Part shown: piece by piece, positions 1-64,000 of the stretch
Layout of the letters: the number at the start of each line of letters is the position of its first letter
How positions within the stretch are numbered: the first letter of the stretch is position 1
Assembly: GCF_963662735.1 (NCBI RefSeq)
Contig: NZ_OY759744.1
Coordinates: forward strand, 1,654,153 to 1,718,152
DNA from: an uncultured Methanoregula sp.
Lineage (GTDB): Archaea; Halobacteriota; Methanomicrobia; Methanomicrobiales; Methanospirillaceae
Direction: 5' to 3'
DNA: 64,000 bases
The notes under the pieces: model-generated
The model's input: the letters and a program-made list of their open reading frames with translations, nothing else
Told to the model about the DNA's origin: nothing
The model's database searches: none
Program-made: the position numbers and the translations under genes

Positions 1-177
1 AGTCAACCGGAACTTTTCGCCAAACCTGTTCAGGACATCAAGATTTCCCGGGCTGGTGAATACTTGGGAGAGACCTTCTCCGGTGCTCACGGGCATTCCA
101 GCGATCGTGCGGAACGTATCCGGCCGGGGGGTCCTGAATGCAATACCGGTTCCTGAACTTTTGGTTTTGGCATACAT
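1..177 (-). CDS. hypothetical protein, N-terminal part, paralog of the next gene
   Basis: The 59 N-terminal codons of a minus-strand gene that runs off the left edge. The protein begins MYAKTKSSGTGIAFRTPRP and aligns over its whole visible length with the protein at 352-798: shared 'GT-IA---PRP--FR', 'G--LS-VF', 'PG-L' and 'GE+FR'. I recognise no domain and propose no function. The ATG at 177 has no Shine-Dalgarno sequence, but a TATA-like CCTATAAACC lies about 35 nt upstream, which suits a leaderless transcript. The upstream sequence is itself a copy of the one before the neighbouring gene. Confidence 0.6.
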   Translation of the reverse strand, partial: MYAKTKSSGTGIAFRTPRPDTFRTIAGMPVSTGEGLSQVFTSPGNLDVLNRFGEKFRLT

Positions 178-213
178 GGTGAATCTCTTACTCAAGCATG
201 CGAAGAGCCGGTT

Positions 214-250
214 TATAGGAGGTTACCTGAACATCAAAAAATGAAACATC
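214..250 (-). repeat. duplicated promoter, copy 1
   Basis: A 37-nt stretch matching 830-866 at 34 of 37 positions in the same orientation. Read on the minus strand it ends in a TATA-like CCTATA about 35 nt before the start codon at 177. The equivalent element stands about 32 nt before the start at 798. It looks like a promoter copied together with its gene. Confidence 0.6.
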
Positions 251-351
251 TTTTATTCTGTTATGGGAATGGTTCCCGCCCGGAAGAAAAACCGGGATTT
301 GGCCCGGAAACCTGCGCGGGCAGGACGCCCGTGTTCTCCACGGTACAGCAG

Positions 352-798
352 TTACGGCACGAACCGGATGCCGGGGTAGACGGCCCCCCGGAAACCATCG
401 GATGCAATCTCTACGCCGAACCTGTCCGTGATGACACTACGGAACTCTTTTTCACGGATCAGGATTGGAAAACCGGATACCCGGCGCCGGAAGCTCCGTA
501 CCCATTCATTCCAGAGCAGCATGCACTGCACATCCCAGGTCCTGTCCGGCTGCACGTGGCGCGCCAGGAAATCGTCGAAAACCTCGAGTTCGTGAGCTTC
601 CTCGGGGCTGACTTCGATCCCGATCGATCTGAACCGCTCTCCCGGAAAACTCAGCATCCCGGGGCTTGCCCGGCCGATAAAAACCGGGGAGAGACGGTCT
701 CCTGCGTACATGGGTTTTACGTCCTGGCGGAATTGTTCCGGCCGCGGTATCCCGACTGCGATGCAGGTTCCTGCATTGTCCGTAGTGAACATAGTCAT
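352..798 (-). CDS. hypothetical protein, tandem paralog
   Basis: A 148-aa soluble protein with no signal peptide or membrane segment. I do not recognise the family. It contains several Trp and charged residues (for example 'LLWNEWVRSFRR') and a Phe-Pro-rich middle. It is clearly related to the truncated product at 1-177, so the two genes form a tandem duplication on the minus strand. The start at 798 is supported by a TATA-like TTCCTATATACA about 32 nt upstream and by the absence of a ribosome-binding site, both usual for leaderless archaeal genes. A plus-strand open frame across the same bases (241-834) is taken as its shadow, because the paralogy is seen only in this frame. Confidence 0.6.
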   Translation of the reverse strand: MTMFTTDNAGTCIAVGIPRPEQFRQDVKPMYAGDRLSPVFIGRASPGMLSFPGERFRSIGIEVSPEEAHELEVFDDFLARHVQPDRTWDVQCMLLWNEWVRSFRRRVSGFPILIREKEFRSVITDRFGVEIASDGFRGAVYPGIRFVP

Positions 799-829
799 TT
801 CGCCAATATCGCATGTGAAGAAGGGTGTA

Positions 830-866
830 TATAGGAAGTTACCTGAAAACCAAAAAATGAAACATC
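830..866 (-). repeat. duplicated promoter, copy 2
   Basis: Second copy of the 37-nt element at 214-250. It contains the TATA-like CCTATATA for the gene starting at 798. The upstream part (TTTCATTTTTTGG and AGGTAAC on the minus strand) is conserved between copies and could hold a factor-binding site. Confidence 0.55.
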
Positions 867-1215
867 ATCTGAGATACATCATATGAGATAATTCCAGGAC
901 AATTTTCACGAAACAAATACCGGACCCGTCCCCTGGAATAACCCGGGAGCACAGACTGCAACCAGCCTTTTTAATTGCAAAAAATGGAAAATGAAGGAAC
1001 TTTATTAGCCCTTGTCATTGCAGAGGGGTATGGCGGATTTGCACAGCCCGCCAGTTCTCACGTGTGGAAACAAAGCCACTATCACATCTACAACTTTAAG
1101 GGGGGTTTTGAAAAAGATCCCCTGCCCATATACCTCCTTTTGGCTGGATGGTGCCGGTAAATGGTATTGTTTAATCGCAATCCGTTGCGTGTTGTTTTTT
1201 AAGGAACCAAAAAAA
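867..1215. other. intergenic stretch without a convincing gene
   Basis: About 350 bases between the duplicated promoter and the membrane-protein gene. Short frames exist on both strands (975-1230 plus, 1005-1292 minus), but their translations show no domain and they overlap each other. I see nothing else I can support here. Confidence 0.4.
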
Positions 1216-1812
1216 TCAGGTATAATATGATTTGATATTTTTGAGTATTTTATCCGTGAATAAAACAAGGCCGAATACGGATCCGAGAACAAAAAAGGTA
1301 CTGATCAGGAATAACAGTTTCAGTAAATATACGGGAAAGAGGTGGGATGCCGTAAAAATATAGGCCATAAGACTCAGCACCAGTCCCGGGATGCAAAAAT
1401 ACAACACCGACCGGTTTATCCCGAACAACTCTTTGCTGTATATTGGAAAATTATGATTTTTTTCAGATTTCCGGGCTGCCTTTGCTTTCTGGTCAGGCTC
1501 ATTTTCAAAAAATGCAGCGGTCATGGCAATTACCACAAATATGACGGACAAAAAAACCGTTGTGACCGTGATATACATTGAATAAATCGTATTCAGTGTT
1601 GAATACAGGTCTGCCTCCTGGTACACAAGAAACAAAACAAAAAAAAGGTAGGCGAGAAATGAAGGAATCACGTAAAAACAGATCTCGTAATCATAGTGCC
1701 CGTAGGTATTTTCCATGATAAAATCTGCCATTATGAACGATATAAATATTAGTATCCTTTTTTGTATATCGGCAGTTTCGTTATGAACATTCCTGCGGAC
1801 GGGAAATTTCAC
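1216..1812 (-). CDS. hypothetical multi-pass membrane protein
   Basis: A protein of up to 198 aa with about five hydrophobic segments: near residues 18-32, 45-65, 80-105, 133-153 and 160-188. A charged cytoplasmic-looking loop (near residues 105-130, rich in Lys, Glu and Asp) separates the third and fourth. No family was recognised. The longest reading begins with GTG at 1812. ATGs at 1731 and 1716 are alternatives, and a TATA-like AATATTTATA at 1750-1741 could serve a leaderless start at 1716, but that would remove the first hydrophobic segment. A hairpin (CCCGGA/TCCGGG, 1812-1827) lies at the 5' edge. It sits downstream of the small membrane-protein gene on the same strand. Confidence 0.6.
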   Translation of the reverse strand: MKFPVRRNVHNETADIQKRILIFISFIMADFIMENTYGHYDYEICFYVIPSFLAYLFFVLFLVYQEADLYSTLNTIYSMYITVTTVFLSVIFVVIAMTAAFFENEPDQKAKAARKSEKNHNFPIYSKELFGINRSVLYFCIPGLVLSLMAYIFTASHLFPVYLLKLLFLISTFFVLGSVFGLVLFTDKILKNIKSYYT

Positions 1813-1848
1813 CCGGAATAGTCCGGGAAGAAAAAAGGGAAAAAAAGG

Positions 1849-2151
1849 TTACGCTTTTTGTTCCAGATCCATCTCGATACCGCCAATCGCACCGAGCACG
1901 ATGTTGTACACGTACGCGACGATGGCACCGCTGATGAACCCGAAGATGCCGCCAAGGATGATCATCATGACAAGGCCGACAATCCCAACCCCGATCCCGA
2001 GGGCCTGGGAGCCCATTGCCGAAGCAGCGCCGCCGAATCCCAGCAGGAGGCAGAGCCCCATGATCAGTCCCCAGAGAAGACCGATGACTGCCGAGAATTT
2101 TGCTACACTCAGTACGCCGAACTGTTTTATCATATATGCTGTTGCTGCCAT
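1849..2151 (-). CDS. small glycine-rich membrane protein
   Basis: A 100-aa protein with two long hydrophobic stretches (about residues 18-42 and 50-88) rich in Gly and Ala with small-residue spacing. It ends in 'YNIVLGAIGGIEMDLEQ'. The pattern resembles DUF3566-like two-helix membrane proteins, but I cannot confirm that by eye. The start ATG at 2151 is preceded by GGAGGTTCC on the minus strand, close to a ribosome-binding site. The gene at 1216-1812 follows on the same strand about 36 nt downstream, so the two may be co-transcribed. Confidence 0.65.
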   Translation of the reverse strand: MAATAYMIKQFGVLSVAKFSAVIGLLWGLIMGLCLLLGFGGAASAMGSQALGIGVGIVGLVMMIILGGIFGFISGAIVAYVYNIVLGAIGGIEMDLEQKA

Positions 2152-2359
2152 AACGACTGGAACCTCCTGGAAGGTAGAGTGGGAAATAGTGTGCGAAGCG
2201 TGATTAACCCTATGGTTTTGTTCCGGGAGAGATACGCAAATTGCGGCAGAAGGGCCCGGATGAATTTTTTAATTGTTACTGTCAGGCTATCTCCCATGGC
2301 CCTGCCGGGACCGTTTGTTTTTAACGTCAGGACTGCCAAGATCATGCCGGTGAATCCAG

Positions 2360-2920
2360 ATGGATAAAGTCACAATCGGCCCGATGCCGTACATGAGCGT
2401 CATGCCCACCCTGCTCGTGGGTACGAACGTGAAGGGAAAGCCAAACTACATGACCGCCGCCTGGGCCACGACCGCCTGCATGGCGCCGCCGATGGTCTGC
2501 GTTGCACTCAACAAGGCCCGGTACACCGTGAAAGGAATCGAAGAGAACAAAACGTTCAGCCTGAATGTTCCTTCAAGAGATTACGTGGTCGGGACCGACC
2601 ATTGCGGTCTCGTTTCCGGTGCACAGGAAGACAAGTCCGGAGTCTTCACTTCATTCTACGGAAAACTCAAAACCGCTCCCATGGCAAAGGAATGCCCGGT
2701 CACCATTGAATGCAAACTGTTCAAATCCGTGGACTGCGGGAGCCACCAGCTGTATATCGGCGAAATCGTGGAGGTCCATGCTGACAAGTCGTGCCTGACG
2801 GATGGCAAACCGGATGTCACAAAGTTCCACCCGATTGTCTATGCCCAGGCAACCTACTGGGAGTTCGGGAAGCCGATCGACAAAGCCTTCTCGGCCGGCA
2901 AGAAGTACCAGAAACCGTAA
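2360..2920 (+). CDS. flavin reductase family protein (flavoredoxin-like)
   Basis: A 186-aa FMN-binding split-barrel protein of the DIM6/NTAB (flavin reductase-like) family. Such proteins bind FMN and reduce flavins or pass electrons in anaerobes. Visible family features are the N-terminal 'P-P-LLVGTNVKGKPNYMTAAW', the 'PPMVCVALNKARYT' strand, 'FSLNVPS' and the C-terminal 'HPIVYAQATYWEFG'. The length is normal for the family. No fused rubredoxin or NAD(P)H domain is seen, so the electron donor is unknown. It stands alone, with an upstream AT-rich stretch and a downstream T-rich stretch. The family is fairly certain; the physiological substrate is not known. Confidence 0.85.
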   Translation: MDKVTIGPMPYMSVMPTLLVGTNVKGKPNYMTAAWATTACMAPPMVCVALNKARYTVKGIEENKTFSLNVPSRDYVVGTDHCGLVSGAQEDKSGVFTSFYGKLKTAPMAKECPVTIECKLFKSVDCGSHQLYIGEIVEVHADKSCLTDGKPDVTKFHPIVYAQATYWEFGKPIDKAFSAGKKYQKP

Positions 2921-3034
2921 GAACCGGATATTTCCGGTAAAATTTCCTCTTTTTAAAAAAATGCGCCCATCTCTGGATCTGCGGTCTTCCTTTCCGGAAA
3001 AATCGTGTCACTGTAACGATTCAGTATATAAATA

Positions 3035-3044
3035 TTTTTTTTTT
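3035..3044 (+). terminator. poly-T tract after the flavin reductase gene
   Basis: Ten consecutive T residues about 115 nt past the stop codon at 2920, with another T-rich run near 2949. Archaeal RNA polymerase stops at such U-tracts without needing a hairpin. Confidence 0.4.
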
Positions 3045-3234
3045 GATCTGTCATCGTGTCAGTCTTTTTTTAGGATATCAAACACGGTTTCTCAATAGAA
3101 GCGGTAAAATCCCGGAATAAATCGAAGTCCATAAATAGAATATTCATTTTATTATAATGGCTGGTGCACAATTAAACCCGCCATATTTCAGGTCATCATA
3201 GTCACAAAAACAACATGCAGACAGGACTTTTTTT

Positions 3235-4881
3235 ATGTATTCGATTCTCTACGTGGATGATGACGAAGTTCTCCTGAAGCTCAACAAGCTCTATCTGGAA
3301 AAGAACGGCGAGTTTACGGTAGACATTGTTCCCTCCGCCCAAATGGCTCTGGAAAAAATCCAGATCATTTCGTACGATGCAGTACTCTCCGATTACCAGA
3401 TGCCGGGGATGGACGGTATCGAACTGTTAAAGGAAGTACGGGCCCGGTTTGGATGCATCCCGTTCCTGCTCTTTACCGGGAAAGGCCGGGAAGAGATCGT
3501 CATTGAGGCGCTGAACAACGGCGCTGATTTCTATATCCAGAAAGGCCCTGACTTAAAAGGTATGATTGCCGAGCTCAAACATAAGCTCTCTATCTCCATT
3601 GAACGGCGGAGAACCGAAGATGCCCTGCAGAAGTCCCGCCAGCAGCTCACCGATATCATCAATTTCCTGCCCGATGCCACCTTCGTCATCGATGTCCAGG
3701 GAAGCGTAATAGCCTGGAACCATGCGATAGAAAAAATGACCGGCATTATGAGGGCGGATATCCTGGGAAAGGGAGATTACGAATACGCGATTCCTTTTTT
3801 TGGCGAGAGAAAACCGGTCCTTATCGATGCTGTCATGCGGGGTCCTTACCTGGGGGAAATGCCCCACTCCAATCTCAGGAACGAGGATAATAAAATTACT
3901 TCCGACCTCTTCTCTCCCCATATCTACGGGGGCAGGGGCGCCCATCTTCTCGTCAGCGCCGGTCCCCTGTACGACCCGGAGGGGAATATTGTCGGGGCCA
4001 TCCAGACCATCAGGGATATCACGGATGTCCATAATATCAAACGTGACCTGGGAATTACACGGGAAAAGAACCTGGGGCTCACCAATATACTCCCGATCGC
4101 AGTTATCGAATTGAATCTCTCCTGCAAAGTCACTTTTGCCAATCATCATGCCTATGAGTTGTTCGGGGTAACAAAGAACGGTTCCACATTAGAAATTTCC
4201 GTTCTTGATTATATTGCTCCGCAGGAACGCGATCGTCTCATTACGGATATCAAAAATGCCCTGGATGGGAGAAAGAGTACCGGGAGCGAGTATATTCTTG
4301 TAAAAAATGACGGGAGCACATTCCCTGCCATGATCTACGGGGAAAGGATAGTGGACCCTGAAACCAATGAACCAGTCGGGTTACGGGGTATCATCATCGA
4401 TCTCACTCTGAGGAAAAAGGAAGCGCTGGCTCTCAGGAAATGCCAGGGAAGGCTCAGGCTCGCGCTCGAAGCGGGTCATATCGGGATCTGGGATGTCGAT
4501 ATCCAGAATATGCAGGTCCATGATATCAGCAGATGGATCAATGGCATGCTGGGATACGATCTGGATCATGATGTTCTCTCCATAGAAAATGTCATACCTT
4601 TTATCCATCCCCTTGATATGCCGGGTATAATCCTTGCATTCAGGGATTATTCAAACGGAAAAGTTCCTCTTTTCGAGTGCGGGTTCAGGGTAAAACGTCA
4701 CGACGGTATCTGGATTCAGGTCGTTGTCCGCGGGCAGATGATCGAACAGGATAGTAACGGACAGCCTTTATGGATTACCGGCATAGTCCATGCTCTCAAT
4801 GCTGCATCCGGGGCACTTACGGATCCTGATGAAAATTCTCCCTTGCCCGCGATCCCGGCGAAACAGTACAACAACCCGTAA
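3235..4881 (+). CDS. response regulator with receiver and three PAS domains
   Basis: A 548-aa soluble protein. Residues 1-120 form a receiver domain with the acidic pair in 'YVDDD', phosphoacceptor Asp53 in 'VLSDYQMPGMDG', a conserved Thr in 'LLFTGKG' and the Lys of 'YIQKG'. Three PAS domains follow, roughly 130-270, 280-400 and 400-525, ending in typical 'DITD' or 'DLTLRK' motifs. No histidine kinase or DNA-binding domain follows, so the output is unclear. It may sense ligands and contact partner kinases. The receiver is very close to those of the kinases at 34868 and 43597. Its own promoter probably lies in the AT-rich 3120-3230 region. The membrane kinase at 5089 follows on the same strand after about 200 nt. 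Confidence 0.85.
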   Translation: MYSILYVDDDEVLLKLNKLYLEKNGEFTVDIVPSAQMALEKIQIISYDAVLSDYQMPGMDGIELLKEVRARFGCIPFLLFTGKGREEIVIEALNNGADFYIQKGPDLKGMIAELKHKLSISIERRRTEDALQKSRQQLTDIINFLPDATFVIDVQGSVIAWNHAIEKMTGIMRADILGKGDYEYAIPFFGERKPVLIDAVMRGPYLGEMPHSNLRNEDNKITSDLFSPHIYGGRGAHLLVSAGPLYDPEGNIVGAIQTIRDITDVHNIKRDLGITREKNLGLTNILPIAVIELNLSCKVTFANHHAYELFGVTKNGSTLEISVLDYIAPQERDRLITDIKNALDGRKSTGSEYILVKNDGSTFPAMIYGERIVDPETNEPVGLRGIIIDLTLRKKEALALRKCQGRLRLALEAGHIGIWDVDIQNMQVHDISRWINGMLGYDLDHDVLSIENVIPFIHPLDMPGIILAFRDYSNGKVPLFECGFRVKRHDGIWIQVVVRGQMIEQDSNGQPLWITGIVHALNAASGALTDPDENSPLPAIPAKQYNNP

Positions 4882-5088
4882 AACACGTCCGCTCTTGCCC
4901 GAAAATGATGAACAGGGGTTCACGCATTTTGCCCCGGGTAAGTAATTACCGGCTCCTGCCACTTCCCGGCAATGCCCGGAACCGGCGTCCTCTCCTTTGC
5001 CGGAACCCGGTGAAGGAATCCGGGGTTTGGCAACCATTAAAACCATTACGGTAAACACTGTGTACGAAAATCAGGGGCGTTTACCGGA

Positions 5089-7215
5089 ATGAGTTTTTTG
5101 TATTTCGACCAGGTATACAAACGCCCCCTTGCCATCCCTCTTATCATTGCGATCAGCGCCACAGCAACGCTCGCCGTCAATGGCTATGGCCTTACTCATG
5201 GGATAACGAATGTCCTCCCCCATCTTTTCTATATCCCGATCATTCTTGCCGCTTATTATTATCCCCGGCGCGGACTCCTCGTCTCTGTTTGCATCTCGGT
5301 TCTGTATTTTGCCGAAGTAGTACTGGTATATCCTGCAGTTTCTGATATCTGGCTGGCGACTGTTGCCCGGTGTATTGTCTTCATCGTTCTTGCCGGGTTG
5401 TTCTCCTGGTTAAGCGGGAAGATGCACAGCGACACGCGGATGTGTCGCCGGCTGGTCTCAATGGTCCGGTCCTCCAATGATGCGATCATCGGTAAAACTC
5501 TTGATGGTATCATCACGGACTGGAACGAAGGTGCCGAGAACCTCTACGGGTATACCGCCGGGGAAGCGATCGGAGAATCCATTTCGCTGATTATGCCTGT
5601 AAGCCGGGCTTCTGAAATGACGACGCTCCTGGAAAAGGTCCGGAATGGTGAACCGGTTGAGCGGTATGAAACGGAACGGATAACCAAAGACGGGAGAATT
5701 ATCCAGGTCTCCCTCTCCATATCCCCGATAAAAAATGAAGAAGGCATTGTTATCGGGGCTTCGACCAGTGCTCACGATATCACGGTGCAGAAAGAGATGC
5801 AGGACCAGATCCTCCGGTCGAGGAATGAGTGGGAGCTAACCTTCGATGCAGTTCCCGATATGATCGCCATCATCGACCGGAACCACCGGATTGTGCGGAT
5901 CAATCAGTCCATGGCCAGGAGACTCAACCTCACTCCTGAAGAGGCTGTCGGCCGGGCCTGTTACCAGCTCGTGCACAATCTCTCCGCTCCCCTGGAAATC
6001 TGCCCCCACTCCCGGCTCCTTATCGACGGGAATTCCCATTCCGCTGAGATTCACGAAAATGCCCTCGATGGGGAATTCCAGATAACCGTCTCCCCGCTGC
6101 ACAACCCTGCGGGCGAAGTGACCGGGAGTGTTCATATCCTTCACGACATCACCGCGTTCAGGAAAGCCCAGGACGTCCTGGAGGACCGGGAACGTTTTCT
6201 CAACCGTCTCCTTGAGACGATTTCCAATCCGATTTTCTACAAGGATAAAAACGGTTTTTTTCTGGGATGCAACTCATCGTTTGAAAAATACCTGGGTCTC
6301 AGAAAAGACCAGATTATCGGAAAGACGGTCTATGATATTGCCCCCAAAGAGCTCGCTGACATTTATTTCCGGAAAGACAGCGAGCTCTTCGCATCCCCCG
6401 GCACCCAGATCTATGAATCGCAGGTGCGTTACGCGGACGGCACCGTACACGATGTCATCTTCACCAAGTCCACGTTCAACGGCCGGGATGGCAGGATCGA
6501 AGGTCTTGTGGGAGTAATTCTCGATATCACGGATCGCAAGCAGTGGGAACTGGCCCTGCAGCAGGCAAACAACAAGCTCAATATGCTCTCCTCGATAACA
6601 CGGCATGACATCCTCAACCAGCTCATGGGACTACGGGCATTTCTTGAATTGTCCCGGGAGATGGTAACCGATCCCGAAGTCCAGGGATTTATCGAAGGTG
6701 AGGAACGCGCAGCAGAAGCCATCGGGAGGCAGATCGAGTTCACCCGGTATTACCAGGATATCGGGGTCCAGGCCCCCCGGTGGCACGATCTCGGACAGAT
6801 CGTTCGAAGTTCCCTGTCGCAACTGAACCTGGGACATACATCGGTGGATATTAAATTACCGGATACCGAGGTTTACGCAGATCCCCTCATTGAGAAAGTG
6901 TTTTACAATCTCGTGGAAAATTCGCTCCGCCATGGCGAGGGTGTGACTCGTATAACATTCTCCCAGGAGGAAACTCCCGAGGGGCTGGTCGTGTCGTACA
7001 TGGACGATGGTATCGGGATATCTTCAGAGGATAAGGCCCGGCTTTTCCAGAAAGGGTTTGGCAAGAATACCGGTCTCGGTCTCTTTCTGTCCCGCGAGAT
7101 CCTCTCGATCACCGGCCTTTCCATCCGCGAAACCGGTATACCCGGGAGCGGTGTCCGGTTCGAGATTATTGCACCGAAGGGAAAGTACAGGATCCACTCC
7201 CCATCCGGTCCCTGA
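5089..7215 (+). CDS. membrane PAS-sensor histidine kinase
   Basis: A 708-aa sensor kinase. About four hydrophobic segments lie in the first 115 residues (near 14-34, 45-58, 62-82 and 88-108). Three PAS domains follow (about 125-245, 250-365 and 370-490), then the kinase core. The phosphoacceptor is His506 in 'ITRHDILNQL'. The ATP-binding domain has Asn607 and Asn611 in 'YNLVENSLRHG', the 'DDGIGIS' box and 'GLGLFLSREIL'. The 'RHDIxN' box and the ending 'GxRFEI' are shared with the proteins at 27629, 32213, 34868, 38228 and 43597. It would autophosphorylate on a signal sensed at the membrane or in PAS pockets. It may act with the receiver-PAS protein just upstream. Its stop lies 56 nt before the iron-transporter gene. 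Confidence 0.88.
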   Translation: MSFLYFDQVYKRPLAIPLIIAISATATLAVNGYGLTHGITNVLPHLFYIPIILAAYYYPRRGLLVSVCISVLYFAEVVLVYPAVSDIWLATVARCIVFIVLAGLFSWLSGKMHSDTRMCRRLVSMVRSSNDAIIGKTLDGIITDWNEGAENLYGYTAGEAIGESISLIMPVSRASEMTTLLEKVRNGEPVERYETERITKDGRIIQVSLSISPIKNEEGIVIGASTSAHDITVQKEMQDQILRSRNEWELTFDAVPDMIAIIDRNHRIVRINQSMARRLNLTPEEAVGRACYQLVHNLSAPLEICPHSRLLIDGNSHSAEIHENALDGEFQITVSPLHNPAGEVTGSVHILHDITAFRKAQDVLEDRERFLNRLLETISNPIFYKDKNGFFLGCNSSFEKYLGLRKDQIIGKTVYDIAPKELADIYFRKDSELFASPGTQIYESQVRYADGTVHDVIFTKSTFNGRDGRIEGLVGVILDITDRKQWELALQQANNKLNMLSSITRHDILNQLMGLRAFLELSREMVTDPEVQGFIEGEERAAEAIGRQIEFTRYYQDIGVQAPRWHDLGQIVRSSLSQLNLGHTSVDIKLPDTEVYADPLIEKVFYNLVENSLRHGEGVTRITFSQEETPEGLVVSYMDDGIGISSEDKARLFQKGFGKNTGLGLFLSREILSITGLSIRETGIPGSGVRFEIIAPKGKYRIHSPSGP

Positions 7216-7270
7216 TATGAGCTGCCCATGCACCCCCGATCATTCCCCACCCCCGTGAGCGTGATACCCG

Positions 7271-8152
7271 ATGCCTGAGAAAACCGTTCCTCCCAGCCCG
7301 TTACCGGCATTTCTTGCCCTGCAGAAAGCTGAAATGACCGAGTACCTGATCTACACGAAGATAGCAGCCGCAACAAAAGATCCCCATAACCGGGAAGTCC
7401 TTACACGGATTGCCGGTGAAGAGCTCCACCATTACCAGATCTGGAAACGGTATACGCAAAAAGATGTCCCCCCGTCATTCGTTCTCGCATGGATCTATGC
7501 CCTCGCAGCCCGGATCCTCGGGATTACGTTCACCCTCAAGATCCTTGAGCGGGTCGAACACCGGGCGCAGAACCTGGACCGGACAATGCCCTCCGACATA
7601 CCGGAAGTTGCGGGGATCCTTGAGAACGAAGAACGGCATGAACAGGAGCTCATAGCCCTCATTGACGAAGAGCGGCTGAAATATGTTGGCTCCGTGGTGC
7701 TCGGACTCAACGATGCCCTCGTGGAATTTACCGGCACGCTCGCAGGGCTCACGTTTGCCATCCAGAACACCCAGATCATTGCCGTTGCCGGTCTTATCAT
7801 GGGGGTAGCGGCTTCCCTTTCCATGGCAGCATCGGAATACCTCTCGCAGCGTTCGGACGCCGGGCCCACCGACCCCTTCAAGGCATCGGTTTATACCGGT
7901 TTCACGTATATCGTGACCGTTGCTATCCTGATCCTGCCATTCCTCGTCCTTCCGTCTCCCTATCTTGCGCTCGTATTTACGCTGTGCGGGGCTGTGAGCA
8001 TTATCTTCTTCTTTACCTTCTACATCTCGGTAGCCAGGGACCTCCCCTTCTGGAGGAGGTTTGGCGAGATGGCTGCGATCAGTCTTGGCATTGCAGCGAT
8101 ATCCTTTGTTATCGGCCTCGTAATACGGGTATTTTTGAATGTCAATGTCTAG
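7271..8152 (+). CDS. ferritin-like/VIT1 fusion, putative iron (or Mn) transporter
   Basis: A 293-aa protein. Residues about 10-135 form a rubrerythrin-type four-helix diiron domain with carboxylate/His motifs: 'KAEMTEY', 'EELHHYQIW' and 'NEERHEQEL'. Residues about 145-290 form a VIT1/CCC1-type membrane domain: the signature 'GLNDALVEFTGTLAGLTF', 'SMAASEYLSQR', and four to five hydrophobic helices. This architecture is that of the membrane-bound ferritin MbfA, an iron exporter in some bacteria. The expected role is export or sequestration of Fe(II) (or Mn) with oxidation at the ferritin domain, protecting an anaerobe from iron and oxidative stress. Direction and metal cannot be told from sequence. 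The gene is 56 nt downstream of the kinase gene and may be co-transcribed with it. Confidence 0.85.
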   Translation: MPEKTVPPSPLPAFLALQKAEMTEYLIYTKIAAATKDPHNREVLTRIAGEELHHYQIWKRYTQKDVPPSFVLAWIYALAARILGITFTLKILERVEHRAQNLDRTMPSDIPEVAGILENEERHEQELIALIDEERLKYVGSVVLGLNDALVEFTGTLAGLTFAIQNTQIIAVAGLIMGVAASLSMAASEYLSQRSDAGPTDPFKASVYTGFTYIVTVAILILPFLVLPSPYLALVFTLCGAVSIIFFFTFYISVARDLPFWRRFGEMAAISLGIAAISFVIGLVIRVFLNVNV

Positions 8153-8168
8153 GAAACCTTCCTGCCTC

Positions 8169-8175
8169 TTTTTTT
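8169..8175 (+). terminator. poly-T tract after the iron transporter gene
   Basis: Seven T residues 17 nt after the stop at 8152, in a setting typical of archaeal intrinsic termination. The next gene has its own AT-rich promoter (TAGATTTATTAATTC near 8214-8228). Confidence 0.45.
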
Positions 8176-8339
8176 ACGGAGTATGTTCCGCCCGTTTTCC
8201 GGAATACAGATTGGTAGATTTATTAATTCAGAGATTATTCACAACGTATGCATATTGGGCGTGGATTTTCTGATCTCTGCAGGGAGATAACTCCTGTCAT
8301 TATGGTATCCGCGCTCCGCAAATACGGGTATGGTGTTGT

Positions 8340-10469
8340 ATGAAAGGGCTGTCGTTCCGCCTGCCGGCCTGCAGCGTTCTTGTAAAAATCCTGCTGGTAT
8401 TTCTTGTCCTTTCGGTCCTGTCACTCCTTGTTTGCGGTCTTGTGGCGTATGTCACGATCAGCAATGTAGGGTTCTCCGCAGAAAAGGACAGCATCTCTCT
8501 TGGAAACAAGGCAGTCGATGCTGCTACCGGCGCCCTGAAGGATGCTGCTGAAAAAAACCTGGTCCAGCTGGCTTCCGATCAAGCGGATCTTACCAATGTC
8601 CTTTTTGAGGACACGATCACCGAGATGGAGATCCTTGCCACACAGGCCGAAACGGCAGGATACAATTCTCCGATCGCCCCCCTCACCCGACCCTACGCCC
8701 GGGAGAATCCCCCGGCTGATCCCGCGGACGCGACCGTCATCTTTCTTGCACCCGGTTCCCGTGCCACAAAAGATTCCGAGGAGTACCGTACCGTTGCCGG
8801 CATGAGCGATCTTCTCCGGGGCGTGTATTATGCCGATGGCAACCTCACGAGCGTTTACGTTGTTACTGATTCCGGGATTGTTGTGATGTATCCCTGGCGG
8901 AGTTTTGAAAACGGTACTATAGATCCCCGGAACCGTGACTGGTTTACCGGTGCAGAAAAGGCAGGGGATGTCTACTGGTCTGAACCGTACAGGGATTCTG
9001 CAACGAATGATATCGTGGTGACATCTTCAAAAGCAGTCCGGACCCGGTTTGGTACCTGGGTTGTCGGGAGCGATGTTACGGTCGGTGATATCAATTCGGC
9101 CTTCCTCAACCAGGCACTTGACGGACGGGGCTATGCAGTACTCATGGATAACAAGGGCACAATTATCAGCCGCCCCAATCTCTCCTCGGGAGAAACCATG
9201 GGTGCGGGAACGTACGTTCCGGAAAATGTATTCCGGGGCGATAATCCTGCCCTTGCAGTAATCAGCAGGAACATGACTGCTGGCAAAAAAGGCCTTGAAA
9301 CGACAAATTTCAACAATGTCGAGACATATGTTGCCTATGCCCCGGTCAGATCCCTGAACTGGAGTTTTGCTGTTTCCATGCCTGTAGATGAGATCACGGC
9401 ACCAATACAACCCACCCGGGATATGATCGTTGCGGCAACCATTCTCACTGGTGCCCGGATCGATGAGCAGACAGACCGCGTACGGGATATCTTTACCGTA
9501 CTCGTCCTGGCCCTCATCATTGTTGTCGCCATCCTTTCTGTTTACCTGGCACGGATCATAACCCGTCCCGTGGAAGCTCTTAAGAAAGGTACACTGGCTA
9601 TCGGCCATGGGGATCTGGATTACCGGGTCCGGCTGGAAACCCGCGACGAGTTCGAGGACCTTGCCCACTCATTCAACCAGATGGCCGGTGATCTCAGGAA
9701 AAATATTGACGAACTCCGGCGTACGACCGCAGAGAAAGAGCGGTATACAAAAGAGCTCGAGATTGCAAAGGAGATCCAGGAGAGTTTCCTTCCCGAGTTC
9801 ATCCCGGAGATCCCCGGTTACGATATCGCTGCCACAACCATCCCCGCCATGGAGATCGGGGGTGACCTGTATGATTTCCTCCCTCTCAAAGGCGGGCACT
9901 GGGGTTTCCTGATCGCCGATGTGTCCGGGAAGAGTGTGAGTGCTGCCCTGTATATGGCGCTGTCCCGGACACTCTTCCACGCGAGCGGAAGCGAACATCA
10001 GCACCCAAGCGCGACCGTCCAGTGGGTGAACCGGATGCTCTTTGATGACGGGCGATCGGGTATGTTCATCACGGTCTTTTACGGGGTGCTCGATCCGGAA
10101 AAAAAGACATTTGCCTATGTCAACGCGGGGCACAATCCTCCGATCCTCGTGAAGAAGAACGGGGAGAAGGCCCGCTACCTGGAAGGCCGGGATATCGCAC
10201 TGGGTGTGCTTCCGGAAGTGAAAGCCGCCTCGCATGCCCTTCTCCTGGAACCGGGCGATCTCCTCGTCTTGTATACGGACGGGATAACGGAGGCGTTCAA
10301 CGAGGTGAATGTGGATTTCAGTGAAGAACGCCTGGTTGCCTACCTGGAGAAGAACCGGTCTCTCCCGGCCCGGGAAATTCTCGCAGGTCTTTTAGCCGAG
10401 ATCCAGGAATTCCGGGGTAATGCCCCCCAGTCAGATGATATTACCCTGCTCGTGATCCGGGTGGAGTGA
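8340..10469 (+). CDS. Cache-HAMP-PP2C (SpoIIE/RsbU-type) protein phosphatase
   Basis: A 709-aa membrane-anchored serine phosphatase. The first transmembrane helix is at about 14-40. An extracellular double-Cache sensor spans about 45-370 ('DPRNRDWFTGA', 'GYAVLMDNKGTIISRP' and 'NWSFAVSMP' are typical Cache strands). A second helix is at about 382-404, followed by HAMP ('RIITRPVEALKKGTLAIG') to about 460. The phosphatase domain covers 470-709 and carries the metal-binding Asp motifs 'GGDLYDFLPL', 'IADVSGKSVSAAL' and 'SDDITLLVI'. Such enzymes dephosphorylate STAS anti-anti-sigma-type proteins. No STAS gene is adjacent, but two lie at 49491 and 51793. It probably converts an extracellular small-molecule signal into partner switching. 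A second phosphatase with the same catalytic domain is at 49980. Confidence 0.88.
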   Translation: MKGLSFRLPACSVLVKILLVFLVLSVLSLLVCGLVAYVTISNVGFSAEKDSISLGNKAVDAATGALKDAAEKNLVQLASDQADLTNVLFEDTITEMEILATQAETAGYNSPIAPLTRPYARENPPADPADATVIFLAPGSRATKDSEEYRTVAGMSDLLRGVYYADGNLTSVYVVTDSGIVVMYPWRSFENGTIDPRNRDWFTGAEKAGDVYWSEPYRDSATNDIVVTSSKAVRTRFGTWVVGSDVTVGDINSAFLNQALDGRGYAVLMDNKGTIISRPNLSSGETMGAGTYVPENVFRGDNPALAVISRNMTAGKKGLETTNFNNVETYVAYAPVRSLNWSFAVSMPVDEITAPIQPTRDMIVAATILTGARIDEQTDRVRDIFTVLVLALIIVVAILSVYLARIITRPVEALKKGTLAIGHGDLDYRVRLETRDEFEDLAHSFNQMAGDLRKNIDELRRTTAEKERYTKELEIAKEIQESFLPEFIPEIPGYDIAATTIPAMEIGGDLYDFLPLKGGHWGFLIADVSGKSVSAALYMALSRTLFHASGSEHQHPSATVQWVNRMLFDDGRSGMFITVFYGVLDPEKKTFAYVNAGHNPPILVKKNGEKARYLEGRDIALGVLPEVKAASHALLLEPGDLLVLYTDGITEAFNEVNVDFSEERLVAYLEKNRSLPAREILAGLLAEIQEFRGNAPQSDDITLLVIRVE

Positions 10470-10537
10470 TACGAAGGACCTGGCCCGGAAATTGCACACC
10501 CGGGTCCGGAAATGTTCCGGAAAATACGTGAAAATCT

Positions 10538-11101
10538 TCAGGGTATTCCCTTATCGCCCCGCTTGATTGGGTCGCGGGTGATGTTCAGGGTAGTGACATC
10601 CATGCTCGGCCGGGCCTCATGCCGGATCCCTGCGATGCCGGCGGCCTGTTCGTCAAGGTTCGTTATGAGCAGTTCCAGTTCTGAAATGTCATGATCCTTT
10701 TTCAGTTCACTGAGTAATACACCAATAACTGACCGTTCTTTCGGCTGTCTGACTGCCGGATCGCCAAGGTACGCATAGCAGAGTGCAGCCTGGTAGGCCT
10801 GGGTAAGAGTCACCAGTTCATCCAGGAGGGCTTTACGGTAACCCGGCCCGGATTCCTGCCCGAATGCTTCAAGCCAACGGGTGATCCGGACATATTCCTG
10901 CCACATTTCAGAGGGAATTTCCGCACCCTCTTCCACGAGGGTATCGAGAAGTGCGAGGGTGCGGGCTTTCTCGTAGCTGGGAACGTACGCCGAAAACGCC
11001 CCGGAATATTCAGGATCAGAAAAATGCGCCCGGGCATTCCCGACCGCGGATGCGAATTCCTGCAATCGGTGCCGTAGAGAGTCGATCGGTGTCGGGTCCA
11101 T
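10538..11101 (-). CDS. hypothetical helical protein
   Basis: A 187-aa soluble protein predicted mostly helical, with no recognised domain. It has a conserved-looking central region ('WLEAFGQESGPGYRKALLDELVTLTQAYQAALCYAYLGDP') and a charged C-terminus. I chose ATG at 11101; an in-frame GTG at 11119 is the longer alternative, and neither has a clear ribosome-binding site. It lies convergent with the phosphatase gene (gap 68 nt) and divergent from the CDF transporter gene. Function unknown. Confidence 0.6.
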   Translation of the reverse strand: MDPTPIDSLRHRLQEFASAVGNARAHFSDPEYSGAFSAYVPSYEKARTLALLDTLVEEGAEIPSEMWQEYVRITRWLEAFGQESGPGYRKALLDELVTLTQAYQAALCYAYLGDPAVRQPKERSVIGVLLSELKKDHDISELELLITNLDEQAAGIAGIRHEARPSMDVTTLNITRDPIKRGDKGIP

Positions 11102-11316
11102 GGGAATGCCTGTTGTCACTTCGAATTGCGGGGGAGGGATTGCTCTAAAGAACCAATGAGAAATGTGTCTTTTGTATTGCCCGTTTTGCTTAAAAAAAGT
11201 TTCCAGAAACCCCGTAGTTTTTTTTCTGTCGGATCTTTACCCCAAACCGTCCGTTCATCCAAACTCAAACCCACGGATCTTTTTATCCGGAAAAACCATG
11301 ATTGATGCATAATATC

Positions 11317-12276
11317 ATGTCTCACGAAGTCACCGACAATAGTGCCGCGGAAGGATCGTACTCCTCCAAGCAGCGGACGGTTCTTACCAGCCTTGTTGTT
11401 GATTTCGTTCTCTGGCTCCCCGATATTGCTGCGGCCATCCTCTCCGGTTCGATCGTCCTGTTTGCCGATGCCGTGAAATGCGCAAACGAGATCCTTGCAA
11501 CCTTCTTTGCCTATCTCACGATCCGGAAGATGGCGAAAGGTGGCGCCGGGGTATACGATTACGGCATGGGAAAATTCGAGACGGTCACCTCTGTTATCAC
11601 GGGTGGGGTGATGTTCATCTCGCTCGCTCTTGTCTTCCTCGTGGCTATCTATCGGATCGCCGTACCTGCGGAGATTGTCCATGAGGGGGCATACCTGGGT
11701 ATTTTCCTGATGGTTGTCGGCGTCTGTACGAATTCCTGGCTCTGGCACAAGAACCTCCGGCTGTACCGGAAGGAACCGTCCCCAATCATGGATTCGCAAT
11801 GGCGCCTTTTCAGAACCAAGGCGTTCTCGGATTTTGTTGTTCTGCTCTCCCTTATTGCAACCATCGGACTCTCTCATTATGGCTGGTCGCTCTATATCGA
11901 CCCCCTGGCATCCTTCGTTATTGCCGGGTTCCTGCTCTTCTCCGGCTACCGGGTCATCACTACCTCGCTCCCCGATCTCCTCGACAAAACACTTGATGAA
12001 GAGCTCCAGATGGTGATTGTCCGGCACCTGGCGGATTTTTTCCATGATTACTCTGCACTCCACGGTGTCCGTTCCCGCCGCTCCGGCAACAACGTATACA
12101 TCGAGATCTTCCTCGAATTTGATGGTGAACATCGAATGAGTGAAGTTCAGGATAACATCAACCGGATCAAACAGTCGCTTGAGGCAACGATTCCCCGGAG
12201 TCATGTGAGTATTGTTCCCACCACTGCGCCCGTGAACTCCGACGGATCACCGGATGATAAGGCAAAAAAGGCATGA
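11317..12276 (+). CDS. cation diffusion facilitator family transporter with altered metal site
   Basis: A 319-aa CDF protein with six hydrophobic helices in residues 20-220 and a cytoplasmic C-terminal domain (about 225-300, 'HGVRSRRSGNNVYIEIFLEFDG'). CDF transporters use an ion gradient to move Zn, Mn, Fe or other divalent metals out of the cytoplasm. Helix 2 reads 'GSIVLFADAVKCANE' and helix 5 'RTKAFSDF'. By alignment with the YiiP/CzcD pattern (D-x3-D and H-x3-D) the site residues would be Asp51, Cys55, Lys168 and Asp172. Replacement of the His by Lys and of an Asp by Cys is unusual and argues against ordinary zinc transport. The start at 11317 lies about 34 nt after a TATA-like CTTTTTATCC; TTG/ATG at 11302/11305 are alternatives. 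Confidence 0.8.
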   Translation: MSHEVTDNSAAEGSYSSKQRTVLTSLVVDFVLWLPDIAAAILSGSIVLFADAVKCANEILATFFAYLTIRKMAKGGAGVYDYGMGKFETVTSVITGGVMFISLALVFLVAIYRIAVPAEIVHEGAYLGIFLMVVGVCTNSWLWHKNLRLYRKEPSPIMDSQWRLFRTKAFSDFVVLLSLIATIGLSHYGWSLYIDPLASFVIAGFLLFSGYRVITTSLPDLLDKTLDEELQMVIVRHLADFFHDYSALHGVRSRRSGNNVYIEIFLEFDGEHRMSEVQDNINRIKQSLEATIPRSHVSIVPTTAPVNSDGSPDDKAKKA

Positions 12277-12408
12277 GACTGGTTTATCGTATCATTTTTA
12301 CCGGTTTTTCCCGCAGATTTTAAAGAATCGAACGGTCTGCGATACAAAACCGTATGTTTTTCTGTTCCGGCCCCCACATTCCGGAACAAATACCTCAGGA
12401 TTCTTTCC

Positions 12409-13206
12409 ATGAAGACCATTCTTTATTATTTTACCGGCACCGGAAACTCGCTTGCTGCAGCACGGGGTCTCGCCCGTGGTATTGAGAACTGCGAACTGGT
12501 GTCTATAGCCTCAGTCGGGGAAAATATCCCGGAGATTGTCCCGGCCGCAGACCGGGTCGGCATTGTGTGCCCGGTCTATTTCTCCGGACTTCCTGTTATG
12601 GTCGCATCGTTTGCCTCCCGTCTCAACATTTCCCGTTCCGGCTACACGTTTGCTGTGGTTACCATGGGTGGCTCTGGTGGCATTCCGACCCTCCGGCAGC
12701 TCGACAGTATCCTTGCGAAACAGCCCGGGCAGGGGCTTGATGCCGGGTTCACTGTGAAGATGCCAGGCAATTATATCCTGTTGTACGAATCCCCGACAGG
12801 ACCGAAGCGGGAAAAGATCCTTGCAGCTGCAGATCAGAAAATTGCAGAAATAACTTCGGCTGTTGATATGGGTCTCGCTGTACGAATTCCCTTCTCACTG
12901 ACCGGCGAACTCATCCACCGCCTCTTCTATCCACGGTTCGCCCGCCATGTCCATGAAGATGACCGTAATTTCTCGGTCACGGAAAAATGCACATCATGCG
13001 GAACCTGCGCCGCCGTGTGTCCTGCTCGTAATATCGAGATCCAGGATGGGCGACCATCATGGCTGCATCACTGCGAGCTCTGCTGTGCCTGCATCCACAT
13101 CTGTCCCACGCGGGCAATCGGGGCCGGGCAAAGCACTGCAAAGCGGGAACGATACCGGAACCCTTCGGTTAGTATCGCTGACCTGAAAAAACAGCCCGGG
13201 GAATAA
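12409..13206 (+). CDS. EFR1 family flavodoxin-ferredoxin fusion protein
   Basis: A 265-aa cytoplasmic electron carrier. The N-terminal flavodoxin-like domain (about 1-165) opens with 'ILYYFTGTGNSLAAA', an FMN-phosphate loop. The C-terminal part has two 4Fe-4S motifs: 'CTSCGTCAAVCPA' (about 192-204) and 'CELCCACIHICPT' (about 221-233). This is the usual EFR1 layout and length, found widely in methanogens and clostridia. It is expected to move low-potential electrons, but no partner enzyme is adjacent, so the pathway is unknown. The gene stands alone, convergent with the agmatine-pathway gene (gap 21 nt). Confidence 0.88.
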   Translation: MKTILYYFTGTGNSLAAARGLARGIENCELVSIASVGENIPEIVPAADRVGIVCPVYFSGLPVMVASFASRLNISRSGYTFAVVTMGGSGGIPTLRQLDSILAKQPGQGLDAGFTVKMPGNYILLYESPTGPKREKILAAADQKIAEITSAVDMGLAVRIPFSLTGELIHRLFYPRFARHVHEDDRNFSVTEKCTSCGTCAAVCPARNIEIQDGRPSWLHHCELCCACIHICPTRAIGAGQSTAKRERYRNPSVSIADLKKQPGE

Positions 13207-13227
13207 TTTTTCCCTGATTGCATTCCG

Positions 13228-15150
13228 TTATATTTCGGGCTGCTGCTGTGTACCGCAATGGAATGAGCCGAACCCTTCAACCATGGCCCGGGCATTAATC
13301 CCCACAACCTTCCTTCCGGGAAAGAGTTCCTGCAGGATCCTGATCGCCTCTGCATCAGCCGGGTCGCCAAATATCGGGACAATGACCGTGGTATTGCCGA
13401 TGTAAAAATTCGTATAACTCGCCGGGTACCGTTCATCCCCGTCTGCAATCTTTTTCGGCATGGGCAGCTTTACAACGGTAAGCGGTTGCCCTTCCTGATC
13501 ACACGACTGGCGGAGAATTTCGTAATTCTCATGGAGGGCAGCGTAATTTTCATCGGTACTATCCGTTTCGTACGCGCAGACTACCGTCGAAGGGCCGACG
13601 AACCGGGCAATATCATCGATGTGGCCATCGGTATCGTCCCCCTCGACCCCTTTATTGAGCCAGATCACCTGTTCGACACCGAGCCAGGCCTTTAGCTTCT
13701 CCTCTATTTCATCGGCAGATAGTGAGGGGTTGCGGTTGGGATTGAGGAGGCAGGCCCTGGTGGTCAGGACCGTTCCCCTGCCGTTCACATCGATTGAGCC
13801 GCCTTCAAGAATGATCCCCGGCTCGAACATGGACAGGTTGAGACGGCGGTTCATCATGAAGGGAACTTTCCCGTCCCGGATCTGGTTCTCGTATTTCTCT
13901 CCCCAGGCATTGAAATTCCAGCGGACAAGTGCCAGTTTCCGAAGTGCCCGGTTGACCACAAACGTGGGGCCGTAATCCCGGATCCAGACATCGGTATATT
14001 CGTTGGTATGGAGGGTGATCCGCAAAAGATCAACACCCATCTCCCGCAGGCGGGATCTTACTTTCCGGTGGACGATGGCGGTCGGGACAAACAGTTCAAC
14101 TCTTTCGGACTGGTGGATCGTTGCTATGAACTCGTAGTATGCCTCTTCCACAAGAGAGAGTTTCGGGAATGTATCCGTGCTGTGAGGCCAGGAGAGCCAG
14201 ACTGCTGCGTGGGGTTCCCATTCGGCAGGCATGTGGAACCCGCGGTTATTCGGGGTATCTCCCTCGCGCAATGCTGGGAATATCCCGCTCTCGCCCGGGA
14301 AGTAAGTGCCTATCCTGCCGTAGGTTTCCGGGCGGCGGTTCCGGAGAAAACCCCACGAATCGCTCACGGCCTTGTTCATCGAGAGATCGATGGTTGCGAG
14401 GAGCGTTTCTTCGGTATCATCTGCTTTTGCAATAACCTTCCCAAAGGCATCGCAGACAAAGGATCCGCCAAAGAACCGGGTCTCCCCTTCCCTGCCAACC
14501 CTGTTGACGGCTGCCACGTGGACACTGTTGGCTATTGCATGGCTGCGCTGGATAAGCTCCCATGCTTCCTGCCAGTTTCCTTCCGCGGGAATGTCCCCGC
14601 CGGGATGTCCGATCGCCGTGGGATAAAAGATGATGTCTGCCCCTTCCAGTGCCACGCACCGGGCAGCCTCCGGGAACCACTGGTCGAAACAGATGAGCAC
14701 GGCGATACGCCCGTACTGCGTGGAATAGACCTGGTACACCTCCCCCGGGTAAAAGTATTCCTTTTCAAAGAATCCGGGATCCTGCGGGATGTGGACTTTA
14801 TGGTAGGGGGTTTTAAAATTCCCATCTGCGTCGATGACTACTGCGGCATTATAGACCCGGCCTTCCGGGGTTTTTTCCAGGACCGGAACGATGATGACCA
14901 CGCCGTGTCTCTTCGCTATGGATGCAAAAATGTCTGTTGATTCACCGGGGATGGTTTCTGCGATCCCTGAGATATCGGTGCCGATGTGCTGGGGGAAATA
15001 CCGGGAGCGGTACAGTTCAGGGAGGCAGATGATCCGGGCACCTGCCGTAACTGCAGCTTCGACCTGCTCCTGTGCTTTTTTCCGGTTCTTTTCCATGTCC
15101 TGGCCAACAGCCATCTGGATAAGACCGATTACGACGGTTCCCGGTTCCAT
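13228..15150 (-). CDS. fused N-carbamoylputrescine amidase-agmatine deiminase
   Basis: A 640-aa two-domain enzyme. Residues 1-285 are a nitrilase-family amidase (AguB type) with the catalytic triad Glu45 ('LPELY'), Lys118 ('KVHIP') and Cys154 ('CFDQWFPE'). Residues about 304-640 are a peptidylarginine deiminase-family agmatine deiminase (AguA type): 'MPAEWEPHAAVWLSWPH', 'IRDYGPTFVV', 'EGDDTDGHIDDIARF' and catalytic Cys632 in 'SFHCGTQQQP'. Together they convert agmatine to N-carbamoylputrescine plus ammonia, then to putrescine, CO2 and ammonia. In most organisms these are two genes. The order in the fusion (second enzyme first) and the intact active sites suggest a working bifunctional putrescine synthase. 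The frame is continuous with no sign of an assembly error. The start is ATG at 15150. Confidence 0.88.
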   Translation of the reverse strand: MEPGTVVIGLIQMAVGQDMEKNRKKAQEQVEAAVTAGARIICLPELYRSRYFPQHIGTDISGIAETIPGESTDIFASIAKRHGVVIIVPVLEKTPEGRVYNAAVVIDADGNFKTPYHKVHIPQDPGFFEKEYFYPGEVYQVYSTQYGRIAVLICFDQWFPEAARCVALEGADIIFYPTAIGHPGGDIPAEGNWQEAWELIQRSHAIANSVHVAAVNRVGREGETRFFGGSFVCDAFGKVIAKADDTEETLLATIDLSMNKAVSDSWGFLRNRRPETYGRIGTYFPGESGIFPALREGDTPNNRGFHMPAEWEPHAAVWLSWPHSTDTFPKLSLVEEAYYEFIATIHQSERVELFVPTAIVHRKVRSRLREMGVDLLRITLHTNEYTDVWIRDYGPTFVVNRALRKLALVRWNFNAWGEKYENQIRDGKVPFMMNRRLNLSMFEPGIILEGGSIDVNGRGTVLTTRACLLNPNRNPSLSADEIEEKLKAWLGVEQVIWLNKGVEGDDTDGHIDDIARFVGPSTVVCAYETDSTDENYAALHENYEILRQSCDQEGQPLTVVKLPMPKKIADGDERYPASYTNFYIGNTTVIVPIFGDPADAEAIRILQELFPGRKVVGINARAMVEGFGSFHCGTQQQPEI

Positions 15151-15386
15151 GTGTTTCGTGGTATACGGTTTTTCTTATTGGGATAAATAGGATATCCATA
15201 TCGTCCGGAATGGCTGGTGGCCGGCATCCATCTTTGGCACAGCTTGTTTGTCAGATGGAACGGCTGCATCAGAACTGCGGGAAATTTTTACGGGTCGAAG
15301 TGCTTCGAGCTTCGATGTATGATGTCCGGGATTATTGCCGACACCAATAATGCATGGATCGATTTCCGGTCCCTGGCACAGTCACT

Positions 15387-15418
15387 TTTATATTACCAAA
15401 TGTCAAAAACAATTGACA
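15387..15418 (+). promoter_or_regulatory. promoter with inverted-repeat operator for DUF2178-XRE pair
   Basis: A TATA-like TTTTATATTACC is followed directly by TGTCAA-(6 nt)-TTGACA (15401-15418), a perfect 6-bp inverted repeat just before the start at 15429. The block closely resembles 16252-16283. Binding by the XRE regulator encoded in this operon is an inference. Confidence 0.5.
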
Positions 15419-15428
15419 AAGGGACTGC

Positions 15429-15890
15429 ATGAAGAAAAATACGTTCTATCTTTTTGTGGGGTGTATCGCTCTTGCCCTTCTGGGAATTTTCTGGTACTCC
15501 GTGGAAGTTCACAATGCCCTGCTGATAGAGGCAGCGTTCGTCATCGGGATAGTGATCGTCTACCTGGCCCGAAAGAAAGTAACCGATCTTATCGAAGATG
15601 AGCGCAGCGCGAAAATTACGGAAAAAGCGGCCCTGCGGACATTCCAGGTTTTCTGGGTTGTGTTCTGCGCCTTTTCTATCGGGGCGGTCATGAACCTGCT
15701 CTACCTCCCCCACTTCCCGCGACCGCGGGTTAGCGGTCCTTCCGGTGATATCCTGGCCTTAGAGATTATGCCCACCAGGATACTGGGGTATTTCCAGCTG
15801 GGGCTCCTGTGCCTGATGATCTTCCTCTATGTTGGCTTCAGGCTGTACTATGCCAGAAAGTACGGGGATTGGGAGACCGATGAAGAATAA
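15429..15890 (+). CDS. DUF2178-like four-helix membrane protein
   Basis: A 153-aa membrane protein with helices at about 5-22, 30-47, 73-93 and 120-140. A charged cytoplasmic segment ('ARKKVTDLIEDERSAKITEKAALRTFQ') lies between the second and third. The 'DERSxKIxEKAAxxTF' signature and helix layout are those of DUF2178 proteins, which archaea and Firmicutes often encode beside a small XRE regulator, as here. The next gene starts 11 nt before this one ends, so translation is probably coupled. Biochemical function is unknown; a role as membrane partner of the regulator is a guess. Confidence 0.75.
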   Translation: MKKNTFYLFVGCIALALLGIFWYSVEVHNALLIEAAFVIGIVIVYLARKKVTDLIEDERSAKITEKAALRTFQVFWVVFCAFSIGAVMNLLYLPHFPRPRVSGPSGDILALEIMPTRILGYFQLGLLCLMIFLYVGFRLYYARKYGDWETDEE

Positions 15891-16098
15891 GATCAAGGTG
15901 TTCCGGGCAATGCACGATCTCACGCAGGAAGATCTCGCGTTAGCTATCGGCGTCACCCGGCAGACCATTCTTGCCATAGAAAAAGGCAAATATGTTCCGT
16001 CCCTGGATCTGGCTTTCAGGATCGCACGCCGCTTCGATGTAAATATTGAAGAAGTCTTCACGTACGAGAGTGAAGTGCGGACTATCGATATCGACTGA
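15880..16098 (+). CDS. small XRE-family helix-turn-helix regulator
   Basis: A 72-aa DNA-binding protein that is almost entirely a Cro/CI-type HTH: 'VFRAMHDLTQEDLALAIGVTRQTILAIEKGKYVPS' with the usual 'PSLDLAFRIARRFDVNIEEVF' tail. This matches the short transcriptional regulators found next to DUF2178 proteins. I chose ATG at 15880, because the family starts with 'MKNKI' right before the first helix and this overlaps the upstream stop by 11 nt. The inverted repeats at 15401-15418 and near 16265-16283 are candidate operators: the first would give autoregulation, the second control of a downstream operon. Confidence 0.85.
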   Translation: MKNKIKVFRAMHDLTQEDLALAIGVTRQTILAIEKGKYVPSLDLAFRIARRFDVNIEEVFTYESEVRTIDID

Positions 16099-16108
16099 CT
16101 TCGCATTC

Positions 16109-16117
16109 TTTTTTTTT
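16109..16117 (+). terminator. poly-T tract after XRE gene
   Basis: Nine T residues 10 nt after the stop at 16098; a likely U-tract terminator of the DUF2178-XRE transcript. Confidence 0.5.
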
Positions 16118-16251
16118 ATCCCGGTCAGGATTCCTTGCTTAGATCAGTGCCATGGTTTGAAGATACATTATTGTTTTCTCCATTCTCGAGTCCTGCCGGA
16201 CTGGTTGTGGAGACGTGATTGTACCTATAAATTACCTGGATAAACACAATG

Positions 16252-16283
16252 TTTATATTACAAAATGTAAAATATACATTACA
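16252..16283 (+). promoter_or_regulatory. second copy of the promoter/operator motif
   Basis: TTTATATTACAAAATGTAA followed by inverted repeats (ATGTA-5 nt-TACAT and TGTAA-8 nt-TTACA). The stretch TTTATATTAC-AAATGT matches 15387-15404 almost base for base. It lies about 300 nt before the COG1361-ABC operon at 16564, which it may drive, leaving a long leader. A short unseen transcript is the alternative. Confidence 0.45.
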
Positions 16284-16563
16284 TGGTGTACTCAGGCTGT
16301 ACTGTTTGCACCGGTATAATGCCTCAGGGATGAACGGCGGGCGAACCCATAAACCATCTCAATAATATCTGCAAAAGTGCGGTAAACTACCAGCAGAACA
16401 ACCATATCTTCCTCCCTAATGTGGGTGAAGAACCTTAGTCCCAATCCCTGACCGTGGCATTTTACCGGCGTTCACATCAACCTGAATAAACCAGATACAG
16501 AATCGTGGATTTTAAGAATACATGGGCACATCTCCCTGAAATGTGGAAGCCCTGGGTGGAATC
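16284..16563 (+). other. long leader or intergenic stretch
   Basis: About 280 bases without an open frame that I can support. If the promoter at 16252 is real this is the 5' leader of the COG1361-ABC operon. I see no strong hairpin or known riboswitch pattern in it. Confidence 0.3.
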
Positions 16564-17913
16564 ATGAAAAAACAAGTTATAATTCTGTGCGTACTCTCTC
16601 TCCTGTTCCTTGTATGTACGGTGACTGCCGCAGGTACGTCAGTGAGCACAACAAGTTCAGCAAGTTCAAGCAGCAGTTCAAGTAGTACAAGTACATCAAC
16701 AACGCTCTCACCGGAAAATGCCCTTGCGCAGGTGTATGTCAGTTCAGTTACGGTCGACCCTGAATCATTCTATCCTTATGAGACCGGAACGATCACTGTC
16801 CAGATCACCAACGCCGGCTCACAATCCGTTGCATTTTCCCAGGCAACAATACTGTCTGAAGACTTCAACCTCGAGAATCCGGATTCATACCGGGGAATGA
16901 TCTATCTTGGTCCGGGCAACACGATGACATATACGTTCATCGTTAAGGCAGCCTCATCGGAAGGGACGTACTTCCCCCTGTTTACCGTGGCTTCCCGGGA
17001 TTCGGGGAGTATCCGGTATCCCATCAAGGTGGCCATTGATAAAACAGACATCCGTACCGGCATCTCGCAAAGACCCGATGCATTTCCGCTTGACGCTGCA
17101 AGTACGGTGAATGTAAGCATTTTCAATCCGCGGAAAGGCTTACTCGACAGTATTGAAATAACTCCAACGGGGATCAATGCGGATGTGAGCCCGTCACAGA
17201 AATTTATCGCTTCCTTAAACGGGGAAAGTGTCCTCGAAATTCCGTTTACGGTTACTCCTCATGGAAATAACTCTTCCGTGAATTTCCATATTGCTTACCA
17301 GAACGGGGATAATGACCATGCAGCCAATCTCTCCCTCCCCCTCAATATCGGTGAGGACAAGACCGGGGCAAAACCCATTGTCAACAATATTGCCCTGGTA
17401 TCGCAGGGGTCCTCGTATAAGCTTACCGGCGACGTGAATAATGCAGGGATTTCCGATGCAAAAGGCTTGGTTGTCACGGTAGGATCCCCTGCCCGTGCGG
17501 TTGAGCCGTATCCGGAATACGCAATCGGATCCCTGGCTGCCGATGACTTTTCCAGTTTCGAAGTTAATTTTGCCAGCACTGATCTCTCATCTGTTCCCCT
17601 GGTAATCACGTGGAAAGATACAGATGGCAATTCATTCAGTACTACAAAAAACCTGGATCTGCGATCCGCCCAGAGTTTCGGCTTGACAGGATCCACGGGT
17701 TCCAGCACCGGAGGTATTGGTAGTGCAGGTACCGGCCAGAACGCGGGGAGTGCTTCCAATCGCGGCGGCAACAGCCTCTTTGGGATAGGCGGGACACGGG
17801 GCGGAGGTATCGCAGCGTTTTACCCGGTAATTGCCGGCGTGGTTATCCTCGTGATCGCCATCGTCCTTTGGATAAAGCGGAAATGGATTGCCAGAAAACT
17901 GAAACGAGACTAA
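16564..17913 (+). CDS. COG1361-like secreted, membrane-anchored protein
   Basis: A 449-aa exported protein. It has a signal peptide (about 1-24, 'IILCVLSLLFLVCTVTAAG'), a Ser/Thr-rich low-complexity linker (about 27-50), then repeated beta-rich CARDB/NPCBM-like domains of the COG1361 S-layer type. A Gly/Ser-rich stalk (about 375-415) leads to a C-terminal helix 'YPVIAGVVILVIAIVLWIK' with a basic tail. It would sit outside the membrane, anchored at its C-terminus. It begins a tight operon with an ABC ATPase (12 nt later) and a MacB-like permease, occupying the place of the MacA-type adaptor. ATG at 16564 is preferred over GTG at 16543, because GGGTGGA stands just before it and the signal peptide then starts normally. 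Confidence 0.8.
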   Translation: MKKQVIILCVLSLLFLVCTVTAAGTSVSTTSSASSSSSSSSTSTSTTLSPENALAQVYVSSVTVDPESFYPYETGTITVQITNAGSQSVAFSQATILSEDFNLENPDSYRGMIYLGPGNTMTYTFIVKAASSEGTYFPLFTVASRDSGSIRYPIKVAIDKTDIRTGISQRPDAFPLDAASTVNVSIFNPRKGLLDSIEITPTGINADVSPSQKFIASLNGESVLEIPFTVTPHGNNSSVNFHIAYQNGDNDHAANLSLPLNIGEDKTGAKPIVNNIALVSQGSSYKLTGDVNNAGISDAKGLVVTVGSPARAVEPYPEYAIGSLAADDFSSFEVNFASTDLSSVPLVITWKDTDGNSFSTTKNLDLRSAQSFGLTGSTGSSTGGIGSAGTGQNAGSASNRGGNSLFGIGGTRGGGIAAFYPVIAGVVILVIAIVLWIKRKWIARKLKRD

Positions 17914-17925
17914 ACTGGACGGTAT

Positions 17926-18606
17926 ATGAGCGATACCCCCCTTATCCGGCTCGATGACGTGTCGAAAGTCTATCACCTGGAGAGTGGTGACTTTACGGCG
18001 CTCGACCACGTCTCACTCACCATACAGGAAAACGAGTTTATTGCTATCATGGGGCCTTCGGGCTCCGGCAAATCCACGATGATGAACCAGCTTGGGATCC
18101 TCGATGTTCCCACGTCCGGAAAGATGTTTGTGAATGGAAGAGATGTGTCCAGTATGACGTCCCTTGAACGCACCCACATGCGCCGCGATATCATAGGATA
18201 TATTTTCCAGAAATTCTACCTGATCCCGCTCCTCACTGCTTATGAAAATGTGGAGTATCCCCTTATCCTGAAATATAAAAAACGGGACACTTCCGGAAAA
18301 GCTGCCGCAGTTCTGAAATCCGTGGGATTCGACAGTGACATGAGTGCCCACCGTCCCAACCAGTTATCCGGGGGCCAGCAGCAGAGGGTAGCAATCGCAA
18401 GAGCATTGGTAAACGATCCCAAGATCCTTCTCTGCGATGAACCGACCGGCAACCTGGACCGGAAAACCGGCCTCCAGATCATGGATATCCTTGTCGGACT
18501 GCATAGTGAGGGTAAGACCGTGATCCTCGTAACCCATGACCCGAAAATCGCCGAATATGCACACCGGACAATCGAGCTGGAAGACGGCAGGATCGTGGAA
18601 TCATGA
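17926..18606 (+). CDS. ABC transporter ATP-binding protein (MacB/LolD type)
   Basis: A 226-aa ATPase. The Walker A motif is 'GPSGSGKST' (about 42-50), the signature 'LSGGQQQRVAIARAL', the Walker B motif 'ILLCDEPTGNLD', and the switch His is in 'ILVTHDPKIAEYA'. The D-loop and 'GNLD' place it in the MacB/LolD/FtsE branch, whose members power permeases that act on extracytoplasmic substrates instead of pumping through a channel. It lies between the COG1361 gene and the permease gene, overlapping the latter by 4 nt (ATGA). Substrate unknown. Confidence 0.9.
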   Translation: MSDTPLIRLDDVSKVYHLESGDFTALDHVSLTIQENEFIAIMGPSGSGKSTMMNQLGILDVPTSGKMFVNGRDVSSMTSLERTHMRRDIIGYIFQKFYLIPLLTAYENVEYPLILKYKKRDTSGKAAAVLKSVGFDSDMSAHRPNQLSGGQQQRVAIARALVNDPKILLCDEPTGNLDRKTGLQIMDILVGLHSEGKTVILVTHDPKIAEYAHRTIELEDGRIVES

Positions 18607-19787
18607 AGGATATCTTCTTCGATCTCTCGGTCCGGAGCGTCCGCTTAAATTTTCTCCGCTCGCTTCTGGCGTCCATTGGAATTGTGATTGGCGTTGTTGC
18701 CATCTCTTCGATGGGAATGCTCGGGACAAACATGCAGCTCCAGGTAAAAGAACAGCTCTCGGCAAGCGCTAATACAATCACAATAACCCCGGATGCTGTC
18801 CGGCTGAGTCCCGGGTCAACCGCCTCGACCGGGATAGATAAAACCCAGCTGACCGAGATCAAAGAAGCCGCGGGAAACAATATTGTCATACCTATACATC
18901 GGTCCAGTACGCATCTGACGGTAGGATCCACAGAAGGGCGGGGATCTATCTATGGGATGGACCCAAACGACGCAACCACGTTTCTCACGGTCGCTGAAGG
19001 TGATTCCATAAAGGGTGAGAGTGACGCCCTTGTTGGATCGACCCTTGCAACAAATCTGGGCATTAAGATAGGCAGCCGCATTAAGATCGGCGAGGATAAC
19101 AAGTCGGTAACCCGCCCGGTTGTCCGGGTTGCAGGTATCCTGAATGCCCGGGGAATGACCGCAGATGGAGTCATGGCCGATAATGCCATCATCATTTCAG
19201 ATGACTGGTATACTTCCCACTTCGGGAATGAAAACCTGTATGACCAGGTGAACGTGATCGTCAAGAATGTCGACACCATCAGTGATGTGGAATCAGCAAT
19301 CAACGACAAAGTTAACCGGAAGACACAGGTTATCCGGATATCCGATGCCAGTTCCCGCCTTTCCAGTATCTCAACAACCCTTGGTACCATCACGACATTT
19401 ATCCTTGCAATCGGGGGAATTTCCCTGGTTGTAGCAGCAGTCAGCATCTTCAACGTGATGATGATGTCCGTCAATGAACGGGTCCAGGAGATCGGTATTC
19501 TGCTTTCCATCGGTACAGAGAAAGGGGAAGTGCGCCGTATGTTCCTCTATGAGGCGTTCATCCTCGGGATCATCGGGGCGGTTTTCGGGGGGATCTGCAG
19601 TCTTGTTATCGGGTACTCCGTTGTCGGAGCCATGATTGGGAGCACCGCATACTTCTTCCTTCCCGAGAGTATCATCTATGTCCCTGAGGGGATGGCTATT
19701 GGTGTAATCGTGTGCGTTGTCTCCGGCCTCTACCCGGCTTGGCGGGCATCGAACATGGATCCGATCGATGCATTGAGGGCAGAATAG
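18603..19787 (+). CDS. MacB-like ABC transporter permease
   Basis: A 394-aa permease of the MacB/FtsX superfamily. The first helix is at about 20-40 ('SLLASIGIVIGVVAISSMGML'), an extracytoplasmic MacB_PCD domain spans about 45-255, and three helices follow (about 265-290, 315-345 and 355-380), ending with 'GLYPAWRASNMDPIDALRAE'. That ending is the classic C-terminus of the family. It pairs with the ATPase at 17926 and the secreted COG1361 protein. Together they could export, extract or sense a cell-surface compound. This is the last gene of the operon. Confidence 0.88.
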   Translation: MKDIFFDLSVRSVRLNFLRSLLASIGIVIGVVAISSMGMLGTNMQLQVKEQLSASANTITITPDAVRLSPGSTASTGIDKTQLTEIKEAAGNNIVIPIHRSSTHLTVGSTEGRGSIYGMDPNDATTFLTVAEGDSIKGESDALVGSTLATNLGIKIGSRIKIGEDNKSVTRPVVRVAGILNARGMTADGVMADNAIIISDDWYTSHFGNENLYDQVNVIVKNVDTISDVESAINDKVNRKTQVIRISDASSRLSSISTTLGTITTFILAIGGISLVVAAVSIFNVMMMSVNERVQEIGILLSIGTEKGEVRRMFLYEAFILGIIGAVFGGICSLVIGYSVVGAMIGSTAYFFLPESIIYVPEGMAIGVIVCVVSGLYPAWRASNMDPIDALRAE

Positions 19788-19996
19788 TTCTTCCCTTTTA
19801 CCGGCCGACCCGGAAATTCTTTTTTACTTTATACATAATCCGGATTCGTACCCATCGTAATTTTCCGGATCTGCACCAAACTCTCCATTTATTTTACCCC
19901 CTCCCACTAATAATTGGTGTAATTATGGTAATGTTCACAAAATTCCGGTGCAATCAACAATAGATTTACGGAATTGTGATGCAAATTTTTTAATAC

Positions 19997-20028
19997 AACG
20001 CACCACAATCTTAATAGACTGGTGCGTT
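19997..20028 (+). promoter_or_regulatory. 9-bp inverted repeat upstream of acetate-type transporter
   Basis: AACGCACCA (19997-20005) and TGGTGCGTT (20020-20028) are perfect complements around a 14-nt loop, about 66 nt before the transporter start. AT-rich TATA-like elements flank it (ATTTTTTAATAC at 19985-19996; CCATATATCC near 20044-20053). An operator is more likely than a terminator, since it lies between these elements. Confidence 0.4.
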
Positions 20029-20093
20029 TTCATGGGTTGTGATCCATATATCCATCATTTACTGCACCAGAATAGATCTGTTGAGCTGATGTC

Positions 20094-20684
20094 ATGGAAC
20101 ATATTGAAGAAAAGAACCGGAACAACATTTTTCTGAACGATAACACTGCAAACCCCGCACCTCTGGGACTGTGTGCATTCGGCATGACTACCATGCTGCT
20201 CAGCCTGCACAATGCCGGTGTGACTGCCCTGTCAAGCCCCATTCTTGCCATGGCAATCTTCTATGGTGGAATCATCCAGATAATTGTCGGTATCATGGAA
20301 TGGAAAAAGAACAACAGCTTTGGCATGGTAACGTTCGGGAGTTTCGGCTGTTTCTGGATTGTGTTTGCATCGCTTCTTCTCCTGCCAGCCCTTGGTATCG
20401 CCAAAGGTCCGCAGCCCGTTGATCTTGCAGCCTTCCTTGCCCTGTGGGGAATTTTTGCATTCGGGCTCTTCATCTGTACCTTAAGAATGCACAAACTTCT
20501 CCAGGTCACCCTTGCAGCAGTCGTACTTCTGGTGTTCCTGCTCGTTGCAGCCCAGCTGACCGGCAATACCATGATCCTTAACGCCGGTGGAATTACGGGA
20601 CTTGTTGCCGGCGCCCTGGCACTGTACCTCGGCATGGGCCAGGTCATAAACGAGATTTATGGTAGCCGGGTTTTACCCCTCTGA
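20094..20684 (+). CDS. GPR1/FUN34/YaaH family acetate/succinate transporter
   Basis: A 196-aa membrane protein with six hydrophobic helices. It carries the family signature 'NPAPLGLCAFGMTT' at about residues 20-33 and '[23 protein letters not shown]' between helices 2 and 3. Members (SatP/YaaH, Ady2, AceP) move acetate or related small carboxylates. Acetate uptake for biosynthesis would suit a hydrogenotrophic methanogen, but the direction is not readable. A paralog lies at 31103-31705. The gene has its own leader with the inverted repeat at 19997-20028. Its 3' end overlaps the convergent acetyltransferase gene by 12 nt. Confidence 0.88.
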   Translation: MEHIEEKNRNNIFLNDNTANPAPLGLCAFGMTTMLLSLHNAGVTALSSPILAMAIFYGGIIQIIVGIMEWKKNNSFGMVTFGSFGCFWIVFASLLLLPALGIAKGPQPVDLAAFLALWGIFAFGLFICTLRMHKLLQVTLAAVVLLVFLLVAAQLTGNTMILNAGGITGLVAGALALYLGMGQVINEIYGSRVLPL

Positions 20685-21206
20685 TTTCCCCTCCTCTTTT
20701 TTCAGGATCGCATACATGATCTCATCCATAAGAACACCATTTTTCGTGATTGCGTTTTTGTGGACCCCTTCCCGAAGAAAACCACACTTTTCCAGGACCC
20801 GGGCTGAAGCCGGGTTATTGGCAAAGATACCTGCCTGGATGCGAACGAGATCCGTTTGCCTGAAAACCGTGGGGACTAGGGATTGCACCGCTTCCGTTAC
20901 GATCCCACGGCTCCAGAAGGATTCCGAGAGCCAGTAGCCGATCTCTCCTGTTCTGTGGTAGACATCATCAAGATAATGGATACCGATACCGCCCACTGCT
21001 TCACCCCCGGTCTCAATTGAGAGGAAGAGGTTCCTGCTTCCTCTCGCCATTTCGATGAACCGGTGTGCATCTTCAAGAGTATAGGGATGAGGGAAGGCAT
21101 CCCTCATACCTGCCGCGATACGGGGATTGTTGGCATGTCGGGCAACAGATTCTGCATCCGATGGGGACCAGCTGCGTAGGATTGCTTTGGAAGTTTCAAG
21201 ATACAT
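20673..21206 (-). CDS. GNAT family N-acetyltransferase (RimJ/RimL type)
   Basis: A 177-aa acetyltransferase with the RimJ/RimL layout: N-terminal 'LETSKAILRSWSPSDAESVARHANNPRIA', a core strand 'VGGIGIHYLDDVYHRTGEIGYWLSESFWSRGIVTEAV' containing the acetyl-CoA-binding loop, and 'VRIQAGIFANNPASARVLEKCGFLREG' typical of motif B. It transfers acetyl groups to amines, often protein N-termini or small molecules. The substrate cannot be told. It is convergent with the transporter gene, with which it shares 12 nt, and is probably expressed alone. Confidence 0.88.
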   Translation of the reverse strand: MYLETSKAILRSWSPSDAESVARHANNPRIAAGMRDAFPHPYTLEDAHRFIEMARGSRNLFLSIETGGEAVGGIGIHYLDDVYHRTGEIGYWLSESFWSRGIVTEAVQSLVPTVFRQTDLVRIQAGIFANNPASARVLEKCGFLREGVHKNAITKNGVLMDEIMYAILKKEEGKSEG

Positions 21207-21305
21207 GCACTATCACGTAAAAGTTTTCTCCGGAATGGTATGATGGTTCCCGTAAACTCCTGAACAGAATAAAAGTAGGGTCATATATTTTCTTCAATTC
21301 AAAAA

Positions 21306-22106
21306 CTAGGATTCTGTTTTAAGATCAAACACCCACCTGGCCACGCTGGGGGCAACATTCCCGCACATCCTCACCCGGGTGCTCTCATACCCCTTGCGGG
21401 AGAACAAATTTTTGAGTTCGGAAATCTGCCCCTTATTCCGGAATGTATAGAAGTGAATCATCCCTCCGGGTTTCACATACGGCTTCAGTACGTCCAGGAT
21501 TGCATCCATCCCGTACGGTGTCGGAATAATAATCCGGTCGAATGGCGTAGCGGGAAGAAGGGATGTATCAAATGCATTTCCCCTGATGGCCGCAACCCGG
21601 CCATCGAAACCATTCTTTCTGATATTTTCGAGAAGCCATTGGAACGCATACGGGTTTTGTTCTATTGCCACAACATGGGCACCCCGGGCAGCGGCCGGAA
21701 CAACAAACGGCCCGATACCGGAGAACGGGACAAGAACCTGTTCCCCACGGAGTACCTGGCCGGTTACCCGTGAACGCTCGGTAGAAAGATTGGGATTGAA
21801 AAACGAGGTGAGCACATCGAGCGTGTATGAAAAGCCATATTCATGGCAGGTGGTCACCGTTTCCTTCCCGGCCAGAATCTCGTACCGGGCAGTTCGGCTG
21901 TTACCCGAGACAGACCCTGTTTTGTTCAGGACCGTTTTTATGGAATGGCGATGGGAAAGAAGGGCCTCTGCGATAATGTATTTGTACTCTTCCAGTATCC
22001 CGGGAATCGGAATAATTGCAACCGATCCAATCACATCGTAGTGGCCAGTCAGGTGAGTAAGATGATTTTCAGGAATTCTGCCCGTCAAATGATCTTTGAA
22101 CCCCAT
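21306..22106 (-). CDS. Trm5/Taw2-like class I SAM-dependent methyltransferase
   Basis: A 266-aa protein resembling archaeal Trm5/Taw2 tRNA-position-37 enzymes. It has the D2-like 'HYDVIGSVAIIPIPG', 'YEILAGKETVTTCHEYGFSYTLDV', 'FFNPNLSTERSRV', the SAM loop 'VLVPFSGIGPFVVPAAARGAHVVAIEQNP' and a C-terminal 'RKGYESTRVRMCGNVAPSVARWVFDL'. Where Trm5 has an NPP/NLP-type motif, this protein reads 'IIIPTPYGMD', so the substrate may differ. The frame extends to 22310, but I prefer ATG at 22106: GGTGAGA stands directly before it, the family core starts there, and this avoids overlap with the divergent FkbM gene. Confidence 0.75.
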   Translation of the reverse strand: MGFKDHLTGRIPENHLTHLTGHYDVIGSVAIIPIPGILEEYKYIIAEALLSHRHSIKTVLNKTGSVSGNSRTARYEILAGKETVTTCHEYGFSYTLDVLTSFFNPNLSTERSRVTGQVLRGEQVLVPFSGIGPFVVPAAARGAHVVAIEQNPYAFQWLLENIRKNGFDGRVAAIRGNAFDTSLLPATPFDRIIIPTPYGMDAILDVLKPYVKPGGMIHFYTFRNKGQISELKNLFSRKGYESTRVRMCGNVAPSVARWVFDLKTES

Positions 22107-22297
22107 TCTCACCAGAATAAAAGATGCACTTGCAAAAAACTGTGTTCGTTTATTCCTGAACTCTTCGCAACAGGATTTACGGATTTCGGGTATATCGGCA
22201 TTATCCGGATCTTTCCGTTTTTGCGGGGCTGTAATTCGGATTTTGTTCAAAAAGAAATCTTTAATGGCATGCTTTACCCATGTGATGGACAGCGAGA

Positions 22298-22897
22298 ATG
22301 ACAAAACCATCGACCGTTGTCACTTCAGACAGGGTGATCTTCTCCAACCTGAAAGCTCCCTTCCGACAGATCCTTGAAGTGCCCGAATACCGTTTCCAGG
22401 ATATACTGCCCGGTGACCGGGTCATCGACATCGGAGCAAATGTGGGTGCATTCTGCATCCGTGCAGCGCGTCTGACTTCGTATGTAACTGCTGTGGAGCC
22501 GGTGTGCTGCAGGATTCTTGAAGAAAATATCCGTTCAAATCAGGTTTCCATACCCATAATCGAATGTGCACTGGGTAACGGGAAACCTGCGGAGATCTGC
22601 TGGGACGACTGCCGGGTGACGACCTCCACCTTCACCCTTGAAACAATTATAAAAATGGCAGGCGGGTGTGATTTCCTGAAATGCGATTGCGAAGGAGCGG
22701 AATGGCTGATCCATCCCCCTGATCTTTCAGGAATACGGAGAATTGAGATGGAACTGCACATGCCCCCTATCTGTGGTATACCGAACCCGGCGCTTCTCGA
22801 TTACATCAGCCGGTTTTACGATTTTGAGATAGAACGGAAGCCCTGTCACGATGTGATGGGGGTCATGGGTGTGCTGCACGCAGAACGGCATACCTGA
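22298..22897 (+). CDS. FkbM family methyltransferase
   Basis: A 199-aa class I SAM-dependent methyltransferase. SAM-binding motif I is 'VIDIGANVGAFCIRAA' (about 45-60), the acidic residue follows in 'VTAVEPV', and 'FLKCDCEGAEWLI' matches the FkbM core 'LKIDVEGAE'. FkbM enzymes O-methylate sugars and other small molecules. The N-terminus is short for the family. Its acceptor is unknown. It starts divergently from the Trm5-like gene with roughly 190 nt between the preferred starts, and a nitroreductase gene follows at 22992. Confidence 0.8.
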   Translation: MTKPSTVVTSDRVIFSNLKAPFRQILEVPEYRFQDILPGDRVIDIGANVGAFCIRAARLTSYVTAVEPVCCRILEENIRSNQVSIPIIECALGNGKPAEICWDDCRVTTSTFTLETIIKMAGGCDFLKCDCEGAEWLIHPPDLSGIRRIEMELHMPPICGIPNPALLDYISRFYDFEIERKPCHDVMGVMGVLHAERHT

Positions 22898-22991
22898 TCC
22901 CGGACCCGGCCCGCTGCAAATTCTCCTTCTTTTTCCTCAATCTGTGCCAACTTTCATGAACCCCTTTGTCCAATTCAATGCTGGAATTATC

Positions 22992-23657
22992 ATGTGTACC
23001 GATATCTTCGAACAGAGGAATGTCTCCCTGGATCAGATTCTTGCTGAACGCCGCTCCTACCGCGTGTTCAGGCCGGAGCACCCGTCAGACGATGAGATCC
23101 GGCGCATTCTCCATGCCGGCCTTCTTGCCCCTTTTGCTGCAGCTGCTGTGGGCAATTCAAAGGATTATTTCCGCCGGTTCTTTGTGATGCGGAGCGGCTC
23201 GGCAAGCCTGAATGCAACTATCCCTCTCGTAATGAGGCATGTTGCAAGCATGGCCCGGGAACTCGAAAGCGAGATGGAGAAGAACCCCGCTCTCCGCGAA
23301 AAGGCAGGCATGTTTGCCCAGCGCCTGTCGGCGATAAAGAAGAAAGGTACGGTTCCCGGGATCGGGACCGCTCCTTTTTACATTGTTGTCGCGGAACGCA
23401 GGGGTTTTCCCCCGGTGGAACTCCAGTCCCTTGCACACTGTATGGAAAACATGTGGCTCAAGGCAACCGCACTGGAGCTCGGTTTCCAGCTGGTATCCAT
23501 AACCTCACAGATGTCACAGGATCCGGCGTTCTGCAAAATCCTGGGGATCCCGGTTGGGGAATGGGAACTGATGGGCTGTGCGGTCGGCTATCCGGCCGAC
23601 GAACTCTCACCCTCAATCCGGCCCCCTGTCGAAGACGTGACACGCTGGCTGGAATAA
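22992..23657 (+). CDS. nitroreductase family protein
   Basis: A 221-aa FMN-dependent nitroreductase-fold protein. It shows the N-terminal 'ILAERRSYRVFRPEHPSDDEIRRILHAG' FMN-phosphate region, a central helical stretch, and 'ALELGFQLVSITSQMSQDPAFCKILGIPVGEWELMGCAVGYP', typical of the C-terminal half of the family. Family members reduce nitro or quinone compounds, or act as flavin-fragmenting or dehalogenating enzymes. The substrate is not predictable. I chose ATG at 22992 because it sits just before the conserved core; an open frame runs back to 22869, overlapping the FkbM gene. Confidence 0.82.
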   Translation: MCTDIFEQRNVSLDQILAERRSYRVFRPEHPSDDEIRRILHAGLLAPFAAAAVGNSKDYFRRFFVMRSGSASLNATIPLVMRHVASMARELESEMEKNPALREKAGMFAQRLSAIKKKGTVPGIGTAPFYIVVAERRGFPPVELQSLAHCMENMWLKATALELGFQLVSITSQMSQDPAFCKILGIPVGEWELMGCAVGYPADELSPSIRPPVEDVTRWLE

Positions 23658-24052
23658 ATGCCAGAAATTTCTCGATGCGGGAAATCCAAACCAATCGATC
23701 CCATTTAAATTTTTTATTCGCGCAGATTCATCTCCGTTTATGATCTTCAAATCAGGATACACCAGGTTTTTTCCGTTCGCGTTTACCCAAACGTGCCTTT
23801 TGTACTCTCGGCGAGCAAATCCCTCATCACGGACTGAAACGACATGCTGAAGTCCCCGATATTTCTGATATGAGTCATCTAACTCCCCAAAATCTCCCCG
23901 CTACGGTTTCTTTTTTTGTACATTTCACACAATTATCGCGGAAATGGTCTGGTATGGCCATTTCGACCAGAAATACTATAATGCAGTATACAAGAACATA
24001 TAAACAGAGATACTCGTCAGCGTGAGATATCGGTCCTGTGTGAGAGATTGTG
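23658..24052 (+). other. intergenic region with promoter of the coiled-coil gene
   Basis: About 390 bases without a supported gene. A TATA-like ACATATAAAC at about 23996-24005 lies about 50 nt before the start at 24053. AT-rich stretches near 23700-23720 suggest the end of the preceding transcript. Confidence 0.4.
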
Positions 24053-27000
24053 ATGAACGGCCCCCCGCCAAATGGAAACGAAGGTATCGTTGATATTTTC
24101 GTTTTAAGTACAAGTGGAACACTGGCCCCGATGCTCAAGGAGCATCTGGAGCAGAACGGATATCATGTAACCCTTTTCCAGGATGGTGAAAACCTCCTTG
24201 AAACCCTGAAATCGGGAAAACCAAATCTCCTTATCTGCGATACTACGGATCCGGAATTGCCTTCCTATGATATCTGCCGTCAGATCAAAACCGACCGGGA
24301 TCTCTGGGTCATTCCCGTACTGGTACTTACCGGTGCATCGGAGTTTTCCGATCTCCTGTTTGTGCTGGACAGCAATGCGGACAATTTTATCTCTCTCCCG
24401 TACGATCGCCCCTATCTCCTCTCACTCATTGGCGGGATGCTGGACACTCCCGTCGAGAGGCCGACTCCGGAACAGATCAAGACCCAGTTCAAGATCCAGC
24501 ACAACGATCATATCTTTGTTATTACCGCTGATCGCAGGAAACTCCTTGAATTCCTTCTCTCATCTTTCGAGATTGCCGTTTCCAGACAAGAGGAACTCTC
24601 GCAGACAAAAGACCAGATCCGGTCACTCGACCAGTCGGTCGAAAAACTTGAATCTGATGTGGGGGAAAATAAGCGGGAAATTCGTACCCTGAATGAGACC
24701 CTGGATCTTAAAGAGCAGGATCTCAATGCATTCCGAGTGAAAATTGAGGAAAATAACCGGCTTATCGCTGGAAAGACAAAGGAAATCGATATTCTCAAAA
24801 ATGATCTTGAGGACACTGAATCTCTTCTCGCAGATGCGCGGGACAAACTGTCCACACTGACACAGGAACGGGATGCTGCTGCCATATCGCATCAGGCTGA
24901 AATTGATATTTTAAACGAGAAAATTGTTAATCTTTCACAAGAATTAGATGCTCTGACCGTCGAGCATGATGAGGTTAAGGATTCTCATCAGGAGATCTCC
25001 TCCCGACACGCTCTGGCTGAGAAAGGACTGGCAGAGCTCCAGATCCAGAAAGATCAGGCCGATGCGGCTCTGGTTACCCTTAAGCAGGAATACGATGCTT
25101 TGAATGCAGCCTGTAATGCTGAAAAGGCCCGGGCCCTGGCTGCAGAAGAAGAAATAAAAACGATCGTCTCCTCAAAAGCCGAACTGGAAAAGGATCTGAA
25201 CCGGATTATTGAGGAATTGAACGTTGTCTCAAAACAGAAGGAATCTGATATTGCGGGATATATCGAGGCGATTTCAGATGCCAAGGCCCATAGTGCAAAC
25301 CTTGAAGTACAGATAACCAGTCTTGAAAAAGAAAAAGAACTTACCGAATCTGCGCTGGGTATGAGGATTGATGATCTGCAGGCACAGCTCGCCGATCTTC
25401 AGGTACGATGCAGTTCAGCAACAGCAGAAATCGAAGAAAAGGAAACTGCTCTCAAATCCCTTGATGCCAATTTTTCAGCAGTCAATCTTGAGATGGAAAA
25501 AACACTGGAAAACGTTCGCCTCCTGTCAGCTGAACTTGAAGAGACCAGGGCTGCGCTGACCGATGAGAACTGTAACCGGAGTGCTCGTGAAGATGAGATA
25601 AGAAATCTGACCGCTGAAAAAGAGCGGGCATCTGAGCATGCCCTGTCCCTCTCCCGGACCCTTGAAGAAGTTCAGACTTCCCTGATAGAGGTGAAGGAAC
25701 GGCACCGGGTATCTGAAGCGAAACTTGAAGATACTATCCGCGAACAGACTGCAACGCTTCAGTCTCTCCGTAATGCTCATGATGATGTAAAAGGCGATCT
25801 GGATCTTCACCGAAACGATCTGGTCCAGGCCCGACACGATCTTGATTTGGCTGTCAGAGCCAGATCCGATCTCGAAACGACACTTACTGCTGCGAATGCA
25901 AAGATCCAGTCTCTTGAGCAGGAGATTCAATCCGTATCAGCAAATCAAAATCAGGTGGGACAACAGGTTCGTTCACTTGGTGATGAACTGGAACAGGTCC
26001 GGGCAGCTCTCGATACGGAACGGCGGTTGCATCGTGTTGCCGAAGAAAGCCTGCAATCGGCTCTCGCGGCCCACGAACGTTCCCGTCAGGATCTCGGTCG
26101 TCTTGTGGGGGAGCGGAGCTCGTTGGATGCCACTCTCGAATCCGAACGCAAGTTCCGCCAGGATGCAGAACTGGCAAAAGAAACCGCCCGGAAGGATCTG
26201 GCTTTAGCCTCTGAAAAGTTTGAGGAAATAAAAGAACAGCTGGTTTCGGTGGGGTTAAAACAGACCGAACAAATCCGATGTCTTTCCGAAGAGCTTGAGT
26301 CTTCCCGCACACGTCAGAAGACGCTGGAAGATCTTGTGGAATCTCTCCGCAATGAAAAACAGATCGCGGAAAACAATGTTTCTTCCCTGTCAACAGAGAT
26401 TGAGCAGGCAAGAACTGCTTTGGCGGACGAATGGGAAGACCACATGAATGACCATGAACAGCTCATAGTGGCAGTTGAAGAAAAGGAACTTTCAACTCCG
26501 GTGCAACCTCTTTCGGGAGAATCTGAAACGGAACGAATAAAAAAACGGGCCGTTATCGTGAAAGGCCCGGATCTTCCAATGGTCGTCAGGCCGGCATCTC
26601 TTCCTATGAAAGTCTCCCCGGTACCCGGGCCGGAAATGCCGAGAATCACCGGAGTCGAAGACCTTTTTGAAGATGATGAACCTGAAGAAGAAGCACGACG
26701 TGGAGAATCTGCACCTATTTCATCTCCCAAGCCTGTTGGTACGACATCCCCCAAATTCTCCCCGGATTCCGGAATCTCTGAACCGATTTCCCGTGATGAA
26801 GAACCCGAGCTTCCCGCGGACGAAGATCAGGATGCAGAATTTGATGAATCATACGAAGAAGGGGGAGAATATAATGATGAGTTATCCGAGGAAATCCCCG
26901 ATGAACCAGAGGCCCCTTCCGTACAACCCGGGTTTTCCTTTAATCGCGCCCAATGGTTTGATCTCCTCCGCTGGTCCCATCATTCCGGTGCACTCTCGCA

Positions 27001-27133
27001 GGAACAGAGGATGCAGATTGTTCGGATGGGCCGGCTAATCCAGAGGGGCAGAAGACTGACACCGAAGCAGGAAGAACAGGTTCTCGAGATGATTACTCTG
27101 GCCCAGGCTCTCGGATACCGTTTTACCGGGTGA
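24053..27133 (+). CDS. giant coiled-coil protein with N-terminal pseudo-receiver
   Basis: A 1026-aa cytoplasmic protein. Residues about 12-130 have the receiver fold pattern, with Asp63 in 'LLICDTTDPELPSYDIC'. However, the acidic pair of strand 1 is replaced by Ser-Thr ('IFVLSTSGT') and the conserved Lys by Leu115 ('FISLPYD'), so it is probably not a working phosphoacceptor. Residues about 180-840 are almost unbroken heptad-rich coiled coil (Glu, Leu, Lys, Asp, Gln). An acidic, Pro-rich linker follows (about 855-955). A compact C-terminal segment 'FNRAQWFDLLRWSHHSGALS...EEQVLEMITLAQALGYRF' (about 963-1026) looks like a helical binding module I do not recognise. There is no catalytic domain. 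A scaffold or filament-forming role is inferred. Start ATG at 24053; GTG at 24050 is also possible. Confidence 0.8.
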   Translation: MNGPPPNGNEGIVDIFVLSTSGTLAPMLKEHLEQNGYHVTLFQDGENLLETLKSGKPNLLICDTTDPELPSYDICRQIKTDRDLWVIPVLVLTGASEFSDLLFVLDSNADNFISLPYDRPYLLSLIGGMLDTPVERPTPEQIKTQFKIQHNDHIFVITADRRKLLEFLLSSFEIAVSRQEELSQTKDQIRSLDQSVEKLESDVGENKREIRTLNETLDLKEQDLNAFRVKIEENNRLIAGKTKEIDILKNDLEDTESLLADARDKLSTLTQERDAAAISHQAEIDILNEKIVNLSQELDALTVEHDEVKDSHQEISSRHALAEKGLAELQIQKDQADAALVTLKQEYDALNAACNAEKARALAAEEEIKTIVSSKAELEKDLNRIIEELNVVSKQKESDIAGYIEAISDAKAHSANLEVQITSLEKEKELTESALGMRIDDLQAQLADLQVRCSSATAEIEEKETALKSLDANFSAVNLEMEKTLENVRLLSAELEETRAALTDENCNRSAREDEIRNLTAEKERASEHALSLSRTLEEVQTSLIEVKERHRVSEAKLEDTIREQTATLQSLRNAHDDVKGDLDLHRNDLVQARHDLDLAVRARSDLETTLTAANAKIQSLEQEIQSVSANQNQVGQQVRSLGDELEQVRAALDTERRLHRVAEESLQSALAAHERSRQDLGRLVGERSSLDATLESERKFRQDAELAKETARKDLALASEKFEEIKEQLVSVGLKQTEQIRCLSEELESSRTRQKTLEDLVESLRNEKQIAENNVSSLSTEIEQARTALADEWEDHMNDHEQLIVAVEEKELSTPVQPLSGESETERIKKRAVIVKGPDLPMVVRPASLPMKVSPVPGPEMPRITGVEDLFEDDEPEEEARRGESAPISSPKPVGTTSPKFSPDSGISEPISRDEEPELPADEDQDAEFDESYEEGGEYNDELSEEIPDEPEAPSVQPGFSFNRAQWFDLLRWSHHSGALSQEQRMQIVRMGRLIQRGRRLTPKQEEQVLEMITLAQALGYRFTG

Positions 27134-27203
27134 GGAACCGGTGCCCTTGGAACAATGATAAATCTGTTCCTGCCTGATGTGAAAATCTGCTCTGGAGAAA
27201 ACC

Positions 27204-27210
27204 TTTTTTT
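27204..27210 (+). terminator. poly-T tract after the coiled-coil gene
   Basis: Seven T residues about 70 nt after the stop at 27133, followed by GATATGACTC; a likely archaeal U-tract terminator. Confidence 0.4.
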
Positions 27211-27240
27211 GATATGACTCCCCCCCTTACCCAACAATTT

Positions 27241-27464
27241 GTACCCATGCGACCCCCTTCACCCACGGAGCCAGTGCAACCCCTCACTTCACGCCATAAA
27301 ACCGGGCAAATCCGGCCCGGAAACCGGGCGGTGCGGGAGGGGGTCATGCGGTGTACTTTGGTATTTTATCGCCCGGGAAAAACAGTTCCAAATGGAAATG
27401 TCCGATGGCACCTGCTCAAGCAACATTGTTTCAGTCGCGCCAGAAGTACACCATCCGACCCCCT
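27241..27464. repeat. cluster of AGGGGGTC-n4-GGTGTAC repeats, two inverted
   Basis: An arm at 27338-27361 (AGGGGGTC, four variable bases, GGTGTACTT) is repeated inverted at 27440-27464 with 17 of 21 bases equal and about 78 nt between. A third, shorter copy on the minus strand covers 27241-27259 (AGGGGGTC-GCAT-GGGTAC), and a degenerate one lies near 27219-27230. The 495-nt gap between the coiled-coil gene and the kinase at 27629 holds no gene I can support. It may be a mobile-element remnant or a multi-site regulatory region. Confidence 0.5.
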
Positions 27465-27628
27465 ACACAAGTGCAACCGGAGCTCCCACAAGCATGAGAG
27501 TGTTGAAATGGTTTCTCCAGAGCATGAAAATACCACAACCCCTTCTGATGCTGCTGCCGATACGATTGCGGGATAATCTCTGAAAAATGCAAACCGGTTC
27601 GAAAGAATTCGCCATTTTTATCCGGGAG

Positions 27629-29050
27629 TCAGATACAAGGCATCCCAATTGCCTGCCGGGAATTGTTGGGACGGTATGCTCCACGGGGGACCGTAATTTC
27701 GAATCGCGCACCTCTTCCTGTATCTCCCGTCTCCCTGATGGCAATTCCTGTAATGGATAGGATCTCGCGACAGAGGAAAAGCCCGAGTCCAGTGTGTTTT
27801 CCCACACCATGTTCAAAAATGCGCTCCTTATCTTCATCCTGTATGCCCTTTCCGTTATCTTCCAGGATTACAACAAGGCTGTTTTCCGTTTGCCTGGAAG
27901 TAATGTGGATTTCAGAAACATGGTTGCCATGGCGCAGGGAGTTATCGATCAGGTTTTCAAACACCCGTGGACAAAGAGGATCTGCATATATCTCCAGATT
28001 TCCTGTTTCTATCGATATTTTCAGATCCGGTACTTCTGCCAGGATTTTCCTGTAATCAAGAATAGAACGCAGGTTGAACCATCGCGGGGAAAACATTCCC
28101 ATATCCTGGTACGTACGGGCCATTTCGAGATGATTGAAGATGTCCCTGCCTGCGTTATCCACTTCTTCGAGCTGGCGGATAACCTGCGGGTCCTGAGCAA
28201 TCCTTTGTGCTCTTTTCAGCCTGCCCCGAAGAACAGTAAGCCGGTTGGCAATGTCGTGTCGTGTCAGTTCATTGAGAATACTGATTTTCCTTTTTGTCAG
28301 CAACAGTACTTTTTCTTCCTTTTTTTGTTCCGTGATATCCAGGAGAAAACTCAGTGTTGCCGGCTGTCCCTTCCACTCAATAACGATTTCCCTGCACTGA
28401 AGGCAGCGGACCTCTCCGTTCCGGGTCAGTACCCTGAACGGGTATTCCAGCTCCAGTTCTTTTCCTGAAGGTCTCTCCAGTCGAAGCCGGTGAATTGAAT
28501 AACGGTCATCAGGGTGAACCATGTCAGTAAATCCGTGCCCCTCGATCTCTTCAGGTGAACCCCCTCCAAGAATTTTTTTGAGGGTCCTGTTGGAATAGAC
28601 GATGACATCATCCTGAACTACGATGATTCCTTCACGGGTATTTTCGCTGATCTGCCGGTAATATTCTTTTGTCCTGTGTTGTTTTGCAGTTTCCAGAATA
28701 TTTTGTTTTAATCCGGCGAATCGTGACACGCAATTTTCGGTGTTTTTATGCCCCGGTATATCATTGTGGTTCGGGACGTTGCCGGCGTTGTCTGATGTAT
28801 TATCATCAGGAAAAATGATGAATGGCAATCTTTTCACTGACGCCTGTATTTTTTTTAGAAATGTAATCCCTTCCATATCCGGCAGCTGGAAATCTGAAAC
28901 AATTACCTCGTAGGGCTTTTGTCCCAGCATTTCCAGTGCCGCGTGTGCTGACAGGGCTATATCAACAGATATCTTACCTGACTCATTAAGGTCTCTCTTT
29001 CCTGATTGAAGCAGGTCCGGGTCATCATCGATATACAGCACATGAATCAT
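27629..29050 (-). CDS. receiver-PAS histidine kinase with decayed receiver
   Basis: A 473-aa soluble kinase. The receiver-like part (1-120) keeps the acidic 'YIDDDPD' and Asp53 ('VIVSDFQLPDMEG'). After 'PFIIF' it departs from its relatives: the Thr-Gly and Lys are missing and replaced by a polar Asn/Asp-rich stretch. A PAS domain spans about 135-250. The kinase core has His265 in 'LTRHDIANRL', 'FENLIDNSLRHG', 'EDNGKGIQDEDK' and 'GLGLFLCREIL', all intact. It is the last gene of a minus-strand operon with CheW (17 nt upstream), the chemoreceptor and an acetate-type transporter, so it may act in the same response. It ends in a short polar tail after 'FEITVPRGAY'. Confidence 0.85.
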   Translation of the reverse strand: MIHVLYIDDDPDLLQSGKRDLNESGKISVDIALSAHAALEMLGQKPYEVIVSDFQLPDMEGITFLKKIQASVKRLPFIIFPDDNTSDNAGNVPNHNDIPGHKNTENCVSRFAGLKQNILETAKQHRTKEYYRQISENTREGIIVVQDDVIVYSNRTLKKILGGGSPEEIEGHGFTDMVHPDDRYSIHRLRLERPSGKELELEYPFRVLTRNGEVRCLQCREIVIEWKGQPATLSFLLDITEQKKEEKVLLLTKRKISILNELTRHDIANRLTVLRGRLKRAQRIAQDPQVIRQLEEVDNAGRDIFNHLEMARTYQDMGMFSPRWFNLRSILDYRKILAEVPDLKISIETGNLEIYADPLCPRVFENLIDNSLRHGNHVSEIHITSRQTENSLVVILEDNGKGIQDEDKERIFEHGVGKHTGLGLFLCREILSITGIAIRETGDTGRGARFEITVPRGAYRPNNSRQAIGMPCI

Positions 29051-29067
29051 ACGTTTGCCATTCCCGG

Positions 29068-29601
29068 TTACGGGATTGAATCGATATCGCCCAGAAGCTG
29101 TTTGATATCGATCCAGATGATCAGTTCGTTGGTCTCCTTATCCTTGACCTTGACCTTGCGCTTGATGATGCCAATGATTGAGGTTTCCTCTTTGCTGACC
29201 GAAGCAGATGTGTAATCCACCAGGTTTCCCTCAAATGTTGACACCGACGTGACGTCGTCTACGAGAATGCCTGTCTTTGACTTGGCAATCCTGTCATCAA
29301 GGACAATAATCCGTGAAGCCTCCAGGGAACTTGCACTCTCTTCGGTTATGTTGAGCCGGTGCTTGAGATCTATTATCATGGTGATCTCCCCCCGCAGGTC
29401 AATGATCCCCCGGACATAGGAAGGTACATTGGGAAGTTTGGTGATGGTCGTATACTCCACTACTTCTTTTACATCGAACAGGTCGATGGCAAAGTGCTCG
29501 CTGCCGAGCACGAATTCAACGACCTGGATCGTTCCCAGATCTTTTTCAGATGGAACGGGACTTTTTGCCGTTGCAACGGGTTCGCCTGCCTTTGCTGTCA
29601 T
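29068..29601 (-). CDS. cheW: chemotaxis coupling protein CheW
   Basis: A 177-aa CheW. It is one CheW domain (about 20-170) with 'IQVVEFVLGSEHFAIDLFDVKEVVEY', 'LPNVPSYVRGIIDLRGEITMIIDLKHRL' and 'KTGILVDDVTSV', the usual order of beta strands in the SH3-like fold. CheW bridges chemoreceptor tips to the kinase CheA. It follows the receptor gene immediately, but no CheA, CheY, CheB or CheR gene lies in the window, so it must feed kinases encoded elsewhere. ATG at 29601 is preferred: GGGAGGT stands 8 nt before it; a TTG at 29607 is the longer option. Confidence 0.92.
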   Translation of the reverse strand: MTAKAGEPVATAKSPVPSEKDLGTIQVVEFVLGSEHFAIDLFDVKEVVEYTTITKLPNVPSYVRGIIDLRGEITMIIDLKHRLNITEESASSLEASRIIVLDDRIAKSKTGILVDDVTSVSTFEGNLVDYTSASVSKEETSIIGIIKRKVKVKDKETNELIIWIDIKQLLGDIDSIP

Positions 29602-29618
29602 GGGCAATTACCTCCCGT

Positions 29619-31106
29619 TCAATCCACCTTGAATTTCTTGTTGGCTTCCATTGCCTCGACTGCAACATTGTTGACGGTCTGGATCATCCTCGTGATCTCA
29701 TCGATCGCGGCAGCTGATTCCTCTGTTGCTGCGGCAGCATCACCGGCTTCTTTTGCAGTGCGCTCGATAAGGTTTGCAACTTCATGAACACTTGCAGTGA
29801 TTTCCTCTGTTGTTGCGGCCTGTTCTTCGGTTGCTGCAGCAACTTCTGATGCGCTGTTTGCAACGGTTTCCGCTGCTTTCTGGATTTGCTTGAACGCCTC
29901 AAGTGCCTGCTGTGATTCTCCCAGGCCTTTGTTGACAAGGACCTTGGATCCTTCCATAGCGTCCGTAGCCTTCTTGGTAGCAAGGTTGAGCTGGGTGATC
30001 ATCTCTTCAATCTTTTCCGCACTGGACCTTGATTCCTGTGCCAGTGATTTCACTTCCGATGCGACAACGGCAAAGCCCCTGCCGTGCTCTCCTGCACGGG
30101 CCGCCTCGATTGCTGCATTGAGTGCCAGCAGGTTGGTCTGGCTGGCGAGGTCACGAATCAGGACGATGATCTTGCCGATGTCATTCATCTGCTTTTCAAT
30201 GTCCTTGACGATTCCGTATACATTGTTTGTGGCGCCGGTAATTTCCGTCATATCCTTGTTGACATTTTCCGCAAGGATGGCACCGCTTTTGGCAGATGAA
30301 TTTGCATTGTTTGCCTGGGAAGAGACGCTCTCCATGCTGGAGGTAATTTCCTCGACTGCGGCGCTCATGTCCTGCATGGCCTTGGACATCTGCTCGACGC
30401 CCTCGGAGGCTTTCTGTGCGTTCTCGGAGACCTCACCTGCATTCTTTGCGATCTGGTTCACGCTCTTTGAAGCATCCTCTACGCTCCTTGTGGCATTGTC
30501 GGCCGTGGAGGTCAGGTTCAGCATCTGTTTGTTGACGTCTGCAATATTTTTCTCAAGACTGATGACGATTCCCCTGACCGCGTCGCGGAGTTTGATGATA
30601 AGATCATGGGATGCCTTGGTGTCTTCATCGGGGTTCTCGAGATTGACCCGGACAGTCAGATCTCCTGCAGCCATTATGGCATAGGCCTGGCTCAGCGTGT
30701 CAACCTCTTTCTCCATGAATTTCTGGTTCTTGACGATCTTTGTTATTTCATTGTACGTGATATAGATGTACTTGATATCGCCTTTCTCATCGAGGAGCGG
30801 CATGTTTGTCCGGACAACGATATGAATACCGGAGGGCGTTTCAAGGGTGCTCTGGCCGGTGGTTGTTCTCCTTGTGTTGATGGCCTCCACAACCGACTCC
30901 CCGCTGTTCTCAAGATACTTTATCATCCCTCTCTCACGGAAATCAGAGAACCGGATCGCAAGCAACCGGTCCTTGCTGAATCCTACCATTTTGGCGAATG
31001 CATCATTCACCAGGATGATCTTCTGGTCGGCATCGACAACTGCCTGAGAAAGTGGATTTCTCTCAAACATATCTAACGAATCTTTCAGTTCAATCATTGA
31101 CTTCAC
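29619..31106 (-). CDS. soluble PAS-containing methyl-accepting chemotaxis protein
   Basis: A 495-aa chemoreceptor without a membrane helix. Residues about 10-125 form a PAS sensor ('[29 protein letters not shown]'). A HAMP-like segment follows ('[17 protein letters not shown]', about 145-165), then a long signalling hairpin of Ala/Ser/Glu-rich coiled coil. The highly conserved tip is '[37 protein letters not shown]'. The protein would sense a cytoplasmic cue, redox or ligand, and signal through CheW and CheA. It starts with GTG at 31106, overlapping the transporter stop by 4 nt (GTGA), which implies translational coupling with that transporter. No CheR-docking pentapeptide is visible at the C-terminus. 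Confidence 0.9.
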
Positions 31107-31705
31107 CCGAGTTTGACGATTTTCTCTTTGTAGACTTCATTCATAACTTCCCCAAGGCCTGTATACATGGCCGAGAGTCCACAGAGGACACCTTCAATAC
31201 CGGCAATCTGGAGAATCATTTCACTGCCAAGCAGATTTCCTACAACCAGCAGGAAGAACAGGATGACAAGGAGACCGAATACTACCTGAAGTGCCTTTGA
31301 AAGCCGGAGCGTGATGACAAACATCACGAGCGAGAACAGACCCCATAATGCAAGGTATGCCACAAGTGCCATTTTCGGTAATGCCGGGCTCCATCCGAGG
31401 GCTGGCATCAATATCATAAACACAAGAGCTATCCAGAAGAATCCGTAGGATATGAATGCGGTCATGCCAAACGTGTTGTTCTTCTTCCACTCCATTATTC
31501 CTGCAATAACCTGGGCGATTCCGCCGTAAAATATTCCCATCGCAAAGATAACGGAACCCATCCCGAAGAGACCTGCGTTGTGCAGGTTGAGGATGATCGT
31601 TGTCAAGCCGAATGCCAGCAGGCCCAGGGCTCCCGGGTTTGCCGTTGTATCTGAAATTCTCATCTCGTTCTTAAATACCGGATCAACAGTTGTATCCATA
31701 CTCAA
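31103..31705 (-). CDS. GPR1/FUN34/YaaH family transporter, chemoreceptor-coupled
   Basis: A 200-aa six-helix membrane protein paralogous to the one at 20094. The signature is slightly altered ('[14 protein letters not shown]', where the usual NPxPLGL has Pro and here Ala), while '[22 protein letters not shown]' is well kept. It should carry acetate, succinate or another small carboxylate. Its stop overlaps the start of the chemoreceptor gene by 4 nt and CheW follows, so uptake and taxis are probably wired together. Two tiny genes precede it on the same strand. Confidence 0.88.
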
Positions 31706-31870
31706 TCACCAAATTCCTTTAATTTCATTCATCTCGTCCATACCTGTGATGTGCAACCAGCCGTAGAGGAGTTGCGCCCTTCCAGCATCTGATGAGGTGC
31801 TTTTAACATGGATTGGCATCTCTTTCCAGAGGCTTGAGTGACCTGTCAGTTTCATATCCTGCGGCAACAT
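31706..31870 (-). CDS. small hypothetical protein (54 aa)
   Basis: A 54-aa frame directly upstream of the transporter gene, with a near-zero gap. It starts at ATG 31870, four bases after the stop of the preceding small frame. The product 'MKLTGHSSLWKEMPIHVKS...LLYGWLHITGMDEMNEIKGIW' is soluble and has no recognised domain. The tight spacing on both sides is the main reason to think it is translated. It could equally be leader sequence, and there is no homology evidence. Confidence 0.4.
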   Translation of the reverse strand: MLPQDMKLTGHSSLWKEMPIHVKSTSSDAGRAQLLYGWLHITGMDEMNEIKGIW

Positions 31871-31874
31871 GATG

Positions 31875-32075
31875 CTACCCTCCCCTTCCCTGCCCGGGCC
31901 CGAAGGTGCGCAAGGCAAAATACTCATCGAGTTTCATGGACAGCTGATTCAGGAGTATGACCTGTTCCTGAATCCCGTCCCTCCTACCCTCTTGTGCGAG
32001 AGGGTTTTTTCCAAACAATATCTCTGTCGAGTCTGTTCCCATTTGAGTCACCTGAGCCATTAATCGTGCATCCAT
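31875..32075 (-). CDS. small hypothetical protein (66 aa), first gene of the taxis operon
   Basis: A frame with starts at 32162 and 32075; the later ATG gives 66 aa beginning 'MDARLMAQVTQMGTDSTEIL'. The product is predicted helical and polar with 'IQEQVILLNQLSMKLDEYFAL'. No family was recognised. If real, it opens an operon of small protein, small protein, transporter, chemoreceptor, CheW and kinase. The promoter would lie in the 32080-32210 divergent region, next to a perfect CATGCG/CGCATG palindrome. Confidence 0.4.
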   Translation of the reverse strand: MDARLMAQVTQMGTDSTEILFGKNPLAQEGRRDGIQEQVILLNQLSMKLDEYFALRTFGPGQGRGG

Positions 32076-32130
32076 TTTGCCATGCTTTTCGGAATGGCAA
32101 ATCATCATGTGAAAGAAAATAGTGATAAGC

Positions 32131-32146
32131 ATGCGCATACGCATGG
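32131..32146. promoter_or_regulatory. palindromic operator candidate in the divergent promoter
   Basis: CATGCG-CATA-CGCATG is a perfect 6-bp inverted repeat. It lies between the taxis operon (minus strand) and the DNA-binding PAS protein gene (plus strand), about 65 nt before the latter. A TATA-like TTATATATG follows at about 32172-32180. It is a natural candidate site for the divergently encoded HTH protein. Confidence 0.4.
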
Positions 32147-32212
32147 CTAATATGCACGGCAAATAAGGTAATTATATATGCACATTCGCTGAATCTTTGT
32201 CAGGTTGTTATA

Positions 32213-34264
32213 ATGGAGGAGTACCAGATCGAGATCTCACGCATAAAAGAGCTCCTCTCCTCTCATCCGGAAGGATTGAGTATTACCGATATAGCCGGCC
32301 AGCTGCAGCTGAACCGGAATTCCGTGGCAAAATATATGGATATTCTCCAAATCCAGGGTGCCGTTGACGGGAGGAAGATGGGAACTTCAAAGATCTATTA
32401 CCTTTCCCAGAGAATTCCTGCATTTTCCTTAAGGAAAGTCTGTTCCCGTCCACTCCTTGTCTGTAACCAGGATCTGATTATCACGGACATGAATCAGGAT
32501 TTTTTGTCCTATTTAGGAATCACTTCGGATCAGGTGCTCCGGAAACCCTTTGAGTCCCTCCCGGTTCAGTTTCTTGAAGGGGGCATTTCCCAGCAGGTGT
32601 TGAAAAAGACTCTCAAGGGTGTGGAACAACGGATCCGTGCACAGATCCAGACGGGAATAAAAACACAACCATGTAATGTCCTCGTCCTTCCTGTAGTCTT
32701 TGAAAACGGAAAACCCGGTATTTCCCTGATTATTGAAGATACGGCACACCCGCTGGAAAAATCCCTGGCAGATTCCTCCTCCGCCGACATCATGGAAATC
32801 ATGGATGGTGGGATTGAATTTATTGTCAGGTACACTCCGGAAGGCATCATCCGCTATGCAAACGAACCCTACTGTCGTGCAGTGGGAAAGACACGGGAAG
32901 AACTGGTGGGCAGGCAATTCAAACCCCTTGTTTCACCTGAAGATGCCCAGCGGATACGTGCGCATCTTGACCGGCTGAGCGTCCAGTATCCCACAGGTGT
33001 CATCGAATACCGGGCAATCATGGCAACCGGGGAATTACGATACCTGCGCTGGCAGGATCGTGCTCATTTTAATTCCCGGGGCGAAGCCATAAGCTACACT
33101 TCCTGCGGTATTGACATCACCGATCTTGTTATATCGGGTCAGAAGCTCAAAAAGACTCAGGAGACTCTTGAGGAAACTATCATCAGCAGGACTGAAGATC
33201 TCCGTACCATCAACCGCCAGTTGTATGAAGAGATCGCAAGACGCGAAAAGATGGAAGAGGAACTGCTCCGTACGCAGTTTGCCATGGATCATGCTGCCGA
33301 TATGATCTTCTGGGTGAACCGGAATGCACGGATACAATATGCCAACACCTTGGCCATGCAGACCCTTGGATATACCGGCACCGATATTCTGGATCTTCCC
33401 TTTGAGGATATTATTCCGCTCTATTCCCTGTCTTCCTGGGATGCGATCTGGGGTGATCTTAAAAATACAGGAACTGTTTCTACTGAGACCCTTCTTGTAA
33501 AAACTGACGGGAACCGGCTCCCCGCAGAAGTAACCCTTACCTATCTCGAATACCGGGGAAAGGAGTTTGCGTACTGTTTTTCCCGGGATCTCTCGGAACG
33601 CACCCGGATGGAACGGGCACTCCAGGAAGCAAACAAGAAACTCAATGTCTTCACCAGTATTGCAAGGCACGACATCCAGAACAAAATAACCGTTCTTTTG
33701 GGGTATCTCGGGCGGACAAAAAAAATGATAGCAGATCCTGTTGTCCTTGATTATCTTGATCGACAGGAGCAGGCAGCTAAAGCCATACGAAACGAGATCA
33801 ACCTTACCCGGGATTTCAAGGATCTGGGCGCGAGTCCTCCTGAGTGGCAGAACGTCCGGACGGTTCTGGATAGGATTACGAAGATGCAGGGTTCCGGAAC
33901 ACTCACCTTCACTATCGATCTTCCCGAAATGGAGATATATGCAGATAGCCAGCTTGACCGTGTTTTTGAACGGCTTTTCGCTTTGGCAGTAAATTCTGAT
34001 GCGGTGAACCGGCATATCCGCATAAGCACCCTTCAGAAAGAACGGGATTTCATTATCGTTATTGAGTATGAAAGTGCCGGTATCCGGCCGGAAGACAAAG
34101 AAGGAATCTTTGAAGTGCAGGGGTCTTCCGGAAACCGGGGTTTGTTTATTGCACGCGAGATTCTCTCACTCACAGGTATTACTCTCAGGGAGACCGGGGA
34201 GTACGGGAGGAGCACTCAGTTTGAGATTGGGATTCCGGATACCTATTTCCGATATCTTCATTGA
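32213..34264 (+). CDS. HTH-PAS protein with degenerate histidine kinase domain
   Basis: A 683-aa soluble protein. Residues about 1-65 form a winged helix-turn-helix ('GLSITDIAGQLQLNRNSVAKYMDILQIQGAV'). Three PAS-type regions follow (about 75-185, 200-310 and 355-465), with a coiled coil near 310-350. The C-terminal kinase-like region keeps His486 in 'IARHDIQNKI', but the ATP site is lost. Where relatives read 'YNLVENSLRHG' it has 'ERLFALAVNSD' (both Asn absent), the DxGxG box is 'YESAGI', and the G2 loop is 'SSGNRGLFI'. It is therefore probably unable to bind ATP normally and may use the domain for dimerising or contacting other kinases. It is divergent from the transporter-chemoreceptor operon, a likely regulatory target. 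Confidence 0.82.
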   Translation: MEEYQIEISRIKELLSSHPEGLSITDIAGQLQLNRNSVAKYMDILQIQGAVDGRKMGTSKIYYLSQRIPAFSLRKVCSRPLLVCNQDLIITDMNQDFLSYLGITSDQVLRKPFESLPVQFLEGGISQQVLKKTLKGVEQRIRAQIQTGIKTQPCNVLVLPVVFENGKPGISLIIEDTAHPLEKSLADSSSADIMEIMDGGIEFIVRYTPEGIIRYANEPYCRAVGKTREELVGRQFKPLVSPEDAQRIRAHLDRLSVQYPTGVIEYRAIMATGELRYLRWQDRAHFNSRGEAISYTSCGIDITDLVISGQKLKKTQETLEETIISRTEDLRTINRQLYEEIARREKMEEELLRTQFAMDHAADMIFWVNRNARIQYANTLAMQTLGYTGTDILDLPFEDIIPLYSLSSWDAIWGDLKNTGTVSTETLLVKTDGNRLPAEVTLTYLEYRGKEFAYCFSRDLSERTRMERALQEANKKLNVFTSIARHDIQNKITVLLGYLGRTKKMIADPVVLDYLDRQEQAAKAIRNEINLTRDFKDLGASPPEWQNVRTVLDRITKMQGSGTLTFTIDLPEMEIYADSQLDRVFERLFALAVNSDAVNRHIRISTLQKERDFIIVIEYESAGIRPEDKEGIFEVQGSSGNRGLFIAREILSLTGITLRETGEYGRSTQFEIGIPDTYFRYLH

Positions 34265-34402
34265 ACCGGAGGACTGCTGCAAATCTCATTCATACAAAAA
34301 ATAAAATTTTTTTGTTTGTCGCTCCACGGGTGGATAAAGGGCAATACATAAATATGACGGTTCTTAACAAACATACGGGAATGAGAATCTGGTAACAATA
34401 GG

Positions 34403-34798
34403 ATGATTCGTATACTTTTAGTTGATGATGACAGGGACATACTGGATATCATGCGTCTTGATCTCGAAGACGATCCGGCATTGGCTGTTGATACCTGCAG
34501 TGCGTCTACTGAAGCGATTGAGAAAGTTAAACAAAGCAATTATGATGCGATCATCGCCGACTGGCGCATGCCGGTAATGAACGGGACTGAACTGATCAGA
34601 CAGTTGCGCAGGGACGGCTGTAAATCGCTGGTCATTCTTTATTCAGGGCACAATATCAGTTCCGATATCAGGACTGCCATTGATGGCGGGGCAGACTATT
34701 ATATCCACCGGGGTGGCGACCCTGATTCAGAATTTGCCCAGCTGCGGCAGATCATCTGGAAAGCAGCCAGCTCACGGAATATGCCCAAGACTCCCTGA
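34403..34798 (+). CDS. single-domain receiver protein
   Basis: A 131-aa stand-alone receiver: 'MIRILLVDDDRDILDIMRLDL', phosphoacceptor Asp53 in 'IIADWRMPVMNG', Ser in place of the usual Thr in 'ILYSGHNIS', and 'YYIHRGGD', where relatives read 'YYLQKGG', so Arg stands in place of Lys. The 'D-DSEFAQLRQI' ending matches the receiver C-terminus of the large kinases. It probably shuttles phosphoryl groups between the kinases of this block, or acts as a sink. It lies just downstream of the HTH-PAS gene on the same strand (138-nt gap) and converges on the kinase gene at 34868. Confidence 0.85.
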   Translation: MIRILLVDDDRDILDIMRLDLEDDPALAVDTCSASTEAIEKVKQSNYDAIIADWRMPVMNGTELIRQLRRDGCKSLVILYSGHNISSDIRTAIDGGADYYIHRGGDPDSEFAQLRQIIWKAASSRNMPKTP

Positions 34799-34867
34799 TC
34801 ATTTCCATCATCAGGGCATTTTGAATAGTACCTGATCCTGTCCATAATGCAGGCTGTCTTCATTTAT

Positions 34868-37426
34868 TTATGCCAGTTGTCGGAAATGGTCGGCTGGTAC
34901 TATGATCTCGAACCGTGCGCCTTTCCCGAAGATACCTGTTTCCCTGATCCCGATGCCCGTGATAGCGAGTATTTCCCTGCAGAGGAAAAGCCCAAGGCCG
35001 GTATTATCCCCAAACCCCCGGTCGAAGATATATTCCTTGTCACCAGCAGGAATGCCGGATCCATTATCTTCCCAGATGATTCTCAATCCCTCCGTGAGAA
35101 GTTCAGTGAAGAGCCGGATCCGGGTGACATGCCCGCCGTGTTGTAGGGAATTGTCAAGAAGATTGTAAAATACCTTTTCGAACATGGGATCGGCAAAGAT
35201 CTCGATATCAGCCATTGATGATTCAAAGCAAATGCCTGGTGGCAGTGATTTTTGGGAAATGATCCCGTCAGGTCTCTGCCACAGGGGTTCATGACTGCCG
35301 AGGATCTGGTAGATCCGGGTGAATTCAGTCAGTCCCCTGATGGATTTTGCTGATGCTTCCAGTTTGTTCAGTGCTTCAATGATTTCCGGATCCGCACACT
35401 TTTTCTTGGCCGCACGGATATTCCCCAGGATCACGGTAATCTTATTGATGATATCATGCCGGGTTATATTCGAAAGGAGCTCGAGTTTTTTGTTGATAAT
35501 CTCCAGTTCTTCCCGGGCCCGCCTGCGTTCGGTCACATCGTGGATTGCGACCATGATGGCATCCACTCCCTGGTAATTGATCCTGGTACCGGATGCCTCC
35601 ACCCACCTGGTGCTGTTATCTGCAGTTTTTATCCTGTATTCAGAAACCTGAACGGTATTTCCTGCGGTGATGTCCTTAAGATCCCATTTTACCTGGTCCC
35701 ATGTGTCCCGATCAATAAACCGGGAAAGATGAGTTCCCATGACCGTCTCGCATGGGGACATTCCGGCCAGGGTGTAAGCCGATGGGTTGGCAAAGAGAAT
35801 GGTTCCGTCATAGGCGAGTATGATAACACTGTCCTGCAGCTGGTGCACGAGCTGGCGGAATTTGGCCTCATTTTTTACCAGATCTTCTTCGGTCTTTTTC
35901 CGGCTTGTTATATTGAGATCTGCCCCCCGGTATCCAAGGAGTGTTCCATCTGCATCCAGTACCGGCGTTCCACTCGTTTCAAGGATGACCGTATCGCCGT
36001 TTTTATGGATGTTGGTGTTGATGAAATGCCGGAATGTCTTTTTTTGCCGGAACACCTCAAAGGCTTTTTGCCTGAAATCCTCACGTTCTTCCGGAATGAA
36101 CAGATCATAAAAATGTTTTTTACCCACAAGTTCGTCGGTTTCAAATCCGTGAATCCGCAGGCCCGCGGGACTGCTGTAGCGGTAAACTCCTTCTGCGTCC
36201 ACTTCCCAGATCCATTCCCCGGCATTATTTATCACGTCGGCAAACCGCGTCTCGCTTTCTGTTAAGGCTTCAACCGCTTTCTTATGATCGGAAATGTCGG
36301 CACAGAATCCTTCCAGTTCCATCTCCCCGGTGAATTGATTGATGACCGTGCGGTACAGAAGATTCACGGTGATGATACGGCTGTCATTGCAACGGAACCG
36401 GTGTTCTGACTGGTGCCAGTTATTCCGTCTGATAACCTCCCTTATAAAATCCGGCCTTTGTGCAGCGTCCTCCCAGATGACCCCCGGGATGCTGGAATCA
36501 TTAACCTTCTGTATCAATTCCCCGGCAGAACGAAATCCGAGCATTTGCGCAAGAGCCGGGTTTGCATGGATGAATTTTCCATCAACGGTCGAGCGGAAGA
36601 TCCCGACCGGGGCATTTTCATAAATATCCTTAAACCTCTCCTCGCTCTCCCGAAGTGCTGACTGGATGCCGGTCTTTTCGGTGATGTCCCGGATGATACC
36701 CAGCACTTTTACGGGATTACCCTTATTGTCTTTTTCCAGTTCGGCAATGGACCGTATGACCCGGGAGGACGAACCATCGGCCGGATTGATCGTATAAACA
36801 ATATTGTAATCCTTTCCATTATAGATCAGGTCATACAATGCCTGGCGCGAGATCTCAGCCTGCTGGATACAGGCCTCGACCAGCCCGACCGGGACTTCTC
36901 CGGCAGGCAAATTGATCCCGAAGATCCTGAACCCCTCATCAGATCCCCACATCCTCCGGGTTTCAATGGTATATTCCCACGCACCCGTCTGCCCTATCTC
37001 CTGTGCCCGGCGCAGGCGCTCCTCGTTTATCCGGATGGTTGCCTGGTCTTTCCTGATCTGGATTGCCTGGCGGAGTTTATGGGTCAGCTCCGCAAAGAGC
37101 GAATCCGGCTCTCCCCCTTTCTGCAGGTAATAATCTGCTCCGTTGTTGATCGCTTCTATAACAACTTCTTCCCGTCCTCTTCCTGTGAAGAGAATAAATG
37201 GTGTGTTCCCGAAATTCTGCCGGACCTGTTTGAGGAACTCAATCCCGTCCATGCGGGGCATCTGGAAATCGGCGATAATAGCATCATATCGTTGCCTGGC
37301 GAGTTTCTGCAGTGCAATTGAGGCAGAATCTGCTTTGTCGATCTTAAAAAACCCGGTATCTTCAAGATATAACTGGGCCAGATCGAGAAGGTCAGGCTCG
37401 TCATCAACGTAAATTACAGAATACAT
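34868..37426 (-). CDS. receiver-PAS4-histidine kinase
   Basis: An 852-aa soluble hybrid kinase with the receiver first. The receiver spans 1-125 (Asp53 in 'IIADFQMPRMDG', 'LFTGRGREE', 'YYLQKGG'). Four PAS domains lie at about 140-250, 260-380, 390-510 and 520-640. The kinase core has His657 in 'ITRHDIINKI', 'YNLLDNSLQHG', 'EDNGSGIPAGDK' and 'GLGLFLCREIL', all intact. It could receive phosphoryl groups from another kinase through its N-terminal receiver and integrate PAS signals before autophosphorylation. The receiver is closely related to those at 3235 and 43597. Its start ATG at 37426 lies about 40 nt downstream of an AT-rich promoter. Confidence 0.9.
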   Translation of the reverse strand: MYSVIYVDDEPDLLDLAQLYLEDTGFFKIDKADSASIALQKLARQRYDAIIADFQMPRMDGIEFLKQVRQNFGNTPFILFTGRGREEVVIEAINNGADYYLQKGGEPDSLFAELTHKLRQAIQIRKDQATIRINEERLRRAQEIGQTGAWEYTIETRRMWGSDEGFRIFGINLPAGEVPVGLVEACIQQAEISRQALYDLIYNGKDYNIVYTINPADGSSSRVIRSIAELEKDNKGNPVKVLGIIRDITEKTGIQSALRESEERFKDIYENAPVGIFRSTVDGKFIHANPALAQMLGFRSAGELIQKVNDSSIPGVIWEDAAQRPDFIREVIRRNNWHQSEHRFRCNDSRIITVNLLYRTVINQFTGEMELEGFCADISDHKKAVEALTESETRFADVINNAGEWIWEVDAEGVYRYSSPAGLRIHGFETDELVGKKHFYDLFIPEEREDFRQKAFEVFRQKKTFRHFINTNIHKNGDTVILETSGTPVLDADGTLLGYRGADLNITSRKKTEEDLVKNEAKFRQLVHQLQDSVIILAYDGTILFANPSAYTLAGMSPCETVMGTHLSRFIDRDTWDQVKWDLKDITAGNTVQVSEYRIKTADNSTRWVEASGTRINYQGVDAIMVAIHDVTERRRAREELEIINKKLELLSNITRHDIINKITVILGNIRAAKKKCADPEIIEALNKLEASAKSIRGLTEFTRIYQILGSHEPLWQRPDGIISQKSLPPGICFESSMADIEIFADPMFEKVFYNLLDNSLQHGGHVTRIRLFTELLTEGLRIIWEDNGSGIPAGDKEYIFDRGFGDNTGLGLFLCREILAITGIGIRETGIFGKGARFEIIVPADHFRQLA

Positions 37427-37789
37427 GGTGAGCTGGCAGATCCTAGTACTGCCAATAATCTGTACTACCGAATAAATATTTGGTTTTATTTTTTATAGAA
37501 ATTGTCATTATATTGAAATTTATTAAAATAAGGACCATATTGCCCGTAATTTCTCTTCCTGCGCGATTAAGAAAATCGTTAATCTCGGGGATCTGTTGGT
37601 CCCTGACCCCAACCGGCTTTTGGATCCTCGCATGAATCCGTTTTATTTAGAGATTCACCACCCCCGCTTCATTCTTCGGGCAGACGATAGAAAAATAATT
37701 ACCCCCGAATAAAATTCCCGGTTTAATTTTCAACACTCTTCACGCCGGAATTCCCGAAGATTTAAATATTCTTTTTTCCCTGATAGGGT
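37427..37789. other. divergent promoter region
   Basis: About 360 bases between divergent genes. A minus-strand TATA-like AAATATTTATTCGG at about 37470-37483 suits the kinase. A plus-strand GATTTAAATATTC at 37758-37770 lies about 26 nt before the ATG at 37790, indicating a leaderless NTF2-like gene. Nothing else was seen. Confidence 0.45.
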
Positions 37790-38224
37790 ATGGCACATCA
37801 GTTGCTTCAGGATGAGGAAATTCGGGCTGTTTTCACCCAGTACGCTGAAGGATACCGGAGTAAGGATATCCGGAAAATTCTTGATCTTTGTTCTGCCGAT
37901 ATTACCGGCTTTGGGAGCGGCCCCGATGAAATCGTGCTGGGGAAAACCTCCCTGAAAGAAACGCTTCGCCGCGATCTCTCACAGGCAGATCAGATCTCGG
38001 TTGCATTTCCGGGAATGGAAATCCATGGGCTCGGTGCAGTAGTGCTGGTAACGAGCGGGTGCAGTTTTACCTTTGTCTCTGGCGGAGTCAGGCAAAACAT
38101 GACCGGTCGGTTCACTGCGGTTGTGAGAAATACCGGGAGCAGGTGGCTGATAGAACAGATCCACTTCTCCATGCCGTTTGGGGGACAGATCGCAGGGCAG
38201 TCATATCCGGGTGCCGAAAAGTAA
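37790..38224 (+). CDS. SnoaL/NTF2-like domain protein
   Basis: A 144-aa soluble protein with the SnoaL-like (NTF2 cone) pattern: an N-terminal helix pair 'DEEIRAVFTQYAEGYRSKDIRKILDLCSADITGFGSGPDEIVLG' and beta strands ending 'GRFTAVVRNTGSRWLIEQIHFSMP'. Such proteins are small-ligand-binding folds or minor enzymes. No catalytic residues can be assigned. TATA spacing shows a leaderless transcript starting at the ATG. It is convergent with the 7TM kinase gene (3-nt gap). Confidence 0.78.
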   Translation: MAHQLLQDEEIRAVFTQYAEGYRSKDIRKILDLCSADITGFGSGPDEIVLGKTSLKETLRRDLSQADQISVAFPGMEIHGLGAVVLVTSGCSFTFVSGGVRQNMTGRFTAVVRNTGSRWLIEQIHFSMPFGGQIAGQSYPGAEK

Positions 38225-38227
38225 GTA

Positions 38228-40306
38228 TCAGGAATTATTCTTTTTTCCCCGGCAGCCCTCTTCGGGTACATCAATCTCGAAACGGGCTCCCTTTCCTGGT
38301 ATACCTGTCTCCGTTATGGAGATCCCTGTGATACCGAGAATTTCCCGGGAAAGGAACAGGCCAAGGCCGGTATTTTTTCCAAAACCTTTCTCGAAGAGGT
38401 ATTTTTTATCCCCTTGTGAAATACCTGCCCCGTCATCCTCGTACATTATACAGGTTTTGTGTCCCGTTTTTCTGGCAGTAAAGGAAATACGGGTTACGTG
38501 TTCCCCGTGCCGGATTGCATTGTCCAGCAGGTTATAGACCACTTTCTCGAAAAGCGGATCTGCAAAGATCTCGATATTATTCTTAACGGGGACAATGGTT
38601 ATCCCGGTATTGGCACAGGAATCCGCCACCCTCCGGACAACTTCATCAAGGTCCTGCCAGAGTGGCGCATGGATGCCGATCTCCTGGTAGTCCTTCATGA
38701 ATTCAACATGTTCGTTGATGGACCGGATGATCTTTTCGCACTCTTTGAGGTTATCGGCAGTATCCGGGTCGCTGACAGAATCCTGCGTAAGCGAAAGGTA
38801 TGCACCGAGGGCAGTGAGCTTGTTGACGATGTCGTGCCGTGTGATGTTGTTGAGGATCGTGAGTTTTTTCATCGCCGTCTGTATTGCAAGTTCTGATTTC
38901 CTGCGCTCGGTCATGTCGATGAGGATGCCGCGCAGCCCGGTACAGGTTGAATTCTGCAGAACCGGCGTGGAAACAACAAACACCGGAAATGTGCTGCCGT
39001 TTCTCCTAATTGCCGTGTATTCGCTACCCGGGCTTTTGCCGGAAATAACGACGTTTATGATATCCTTACGTACCCGCTCGCGGTCTGCTTCGATGATATG
39101 GGCAATCATATTGAGGCCGTGTTTCAGATCGTCACGGGTATACCCGAAAATGGAGAGACCGCTGTCATTCACATAAGTGAGATTCCCGGCAAGATCGGAT
39201 TCAAAGACAATCTCGGGAAGCAGATCGACCAGTTCCCGGTATTTCCGTTCGCTCTCGCGGATTGCATCATCTGCCCTTTTACGGTCCGTAACATCATGCA
39301 ACAGGATAAGGCGGAGGTTCACGCCCCGGCTGGATTGAATGGGCCGGTGATTGGCATCGAAGAACCGCTCATCCGCCCCGCTGCCGGTATGGATCTCTGC
39401 GGAGACTTCCCGGTCGGCCCTTTCCGGGATGTCCAGTAACGGGGCGATGAACGGGAAAATTTCCCGTACCGGTTTTCCCAAAACCCTGTTGAGGGAAACA
39501 TTCAGGATGCGCTCCGCAGCCGGGTTCAGATCTGTTATCCGGTCACCGGTATCGATGACCACGACACTATCCTTCATGGTTGTGAAAATGAGCGGATACG
39601 AGACCGGGGTTTGCGGGGAATACCGGAACACCCCCGGGGCCATGATGAGGCAGGCCAGGGAAAAACCAATGGGCGTAAGGCACAGGAACCGGGGGAAGGG
39701 GGGAATGCCAAAGGTATACGCAATACCAAACGAGAACGGGATGCAGCAGGCAATCAGGAAAAAAACGAGGGGCTGCCGGTAATTATCACGGGTAATGGCG
39801 ATCTGCCGGACCAGCAGCGCCACTATCACGCCCATGATAATGTATTCGTATGCCAGCGTTATCCAGAAGAACGGCCCGTGCAGGAACTCCCAGGTGATCG
39901 CACCATCCATGAGATGCGGGATGACCCCGGTATAATACAGGTGGTGAATCGGATCGGTGGCAACCAGGATAACGGTGCAGACCGGTATAATCAGCAGGAG
40001 AAGGGTGGTCCGTTCCGTGACCAGGTGATCCCGCCCCATGTAACAGAATACCATGAGCAGCAGCGCGACCGGAATTATCACTATTGCGGGAATGATGAGC
40101 GCATTGATAATGAAGATCGTGGGGAAGTCTGCAATTACTGATTCGAGAGCCGCACCTGCCGCCCAGATGGTCAGCGCCGCGGTGAGAACCATGAAGATCC
40201 GCGGGATGATCCTGTCACGGTTCTGCCAGCTGATGATTGTCAGTGTGCCGGTAATAATCGCCGAGATGGTGAAGGGGATCAGCCAAGGAGAATACTGGAG
40301 TATCAT
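38228..40306 (-). CDS. 7TM-PAS sensor histidine kinase
   Basis: A 692-aa membrane kinase. The N-terminal 225 residues hold seven to eight hydrophobic helices and match the 7TM N-terminal region of archaeal and bacterial histidine kinases. Two PAS domains follow (about 235-345 and 355-470; the second ends 'GILIDMTERRK'). The kinase core has His491 in 'ITRHDIVNKL', 'YNLLDNAIRHGEHVTRI', 'EDDGAGISQGDK' and 'GLGLFLSREIL', all intact. It is probably a sensor of a membrane-soluble or extracellular cue. It belongs to the same catalytic family as the other kinases here. Start ATG at 40306. Confidence 0.88.
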   Translation of the reverse strand: MILQYSPWLIPFTISAIITGTLTIISWQNRDRIIPRIFMVLTAALTIWAAGAALESVIADFPTIFIINALIIPAIVIIPVALLLMVFCYMGRDHLVTERTTLLLLIIPVCTVILVATDPIHHLYYTGVIPHLMDGAITWEFLHGPFFWITLAYEYIIMGVIVALLVRQIAITRDNYRQPLVFFLIACCIPFSFGIAYTFGIPPFPRFLCLTPIGFSLACLIMAPGVFRYSPQTPVSYPLIFTTMKDSVVVIDTGDRITDLNPAAERILNVSLNRVLGKPVREIFPFIAPLLDIPERADREVSAEIHTGSGADERFFDANHRPIQSSRGVNLRLILLHDVTDRKRADDAIRESERKYRELVDLLPEIVFESDLAGNLTYVNDSGLSIFGYTRDDLKHGLNMIAHIIEADRERVRKDIINVVISGKSPGSEYTAIRRNGSTFPVFVVSTPVLQNSTCTGLRGILIDMTERRKSELAIQTAMKKLTILNNITRHDIVNKLTALGAYLSLTQDSVSDPDTADNLKECEKIIRSINEHVEFMKDYQEIGIHAPLWQDLDEVVRRVADSCANTGITIVPVKNNIEIFADPLFEKVVYNLLDNAIRHGEHVTRISFTARKTGHKTCIMYEDDGAGISQGDKKYLFEKGFGKNTGLGLFLSREILGITGISITETGIPGKGARFEIDVPEEGCRGKKNNS

Positions 40307-40428
40307 TGTTTTTTATCGCCCTGTTTTTCAGGGCATTGCCCTGCGTTGATATACCGATCCGGTGAGAAGTGAAGGCTCATTATTCTTGTTAAATGAGTGC
40401 ACCTGGTCAATAGTGGAATTACTTTCTT

Positions 40429-41463
40429 ATGCAACTAAATGCTAAAACCTGTTTGGATCTGATGCGGATGAATCATATGGATGGAACAGGAAAAAGTGGC
40501 ATTTTACTCCTCAGTTTTTTACTTTGTGCGGGCCTTGTGACCTGCGCGTCGGCAGCGGGCGGTATCCAGACTTCGCTTGGAGACGTCGTGACGCTTTCCG
40601 GCTATTCCCCGAGCAGCCCTTCTGTATACATGTTCCTGACGGGCCCCAATCTCCCGGCCAACGGTGTAGCCCTGGACAATATCAACCGTCGGGCTGACCA
40701 GGGGGGTTTCACCGTGGTGAACGTGGATGGAAACGATCACTGGACCTATAAATGGAATACCGCAAATGTCGGTGGCCGGCTGGATGAGGGCTCGTACATG
40801 ATCTGGGTGGTGAACGGGCCAAATGATCTCTCCCGCCTGGGCCAGGCGGAATACAGTACGATCATGGTAACCCTGGGAAGCCCCTCCATTACCGCGGGTG
40901 TGTCCTCCGGCGCAACCCCTTCCGTGTCTGCTGCACCCGCTACTCTTGATATCGTGACGGAACCCGCTGGCGCCTCCATTGTGCTCAATGAAAAATATAT
41001 CGGTATGACTCCCCTGACAACCGGCAATCTTACCCCGGGAACGTACACTCTATCCCTTTCAAAATTCGGGTATACAAAGATCATAACCCCGGTCCGGCTG
41101 GACGCCGGGAAGACCACCACGGTCAATGCCCCTCTTGTCCTGCAGGTGGGTTCCCTTGCGGTCAATACCACGCCCTCCGGATCGATGATCCAGCTGGATG
41201 GTTCCCCTGCCGGTATCTCGCCTGCCCTTCTTTCAAACCTCTCGGCCGGCAACCACCAGCTTACGGTAAGCCACGATGGGTATCTCCCGGTTCAGGAACC
41301 GGTCACGGTTGTCGCGGACCAGGTTTCACCGGTCTCTGTTAATCTTACCCCGGTTACCTCAGCAACACTCCCACTGCCTGCAGCTGCGCTTCTCCCACTG
41401 CCGATCTGCGCCATTGGGATTGTCGTCCTTCTGGGGATATGGTACCGCAACCGGTCGCACTGA
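40429..41463 (+). CDS. PEGA-domain secreted membrane-anchored protein
   Basis: A 344-aa exported protein. A hydrophobic signal segment (about 24-44, 'GILLLSFLLCAGLVTCASA') precedes a beta-rich domain (about 45-155). Two PEGA domains follow (about 168-236 and 240-308) with the signature 'VTEPAGASIVLNEKYIGMTPLTT...LTPGTYTLSLSKFGY' and its repeat. A C-terminal helix 'PICAIGIVVLLGIWYRN' anchors it. PEGA proteins are cell-surface structural or S-layer-linked proteins in methanogens. The start is uncertain: ATG at 40429, or 40468/40477 closer to the signal peptide. Confidence 0.82.
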   Translation: MQLNAKTCLDLMRMNHMDGTGKSGILLLSFLLCAGLVTCASAAGGIQTSLGDVVTLSGYSPSSPSVYMFLTGPNLPANGVALDNINRRADQGGFTVVNVDGNDHWTYKWNTANVGGRLDEGSYMIWVVNGPNDLSRLGQAEYSTIMVTLGSPSITAGVSSGATPSVSAAPATLDIVTEPAGASIVLNEKYIGMTPLTTGNLTPGTYTLSLSKFGYTKIITPVRLDAGKTTTVNAPLVLQVGSLAVNTTPSGSMIQLDGSPAGISPALLSNLSAGNHQLTVSHDGYLPVQEPVTVVADQVSPVSVNLTPVTSATLPLPAAALLPLPICAIGIVVLLGIWYRNRSH

Positions 41464-41563
41464 TGGAGATTCCGGCAGGCAGATCTCCGGTTGCAGCCGG
41501 GATCTCCCCCCGGTTCCTGCAGTTTTATAATGAAAAACGGGTAATGGAACTATACGATCCGGC

Positions 41564-41773
41564 ATGAGTGGTACACTGTTTGAAATCCTGATGGTGATTG
41601 CGCTCGGTACCTTGGGGGGAACCTGTTTTGGTCTCATCATCGGGTACGCTGCCCGGCTGCAGGCCCCTGAATGGTCTCAGATGACCTCCCGCCAGAAACT
41701 GCTCAACTGTACGCTTGTTATTGTCTGTTCTGCAGCATGTATCGCAGAACTGGCATGGTATGTTTTAGGATAA
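41564..41773 (+). CDS. small two-helix membrane protein (69 aa)
   Basis: A 69-aa protein with two hydrophobic segments (about 5-28 and 46-67) joined by a polar loop ('ARLQAPEWSQMTSRQKL'). No family was recognised. It starts about 100 nt after the PEGA gene on the same strand and might be co-transcribed with it. The coding-like codon usage and membrane pattern support it, but there is no homology evidence. Confidence 0.5.
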   Translation: MSGTLFEILMVIALGTLGGTCFGLIIGYAARLQAPEWSQMTSRQKLLNCTLVIVCSAACIAELAWYVLG

Positions 41774-41959
41774 TCCCAGCTGTTTTATCCTTAATTCTCT
41801 GTTCATGTTCTCATACCGGTGATTATCCAGCATGCCCTCCGATTGTTGTTGGCAAAATATTAACATAAAACAGATAACTCTTTAATCTTTATTTCAAAAA
41901 CATGTTAACTATCCCAGCGTGTCCGTCCATCGTGTGCCGGACAACGAGGTGGTGCAAAA

Positions 41960-42127
41960 ATGGTTAGTGACTTCCGATGTGATACCTGTAGCGGGTTTAT
42001 TCCCAAGACTGAACTGCTGATGCCACGGTGCAACAATGCCGGCGGCTGCCCCTTATCCGAGCCCAAGAGGTTCAGGATCAAGAACAAGGGCTGCCCCCTC
42101 TGGCTGCGGGTTCCCCTGGCAGATTAG
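41960..42127 (+). CDS. 55-aa Cys-rich protein, possible zinc ribbon
   Basis: A short gene. The ATG at 41960 is preceded by a strong ribosome-binding site, GAGGTGGTG (41946-41954). The 55-residue product starts 'MVSDFRCDTCSGFIPKTEL' and has five Cys: a CxxC near the N-terminus, then a CNNAGGC pair and one more in 'GCPLW'. The pattern suggests a small metal-binding (zinc or iron) protein, probably cytoplasmic. No family was recognised. It is flanked by intergenic DNA on both sides and so is transcribed alone; an AT-rich promoter is at 41850-41900. Confidence 0.6.
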   Translation: MVSDFRCDTCSGFIPKTELLMPRCNNAGGCPLSEPKRFRIKNKGCPLWLRVPLAD

Positions 42128-42455
42128 GATTTGACGGTTTTAAGGAGATACGGCGCGATCATGCCGGATTTCCTGACTGATCCTTTCCATAAAAATTTTC
42201 CGTTTCTTTGATCGTTTCTTTGATCATTTGTATCCTGCATCCCGGCTGTCCCAGCATTCTCACCTTCCGTCTTCCCTGGAAAATCAGGGGCTACCGGCAG
42301 GAGTGTTACTCCCGCACGCTGCATTTGCTATTATTTTTGGAGAGGCACGGATAGCAATATCAGGAATCAAACCGATCGATTAAGCGGGAACGGGATGAAT
42401 ACTCTCCAGTAAGCTTCCCTCTGCTCAAGGATTGCTGATCTCCACGGATGTTACC
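42128..42455 (+). other. intergenic stretch
   Basis: About 330 bases before the HprK-like gene. It contains a short tandem repeat (TTTCTTTGATC twice near 42203-42224). A minus-strand frame at 42124-42324 has a low-complexity product and is not believed. No gene or clear promoter was seen. Confidence 0.35.
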
Positions 42456-43403
42456 ATGTCCTACACGATATCCCTGATTTCACCGGAAGAGAAGGAACAG
42501 CTGATTGATCACTACCAGCCCCGGGTCCGGTATGAAATCAAATCCGATATTTACGGGTGCTGCATCAAGCTGCTCTCGGACAACCACGCCCTGAAGGAAA
42601 CCTGGCAGGAGAATTTTTACGCAATGTCCGAGACCATCCGCTCCCACGGGCGTATGTACGTTTTCAGCGATCCGGCCTATCCTGAAAATTCCCTCCTGCT
42701 GGATCCTTATTCAAAAACGGCATTCCTGCTCAATTTCAGCTACTATGGCTGGATCAAATCCATAGCCCTTGGCCTTACCGGCGATATCCTCGAGGACGAA
42801 CACGGGATCTCTTCCATCCACGGGGCCTGTGTTGATATCGGGGGCCGGGGGGTCTGCCTTATCGGTACCTCCGGGGCAGGAAAAACCACCCAGACCTATG
42901 GTCTCCTCAATGATCCGCACAGCCGGGTCATTTCCGACGACTGGTTCTTCTCGCGGCTGTATGGTCCGGATATCCTTGCCTTTGGTTCCGAGAAGAATTT
43001 TTACATCCGCGAAGATTTAACCGCCATCTGGAAAGAATTTGGCGGGCTTGTCGAAAAGCACGAGTATGATGCCGACGGCAGAGCCGTGGCAAATCTCCGG
43101 TGGGTTGTCGGGAAAGGGCGGCAGTTGCCCTTTACCACGTTAAAAACGCTCGTCATCCTCAAGCGGGATCCCACTGACCCGGAAGCCAGCCGGCATCTCG
43201 AGCATGAGGATGCGCTCGCTCTTGTTACCGCAAACCGGTATTTCAACCCCCATCTCCTCGTGGATAACCCGAGGAAAGGGGCTATCCGGAAAAAATTTAT
43301 GGCCGACCTGCTGGAACGGACAACGGTCTATCTTGTCAATACCACGGGGACTCCGCTGGAAACGCAGGGCCTGATCCGGTCAATTGTGAAATTGAATGAA
43401 TAA
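42456..43403 (+). CDS. HprK-like P-loop kinase domain protein
   Basis: A 315-aa protein resembling the nucleotide-binding core of HPr kinase/PEP carboxykinase-type proteins. It has 'SIHGACVDIGGRGVCLIGTSGAGKTTQTYGLL' (Walker A near residues 137-145), 'VISDDWFF' (a Walker B-like acidic site) and a C-terminal 'ATANRYFNP' region. HPr kinases phosphorylate a Ser of HPr in bacteria. No PTS or HPr gene is present in this window, and archaea of this group normally lack PTS, so the target is unknown. I chose ATG at 42456; an in-frame TTG at 42432 is the longer alternative. The gene is followed by T-rich DNA and then the large kinase gene. Confidence 0.65.
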   Translation: MSYTISLISPEEKEQLIDHYQPRVRYEIKSDIYGCCIKLLSDNHALKETWQENFYAMSETIRSHGRMYVFSDPAYPENSLLLDPYSKTAFLLNFSYYGWIKSIALGLTGDILEDEHGISSIHGACVDIGGRGVCLIGTSGAGKTTQTYGLLNDPHSRVISDDWFFSRLYGPDILAFGSEKNFYIREDLTAIWKEFGGLVEKHEYDADGRAVANLRWVVGKGRQLPFTTLKTLVILKRDPTDPEASRHLEHEDALALVTANRYFNPHLLVDNPRKGAIRKKFMADLLERTTVYLVNTTGTPLETQGLIRSIVKLNE

Positions 43404-43596
43404 TTTTTAAGGGTTTACCGGAATTTTTTGGGATTTTTTTTCCTGCCCATTTTTTTTAGAGATCGAGTCCCGGGCGACATTTTCCGTGTTGGATCGCATT
43501 CATGCCTGATTTTTCCTGCAAACAGCATAGCGGGCCCTCTCGTCCAAGAACGTCAAAGCGCAACGATTATCCCTGATGAAATGCTAGCCATCTTAA

Positions 43597-46500
43597 ATGA
43601 TCTCCATCCTGTACGTGGATGATGAGCCCGTTCTTCTCGATCTCTGCCGTATTTTCCTGGAACGGACCGGGGATTTTAAGGTGGATACCCTGGAGTCGGC
43701 AACCGGTGTTCCCCGGCTCCTTGAAGAAAAACACTACGATGCCATCATCGCCGATTACCAGATGCCGGAAATGGATGGTATAACGCTCCTCAAAACCGTC
43801 CGCACGCAGTTTGGGGATATCCCGTTTATCCTCTTTACCGGCAGGGGCCGCGAGGAGATCGTTATCGAGGCCCTCAACAACGGGGCTGATTTTTACCTCC
43901 AGAAAGGGGGGGATGCGAGATCCCAGTTCACGGAACTTGCCCACAAGGTACGCCAGGCTGTCAGCAGGCAGCGGGCTGAACGCGATCTTCGGGCATCGGA
44001 AAAACGCCTGTACGATATCATCAATTTTCTCCCGGATCCCACGTTTGCCATCGACCGTGAGGGGCATGTGATAGCCTGGAACCGGGCGATAGAGACTCTT
44101 ACCGGTGTTGCTGCCAGCGAAATGCTGGGAAAAGGAAACTACGAGTATTCGCTCCCGTTCTATGGTTATCGCCGGCCTCTCCTCATCGACCTGGTATTTG
44201 AACCAGATGACCACATAAACGGGCACTATTCCGGTATTATCCGGGAAAAAGACGTCCTTATTGCCGAAACCGATCTTCCCCGTCCGCAGGGGCAGCCGAT
44301 TGTTATTATGGGAAAGGCAAGCCCCCTCTACAATCCGGCCGGGGAAATTATCGGGTCCATTGAATCGATCCGGGATATCACGACCCGGAAGAATGCCGAG
44401 CTTGAATTGCGATCTGCTTACGAGGAGATTGCCGCTACAGAAGAGGAACTGAGGGGCCAGTTCGACACCCTCGCACTGAGTGAAAAGAGCCTCCGGGAGA
44501 GCGAAGCCCGGTTCCGTCAGCTCTCCGAGACAACCACGGCCAGTATCTTTGTCGTTGGCAAAAAAATCCTGTATGCAAACCCGGCTGCCGAGACACTCAC
44601 CGGGTATACCCGGGAGGAACTCGGCGTAATGGATTTCTGGGAGTTTGTGCATCCCGAGTTCAAGGAAAAAGTAAAAGACCGGGGCACCCGGATGCCCGGG
44701 TTCGGGGAAAGGCCTTCTCACCAGGTGTTCAAGATCCTTCGGAAAAACGGGGAAGTGCGCTGGGTGGATGCATCGACAACCCGGATCCACTATGCCGGAA
44801 CTCCCGCGGTACTCAGTATCCAGGTGGATATAACCGAACGCAAGGAAAATGAGGACGCGCTCAGGAGCTCTCGTCAGTTCCTTGCAAATATCCTTGAGAA
44901 TTTTCCCGGGGTTGTCTTCTGGAAAGACAACAATTTCCGGTACCTTGGCTGCAACCGGAATTTTGCGGCCGGCGCCGGTCTCAATGATCCCTCGGAGATC
45001 ATTGGCAAAACGGATTACGATCTCCCGTGGGCGCGTACCGAGGCCGAGGCCTACCTGGAGGCAGATCGCCGTGTCATCAGCGGTGATGTGCCGTTCCTGA
45101 ATGTCCAGGAATCCCAGCTGCAGGCCGGGGGAAAGGTCGCCTGGTTCGATACCCACAAAATCCCCCTGCTCGGTCCCGACGGTGAGGTTGCGGGGGTTCT
45201 TGGCACGTCCAATGATATTACCGAGCGCAAGCAGGTCATGGACCGGCTCTCCCGGATGAACCAGATGTTTCTCCGGTTCGGTCCGGATTCCCGCGCCAAT
45301 ATCGGCCTGATCACGTCACTTGCCGGGGAACTCCTTCGCGGGTCCTGTGCATTCTATCACCGGCTCGAAAACGATTCCCTGGAATGTATCGGGCACTGGA
45401 ACCCCCCGGCGGGATTTACGGATAGTGGTTCATGGGAAGACCGTTTTTTTGTGGATGTCATCCGGGGCAGTAAGGATGAACCGGTCCGGATAACCAACCC
45501 GGGCAGCCCGGCCTCTTCAGAATCCGATCCCGGCAGCGGGTCATTCCCGTTTAAAACGTATGTGGGAAAAACGGCCCGGATCGGTGACGATTACCAGGGT
45601 CTGCTCTCGGTACTGTACACGGATACGGTTGTTACGGCCGCAGCGGATCTCGAATTCCTCACTATCCTTGCCAATGCCATAGCTATCGAGGATGAACGGT
45701 GGCTGGCAAAAGAGTCCCTCATGGACAGCATGGAAAAATACCGGGGACTCTTTGAACTTGGCAGCGAAGCCATTTTCCTGATCGATAGCGAGACCGACCG
45801 GCTGCTCGAGGCAAACGAAGCTGCGAGCGAAATGTACGGGTACAGCCATGACGAACTGCTCTCCCTGAAAAATATGGACCTTATTGCGGAACAGGAAATA
45901 ATCGAGCCCCCCATAAAACGACCGGCTACCGGGAACCTCTCGATTCCCCTGCAGTACCATATAAAAAAGGACGGGACCGTTTTCCCGGTCGAGATCAACG
46001 GGAAGTTCTTTATCTGGAGCGGAAGGCGGGTCCATGTCGCAGCAATACACGACATCACCGACCGCATACGGGCAGAAGATGCATTGCGCCGCGCCAACAA
46101 GAAACTCAACCTCCTCAACAGTATCAACCGGCACGATGTTGTGAACCAGCTCACCGTCCTGCAGGGATATTCACAGCTCGCACTCCTGCGGGAACCTGAG
46201 CCGGTCATCGGGGACTTCCTTGCAAAAATCGATGCCGTGAGCGATACCATAGCCCGGCAGCTCGCGTTTACCGGCATGTACCAGGAACTGGGCGTGCATG
46301 CCCCCGGCTGGCATCATCTTGATGATATCCTTTCCCGGGTCCGGCCAAAAGAGATCCTGTTCTCCAGTTCCTGCAGCAACATCGAGATCTTTGCCGATCC
46401 CATGCTGGAAATGGTATTTGCCAATCTTTTTGACAATGCGTTCCGGCACGGGGAACGGGTGTCCCGGATCAGCATCCGCTGTGAGCCTGCCGGGGACGAC

Positions 46501-46731
46501 CTCATGATAACCGTGGAAGACAACGGGATTGGCGTTCCCCTTGACATAAAGCAGAAGATCTTCCAGAAAGGATTCGGGAAACATACCGGTTTCGGGCTTT
46601 TCCTGGTGCGGGAGATCCTTGCCATTACCGGCATCTCCATCCACGAGACCGGGAAACATGGGACCGGCGCCCGGTTCGAGATCATGGTGCCAAAAGACGG
46701 GTTCCGGCAGGGTAAAGTTTCACGGAAATAA
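43597..46731 (+). CDS. receiver-PAS-GAF-PAS histidine kinase
   Basis: A 1044-aa soluble hybrid kinase, the largest kinase of the window. The receiver spans 1-120 (Asp53 in 'IIADYQMPEMDG', 'LFTGRGREE', 'FYLQKGG'). PAS domains lie at about 138-265, 305-415 and 425-540. A GAF-like domain covers about 555-700 and a further PAS about 715-825. The kinase core has His846 in 'INRHDVVNQL', 'ANLFDNAFRHGERVSRI', 'EDNGIGVPLDIK' and 'GFGLFLVREIL' (the first Leu of the G2 motif is Phe, otherwise intact). The many input domains suggest integration of several signals. It stands alone; a 529-aa frame on the opposite strand (43567-45156) is its shadow. Confidence 0.9.
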   Translation: MISILYVDDEPVLLDLCRIFLERTGDFKVDTLESATGVPRLLEEKHYDAIIADYQMPEMDGITLLKTVRTQFGDIPFILFTGRGREEIVIEALNNGADFYLQKGGDARSQFTELAHKVRQAVSRQRAERDLRASEKRLYDIINFLPDPTFAIDREGHVIAWNRAIETLTGVAASEMLGKGNYEYSLPFYGYRRPLLIDLVFEPDDHINGHYSGIIREKDVLIAETDLPRPQGQPIVIMGKASPLYNPAGEIIGSIESIRDITTRKNAELELRSAYEEIAATEEELRGQFDTLALSEKSLRESEARFRQLSETTTASIFVVGKKILYANPAAETLTGYTREELGVMDFWEFVHPEFKEKVKDRGTRMPGFGERPSHQVFKILRKNGEVRWVDASTTRIHYAGTPAVLSIQVDITERKENEDALRSSRQFLANILENFPGVVFWKDNNFRYLGCNRNFAAGAGLNDPSEIIGKTDYDLPWARTEAEAYLEADRRVISGDVPFLNVQESQLQAGGKVAWFDTHKIPLLGPDGEVAGVLGTSNDITERKQVMDRLSRMNQMFLRFGPDSRANIGLITSLAGELLRGSCAFYHRLENDSLECIGHWNPPAGFTDSGSWEDRFFVDVIRGSKDEPVRITNPGSPASSESDPGSGSFPFKTYVGKTARIGDDYQGLLSVLYTDTVVTAAADLEFLTILANAIAIEDERWLAKESLMDSMEKYRGLFELGSEAIFLIDSETDRLLEANEAASEMYGYSHDELLSLKNMDLIAEQEIIEPPIKRPATGNLSIPLQYHIKKDGTVFPVEINGKFFIWSGRRVHVAAIHDITDRIRAEDALRRANKKLNLLNSINRHDVVNQLTVLQGYSQLALLREPEPVIGDFLAKIDAVSDTIARQLAFTGMYQELGVHAPGWHHLDDILSRVRPKEILFSSSCSNIEIFADPMLEMVFANLFDNAFRHGERVSRISIRCEPAGDDLMITVEDNGIGVPLDIKQKIFQKGFGKHTGFGLFLVREILAITGISIHETGKHGTGARFEIMVPKDGFRQGKVSRK

Positions 46732-46804
46732 CATAACCGGGAAGCATGTGTGTCCCGCAACTGCAAGCCCGGCCGGTGGGCCGGGCCGGGCCGGTAATCT
46801 CCCG

Positions 46805-47611
46805 TCAGTACCCGGCCGCGTAATAATACCCGTCAGATTCTATAACCTTCAGCGGCACGGAAAAGAGGCTGCCGATCGTGCTCCCGGTCAGCAGGGCGGA
46901 TTTCGGGCCGTCGTTTACAATCTTGCCCTCCTTCATCAGGACCACCCGGGAAATCTCCGGTATGATATCGTGGAGATTGTGGGTGACAAGGATGATACCG
47001 GTACCCGACTGGGCGATCTTCCGGATGATCTTCCGGAACGTGTGCAGGGAATGGAGGTCGAGGCTGTTGGTCGGCTCATCCAGGATAAGGGTCTTTGGAT
47101 CATGGACCAGCGCCCTCCCGATCAGGAACCGCCGGGCCTCCCCCGACGACATCTCCGTCATGAGGCGATCCTGGAGGTGCCCGATCTCCAGGAATGCGCA
47201 GATGTCATCCGTCTTCTGTATCATTGCCGGCGTGATCTGCCGGTTGAACAATCCCACGCTTGAAAAAAACCCGGAGAGGATAACTTCCCTTGCGGTCATC
47301 TCGCGGTTGAACGTATTCTGCAGCTCGTTCGAGACGATACCGATCGTGGACCGCAGCTCGAACACGTCCCAGACTTCCTGCCCCCGGATCCGGAACACCA
47401 TTCCCTCATCCGGCATTGCCGGGTACAGCTCCCGGGTAATTGTTTTTACGAGCGAAGATTTTCCCGCCCCGTTGGGGCCAAGAATCGCGATATTCTCGCC
47501 TTCGTGGATAACAAGGGATATCCGGTTCAGGGCTATGGTGTTGTCCCGGAATACCGTGATATTCCCAAACTCGAGCAAGGGGCTTTGTCTCTGTCGGGGG
47601 TGCGAAGTCAT
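46805..47611 (-). CDS. stand-alone ABC ATPase of the ModF/PhrA type (COG1119-like)
   Basis: A 268-aa ABC ATPase with Walker A 'GPNGAGKSS', the variant signature 'MSSGEARRFLIGRAL', Walker B 'LILDEPTNSLD' and His in 'ILVTHNLHDI'. The 'LRSTIGIVSNELQNTFNREMTAREVILSGFFSSVGLF' segment is typical of the ModF (COG1119) group, named for a link to molybdate genes but without a permease partner of its own. No transporter gene is adjacent, so a regulatory or non-transport role is possible. The start is ATG at 47611. It is divergent neither from nor co-oriented tightly with the flanking genes. Confidence 0.82.
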   Translation of the reverse strand: MTSHPRQRQSPLLEFGNITVFRDNTIALNRISLVIHEGENIAILGPNGAGKSSLVKTITRELYPAMPDEGMVFRIRGQEVWDVFELRSTIGIVSNELQNTFNREMTAREVILSGFFSSVGLFNRQITPAMIQKTDDICAFLEIGHLQDRLMTEMSSGEARRFLIGRALVHDPKTLILDEPTNSLDLHSLHTFRKIIRKIAQSGTGIILVTHNLHDIIPEISRVVLMKEGKIVNDGPKSALLTGSTIGSLFSVPLKVIESDGYYYAAGY

Positions 47612-47764
47612 TGTCAGGATTCCATGACACAGGTACCGGCACGCAATGTGCCGGATTGTCGAGTACTATAATGCCGGCTGTTCATTTTTTAGTTTCTGGC
47701 AGGGAGGGACCGTGAGCCGGGGAATTATCGGTTTCTTTGCGTGGGGAAAAACGTGGGGGAGCAC

Positions 47765-49504
47765 CTATTCCAGGTCCGTTGTTATAACAAACCTGCGGAG
47801 ACCGTTCTCCTCCGTGGAAGTAAGCCTGCCCCCCGCCCGTGCACAGAGCCGTTCCAGGAACCGCCAGGGTTTCTGTTTTTCCGGTGCTTCCCGTCGGGCA
47901 GTATCCCCGGATACCGTGACAACGGCTTCGTGTCCCGCCTGTTCCAGCGTGATGATTATCTGCCGGGAACCGGTGCCCACGAGTTCTTCGAGAATATAGG
48001 TCAGGACATCCGAGAACTGGTCGCGGTCCACGATTGCGGATAATGGCCGGTCACCGGCTTCAAGCGTGAGATCGATCTCCTCGAGGAGCGGGTGGGCCCC
48101 GACGCGGGCGATGAGCATCCGGGCAAAGGCGGCATCGTCATCGGCCGAATCAAGCATGTCCTCATCGGAACACGTGGATACCGAGAGCCCGGTCACGAGG
48201 GCTTTTACCTGGTGCGTGAGATCGCAAACGGCAAGATCGGCCGGGGGATGGAACCCGCGCAGTGTCGTGGTATAATCGGAGAGCAGCCTGCCAGCCCGCT
48301 GGACCAGGGTCGGGTCGATAAGCCGGGCGAGTTCGTCTTTTTTGAATGCCCGGTCCAGCCTGGCAATTACCTGGCCGGCCTTGAGGGCCAGGTGTATCGA
48401 GACGTTCTCATGCCGGTGGTGTTCTTCTGCAAAGTCCCTGAATGCCCCGAGAAGTTCGTCGATTGCATCGCCGTTGAACTCGGTATACATCCGCTCGGCG
48501 ATTTCAGGTTCTCCCAGTTCGTCCATGACATACGAGATGTAATAGAGGCGGCCGGCCATGATCGTGAAGATCTCGTTGACCTCGTCCATGCAGTCCTCGG
48601 CAAACGCGGCGGTCTCGACAGCCCGTTCCCTGTTCAGTTCGGCGATGTCCGCAAGAGCGAGTGCATCGTTCCTGACAGCGGAAAGTATTCTCGTTGCATC
48701 TCCCGCCGGGATCACCCTGCCGTGGCCGGGGCAGACCGTGCGGATCCCGCCTCCGGAAAGGATACCGTTGATCCCGGCAAGGGACCGGACAAGATCCTCC
48801 TGCGACCACCCGCACAATCCTGCAATCCCGGGATTTGCTGCAAACAGGATGTCGCCGATAAACAGGAGTTCGCCGATCCGGATACAGATGCTGTCCGGGC
48901 TGTGGCCCGGGGTATGGAAGACTTCGACCTGCGGCCCGGGCCCGAATGTTATCCGTTCGCGGACCAGATCCCCGCCCGGTTCTGTTCCCGCCCGGTCCTG
49001 CACCACCGTGACTTCGGCACCGTTTGAAAAGGAGAGGGCAACCGGGACGCCGCGAACTTCTGCCCGCTGCTGTGCCAGGAGGCGGAACCCGACCTTCATG
49101 GGCACCTGGGAGACCCCGAGCAGGTCAGCCTGCGTCAGTTTCCCGTCGCCGCGTTCGAGCGTGTCGGCCCCGCATTCCTGGACCGAGAAAACCGCACCCC
49201 CGGTGTACGCGAACGCGGGAAGGTGCTGGGCCCCGATGAAGTGATCGATATGGGCGTGGGTGAGAAAAACAAAGACCGGGCGATCGCACGCCAGGCGGCA
49301 GGCTTCAATAACCGCCATGAGCTGTTCAGCCTGGTCGGTGAGCCCGCCGGGATCGATGAGCAGGATGACGTCCGGGGTCTGGATGATATACGAATTGGAA
49401 GAGATGGTATCGATTTTCCGGATCAGCGGGAAGATGGAGGCCCCGAACGCCCCGGGAACCGGTTGCCATTCGAGGGAAATGAGCTGGTCGTTACCAGCCG
49501 GCAA
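47765..49504 (-). CDS. metallo-beta-lactamase fold hydrolase fused to degenerate kinase-like domain
   Basis: A 579-aa protein. The N-terminal half (about 5-290) is a metallo-beta-lactamase fold hydrolase: 'LLIDPGG', metal motif 'THAHIDHFIGAQ', 'VFHTPGHSPDSICI', 'LLFIGDILFA' and 'CPGHGRVI'. The middle is helical with charged heptads. The C-terminal part (about 430-570) resembles a Bergerat ATPase such as RsbW/histidine kinase ('DRDQFSDVLTYILEELVGTGSRQIIITLEQAGHEAVVTVSGDT'), but the Asn and Gly boxes are poor, so it may be a protein-binding pseudo-ATPase. It overlaps the STAS gene end by 14 nt when started at TTG 49504 (AGGGAGAGG before it); TTG at 49555 is also open. It belongs to the partner-switching cluster. 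Confidence 0.72.
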   Translation of the reverse strand: MPAGNDQLISLEWQPVPGAFGASIFPLIRKIDTISSNSYIIQTPDVILLIDPGGLTDQAEQLMAVIEACRLACDRPVFVFLTHAHIDHFIGAQHLPAFAYTGGAVFSVQECGADTLERGDGKLTQADLLGVSQVPMKVGFRLLAQQRAEVRGVPVALSFSNGAEVTVVQDRAGTEPGGDLVRERITFGPGPQVEVFHTPGHSPDSICIRIGELLFIGDILFAANPGIAGLCGWSQEDLVRSLAGINGILSGGGIRTVCPGHGRVIPAGDATRILSAVRNDALALADIAELNRERAVETAAFAEDCMDEVNEIFTIMAGRLYYISYVMDELGEPEIAERMYTEFNGDAIDELLGAFRDFAEEHHRHENVSIHLALKAGQVIARLDRAFKKDELARLIDPTLVQRAGRLLSDYTTTLRGFHPPADLAVCDLTHQVKALVTGLSVSTCSDEDMLDSADDDAAFARMLIARVGAHPLLEEIDLTLEAGDRPLSAIVDRDQFSDVLTYILEELVGTGSRQIIITLEQAGHEAVVTVSGDTARREAPEKQKPWRFLERLCARAGGRLTSTEENGLRRFVITTDLE

Positions 49505-49823
49505 GGGCCTCTCCCTCAGAAGGATAAATGGAAAAGATCGAGGTGAACCCGGCAAGCTTGAGTATCTTGTGGACTTCGGGGTTCAGGTTCGTAAGACCGA
49601 ACCGGTCATCGGGGTTCTTGAGTTTCTTTGCCGAGGCAAGAAGCACCCGGAGGCCCCCGCTGCTGATGTAATTGACTCCGGAAAAATTCAGCAGGATCTT
49701 CCGGTGCCCGAGATCGATCTCTTTGTTGATCGCCTGTTCGAGTGTTGGGGCCGTTGCTGTATCGACCCTCCCGGTAAGAGAGAGGACGGTTCCTTTTTCC
49801 TGTGTTGCTGATGAAATCTCCAT
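49491..49823 (-). CDS. STAS-domain anti-sigma-antagonist-like protein
   Basis: A 110-aa single STAS domain of the SpoIIAA/RsbV type: 'VLSLTGRVDTATAPTLEQAINKEI', 'ILLNFSGVNYISSGGLRVLLASAKKL' and 'VHKILKLAGFTSIFSIYPSEGEAL'. The Ser pair in 'ISSGG' is at the position phosphorylated by RsbW-type kinases. It starts with ATG at 49823 after GAGGGTG; GTG at 49829 is the alternative. It precedes the hydrolase/ATPase gene on the same strand and is divergent from the phosphatase/RsbW pair at 49980-51790. Together they form a complete switch: phosphatase, kinase and STAS target. Confidence 0.88.
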   Translation of the reverse strand: MEISSATQEKGTVLSLTGRVDTATAPTLEQAINKEIDLGHRKILLNFSGVNYISSGGLRVLLASAKKLKNPDDRFGLTNLNPEVHKILKLAGFTSIFSIYPSEGEALAGW

Positions 49824-49979
49824 GTGCACCCTCGTTGATAATTAAGACGGTATTCTTCTCACCAGTTTCGGCGTTTAAAAAAGATAATCCTATCCATGCC
49901 TCACTTTATTCTCCGCAGGAACCCCTGGGGCAGATTGGTGACTATTAAGTTACCTGCTGCCTAATGCGTTATTGACAAC

Positions 49980-51371
49980 ATGGCAGCCGATATCGTCTCA
50001 TCCTTGCTCCTCATGCTCCAGCTGATCTGTGTCATCGTTGTTGTGGCATACCTGCTTACCCGGAGCAGGATCTTCAATGATGTCCTTGACGGTCACCCTT
50101 CCCTGAAAATCCAGCTCATCCTGATCCTGGTTTTTGGTGCCCTGTCGGTCTACGGTACCGTAGCCGGCGTGGAGTTCATGGGCGCCATCATCAACGTGCG
50201 GGACCTCGGCCCCATGGTTGCCGGTCTCATCGGGGGCCCGTTCGTGGGACTCGGGGCCGGTCTCATCGGCGCTGCATACCGGCTGAGCCTCGGTGGCCTG
50301 ACGGTGTATTCCTGTTCGCTTGCAACGGTCCTCGCGGGTCTTTTCGGTGGCCTGATCTGGCTTGCCAACAAGCGGAAGTTTATCGGGATTACGGGAGCTG
50401 TCATCTTTGCGGCGATCATGGAAGGGATCCACATGCTCCTTGCCCTGATCATCTGCGGGCCTACCCAGCAGATCATAGCAATTATCCAGACCCTGGCAAT
50501 CCCGATGATCGTTTCCAATGCTGCGGGAATGTTCGTCTTTGCCTTTATCATCCAGAATCTCCAGAACGAGCGGAAGATGCAGGCCGAGCGAGATGTCCTG
50601 TTGCGGGAGATGGAGCGCAAGGACACCGAGCTTGCGATCGCTGCCGAGATCCAGCAGAGTTTCCTCCCGGATACCATCCGGCAGGTTGAAGGATTCGAGA
50701 TCGCCGCCAAGAGTGTCATGGCAAAGGAAGTGGGCGGGGACTTTTTCGATGTGATCCCCCTTGAAGTGATCCCGCTCTCCCGGAACCGGCTCGGCATCAT
50801 GATCGCGGATGTCTCCGGCAAAGGAATCCCGGCTGCCCTTTTTATGGCGTTATCACGGATTGTTGTCCGGGTCAATGCCACGTGGTATCCCGAACTTCCT
50901 GCAGAGGCGATCCGGGATGCCAATGCCATCATCACCGCGGATTCGCGGGCAGGAATGTTCGTCACGCTCTTTTACGGGATTCTCGATGGCGAGAAAAAGA
51001 GCCTGACGTACGTCAATGCAGGGCACAACCCGCCGCTCCTCTGCCATGCTGCCGATGGTACATTCGAAGAACTGCCGGCAACCGGCATTGCTATCGGGGC
51101 ATTGGACGATGCCGATTATACATCGGCGTCCGTCCCGCTCGTGCCGGGTGATGTCCTGGTATTGTATACCGACGGGATAACGGAAGCGGAGAATGTACGC
51201 CAGGACATGTTTGGCGAGGAGCGGCTCTACGAGATTATCCGCCAATCCCGCAACCTTTCGGCACCGGAGATCTCGTCACGGATTCTCGAAGAGGTCCGGA
51301 AGTTCTGCGGGGATCATCCCCAGTCGGACGACATCACCCTGATGGTCATAAAAGCTCTTGTGATCCCATGA
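49980..51371 (+). CDS. 5TM-LYT/PP2C (SpoIIE-type) phosphatase
   Basis: A 463-aa membrane phosphatase. The N-terminal 195 residues have five to six helices and the 5TMR-LYT pattern ('NVRDLGPMVAGLIGGPFVGLGAGLIGAAYRLSLGG'), a membrane sensor also found in LytS. The catalytic domain (about 230-463) has the metal-binding Asp motifs 'GGDFFDVIPL', 'IADVSGKGIPAALFMAL' and 'SDDITLMVI'. It would dephosphorylate a STAS protein, probably 49491 or the STAS domain at 51793. Its stop overlaps the start of the RsbW gene by 4 nt (ATGA), so kinase and phosphatase are made together. The STAS gene starts divergently 157 nt away. Confidence 0.88.
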   Translation: MAADIVSSLLLMLQLICVIVVVAYLLTRSRIFNDVLDGHPSLKIQLILILVFGALSVYGTVAGVEFMGAIINVRDLGPMVAGLIGGPFVGLGAGLIGAAYRLSLGGLTVYSCSLATVLAGLFGGLIWLANKRKFIGITGAVIFAAIMEGIHMLLALIICGPTQQIIAIIQTLAIPMIVSNAAGMFVFAFIIQNLQNERKMQAERDVLLREMERKDTELAIAAEIQQSFLPDTIRQVEGFEIAAKSVMAKEVGGDFFDVIPLEVIPLSRNRLGIMIADVSGKGIPAALFMALSRIVVRVNATWYPELPAEAIRDANAIITADSRAGMFVTLFYGILDGEKKSLTYVNAGHNPPLLCHAADGTFEELPATGIAIGALDDADYTSASVPLVPGDVLVLYTDGITEAENVRQDMFGEERLYEIIRQSRNLSAPEISSRILEEVRKFCGDHPQSDDITLMVIKALVIP

Positions 51372-51790
51372 GCAGTTCGTTTGTCCTCACCATAAGACCG
51401 GATCTCGACGAGATCGCCGGGATCTCAACCGCTCTTGAACAGGTGATGAAAACCCATTCCTTTGGCGAGGAGGAGATCCTCGACACGCAGCTTGCGGTGG
51501 AAGAAGCGATAACGAACGTGATCGTGCACGGGTACGAAGGCCGCGAAGGCGAGATCGTGATCGCCTGCCGGGCAACAAAAGGGATCGTGGAGATCCAGAT
51601 CGAGGATAAGGCACCGCCGTTCGATCCGCTCTCCCTTCCCGAGCCTGACCTGACCGCCAGTGTTGACGACCGGAAGATCGGGGGCCTGGGGATCTTCCTG
51701 ATCCGCCAAGTGATGGACGATATCGTTTACCGGCACGAGGACAATAAAAATATCCTGATCCTCGTCAAGCGCAGGCCGGCTGATTCCTGA
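51368..51790 (+). CDS. RsbW/SpoIIAB-type serine kinase (anti-sigma-factor-like)
   Basis: A 140-aa Bergerat-fold kinase of the RsbW/SpoIIAB family: N box 'AVEEAITNVIVHGYEG', G1 box 'EIQIEDKAPPFDP' and G2 box 'GGLGIFLIRQVMDDIVY'. Such kinases bind ATP, phosphorylate a Ser of a STAS partner and in bacteria hold a sigma factor. Archaea have no sigma factors, so the second partner here must be something else. Expression is coupled with the phosphatase gene (4-nt overlap). It converges on the STAS-unknown-domain gene (2-nt gap). Confidence 0.9.
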   Translation: MSSSFVLTIRPDLDEIAGISTALEQVMKTHSFGEEEILDTQLAVEEAITNVIVHGYEGREGEIVIACRATKGIVEIQIEDKAPPFDPLSLPEPDLTASVDDRKIGGLGIFLIRQVMDDIVYRHEDNKNILILVKRRPADS

Positions 51791-51792
51791 GA

Positions 51793-53100
51793 TCAGGGTT
51801 CCCGTGCAATCTCCTGGATATAGGAGACCCCGATCTTTGCCTTGCGGAGCCGTGTGGTATCGAGCAGGTGCCGCATGTCGACAAATTCCCCGTCAGTGAC
51901 GATCTTTTTTACCTGGGTGTTGAGGTCAAGGGACGGATCGTACGGGATATTCTGAAACACAACCCCGTGGTTGTGAAGGTACATCTGTTTTGCTGCCCCC
52001 TTGTTCAGGGGATTGGCGTAATACAGGGAGGCAAGGTCTTCTGCCTGGAAAGACGAGAGATCCCGCGAGAGATCGATCCCGATACCGAAGCTCACGAGCG
52101 TGTCGCCTTTGTACGGGGACGGTGTCTCGGATGCCATCCATTCGTGCACATGGGACGGTGCCATGATCGATGCCCCGTCCTTGGGGGCTGACGCGGCGAC
52201 AGGCGATTTCTTGAGACCGGAACTTGCAAGGCTGACAAGAACTCCCCAGATGGTTATGGCAACGATGCCACGGTAAGTCCGGACCCGCTCCTGTGCCGAT
52301 GAGAAAATGATCCGGTAAATATCCGCAACAGATACTCCCTTAGGATCCGTGGCATCCAGCGTGAAATACTCGTTGAAGGGGCCGTCGAGCGTGATATTAT
52401 AGCCGGTATAGACCGGCACGTCCCCCCCGGCATCCAGGGGCGTTAAGAAATCCGGGGTATTGTTGCCATCGGTCGGGAGCCAGACCATGGAGCCGTGGAG
52501 GGTGATCATCTCGCCGAGAAGCGGCATGGCATCTTTCTTATCGGCGCCGAGTGCGCCAAGGCCGAGGGAGTACATGACTTCCGAGAACTTCTTCTCCCGG
52601 ATATCGGCCTCGGCGATTCGTGCAAAAATTACCTTGTTGAGATCTCCCATGACCCGGAGCACCGGGGGCGAGGTCATCCACCCGGGCTCGATGGTGAGGT
52701 TCACGCCGTCCTCGACGATCTTCTTGTAAAAGATCTCGTTGAAGAGCGATGGGTTCTTCCGGTGTTTTGCCATGTCGGCAACTGCATCGTCGGTTGTCAG
52801 GAATATCTCGAACACCGTGTTGAAGCCGGCCATGTCCAGGACTTTTTTCGGGTATTCCCCGATCCCGGAGAGGGCGAACCTTCCGCTCCTGCGTTTCATC
52901 TCCCGCTTCAGGCTGTTAAAACTCCGGATCCCGCCACTGCTCAGGTATGGCGCACCGGTCAGGTCGAGGACCAGTTCCTTGTCGTCGTCATTCAACGCTT
53001 CCCGGGCCCACGTATCCATCTGCTGGGCGCCGAAGGCATCGAGCCTCCCGGTCACAAAAAAGATCAGAACGCCCTCTCTTCTCTCGCTCCTGGCTTCCAT
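51793..53100 (-). CDS. STAS domain fused to a large uncharacterised domain
   Basis: A 435-aa protein. Residues about 1-110 form a STAS domain: 'VLIFFVTGRLDAFGAQQMDTWAREAL', 'LVLDLTGAPYLSSGGIRSFNSLKREM' and 'VLDMAGFNTVFEIFLTTDDA', with Ser-Ser at the phosphorylation position. Residues about 120-435 form an alpha/beta domain I do not recognise, with no membrane helix, signal or metal motif beyond several Asp/His clusters ('PSHVHEWMASETPSP', 'LSRDLSSFQAEDLASLYYANP'). It could be the effector that the switch releases. It shares its 3' end with the RsbW gene. Confidence 0.8.
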   Translation of the reverse strand: MEARSERREGVLIFFVTGRLDAFGAQQMDTWAREALNDDDKELVLDLTGAPYLSSGGIRSFNSLKREMKRRSGRFALSGIGEYPKKVLDMAGFNTVFEIFLTTDDAVADMAKHRKNPSLFNEIFYKKIVEDGVNLTIEPGWMTSPPVLRVMGDLNKVIFARIAEADIREKKFSEVMYSLGLGALGADKKDAMPLLGEMITLHGSMVWLPTDGNNTPDFLTPLDAGGDVPVYTGYNITLDGPFNEYFTLDATDPKGVSVADIYRIIFSSAQERVRTYRGIVAITIWGVLVSLASSGLKKSPVAASAPKDGASIMAPSHVHEWMASETPSPYKGDTLVSFGIGIDLSRDLSSFQAEDLASLYYANPLNKGAAKQMYLHNHGVVFQNIPYDPSLDLNTQVKKIVTDGEFVDMRHLLDTTRLRKAKIGVSYIQEIAREP

Positions 53101-53261
53101 GAAACTACTACTCCTGATGAACTATTACCCGTCAGGCGTTTTTAACGTTGGGGTACATTTCCGGCCAAAAAAAGCAGGAGGGCATGCCGGTAATCTTAAA
53201 AAAACTGAAACCCGGTCCGGTATACCAATGTCCGGCCCGCTGCCATTCCATGTGGCCTTGT

Positions 53262-53777
53262 TCAGGAAATGGCGGGAACATAGGCAAGGACCGGGGACCC
53301 GGTTTTGTTGTACAATTTCAGTGCCTCACCCGATACCCGGAACTCGGTCGTGGCATTGAGGTTGTCCAGGTACGCGGTTTCCTGTTCCATCACGCCCTGC
53401 TCCGGGCAGTATTTCATGGAGGTTGCCGGAGGGGAGATCAGGATGGCATAATTGTTCGTGGTGTACGTTGCGCTGTAGATGTTGCAGCCGGTAAACCCGC
53501 TGAGCTGGCCGCCGGTGCCGAACCGGGCGGTGATGTTCCGGCTTCCCACCGGTTCCATTCCCCCGCTCGCATTGGCAATTGACTGGAGCTGCCAGCCGGT
53601 CTTTGTTATGGTTGTTCCGGCCGTTGCCTGGATTGCCGGGACATTTACGAATACGACCATGAAGGCGAGGCACCCGAGAAGCGCGATGGCAAAATAAAAA
53701 TAAAGCCCGAACTTCTGCGGCTCCCGGCACGGGTTTTCCCCGTCTTCGGGGATCTCCGGGTCGTAATCGTCGTCCAT
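53262..53777 (-). CDS. META/HslJ-domain membrane-anchored protein
   Basis: A 171-aa protein with an acidic N-terminus, one membrane helix (about 25-47, 'FYFAIALLGCLAFMVVFVNV') and an exported META domain. The domain shows 'TGWQLQSIANASGG', 'GSRNITARFGTGGQLSGFTGCNIYSATYTTNN' and 'TSMKYCPEQGVMEQETAYLDNL'. META domains occur in HslJ-like heat- and drug-stress proteins; their ligand is unclear. The orientation places the domain outside the cell. It is 160 nt upstream of the STAS-fusion gene on the same strand and may or may not be co-transcribed. Confidence 0.85.
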   Translation of the reverse strand: MDDDYDPEIPEDGENPCREPQKFGLYFYFAIALLGCLAFMVVFVNVPAIQATAGTTITKTGWQLQSIANASGGMEPVGSRNITARFGTGGQLSGFTGCNIYSATYTTNNYAILISPPATSMKYCPEQGVMEQETAYLDNLNATTEFRVSGEALKLYNKTGSPVLAYVPAIS

Positions 53778-53841
53778 ACCAGTAATTGGCCGCAGGCCGC
53801 ATTAACTGTTTTTGCGCGGGACCGGCTGGATGCCGGGAAGA

Positions 53842-54393
53842 TTACCCCGTATCGACAACCCTGTCAACAAAGGTGGTGAGCTGCGACATGAGCATGGGAT
53901 CAAGTCCCTTCTCGACTGCCAGGAATACACCGGAAACATCCATGAGCCGGAGTTTATTGGTCACAAAATGGATGAATTTCGAAATATTTGCCGATGAGAG
54001 GTAGATCAGCATGGTACTGACAGAATCGTACATGATGCAGATTTTCTTCCCGGCATGATCCTTGAGTACCTCAGTGACCGCGATGCCCATATCGGTAAGA
54101 TTCGCCGGATTGTTGATAAAGCGCACCACGCCGGGGATATTTCCGGCACTCCCGATAGAATTGCGGGTAACTGCATCGATGAATGAGACGCTGTCCGGTG
54201 CAACACCGCTCTGGGCATATAATTTTGTAAGCACACTGTATGGAAAATTCGTAGTAATGACTATCGTATGATAACCCCGTGTCGACATTTCCTTGATGAT
54301 CTCGATGTTGCGCTGGCGGATCGTTCCGGGGGATGCCAGGATCAGGAATATCTTTTTCTCGTCGAGATCACCGGGGTCAATAATGTCCGGCAC
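53842..54393 (-). CDS. RecA-like fold protein without P-loop (DUF835/DUF7504-like)
   Basis: A 183-aa protein starting with GTG at 54393, which follows the upstream stop by 4 nt and is preceded by an excellent ribosome-binding site (GAGGGGTGATC). The product has a KaiC/RecA-like alternation of strands and helices ('IFLILASPGTIRQRNIEIIKEMSTRGYHTIVITTNFPY', 'KICIMYDSVSTMLIYLSS', 'VSGVFLAVEKG'), but no Walker A. This fits archaeal DUF835-type proteins found with PAS sensors. It likely binds a partner instead of hydrolysing ATP. It forms a pair with the PAS protein immediately upstream. Confidence 0.7.
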   Translation of the reverse strand: MPDIIDPGDLDEKKIFLILASPGTIRQRNIEIIKEMSTRGYHTIVITTNFPYSVLTKLYAQSGVAPDSVSFIDAVTRNSIGSAGNIPGVVRFINNPANLTDMGIAVTEVLKDHAGKKICIMYDSVSTMLIYLSSANISKFIHFVTNKLRLMDVSGVFLAVEKGLDPMLMSQLTTFVDRVVDTG

Positions 54394-54397
54394 CAGA

Positions 54398-55405
54398 TCA
54401 CCCCTCAAGGAATTTCCGGTACGCCTCAGGAATCGATTCGTTCTTTGCAACAATCGCGGCCTGGAACTCCTGGATATTTTCTGCAATCCGGGCAGTATTG
54501 CGGGCCTGTCCCTGGAGCACCATGATAATTTCATCGCTGGTGAGCATTCCCTCCTTCACGAACTGGGCCGATTCCATGAGAGTATTGCTGACAATCCCGA
54601 CCGGCTGTTTCAGCCGCATGGCCATCTCGGTCATATAGGCAACCAGCGCTTCCTCCGCTTTCCGCTGCCCGGTGATGTCCCTCCCTATTGCAATCTCGTG
54701 GTATATGCCTCCGGCATCAATCTGCCGGGTATTCCAGGATATGATCCGTTCTTCCCCGTTTTTCGTACGGATCGTTGTCTCAAGATTTTCGAAATACTTT
54801 TGTCCGGCAATGATTCTCGTTATCTTCCGGGTAACACTGCGGCGATATTCAGCGTCAGGATAGAGTTTTTTCCAGATATCGCGGCGGCCGATCACTTCAT
54901 CGGGTGCATATCCTGTAATCTTCTCTGCGGCCTTGTTCCAGACCCGGATTATTCCCTGCGGACCGAGCACGGCAATGAGATCAAAAGCATTGTCAATGAT
55001 ACTTGCGCGGAACGCCATTGCCTCCCGCTCACCGGTAATATCCATACCTACTGCAATGGTTTTTGGCAGGTTCTCCCCCGGGATCTTTTTGGTATTCCAG
55101 AGAATGGTGCGGGATTCACCGGAACGGGTGCGGATCGTTGTTTCGAGATTTTTAAAATAATTTTTTGTTTTGAGAATATCCGTAATTTTCTGCGTAACAC
55201 TTTTCCGGTAATCCTTGTCGGGATAGAGATTTTTCCAGATTGCGTTGCTGCCGGTAACTTCCTTCTGCGAATATCCGGTGATGGTTTCTGCTGCGTGGTT
55301 CCAGGAAACAACCCGGCCCTTCTCGCCGAGGACTGCTATCATGACCAGTGCGTTGTCAAGAATCCCCGCCTCGATACAGGGCTTTTCATCGTGTGATGTA
55401 TCCAT
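54398..55405 (-). CDS. double-PAS protein with kinase-like dimerisation helices
   Basis: A 335-aa soluble protein with two tandem PAS domains (about 10-130 and 133-252), which are copies of each other, about 60% identical in many stretches ('NYFKNLETTIRTRSGE' against 'KYFENLETTIRTKNGE'). A helical tail follows (about 255-335, 'MAMRLKQPVGIVSNTLMESAQFVKEG'), resembling the DHp part of a histidine kinase without a clear phosphoacceptor or any ATPase domain. I chose ATG at 55405 behind GGGAG; the frame opens at 55516. It is directly followed (4-nt gap) by the RecA-like gene, so the two probably work as one unit. Confidence 0.78.
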   Translation of the reverse strand: MDTSHDEKPCIEAGILDNALVMIAVLGEKGRVVSWNHAAETITGYSQKEVTGSNAIWKNLYPDKDYRKSVTQKITDILKTKNYFKNLETTIRTRSGESRTILWNTKKIPGENLPKTIAVGMDITGEREAMAFRASIIDNAFDLIAVLGPQGIIRVWNKAAEKITGYAPDEVIGRRDIWKKLYPDAEYRRSVTRKITRIIAGQKYFENLETTIRTKNGEERIISWNTRQIDAGGIYHEIAIGRDITGQRKAEEALVAYMTEMAMRLKQPVGIVSNTLMESAQFVKEGMLTSDEIIMVLQGQARNTARIAENIQEFQAAIVAKNESIPEAYRKFLEG

Positions 55406-55697
55406 CAGAATGTACTCCCGTTGTATCCATGACTCCTGATTGAGGATACTTCCTGCGCTTATATGAATGTATAGGCCTCTACTCCGCAGAATGGCTGAAG
55501 ATGCCTGAACCGCCACAGCGAATCTGCCTTTTGTTTCCGGTCACGGTGCTCCGGTAAACCGGTATGCCTCTTTCAGGAGGGAGATACGCCTTCCTCGCGA
55601 CCTACCCTGTTTCAGCAAAGTAATAAAAATTATTTTTTTCCGGGTATAGAAACATTGAAATCAATTATGGGCATGATATGAGACCTGAGCACCTGTA

Positions 55698-57512
55698 ATG
55701 ACCGAGATCCTGACCCAGGTTGAAGAATTCAGTGCAATCCTGTCATTCGTAATCAGTCTTATCAGCCTGCTGGCGTACCGGGAAAACCGGAGCCGGATGC
55801 CCCTGTTTGTTGGCTGCGGGTTTGCGATTTTCGGTTTTTCGTACCTGCTGACAATTTTCTCGATCACGCAGGAGATGGACTACGTGATCCTGCTCATACG
55901 GATGTTTGGATTCGTCACGGTACTTTTTGCCGTATATACGAACCTGGGCGAAGTACGAAACCAGATCACTCTTCTCTCAGAAAAAAATGCATCGCTCCAG
56001 TCGGAGATCCAGGTCAGGACCCGGGCGGAACAGGAGCTCATGACCAGCGAATCGCGGCTGAATGCGGTTATCCAGGGATCGCCGATACCCCAGTTTGTTA
56101 TCAGTAAGGATCACAAGGTTCTCTACTGGAACAATGCCCTCCGGGCTTACAGCGGCATTTCTTCTGCCGATGTTATCGGGACGAACCAGCACTGGCGGGC
56201 ATTTTACGATACGGAGAGACCCTGCATGGCAGATCTTCTTGTCGACGGGACTGTCGAGAAGATAGCCGCATGGTATGCAGGGAAATATTCTCCCTCGCCT
56301 CTTGTAGAAGGCGCGTACGAGGCCACGGATTTCATCCCGCGCCTGGGCAAGGCAGGGACCTGGCTTCATTTTACCGCAGCCCCGATCCGGGATGAAGCCG
56401 GCACAATTGTCGGCGCTGTCGAAACCCTGGAAGATATCACCGATCGCAAACGTGCGGAAGAAGCGCTCAGGGAAAGCGAAGCAAAATACCACACGCTGTT
56501 TGACAAGACCAGGGATGCCGTGCTGATTATCGAGAATAATCTTTTTGTTGACTGCAATGCCGCAGCACTCGGGATGCTGGGGTACGTCACCAAGGATGAA
56601 TTATTCCTGACCCATCCGTCAAAAATCTCCCCGCCCGTTCAGCCGGATGGCCGTTCATCATTTGAAAAGGCCGAGGAGCTGATGGCGATAACCCTGCGGG
56701 ATGGAAGTAACCGTTTTGAATGGATGCACCGGAGAGCGAACGGCGAGGACTTCTGGGTGGAAGTATCCCTTACCGCAATCCCGCTCCGGGACCACCAGAT
56801 CATCCATACTGCATGGAGGGACATAACCGACCGGAAAAAAGCCGAGGCAGAGATCCAGCGTTCCCTGGATGAAAAAGAGGTGCTCCTAAAAGAGATCCAT
56901 CACCGGGTCAAGAACAATCTCCAGGTCGTGTGGGGGCTCATCGATCTCCAGATCCAGACCCTGAAGGACCCACGTATGATCAATATCCTGCGGGACAGCC
57001 AGAACCGGATCCGGACCATGTCCCTTATCCATGAAACGCTGTACAAATCCCGGGATCTCTCGCACATCGAAATTCTCCCCTATCTCCGGAGCCTCGTGAG
57101 TACCCTGTTCTCGACGTATTCGATATCGCCGGAGAAAATACAGGTACAGTTTGCCATCGAGAATGTTTTGCTGGATGCCGAGTCTGCCATTCCCTGCGGC
57201 CTTATCGTGAATGAACTGATGTCCAATGCGTTCAAACATGCATTCCCGGGCGATCGTACCGGGACGATTTCCGTGGGGTTTGCGCTTGAAAACGGCATGT
57301 ACACCCTCGTTTTTTCGGATACCGGTGTTGGCATGCCCCCGGGATTTGACTACCTGGCCACCGAGAGTCTGGGTCTCAAGCTCGTGAATGTCCTTGCAAC
57401 CGACCAGCTGGACGGGAGTATCGAGCTGATACCGGAGAACGGGACGAAATTTATTATCCGGTTTCCCGAACGGATACCTGCCCCCGCACAATACGGGTCA
57501 TCCTGCAGGTGA
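55698..57512 (+). CDS. membrane PAS-HisKA_2 histidine kinase
   Basis: A 604-aa kinase of a different catalytic family from its neighbours. It has three hydrophobic helices (about 12-25, 32-52 and 57-77), a short coiled coil, then two PAS domains (about 115-250 and 255-380). The HisKA_2 core has the phosphoacceptor His401/His402 in 'KEIHHRVKNNLQVVWGLIDLQ', 'IVNELMSNAFKHAFPG' and 'FSDTGVGMP', then 'SLGLKLVNVLATDQL'. The convergent response regulator gene ends 5 nt away and is a natural partner. The start ATG at 55698 follows an AT-rich promoter region at 55620-55660. Confidence 0.88.
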   Translation: MTEILTQVEEFSAILSFVISLISLLAYRENRSRMPLFVGCGFAIFGFSYLLTIFSITQEMDYVILLIRMFGFVTVLFAVYTNLGEVRNQITLLSEKNASLQSEIQVRTRAEQELMTSESRLNAVIQGSPIPQFVISKDHKVLYWNNALRAYSGISSADVIGTNQHWRAFYDTERPCMADLLVDGTVEKIAAWYAGKYSPSPLVEGAYEATDFIPRLGKAGTWLHFTAAPIRDEAGTIVGAVETLEDITDRKRAEEALRESEAKYHTLFDKTRDAVLIIENNLFVDCNAAALGMLGYVTKDELFLTHPSKISPPVQPDGRSSFEKAEELMAITLRDGSNRFEWMHRRANGEDFWVEVSLTAIPLRDHQIIHTAWRDITDRKKAEAEIQRSLDEKEVLLKEIHHRVKNNLQVVWGLIDLQIQTLKDPRMINILRDSQNRIRTMSLIHETLYKSRDLSHIEILPYLRSLVSTLFSTYSISPEKIQVQFAIENVLLDAESAIPCGLIVNELMSNAFKHAFPGDRTGTISVGFALENGMYTLVFSDTGVGMPPGFDYLATESLGLKLVNVLATDQLDGSIELIPENGTKFIIRFPERIPAPAQYGSSCR

Positions 57513-57517
57513 GGTTC

Positions 57518-57931
57518 CTAATCCCAGGTATGCATATCCCGCCTTTTTTGTTTTTCTTTATCGGAATGGTCTTTGAGTAATGCCATTTTTATTGCAGTCC
57601 GGAGGGTGTCATCGCTGAACGGCTTGATGACATAACCGAAAGGTGAAGTATTCTGCGCCCGTTCAAGCGTTTTCTCATCGGAAAATGCCGTAAGGTAAAT
57701 GACCGGCACATTGTAAAAACCATAAACGGTTTCAGCTGCCTGTATCCCGTCCATGGGGCCCTTGAGGTGGATATCCATGAGAACGAGATCCGGTTCGAGT
57801 TCTTTTACTTTCCGGATCGCGTCTTCCCCGGTTGAGGCCCGGCCTGCTATGTCATAGCCGAACTGTTTGAGTCGTCCCTGGATGGTCAGCGCGATGATCG
57901 AGTCATCTTCAACAATGAGAATTTTTGCCAT
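57518..57931 (-). CDS. response regulator with C-terminal extension
   Basis: A 137-aa receiver protein: 'MAKILIVEDDSIIALTIQGRL', phosphoacceptor Asp53 in 'LVLMDIHLKGPMDG', Thr in 'VIYLTAFSD' and Lys in 'GYVIKPF', so all active residues are present. A short basic tail (about 120-137) replaces any output domain. The 'DI-LKG-MDGI-AA' form is typical of partners of HisKA_2 kinases such as its convergent neighbour. ATG at 57931 is chosen because the family starts 'MAKILIVEDD'; the frame begins at 57943. Confidence 0.88.
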   Translation of the reverse strand: MAKILIVEDDSIIALTIQGRLKQFGYDIAGRASTGEDAIRKVKELEPDLVLMDIHLKGPMDGIQAAETVYGFYNVPVIYLTAFSDEKTLERAQNTSPFGYVIKPFSDDTLRTAIKMALLKDHSDKEKQKRRDMHTWD

Positions 57932-58124
57932 TACCGGATCCATCCCTGGCGGGCATGCTTCCGGTTTCCCGGGAGCCTGCGCAGTGCCTGCACGATTTTT
58001 TTATGTGTTGAACTATTCTCCAACAATTATATATATCCATTCAAAATACCAACCCGCCGCCAGAAAGCTGTCCCCTTCCCGTCACGTCCTCCGGAATTTA
58101 ATAGTCCGGCATCCCATTACTGGT

Positions 58125-58352
58125 ATGGATATGGCAGTAGTAAAAAAATGGGCAATTTTTTTCATCAGCATTCTTGTTGCGATCCTGATCGCGGACAGGC
58201 TCTCCACGATCATCATTGCGACAACGGGATTTACCGGTGTCGTGCAGTTCCTGCTGAGTTTCATTCTCTATGCGGTGCTCTTCTTTGCAATCCTCTACGT
58301 GATCCAGAAGGTATTCAAAGTAGATTTCTTCGGGTTCTACCGCGATGAGTGA
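58125..58352 (+). CDS. small two-helix membrane protein (75 aa)
   Basis: A 75-aa protein with two long hydrophobic helices (about 9-26 and 37-62) and a basic-acidic tail 'VFKVDFFGFYRDE'. No family was recognised. A TTTAATAG element at about 58097-58104 lies 21-28 nt before the ATG at 58125 and there is no ribosome-binding site, which suits a leaderless gene. A T-rich stretch (58434-58447) follows. The open frame reaches back to 57867, but the upstream part overlaps the regulator gene and is not believed. Confidence 0.55.
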   Translation: MDMAVVKKWAIFFISILVAILIADRLSTIIIATTGFTGVVQFLLSFILYAVLFFAILYVIQKVFKVDFFGFYRDE

Positions 58353-59499
58353 GCGGGCGGTACCGGTATCTCAGGTATGACGCGGCCCGGCTTTGATCCG
58401 TTCCCGGTGGAATGGGTTACGGGTATTCCACGATTTTTCTTTTTTGATCCTGAAACAATGGGAATTTTTTTTATTGGAACATTGTCGGAATTTTTTTAAA
58501 TTTTTTATTCCGGAAATTTACGGAAGATTTTTTGCAGAATTTTTTTGAAAATTTTTCCGGAAAAATTCCCACGGCGCATTTTCAGGAACTGATTGGTGGT
58601 CGCGTTCCCCCCTATCATCCCCATCAGCCCCGAAAAACACCCCTAAAATCGTATACGGCGTTTATAATCCCCTTTAAATCGCCCCAATAGCCAAACGGGG
58701 CAAAATCTGAAGAGATTAAAATGCGTTCCAATGCCCCTTAATGCGTTTTGGCGGGCCTTTTTTTCAATAATCCATCATTTGCCCGATTCACCCGTCCGGA
58801 TGGAAAAAAACCCCTGTTTTGAAAATGCTGAAATACGCTCCGTTTTTAGAAATATCCCTCATTCGAGCCCGGATGGAATCGGAGCCCATTTCGGGGTTTT
58901 CCGGAAATGGCCGGATTGGCAAACCGGGCATTTTGCGGGGTTTTTCGGGTTTGAGGTCCCTTTTAGGATCAAGGGGCCTGCTGTCCTGAGAGAGGCTGTT
59001 TTTTGATGATTATTGATGGGTTGGATGAGCGGGGGATTTTGGCAATACGGAAATTTTTTTTTGACCGGGCCGGAACAAAAAAAATTGTTGCAGAGAAATT
59101 TCCGCAATTGTTCAGAATTTTTTTTTAAAAATTTCAGGAAAAATTTTTCACGGAAAATTTCCCCAATGGCTAATCAACTAAAACAAAATTGCGAGTGAAC
59201 CCCCCCGCGGATGCGGGTCGCTCGGCCGCCTCTCCGGGGCCTCGCTGGGCAGGATCTTTTTCAACAATTCGGTCAGGTAAATGCGCAAGAGCAAAACCCG
59301 AAGAGGCGTTTTGAACATAAGCCCTCGTACCTTTTCAAAAAAAAATACATAAAATTTTTCAAAATCCCCCCTCCTCATCACATTCCCTCTCACGGCAAAG
59401 CACTCATGCGGAGTCGTTGGGAGATACACGTCAAAACAATTAAAGGACGAGGCAGCCAATCTCATGAAATAGAAGGTATGTTCCGGTAGAGGATCCCCC
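58353..59499. other. AT-rich, palindrome-rich region without a supported gene
   Basis: About 1.15 kb. There are long T- and A-runs in otherwise GC-rich DNA. A perfect 18-bp palindrome AATTTTTCCGGAAAAATT lies at 58550-58567 and a 12-bp one, GAAAAATTTTTC, at 59138-59149. Two related blocks, CAGAATTTTTTT followed by AAAATTT, occur at about 58535 and 59113. A CCCGC/GCGGG hairpin lies near 59204-59217. Short frames (58731-59006 plus, 58859-59107 and 59178-59591 minus) give low-complexity products that I do not trust. Confidence 0.55.
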
Positions 59500-60798
59500 A
59501 TGCTGGCCGTAATTGTCCTGTTCGTTCTTGGTCTCATATCGTACCTCATGCGGTACTTCCTGAATGTTATCCTTGCCCACCACATGAGCATGCAGATGTT
59601 CGGGGATTACGGTGTTGCCATAGGAGTGCTCACCGGTCTTACCACGTTACTGCTCCTTGGCACGAATGATACCGTGCGAAAATACGTGCCGCTCTACAAG
59701 GAGACCGGCGAAACCGAGAAGCTCCAGGCGTTTATCAAGTGGAATATCAAGCTGGTGCTGCTTGGCTTCCTGGTCTATTACCTTATCATTGCCGCAGTAG
59801 TTTTCATCTTTTTCAAGGGCAGCTTAGCCAATCTCCTCTATTTCCACATGGCGATGTATTTCCTCCTGATGGCCCCGGTTGCCGCCGTTGCCCTCCTGAT
59901 CATCGATTATCTCCTCGGGGAAGATCGCGTAATCTTATCCACGTGCATCGATGTGGTTGTCCGGTACGGGGTACTGATCATTATTGCCCTCACGGTCGTG
60001 TATTATGTCAGCGACTCCTTCACCAATGTAATTGTCCTCGCGGCCTGGATCATTGTATCGCTCCTGGTCATCGTTCTCGGGCTGCTGCCCTTTATCCTTG
60101 GGAAGAAAAATATTTTAGCCAGGATCTCCACGACCCTGAAAGCCCGGGTATCTGCCGAAGATGCCAAAGTATGGTACAAGGATGCGGCCGGCCTCGTGAT
60201 CCTCGGCACGATTTATGCCCTCGGCGGGTACCTGGACCTGTATGTTGTGGAAGGAATCGGCAGCAACGAGGAGATGGTGGGATTGTACGTGGCCATCCTG
60301 TCGATTACGGAGTTCTTCTTTATCTTTCCCAGCGCCACGTCGAAGTACGTGATCCCGCATATCAGCAAGATGTTCGGCTCGCCGGATCAGCAGGCCGATC
60401 TCCAGAAACGGATCAATAATACCAACATCCTCAACATGGGTATCGCCGTTGTACTGGCAGCCATCATCATCATCTTCCGCGATCAGATCCTCGGGATTTT
60501 CGGGCCGGGCTATGTGATTGCAGGCGTGCCCCTTGTCGTTTCCGTTATTGCGGTCACCCTGAACGCCATCGGGGACCTGCCCGACCAGCTGCTGACGTAT
60601 ACGGGATTTGAAAACCAGGTCACCCTCTTTATTATTGCAGAAATCATCACCCTGATTGGCCTTGGTTCGCTCTTATGTTATTATTTCGGGCTGCTCGGGG
60701 TCTGCCTGGGGATGCTCGCTTCCATGTCGCTGCGCCTGGTCCTCTGTTACTGGCTCGCGAGAAAGAACCTGCCGGTAAAAACCTTAAGTATCATCTGA
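59500..60798 (+). CDS. polysaccharide flippase-type membrane protein
   Basis: A 432-aa membrane protein with about twelve hydrophobic helices and the layout of Wzx-like oligosaccharide flippases of the MOP superfamily: N-terminal 'YLMRYFLNVILAHHMSMQMFGDYGVAIGVLTGL', a central 'KDAAGLVILGTIYALGGYLDLYVVEGIGSNEEMVGLYVAI', and a C-terminal 'GLLGVCLGMLASMSLRLVLCYWLARK'. It is expected to move lipid-linked oligosaccharides across the membrane. No glycosyltransferase gene lies nearby, so its pathway is unclear. The N-terminus is slightly short for the family. The hairpin terminator follows at 60803. Confidence 0.82.
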   Translation: MLAVIVLFVLGLISYLMRYFLNVILAHHMSMQMFGDYGVAIGVLTGLTTLLLLGTNDTVRKYVPLYKETGETEKLQAFIKWNIKLVLLGFLVYYLIIAAVVFIFFKGSLANLLYFHMAMYFLLMAPVAAVALLIIDYLLGEDRVILSTCIDVVVRYGVLIIIALTVVYYVSDSFTNVIVLAAWIIVSLLVIVLGLLPFILGKKNILARISTTLKARVSAEDAKVWYKDAAGLVILGTIYALGGYLDLYVVEGIGSNEEMVGLYVAILSITEFFFIFPSATSKYVIPHISKMFGSPDQQADLQKRINNTNILNMGIAVVLAAIIIIFRDQILGIFGPGYVIAGVPLVVSVIAVTLNAIGDLPDQLLTYTGFENQVTLFIIAEIITLIGLGSLLCYYFGLLGVCLGMLASMSLRLVLCYWLARKNLPVKTLSII

Positions 60799-60802
60799 AC
60801 CT

Positions 60803-60829
60803 GCGGGGGTGCCCGCTGATACTTTTTTT
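60803..60829 (+). terminator. hairpin plus poly-T terminator of the flippase gene
   Basis: Stem GCGGG (60803-60807) and CCCGC (60812-60816) with a GGTG loop, followed by seven T residues (60823-60829), just after the stop at 60798. Confidence 0.55.
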
Positions 60830-60999
60830 ATTAAAAAAATTCAGAGCAAAAAACCAATTTCCTGTAGTTACGCTCTTGGCTATGACCGGAGATTTACACC
60901 TGCTCTGTCCGAAGTAGATTAACCTGGCGGTGAGTGAAAAAATTACTGCACTCTGCCCCGTCTCGCAATGCATAAATGGCCGGTTTGTAAGTATAATGC

Positions 61000-63126
61000 A
61001 TGGAGCTCAGGAGGATCGAACGGACCGCACTTCTCTGTCTCGTGGTCACCGGCATTGTTTTTGGGATTATTGTCCCGGTTGCTGCCGAACCATCGCATCC
61101 CTTCACGGTCGAGGACCTGGTGATGTTCCAGCGGATCGGTGCACCATCCCCGTCACCGGACGGGACCTGGATCGTCTTTCCCCTGCGCAGCACCGACCTG
61201 GCCCGGAACACGGGGCTTACCAGCCTCTGGATTGCCAGGCCGGACGGGACCGGTCTTCGCCAGCTGACGTTCCAGCCGGGCAATGATGCGGATCCCTGCT
61301 GGCTGCCGGACAGTTCGGCAGTCTATTACCTTTCTGCGAAGTCAGGCAGTTCGCAGGTGTGGAAGGTTTCCCCCTCGGGCGGAAATGCCGTGCAGGTCAC
61401 GAATTTCTCCCTGGATCTTGCGAACCTGAAGATCTCCCCGGACGGGAAGAGCCTTGCATTTTCCATGGAGGTATTTCCAAAAACCAGCTATGGTGAGACG
61501 GCTGCACGGCTGGATGCGATCGCGATGCAGAATTCCTCCGGCAAGATATACGATGCCCTCCCGGTCCGCCACTGGGATACGTACGATGACGGGCGGCGGA
61601 ACCATATCTTCGTCATGCCCCTCTCCACCGGTGTCCCGGTTGATGTCATGAACGCAATGGATGCCGACAGCCCCTCGAAGCCGTTCGGCGGATCGGAGGA
61701 GTACACGTTCACGCCGGATAATACCGGGATTATCTTCTCTGCAGCAGATACCGGAAGGGAGGAGATGTGGAGCACGGAATTCAATCTCTATCGCGCCTCC
61801 GTTGACGGGACAGGACCGGTGGTCAATCTCACCCCGGCAAACAGGGCCCGGTCAACCAGCCCGGTCTTTTCTCCGGATGGCAAAACGCTTGCGTACCTTG
61901 CCATGACCCGCCCGGGATATGAGTCCGACCGGTACCATATTATGCTCCGCTCCTATCCCGGCGGAATGGACCGGGAAGTTGCTGCATCCTGGGACCGTTC
62001 CCCCTCGTCCATGATCTGGTCTGCGGACGGGAAGACCCTCTTTGTGATCGCCATGGATTTTGGGAACAGTGCATTGTTTGCAATCGATCCGGCAACGGGA
62101 GCAGTCAGGACACTGGTCGGGAACGGGACGGTCTCTTCGGTCAGCACGATGGGGAACAACCTCGTATACGCTTTTGCAAACCAGACCCGACCGGCGGATC
62201 TCTTCACGATCGATCCCGCCGGGAACCATGCGGAGCAGATAACGCAGGTCAACCGGGACCGGCTTCGGCAGGTCCGGATGGGGGAGTACGAGCAGTTCTC
62301 CTTTCCGGGCTGGAACAATGAGACCGTTTACGGGTATGTGGTAAAACCGGTGGATTTTGATCCGGCAAAGAAATACCCGGTTGCTCTCCTGATCCATGGA
62401 GGGCCCCAGGGATCTTTTGCAGATGACTTCGGTTACCGGTGGAATCCCCAGGCCTATGCGGGAAGAGGATATGCCGTGGTCACGATCGATTTCCATGGAT
62501 CGGTCGGGTACGGGCAGGCATTTACCGATTCAATCCGGGAGGACTGGGGCGGGAAACCTCTCGTGGATCTCCAGAAGGGGCTGAATGCAACGCTTGAAAA
62601 AAATCCCTGGATGGACGGGGACCGGGTCTCTGCGCTTGGGGGCTCGTACGGCGGGTTCATGATCAACTGGATAGCCGGCGCCTGGCCCGACCGGTTCCGC
62701 TGCCTGGTAACGCACGACGGCCAGTTCGATACCCGGTATTCCTATTTCGACACCGATGAACTCTGGTTCGATGAATGGGACCAGAACGGAACCCCGTGGG
62801 AGAACCCCGGGGCATATTCCCGGTACAACCCGGCAGAGCATGTTGCTCTCTGGAAAACACCAACCCTGGTGATCCAGGGCGGGAACGATTACCGGGTACC
62901 GGAAACGGAAGGGTTCGCTGTGTTCTCGGCACTCCAGCGGCGAAACATCCCGAGCAGGCTTCTCTACTTCCCCGATGAGAACCACTGGGTACTGAAACCC
63001 GGAAACAGTATCCTGTGGTACCATACGGTCCTTGACTGGCTGGACCAGTGGACCGGGAATTCTGCAGTTCCGGCAAGTGCGGGATCTGCGCCTGCAGTTC
63101 CAGGGAAAATCCCCCCGGTTTTTTAA
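61000..63126 (+). CDS. S9-family (prolyl oligopeptidase/DPP-type) secreted peptidase
   Basis: A 708-aa exported serine peptidase. The signal segment is at about 9-29 ('TALLCLVVTGIVFGIIVPVAA'). A TolB-like beta-propeller spans about 40-420, with WD40-like blades such as 'SPSPDGTWIVFP', 'ISPDGKSLAFSM' and 'FSPDGKTLAYLA'. The alpha/beta hydrolase domain covers about 440-690 with catalytic Ser549 in 'GGSYGGFM', Asp630 in 'GGNDYRVPE' and His662 in 'DENHWV'. This is the acylaminoacyl-peptidase/DPP type of family S9. It would trim peptides outside the cell or on the surface. The gene stands alone; a TATA-like element probably lies near 60965. Confidence 0.9.
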   Translation: MELRRIERTALLCLVVTGIVFGIIVPVAAEPSHPFTVEDLVMFQRIGAPSPSPDGTWIVFPLRSTDLARNTGLTSLWIARPDGTGLRQLTFQPGNDADPCWLPDSSAVYYLSAKSGSSQVWKVSPSGGNAVQVTNFSLDLANLKISPDGKSLAFSMEVFPKTSYGETAARLDAIAMQNSSGKIYDALPVRHWDTYDDGRRNHIFVMPLSTGVPVDVMNAMDADSPSKPFGGSEEYTFTPDNTGIIFSAADTGREEMWSTEFNLYRASVDGTGPVVNLTPANRARSTSPVFSPDGKTLAYLAMTRPGYESDRYHIMLRSYPGGMDREVAASWDRSPSSMIWSADGKTLFVIAMDFGNSALFAIDPATGAVRTLVGNGTVSSVSTMGNNLVYAFANQTRPADLFTIDPAGNHAEQITQVNRDRLRQVRMGEYEQFSFPGWNNETVYGYVVKPVDFDPAKKYPVALLIHGGPQGSFADDFGYRWNPQAYAGRGYAVVTIDFHGSVGYGQAFTDSIREDWGGKPLVDLQKGLNATLEKNPWMDGDRVSALGGSYGGFMINWIAGAWPDRFRCLVTHDGQFDTRYSYFDTDELWFDEWDQNGTPWENPGAYSRYNPAEHVALWKTPTLVIQGGNDYRVPETEGFAVFSALQRRNIPSRLLYFPDENHWVLKPGNSILWYHTVLDWLDQWTGNSAVPASAGSAPAVPGKIPPVF

Positions 63127-63246
63127 GAATCTTAAATTCTGTACGGATTCCCTGATCGTGCATCCGTCCGGGGGAGCAGTGCGCTGCCCGTTTTGAATAA
63201 GGTCACGTCAGCAGCAGGATCGAAAAAACAGGAAAAATTATCCGGC

Positions 63247-63549
63247 TTATTCCTTCCGGTGGAGGGAATGGATCTTGATGATGCCGGCGCAGGACTTGCA
63301 GGTATAGAACTCCTCTTTCCAGCAGTTTTCGCAGCCCCACCGCCCGCACAGCACGCACTGCCGGAGCTCCGACACGGCATGGGGGGTGCTGCACAGGTCG
63401 CAGACATACCGGGAGAAACTCCCGGCATCTTTCGCCGGCGGTTCGCCCTGCTTACGAATGACGGTTATTTCGCCTTTGAGGTCCCGGAAGAGATCGCCTG
63501 TTGGATTACTTTTTGGCGCTTCCTTTCGAAACCAGTTCTTTTTCAACAC
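63247..63549 (-). CDS. Cys-rich zinc-finger protein
   Basis: A 100-aa cytoplasmic protein. The N-terminal half is basic and polar. The C-terminal half carries four Cys pairs: 'CDLC', 'CVLC', 'CENC' and 'CKSC', in the spacing 'CDLCSTPHAVSELRQCVLCGRWGCENCW'. This resembles a cross-brace double zinc site (FYVE/RING-like). The role is unknown; protein or nucleic-acid binding is likely. I chose GTG at 63549, with GGAGG about 10 nt upstream; TTG at 63600 is the alternative. It overlaps the membrane-coiled-coil gene, with which it is probably translated in series. Confidence 0.65.
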   Translation of the reverse strand: MLKKNWFRKEAPKSNPTGDLFRDLKGEITVIRKQGEPPAKDAGSFSRYVCDLCSTPHAVSELRQCVLCGRWGCENCWKEEFYTCKSCAGIIKIHSLHRKE

Positions 63550-63862
63550 GGTCAAGCCGGGCCTCCAGGCTGACGAGGTTGTTCTGCATATCCGCTTCAA
63601 ATTTTTTCAGGTCTGCAAGGCGTGCCTCGTCCGCTTCGAGTTCCGTGTATTTTTTTACCTTGAATTCCCCGAGTTTTTTCTGGTCCACGAGCTGCCATTC
63701 TTCGACAAGGCTCTGGAACCGGCGGTCCAGGTACTCGTCCACCCGGCTCTCGATCGGGCGGGAGAGCGAGACGTCGCCCTTTGCGCCCCGGATGTAATAA
63801 TAGATGATGAACAGGATGGCAAGAAGGATGATGACGATAAGGATGAACGTGAAGAGATCCAT
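63506..63862 (-). CDS. membrane-anchored coiled-coil protein
   Basis: A 118-aa protein with an N-terminal membrane helix (about 4-24, 'LFTFILIVIILLAILFIIYYY') followed by charged heptad-rich coiled coil (about 40-118). I recognise no family. It would face the cytoplasm, anchored by its N-terminus. ATG at 63862 is chosen for the AAGGAG 10 nt before it; GTG at 63871 overlaps the preceding stop. It lies between a partial coiled-coil gene and the Cys-rich gene with overlapping ends, so the three form an operon. Confidence 0.7.
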   Translation of the reverse strand: MDLFTFILIVIILLAILFIIYYYIRGAKGDVSLSRPIESRVDEYLDRRFQSLVEEWQLVDQKKLGEFKVKKYTELEADEARLADLKKFEADMQNNLVSLEARLDRVEKELVSKGSAKK

Positions 63863-63863
63863 A

Positions 63864-64000
63864 TCAGACACGCTCCTTTAACCTCTTGGCCCGGTTTTCC
63901 AGTTCCGTCAGCTTGTCCGAGGCAGCGTGCCCGGATGCCTTAAGCCCGGGGATCTCCCGCTCGACCGCGTCGAGCCGGCTCGTGAAATCCGCAATATCCG
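63864..64000 (-). CDS. partial coiled-coil protein, C-terminal end
   Basis: The last 45 codons of a minus-strand gene that starts beyond the right edge. The visible residues ('SRLDAVEREIPGLKASGHAASDKLTELENRAKRL') are charged and helical. The stop TGA at 63866-63864 lies inside the start region of the next gene. Nothing can be said of its function. Confidence 0.55.
   Translation of the reverse strand, partial: DIADFTSRLDAVEREIPGLKASGHAASDKLTELENRAKRLKERV

Follow-up and report, generated by a model that had tools for sequence, protein, structure and literature searches.

In an uncultured Methanoregula sp., positions 47765-53100 of the window, by which we mean the whole stretch of 64,000 nucleotides that was analysed, carry an intact Rsb/SpoIIA-type set made up of a STAS protein, a 5TM-LYT/SpoIIE phosphatase, an RsbW-type kinase, a STAS fusion and an MBL fusion. 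Pfam and NCBIfam profile searches found every part named in the original prediction in its place, with scores far above chance, and bore out the view that the partner-switching module is complete, in that kinase, phosphatases and STAS targets are all present with their conserved residues. The cluster neighbourhood, on whose conservation the module reading hinged, is conserved in related archaeal genomes. The kinase/phosphatase/STAS core in Methanomicrobiales has been known since 2009; new here are the candidate outputs, namely the fusion of a STAS domain to a domain that we call X (STAS-X) and the MBL fusion (MBLK). From the sequence, and with slightly better than even confidence, we lean towards a signal-gated phosphorylation switch that would operate without a sigma factor, with STAS-X and STAS1/MBLK as its clients and enzyme-like proteins as its outputs.

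The single STAS protein, STAS1 (49491..49829, minus strand), is SpoIIAA/RsbV-like by Pfam (PF01740, E 2.3e-19), NCBIfam (TIGR00377, 80 bits against a cut-off of 53) and alignment, and by inspection its start is more likely ATG 49823. Its candidate phospho-serine, S57 in YISSGG (112-aa numbering), aligns with SpoIIAA S58 and is conserved in all 38 distinct proteins. Beyond an intergenic region (49824..49979, no strand; from the gene coordinates), the divergent gene at 49980..51371 (plus strand) encodes a membrane PPM phosphatase in which Pfam recognises 5TM-5TMR_LYT (aa 31-193, E 9.6e-42) and SpoIIE (aa 268-458, E 4.2e-53), and the four metal aspartates of SpoIIE/RsbU-type PPM phosphatases, at 254, 277, 398 and 451, are kept in 39/39 distinct proteins. 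As had been predicted, this gene overlaps, by 4 nt (ATGA), that of the RsbW/SpoIIAB-type GHKL serine kinase (51368..51790, plus strand; Pfam HATPase_c_2, E 1.3e-29, and NCBIfam), whose residues E46, N50 (N-box), D80 (G1) and G105, G106 and G108 (GGxG of G2) are present in all 47 distinct proteins. The kinase matches RsbW (6m36) in phmmer at E 1.2e-8, and SpoIIAB was matched too. Among 13 HATPase_c_2 matches in the genome, six of them above the cut-off, this kinase is the only strong one (103 bits); the next best, at 45 bits, resembles a PAS histidine kinase on visual inspection.

In bacteria, partner switches of kinase, phosphatase and STAS protein free sigma factors, and we know of no sigma factors in archaea. 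Profile searches of the whole source genome with Sigma70_r2 and Sigma70_r3, models of regions 2 and 3 that match 10/14 and 13/14 controls (10 each above cut-off), returned no match to either, in agreement with the claim that the module has no sigma factor to serve. The module may work like a sigma-controlling Rsb system, but is not one. It resembles RsbU/RsbV/RsbW and SpoIIE/SpoIIAA/SpoIIAB of B. subtilis in its kinase, STAS phospho-site and PPM residues, and differs from them in that no sigma factor was found, in its fused effector-like domains and in its 5TM-LYT and dCache sensors. In SiaABCD, HsbR/HsbA/HsbD and SypE/SypA, a STAS protein acts on a non-sigma target, often an enzyme encoded nearby; what these systems are known to act on is a diguanylate cyclase or the control of biofilms, whereas the candidate outputs here are MBL and ALDC-like proteins. 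Five STAS matches were found in the source genome, one fused in front of what by eye appears to be PAS and a histidine kinase (L210:4262-5782) and another lying, also by eye, beside A-type ATPase genes; considered as a pointer to one output, the other STAS loci yielded no single candidate.

That the module must control something other than a sigma factor thus stands as far as sigma-70 regions 2 and 3 are concerned, but the point is not new: the core module and the need for a new function in archaea are stated in passages of two 2009 papers (PMC2686161, PMC3035220). The relevant passages of one report a kinase, a phosphatase and a STAS protein in Methanomicrobiales, without known target (Anderson et al. 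2009, PMC2686161). That set comes from the same archaeal order, has the same three components and bears neighbouring locus numbers; the STAS-ALDC-like fusion, the MBL fusion and the second phosphatase described here go without mention in those passages. Among the matches listed in literature searches (titles and abstract beginnings), the 2009 genome papers were the only ones to deal with partner switching in archaea, and no paper pairing "STAS domain" with "acetolactate decarboxylase" was found.

The first candidate output is STAS-X. Its STAS domain (52765..53100, minus strand; PF01740, E 2.2e-17) scores 45 bits with TIGR00377, below the cut-off, and its model superimposes on SpoIIAA (1thn_B) with a VIA Z of 19.4. 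The candidate phospho-serine, S55, is present in 103 of 105 rows, the exceptions being one Asn and one gap at a contig end. The attached domain X (51793..52728, minus strand; ~310 aa) belongs to no Pfam or NCBIfam family, scans of 37 members having given scattered families at chance level. PF03306 (ALDC) was listed for none of the 37 X domains at E up to 5, a limit to be read with the HMMER filters, which drop most matches above 0.1. Searched against PDB sequences, the X profile hit an amylase as well as two repeat proteins (E 5e-5 and 7e-5), in neither of which any one stretch passed by itself. The predicted structure, by contrast with these sequence searches, has an ALDC/PTD012 fold: the model matches ALDC (6j92_B) with VIA Z 18.9, rmsd 2.7 over 206 aa, with a best Foldseek E of 3.1e-9, and across matches Z is 17.6-18.9 for ALDC and 15.2 for PTD012. 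Of all these comparisons, the predicted fold is the only one that suggested ALDC.

The ALDC site consists of three zinc-binding histidines and an active-site glutamate. Domain X has E197, H376, H378, D408, R410 and H411, conserved polar residues of the sort usually found at catalytic or metal sites. Of 105 distinct homologs from archaea and bacteria, 91 retain the glutamate and three histidines (E197, H376, H378, H411), arranged in an order like that of ALDC, and these include 21/21 bacterial rows; nine proteins from side branches have lost at least three of H376, H378, D408, R410 and H411 and kept the STAS serine. Profile alignment of X with ALDC by hhalign is weak (E 0.0017, 0.0059 and 0.0044; probability 6-15%) and pairs E197 with the Glu of the ALDC GEM motif; a relaxed alignment places H411 on the third ALDC histidine but leaves the two HxH pairs offset by two residues, and a global one aligned nothing useful. 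Domain X is like ALDC (PF03306) and PTD012 in its fold and perhaps in its GEM-motif Glu and its HxH followed by a third His, and unlike them in lying below Pfam detection, in being fused to STAS and in a predicted helix between the HxH and the third His. A separate, true ALDC is encoded elsewhere in the source genome. The suggestion that the unfamiliar domain of 51793 is an output candidate can therefore be refined to a good candidate with an ALDC/PTD012 fold and conserved residues resembling a metal site, and domain X is probably a metal enzyme or a small-molecule binder.

Co-occurrence was surveyed in 232 genomes of the class, in which counts are inflated by shared ancestry. Searched alone, domain X occurs in 101 of them, 94 with a clear RsbW; the seven without (G054, G083, G133, G205, G209, G230 and G231) are all less than 90% complete, and all 73 high-quality X genomes carry RsbW, even where the X and RsbW genes are unlinked. 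RsbW also occurs without X in 38 genomes and without MBLK in 23, so that neither X nor MBLK is an obligatory output. In bacteria, STAS-X lies with phosphatase and/or kinase genes at 7 of 25 loci, once directly before a phosphatase-kinase fusion; the other 18 have neither gene in the available stretch, which is short in some cases.

The second candidate output, MBLK (47765..49555, minus strand), joins an MBL domain (aa ~26-305; Lactamase_B, E 1e-15) to a helical, GHKL-like C-terminal half of ~290 aa without a Pfam family. By inspection its start is likely TTG 49504, where five relatives have ATG; with STAS1 starting at ATG 49823, the two genes then overlap by ~14 nt. The MBL ligands HxHxDH, as in hydrolase MBLs, are present in 37 of 37 distinct homologs. 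The diiron motif of ODP/flavodiiron-type MBL proteins is HxExDH, and an oxygen sensor of that type was ruled out on this motif; PF19583 matched one homolog, at E 0.019. In the structure model (mb24012e0a286, pLDDT 80) the MBL half reaches a VIA Z of ~18, a comparison that covered mainly residues 26-305 and barely tested the C-terminal half. Foldseek matches that half to histidine kinases at rmsd 11-19 A, a likeness at the level of the domain only. HisKA and HATPase_c gave no match to the window's C-terminal half at E up to 1, and alignments inspected for a phospho-acceptor His and ATP-binding N and G boxes show them to be absent, which rules out an active histidine kinase. The description of MBLK as an MBL/ATPase-like fusion consequently holds for the predicted fold but not for the ATP-binding motifs. 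MBLK is a standing neighbour of the partner switch across Methanomicrobiales: it occurs together with RsbW in 109/232 genomes, no more than 3 kb apart in 54 of 81 same-contig cases, and its gene adjoins that of STAS1 in 20 of 27 loci and not in the remaining 7.

In the model that we favour, two sensor phosphatases (5TM-LYT and the dCache-HAMP protein encoded at 8340) would dephosphorylate the STAS proteins and one RsbW-type kinase would phosphorylate them. The phosphorylation state of STAS-X would gate the attached ALDC/PTD012-fold domain in cis, and unphosphorylated STAS1 would switch between RsbW and MBLK, encoded by the adjacent gene, which would stand in for the sigma factor as third partner. 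The switch would then act on enzyme-like proteins rather than on RNA polymerase directly. We put forward only tentatively the idea that the RsbW/PPM cycle gates metabolism directly, through a STAS-fused, metal-dependent ALDC-like enzyme and through a STAS protein whose partner is an MBL hydrolase carrying a pseudo-histidine-kinase tail; if true, this would define an inter-domain family of STAS-controlled enzymes in archaea and bacteria. Since 2009 the presence of "anti-sigma" proteins in archaea, in which no sigma factors are known, has raised the question of what they do, and the conserved fusion and neighbour partners offer two concrete, testable targets for the archaeal switch, of which one, a domain with the ALDC fold, falls into no Pfam family and is common to archaea and bacteria.

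Predicted to be an output candidate, MBLK keeps that standing as a conserved neighbour, yet it may instead lie on the input side. It could be a degenerate, histidine-kinase-like adaptor whose MBL domain serves as sensor of a small molecule and whose GHKL-like half modulates RsbW or STAS1. In another protein, at a relative's locus (L184), 5TM-LYT domains precede an MBLK-type C-terminal half, which places the MBL domain of MBLK in a sensor-like position, and the Foldseek alignment with histidine kinases points the same way. The invariant HxHxDH suggests an active enzyme instead, and overlap with the STAS1 gene would be no less expected of an effector under STAS control; we regard the input role as a possibility that falls somewhat short of even chances. 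We think it unlikely that the module controls transcription, via an archaeal transcription factor encoded elsewhere in the genome or via a STAS-histidine kinase, with X only a ligand sensor on one of several STAS proteins. The five genomic STAS matches, with one before an apparent PAS and histidine kinase, would fit, as would the persistence beside phosphatase genes of X versions lacking the His set; against it, no recurring transcription factor was recognised among neighbour clusters, most of which carry no annotation, and the polar residues of domain X look like a catalytic or metal site. Least probable is an ordinary set of the SpoIIA-like kind, its core described in passages of PMC2686161 and PMC3035220, with fusion partners as incidental passengers: both X and MBLK co-occur with and adjoin it across genera, and some bacteria likewise have STAS-X next to genes of a partner switch.

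Returning to the favoured switch, the dCache-HAMP-SpoIIE phosphatase at 8340..10469 (plus strand; Pfam dCache_1, HAMP and SpoIIE, E 5e-51) is likely a second input to the module, as had been proposed. A relative 38-39% identical to it sits inside the module at two relatives' loci (L185 and L188), where it takes the phosphatase slot; these belong to four Methanospirillum-type loci, of which the other two (L186 and L187) have no phosphatase in the available stretch. According to one study, B. subtilis phosphatases of the SpoIIE family discriminate several-hundred-fold in favour of their own STAS protein (PMC11418112), so that shared targets of the two phosphatases are not a given. The source genome holds two clear SpoIIE matches and one under the cut-off. 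Parts of PMC2686161 state that the set is absent outside Methanomicrobiales; in a sample of 392 genomes of the phylum, 17 have SpoIIE-domain matches with E <1e-30, and each of these lies outside that order, and REC-SpoIIE regulators receive mention, in a passage of PMC5847659, in three Arc I archaea.

The five-gene partner-switching set predicted at 47765-53100 is real, as gene coordinates and Pfam and NCBIfam matches attest, and its kinase, phosphatase and STAS proteins very probably form the core of the module. From the region 49824-49979, the single STAS protein (STAS1, 49491, minus strand) and the MBL fusion MBLK (47765, minus strand) run leftward, and a 5TM-LYT/SpoIIE phosphatase (49980) and the RsbW-type kinase (51368), both on the plus strand, run rightward. 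The phosphatase and kinase genes overlap by ATGA, and the kinase gene converges with that of the STAS fusion STAS-X (51793, minus strand), 2 nt away. By inspection, the likely starts are ATG 49823 for STAS1 and TTG 49504 for MBLK, resulting in a 14-nt overlap. A META-domain protein (53262-53777; PF03724, E 5.9e-20) adjoins STAS-X, and META-type relatives lie near STAS-X in 10 compared loci, some of which share a genome. An HPr-kinase-C-like/PEPCK-like ORF at 42432-43403 (PF07475, E 3.8e-6, under its cut-off) recurs close to the module in five of eight Methanoregula-type loci (L034-L041).

The excerpted text of Anderson et al. (PMC2686161) already reports a kinase, phosphatase and STAS set in Methanomicrobiales, so the main point of the original prediction, an Rsb-like module in an archaeon, had been published. 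The statement of absence outside the order in that excerpt may be dated; SpoIIE-domain matches with E < 1e-30 occur in 17 genomes outside it, among 392 sampled genomes of the phylum. Profile searches of the whole window genome (2.82 Mb, single contig) gave no match to models of sigma-70 regions 2 and 3; the region-2 model matched 10 of 14 control genomes and the region-3 model 13 of 14 (3 archaea), above cut-off in 10.

The evidence most favors an Rsb-like switch acting on enzyme-like clients, every interaction step of which we infer from gene content and residues. Domain X, the C-terminal domain of STAS-X, would be a client in cis, and MBLK, together with STAS1, a client in trans. The active-site residues are conserved: the ATP-motif residues of RsbW (E46, N50, D80, G105, G106, G108) in 47/47 distinct homologs, the four phosphatase Asp in 39/39, both phosphatase types included, the MBL ligands of MBLK in 37/37 proteins, and the STAS1 Ser that corresponds to S58 of SpoIIAA in 38/38 distinct proteins (register via phmmer alignment to SpoIIAA). 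S55 of STAS-X is present in 103 of 105 proteins, the remaining two having an Asn and a gap at a contig end. Since these sets were gathered by similarity to the window's own proteins, the counts describe orthologs and close relatives.

Among 232 genomes of the class, SpoIIE occurs in 165, the RsbW protein in 141, MBLK in 116 (E up to 1e-40) and domain X, searched by itself without STAS, in 101. For co-occurrence we used the 132 clear RsbW genomes, leaving out nine, two of which have X. RsbW and MBLK are found together in 109 genomes, RsbW only in 23, MBLK only in 7 and neither in 93; for RsbW and X the numbers are 94, 38, 7 and 93, and every X-only genome is less than 90% complete. We prefer these counts to the Fisher p-values (3e-33 and 1e-24, respectively), as kinship of the genomes inflates the latter. 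RsbW and MBLK share a contig in 81 genomes (≤3 kb apart in 54, ≤20 kb in 74), and RsbW and X in 48 (≤3 kb in 40). The window's gene layout recurs in Methanoregula-type loci; members of two other families have an operon STAS1-phosphatase-kinase-STAS-X, with MBLK frequently close by, and in many relatives STAS-X stands by itself, apart from other module genes. A scan of 60 loci plus the window found MBLK adjoining STAS1 in 20 of 27 archaeal loci having both (13 same-strand pairs, overlapping or abutting, and 7 divergent) and not adjacent in 7. STAS-X is probably a client of RsbW.

What X does is more evenly balanced, and we give a metal site or enzyme an even chance. An AlphaFold2 model of STAS-X from 44 sequences (pLDDT 88.7, pTM 0.69) resembles SpoIIAA in its STAS half (1thn_B: Z 19.4, rmsd 1.5, 112 aa). 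From residue ~145 it resembles acetolactate decarboxylase (ALDC; 6j92_B: Z 18.9, rmsd 2.7, 206 aa; best Foldseek E 3.1e-9) and also PTD012 (1xcr_A: Z 15.2, rmsd 4.1, 241 aa). Profile comparisons of X with Pfam, NCBIfam and PDB sequences yielded no more than chance-like matches, and hhalign against 13 archaeal ALDCs was weak (E 0.0017, probability 15%; E 0.0059 with fewer X rows), pairing GDFGIGTF..LDGEM..LDG of ALDC with YSLGLGALG..PLLGEMITLHG of X. A relaxed run with larger sets, also weak (E 0.0044, probability 8%), reached the end of the alignment, placing H411 of X (RHLLD) on the third His of ALDC GGH and the two HxH pairs out of register by two residues. A genuine ALDC lies elsewhere in the genome (C1:1084949-1085605; PF03306, 285 bits); PF03306 is above cut-off in 139 of the 392 sampled genomes.

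All 44 modeled rows have E197, H376, H378, D408, R410 and H411, and these six, with D211, D217 and N377, are all kept in 81 of 105 distinct proteins; E197, H376, H378 and H411 occur together in 91 of 105, including 21/21 bacterial rows. All aligned X proteins have the STAS Ser pair or a remnant, except one ending at a contig edge. Nine side-branch proteins retain the STAS Ser and lack three or more of H376, H378, D408, R410 and H411 (H378 lost in 9/9; H411 kept in four, E197 in three): five long proteins (L066-L070), of which L066 and L069 were scanned with Pfam and have a TCAD9 kinase-like domain, and four (L062-L065) adjoining another membrane phosphatase. Such loss points to a functional site and not to a folding requirement.

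Archaea also have STAS-X fused to TCAD9, an APH-like kinase domain, a third architecture for the unit (Pfam E 1e-44 to 8e-49; L066:7437-9845, L069:7195-9552, L117:2264-4693, L122:2393-4867). Among the best 80 of the 106 loci from a genome scan, X is also seen in Chloroflexota, Verrucomicrobiota, Bacillota and others, chiefly in metagenome bins. In an 82-row tree, bacterial rows form one starred branch with three archaeal rows (Methanolliviera, Methanophagales and an unclassified euryarchaeote); the fusions of L117, without H378, and L122, with all six residues, fall there. Kinase and/or phosphatase genes accompany X in 7 of 25 bacterial loci and are absent from the stretch examined in 18. On a Dethiobacter-assigned contig, a 620-aa ORF directly after STAS-X (L141:10897-12759) matches both phosphatase and kinase profiles.

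MBLK could be the third partner of STAS1, an assignment that we hold tentatively and at slightly less than even confidence. Its model (pLDDT 80, pTM 0.60) has one half resembling MBL enzymes (VIA Z about 18) and another that is helical and GHKL-like (Foldseek matches to histidine kinases), in which inspected alignments revealed neither ATP motifs nor an acceptor His. The same C-terminal half stands behind 5TM-LYT domains in locus L184, so MBLK may be sensor or effector. The L184 ORF (2388-5846, 1152 aa) has two 5TM-LYT stretches, and its N-terminal part resembles, by eye, a membrane transporter.

The dCache-HAMP-SpoIIE phosphatase at 8340, confirmed by Pfam, had been proposed as a second input to the same STAS proteins. 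In support of this, a phosphatase of the dCache type can form part of the module's locus: one of 704-706 aa, 38-39% identical to that at 8340, precedes MBLK, STAS1 and RsbW in L185 and L188, two of four loci that we take to be of Methanospirillum type. Easy sharing of STAS targets is not a given, however, since in B. subtilis each phosphatase of this family has a strong preference for its cognate STAS protein, according to the excerpted PMC11418112.

Elsewhere in the window genome, a STAS precedes PAS and histidine kinase regions, the latter two judged by eye (L210:4262-5782; C1 ~2305261-2306781), and may be a further client of the genome's single strong RsbW. Also by eye, a KaiC-like ORF adjoins two KaiB-like ORFs (L211:7229-9650), and a trio of vWA, PP2C-like and kinase-like genes occurs at L212:3514-6542.
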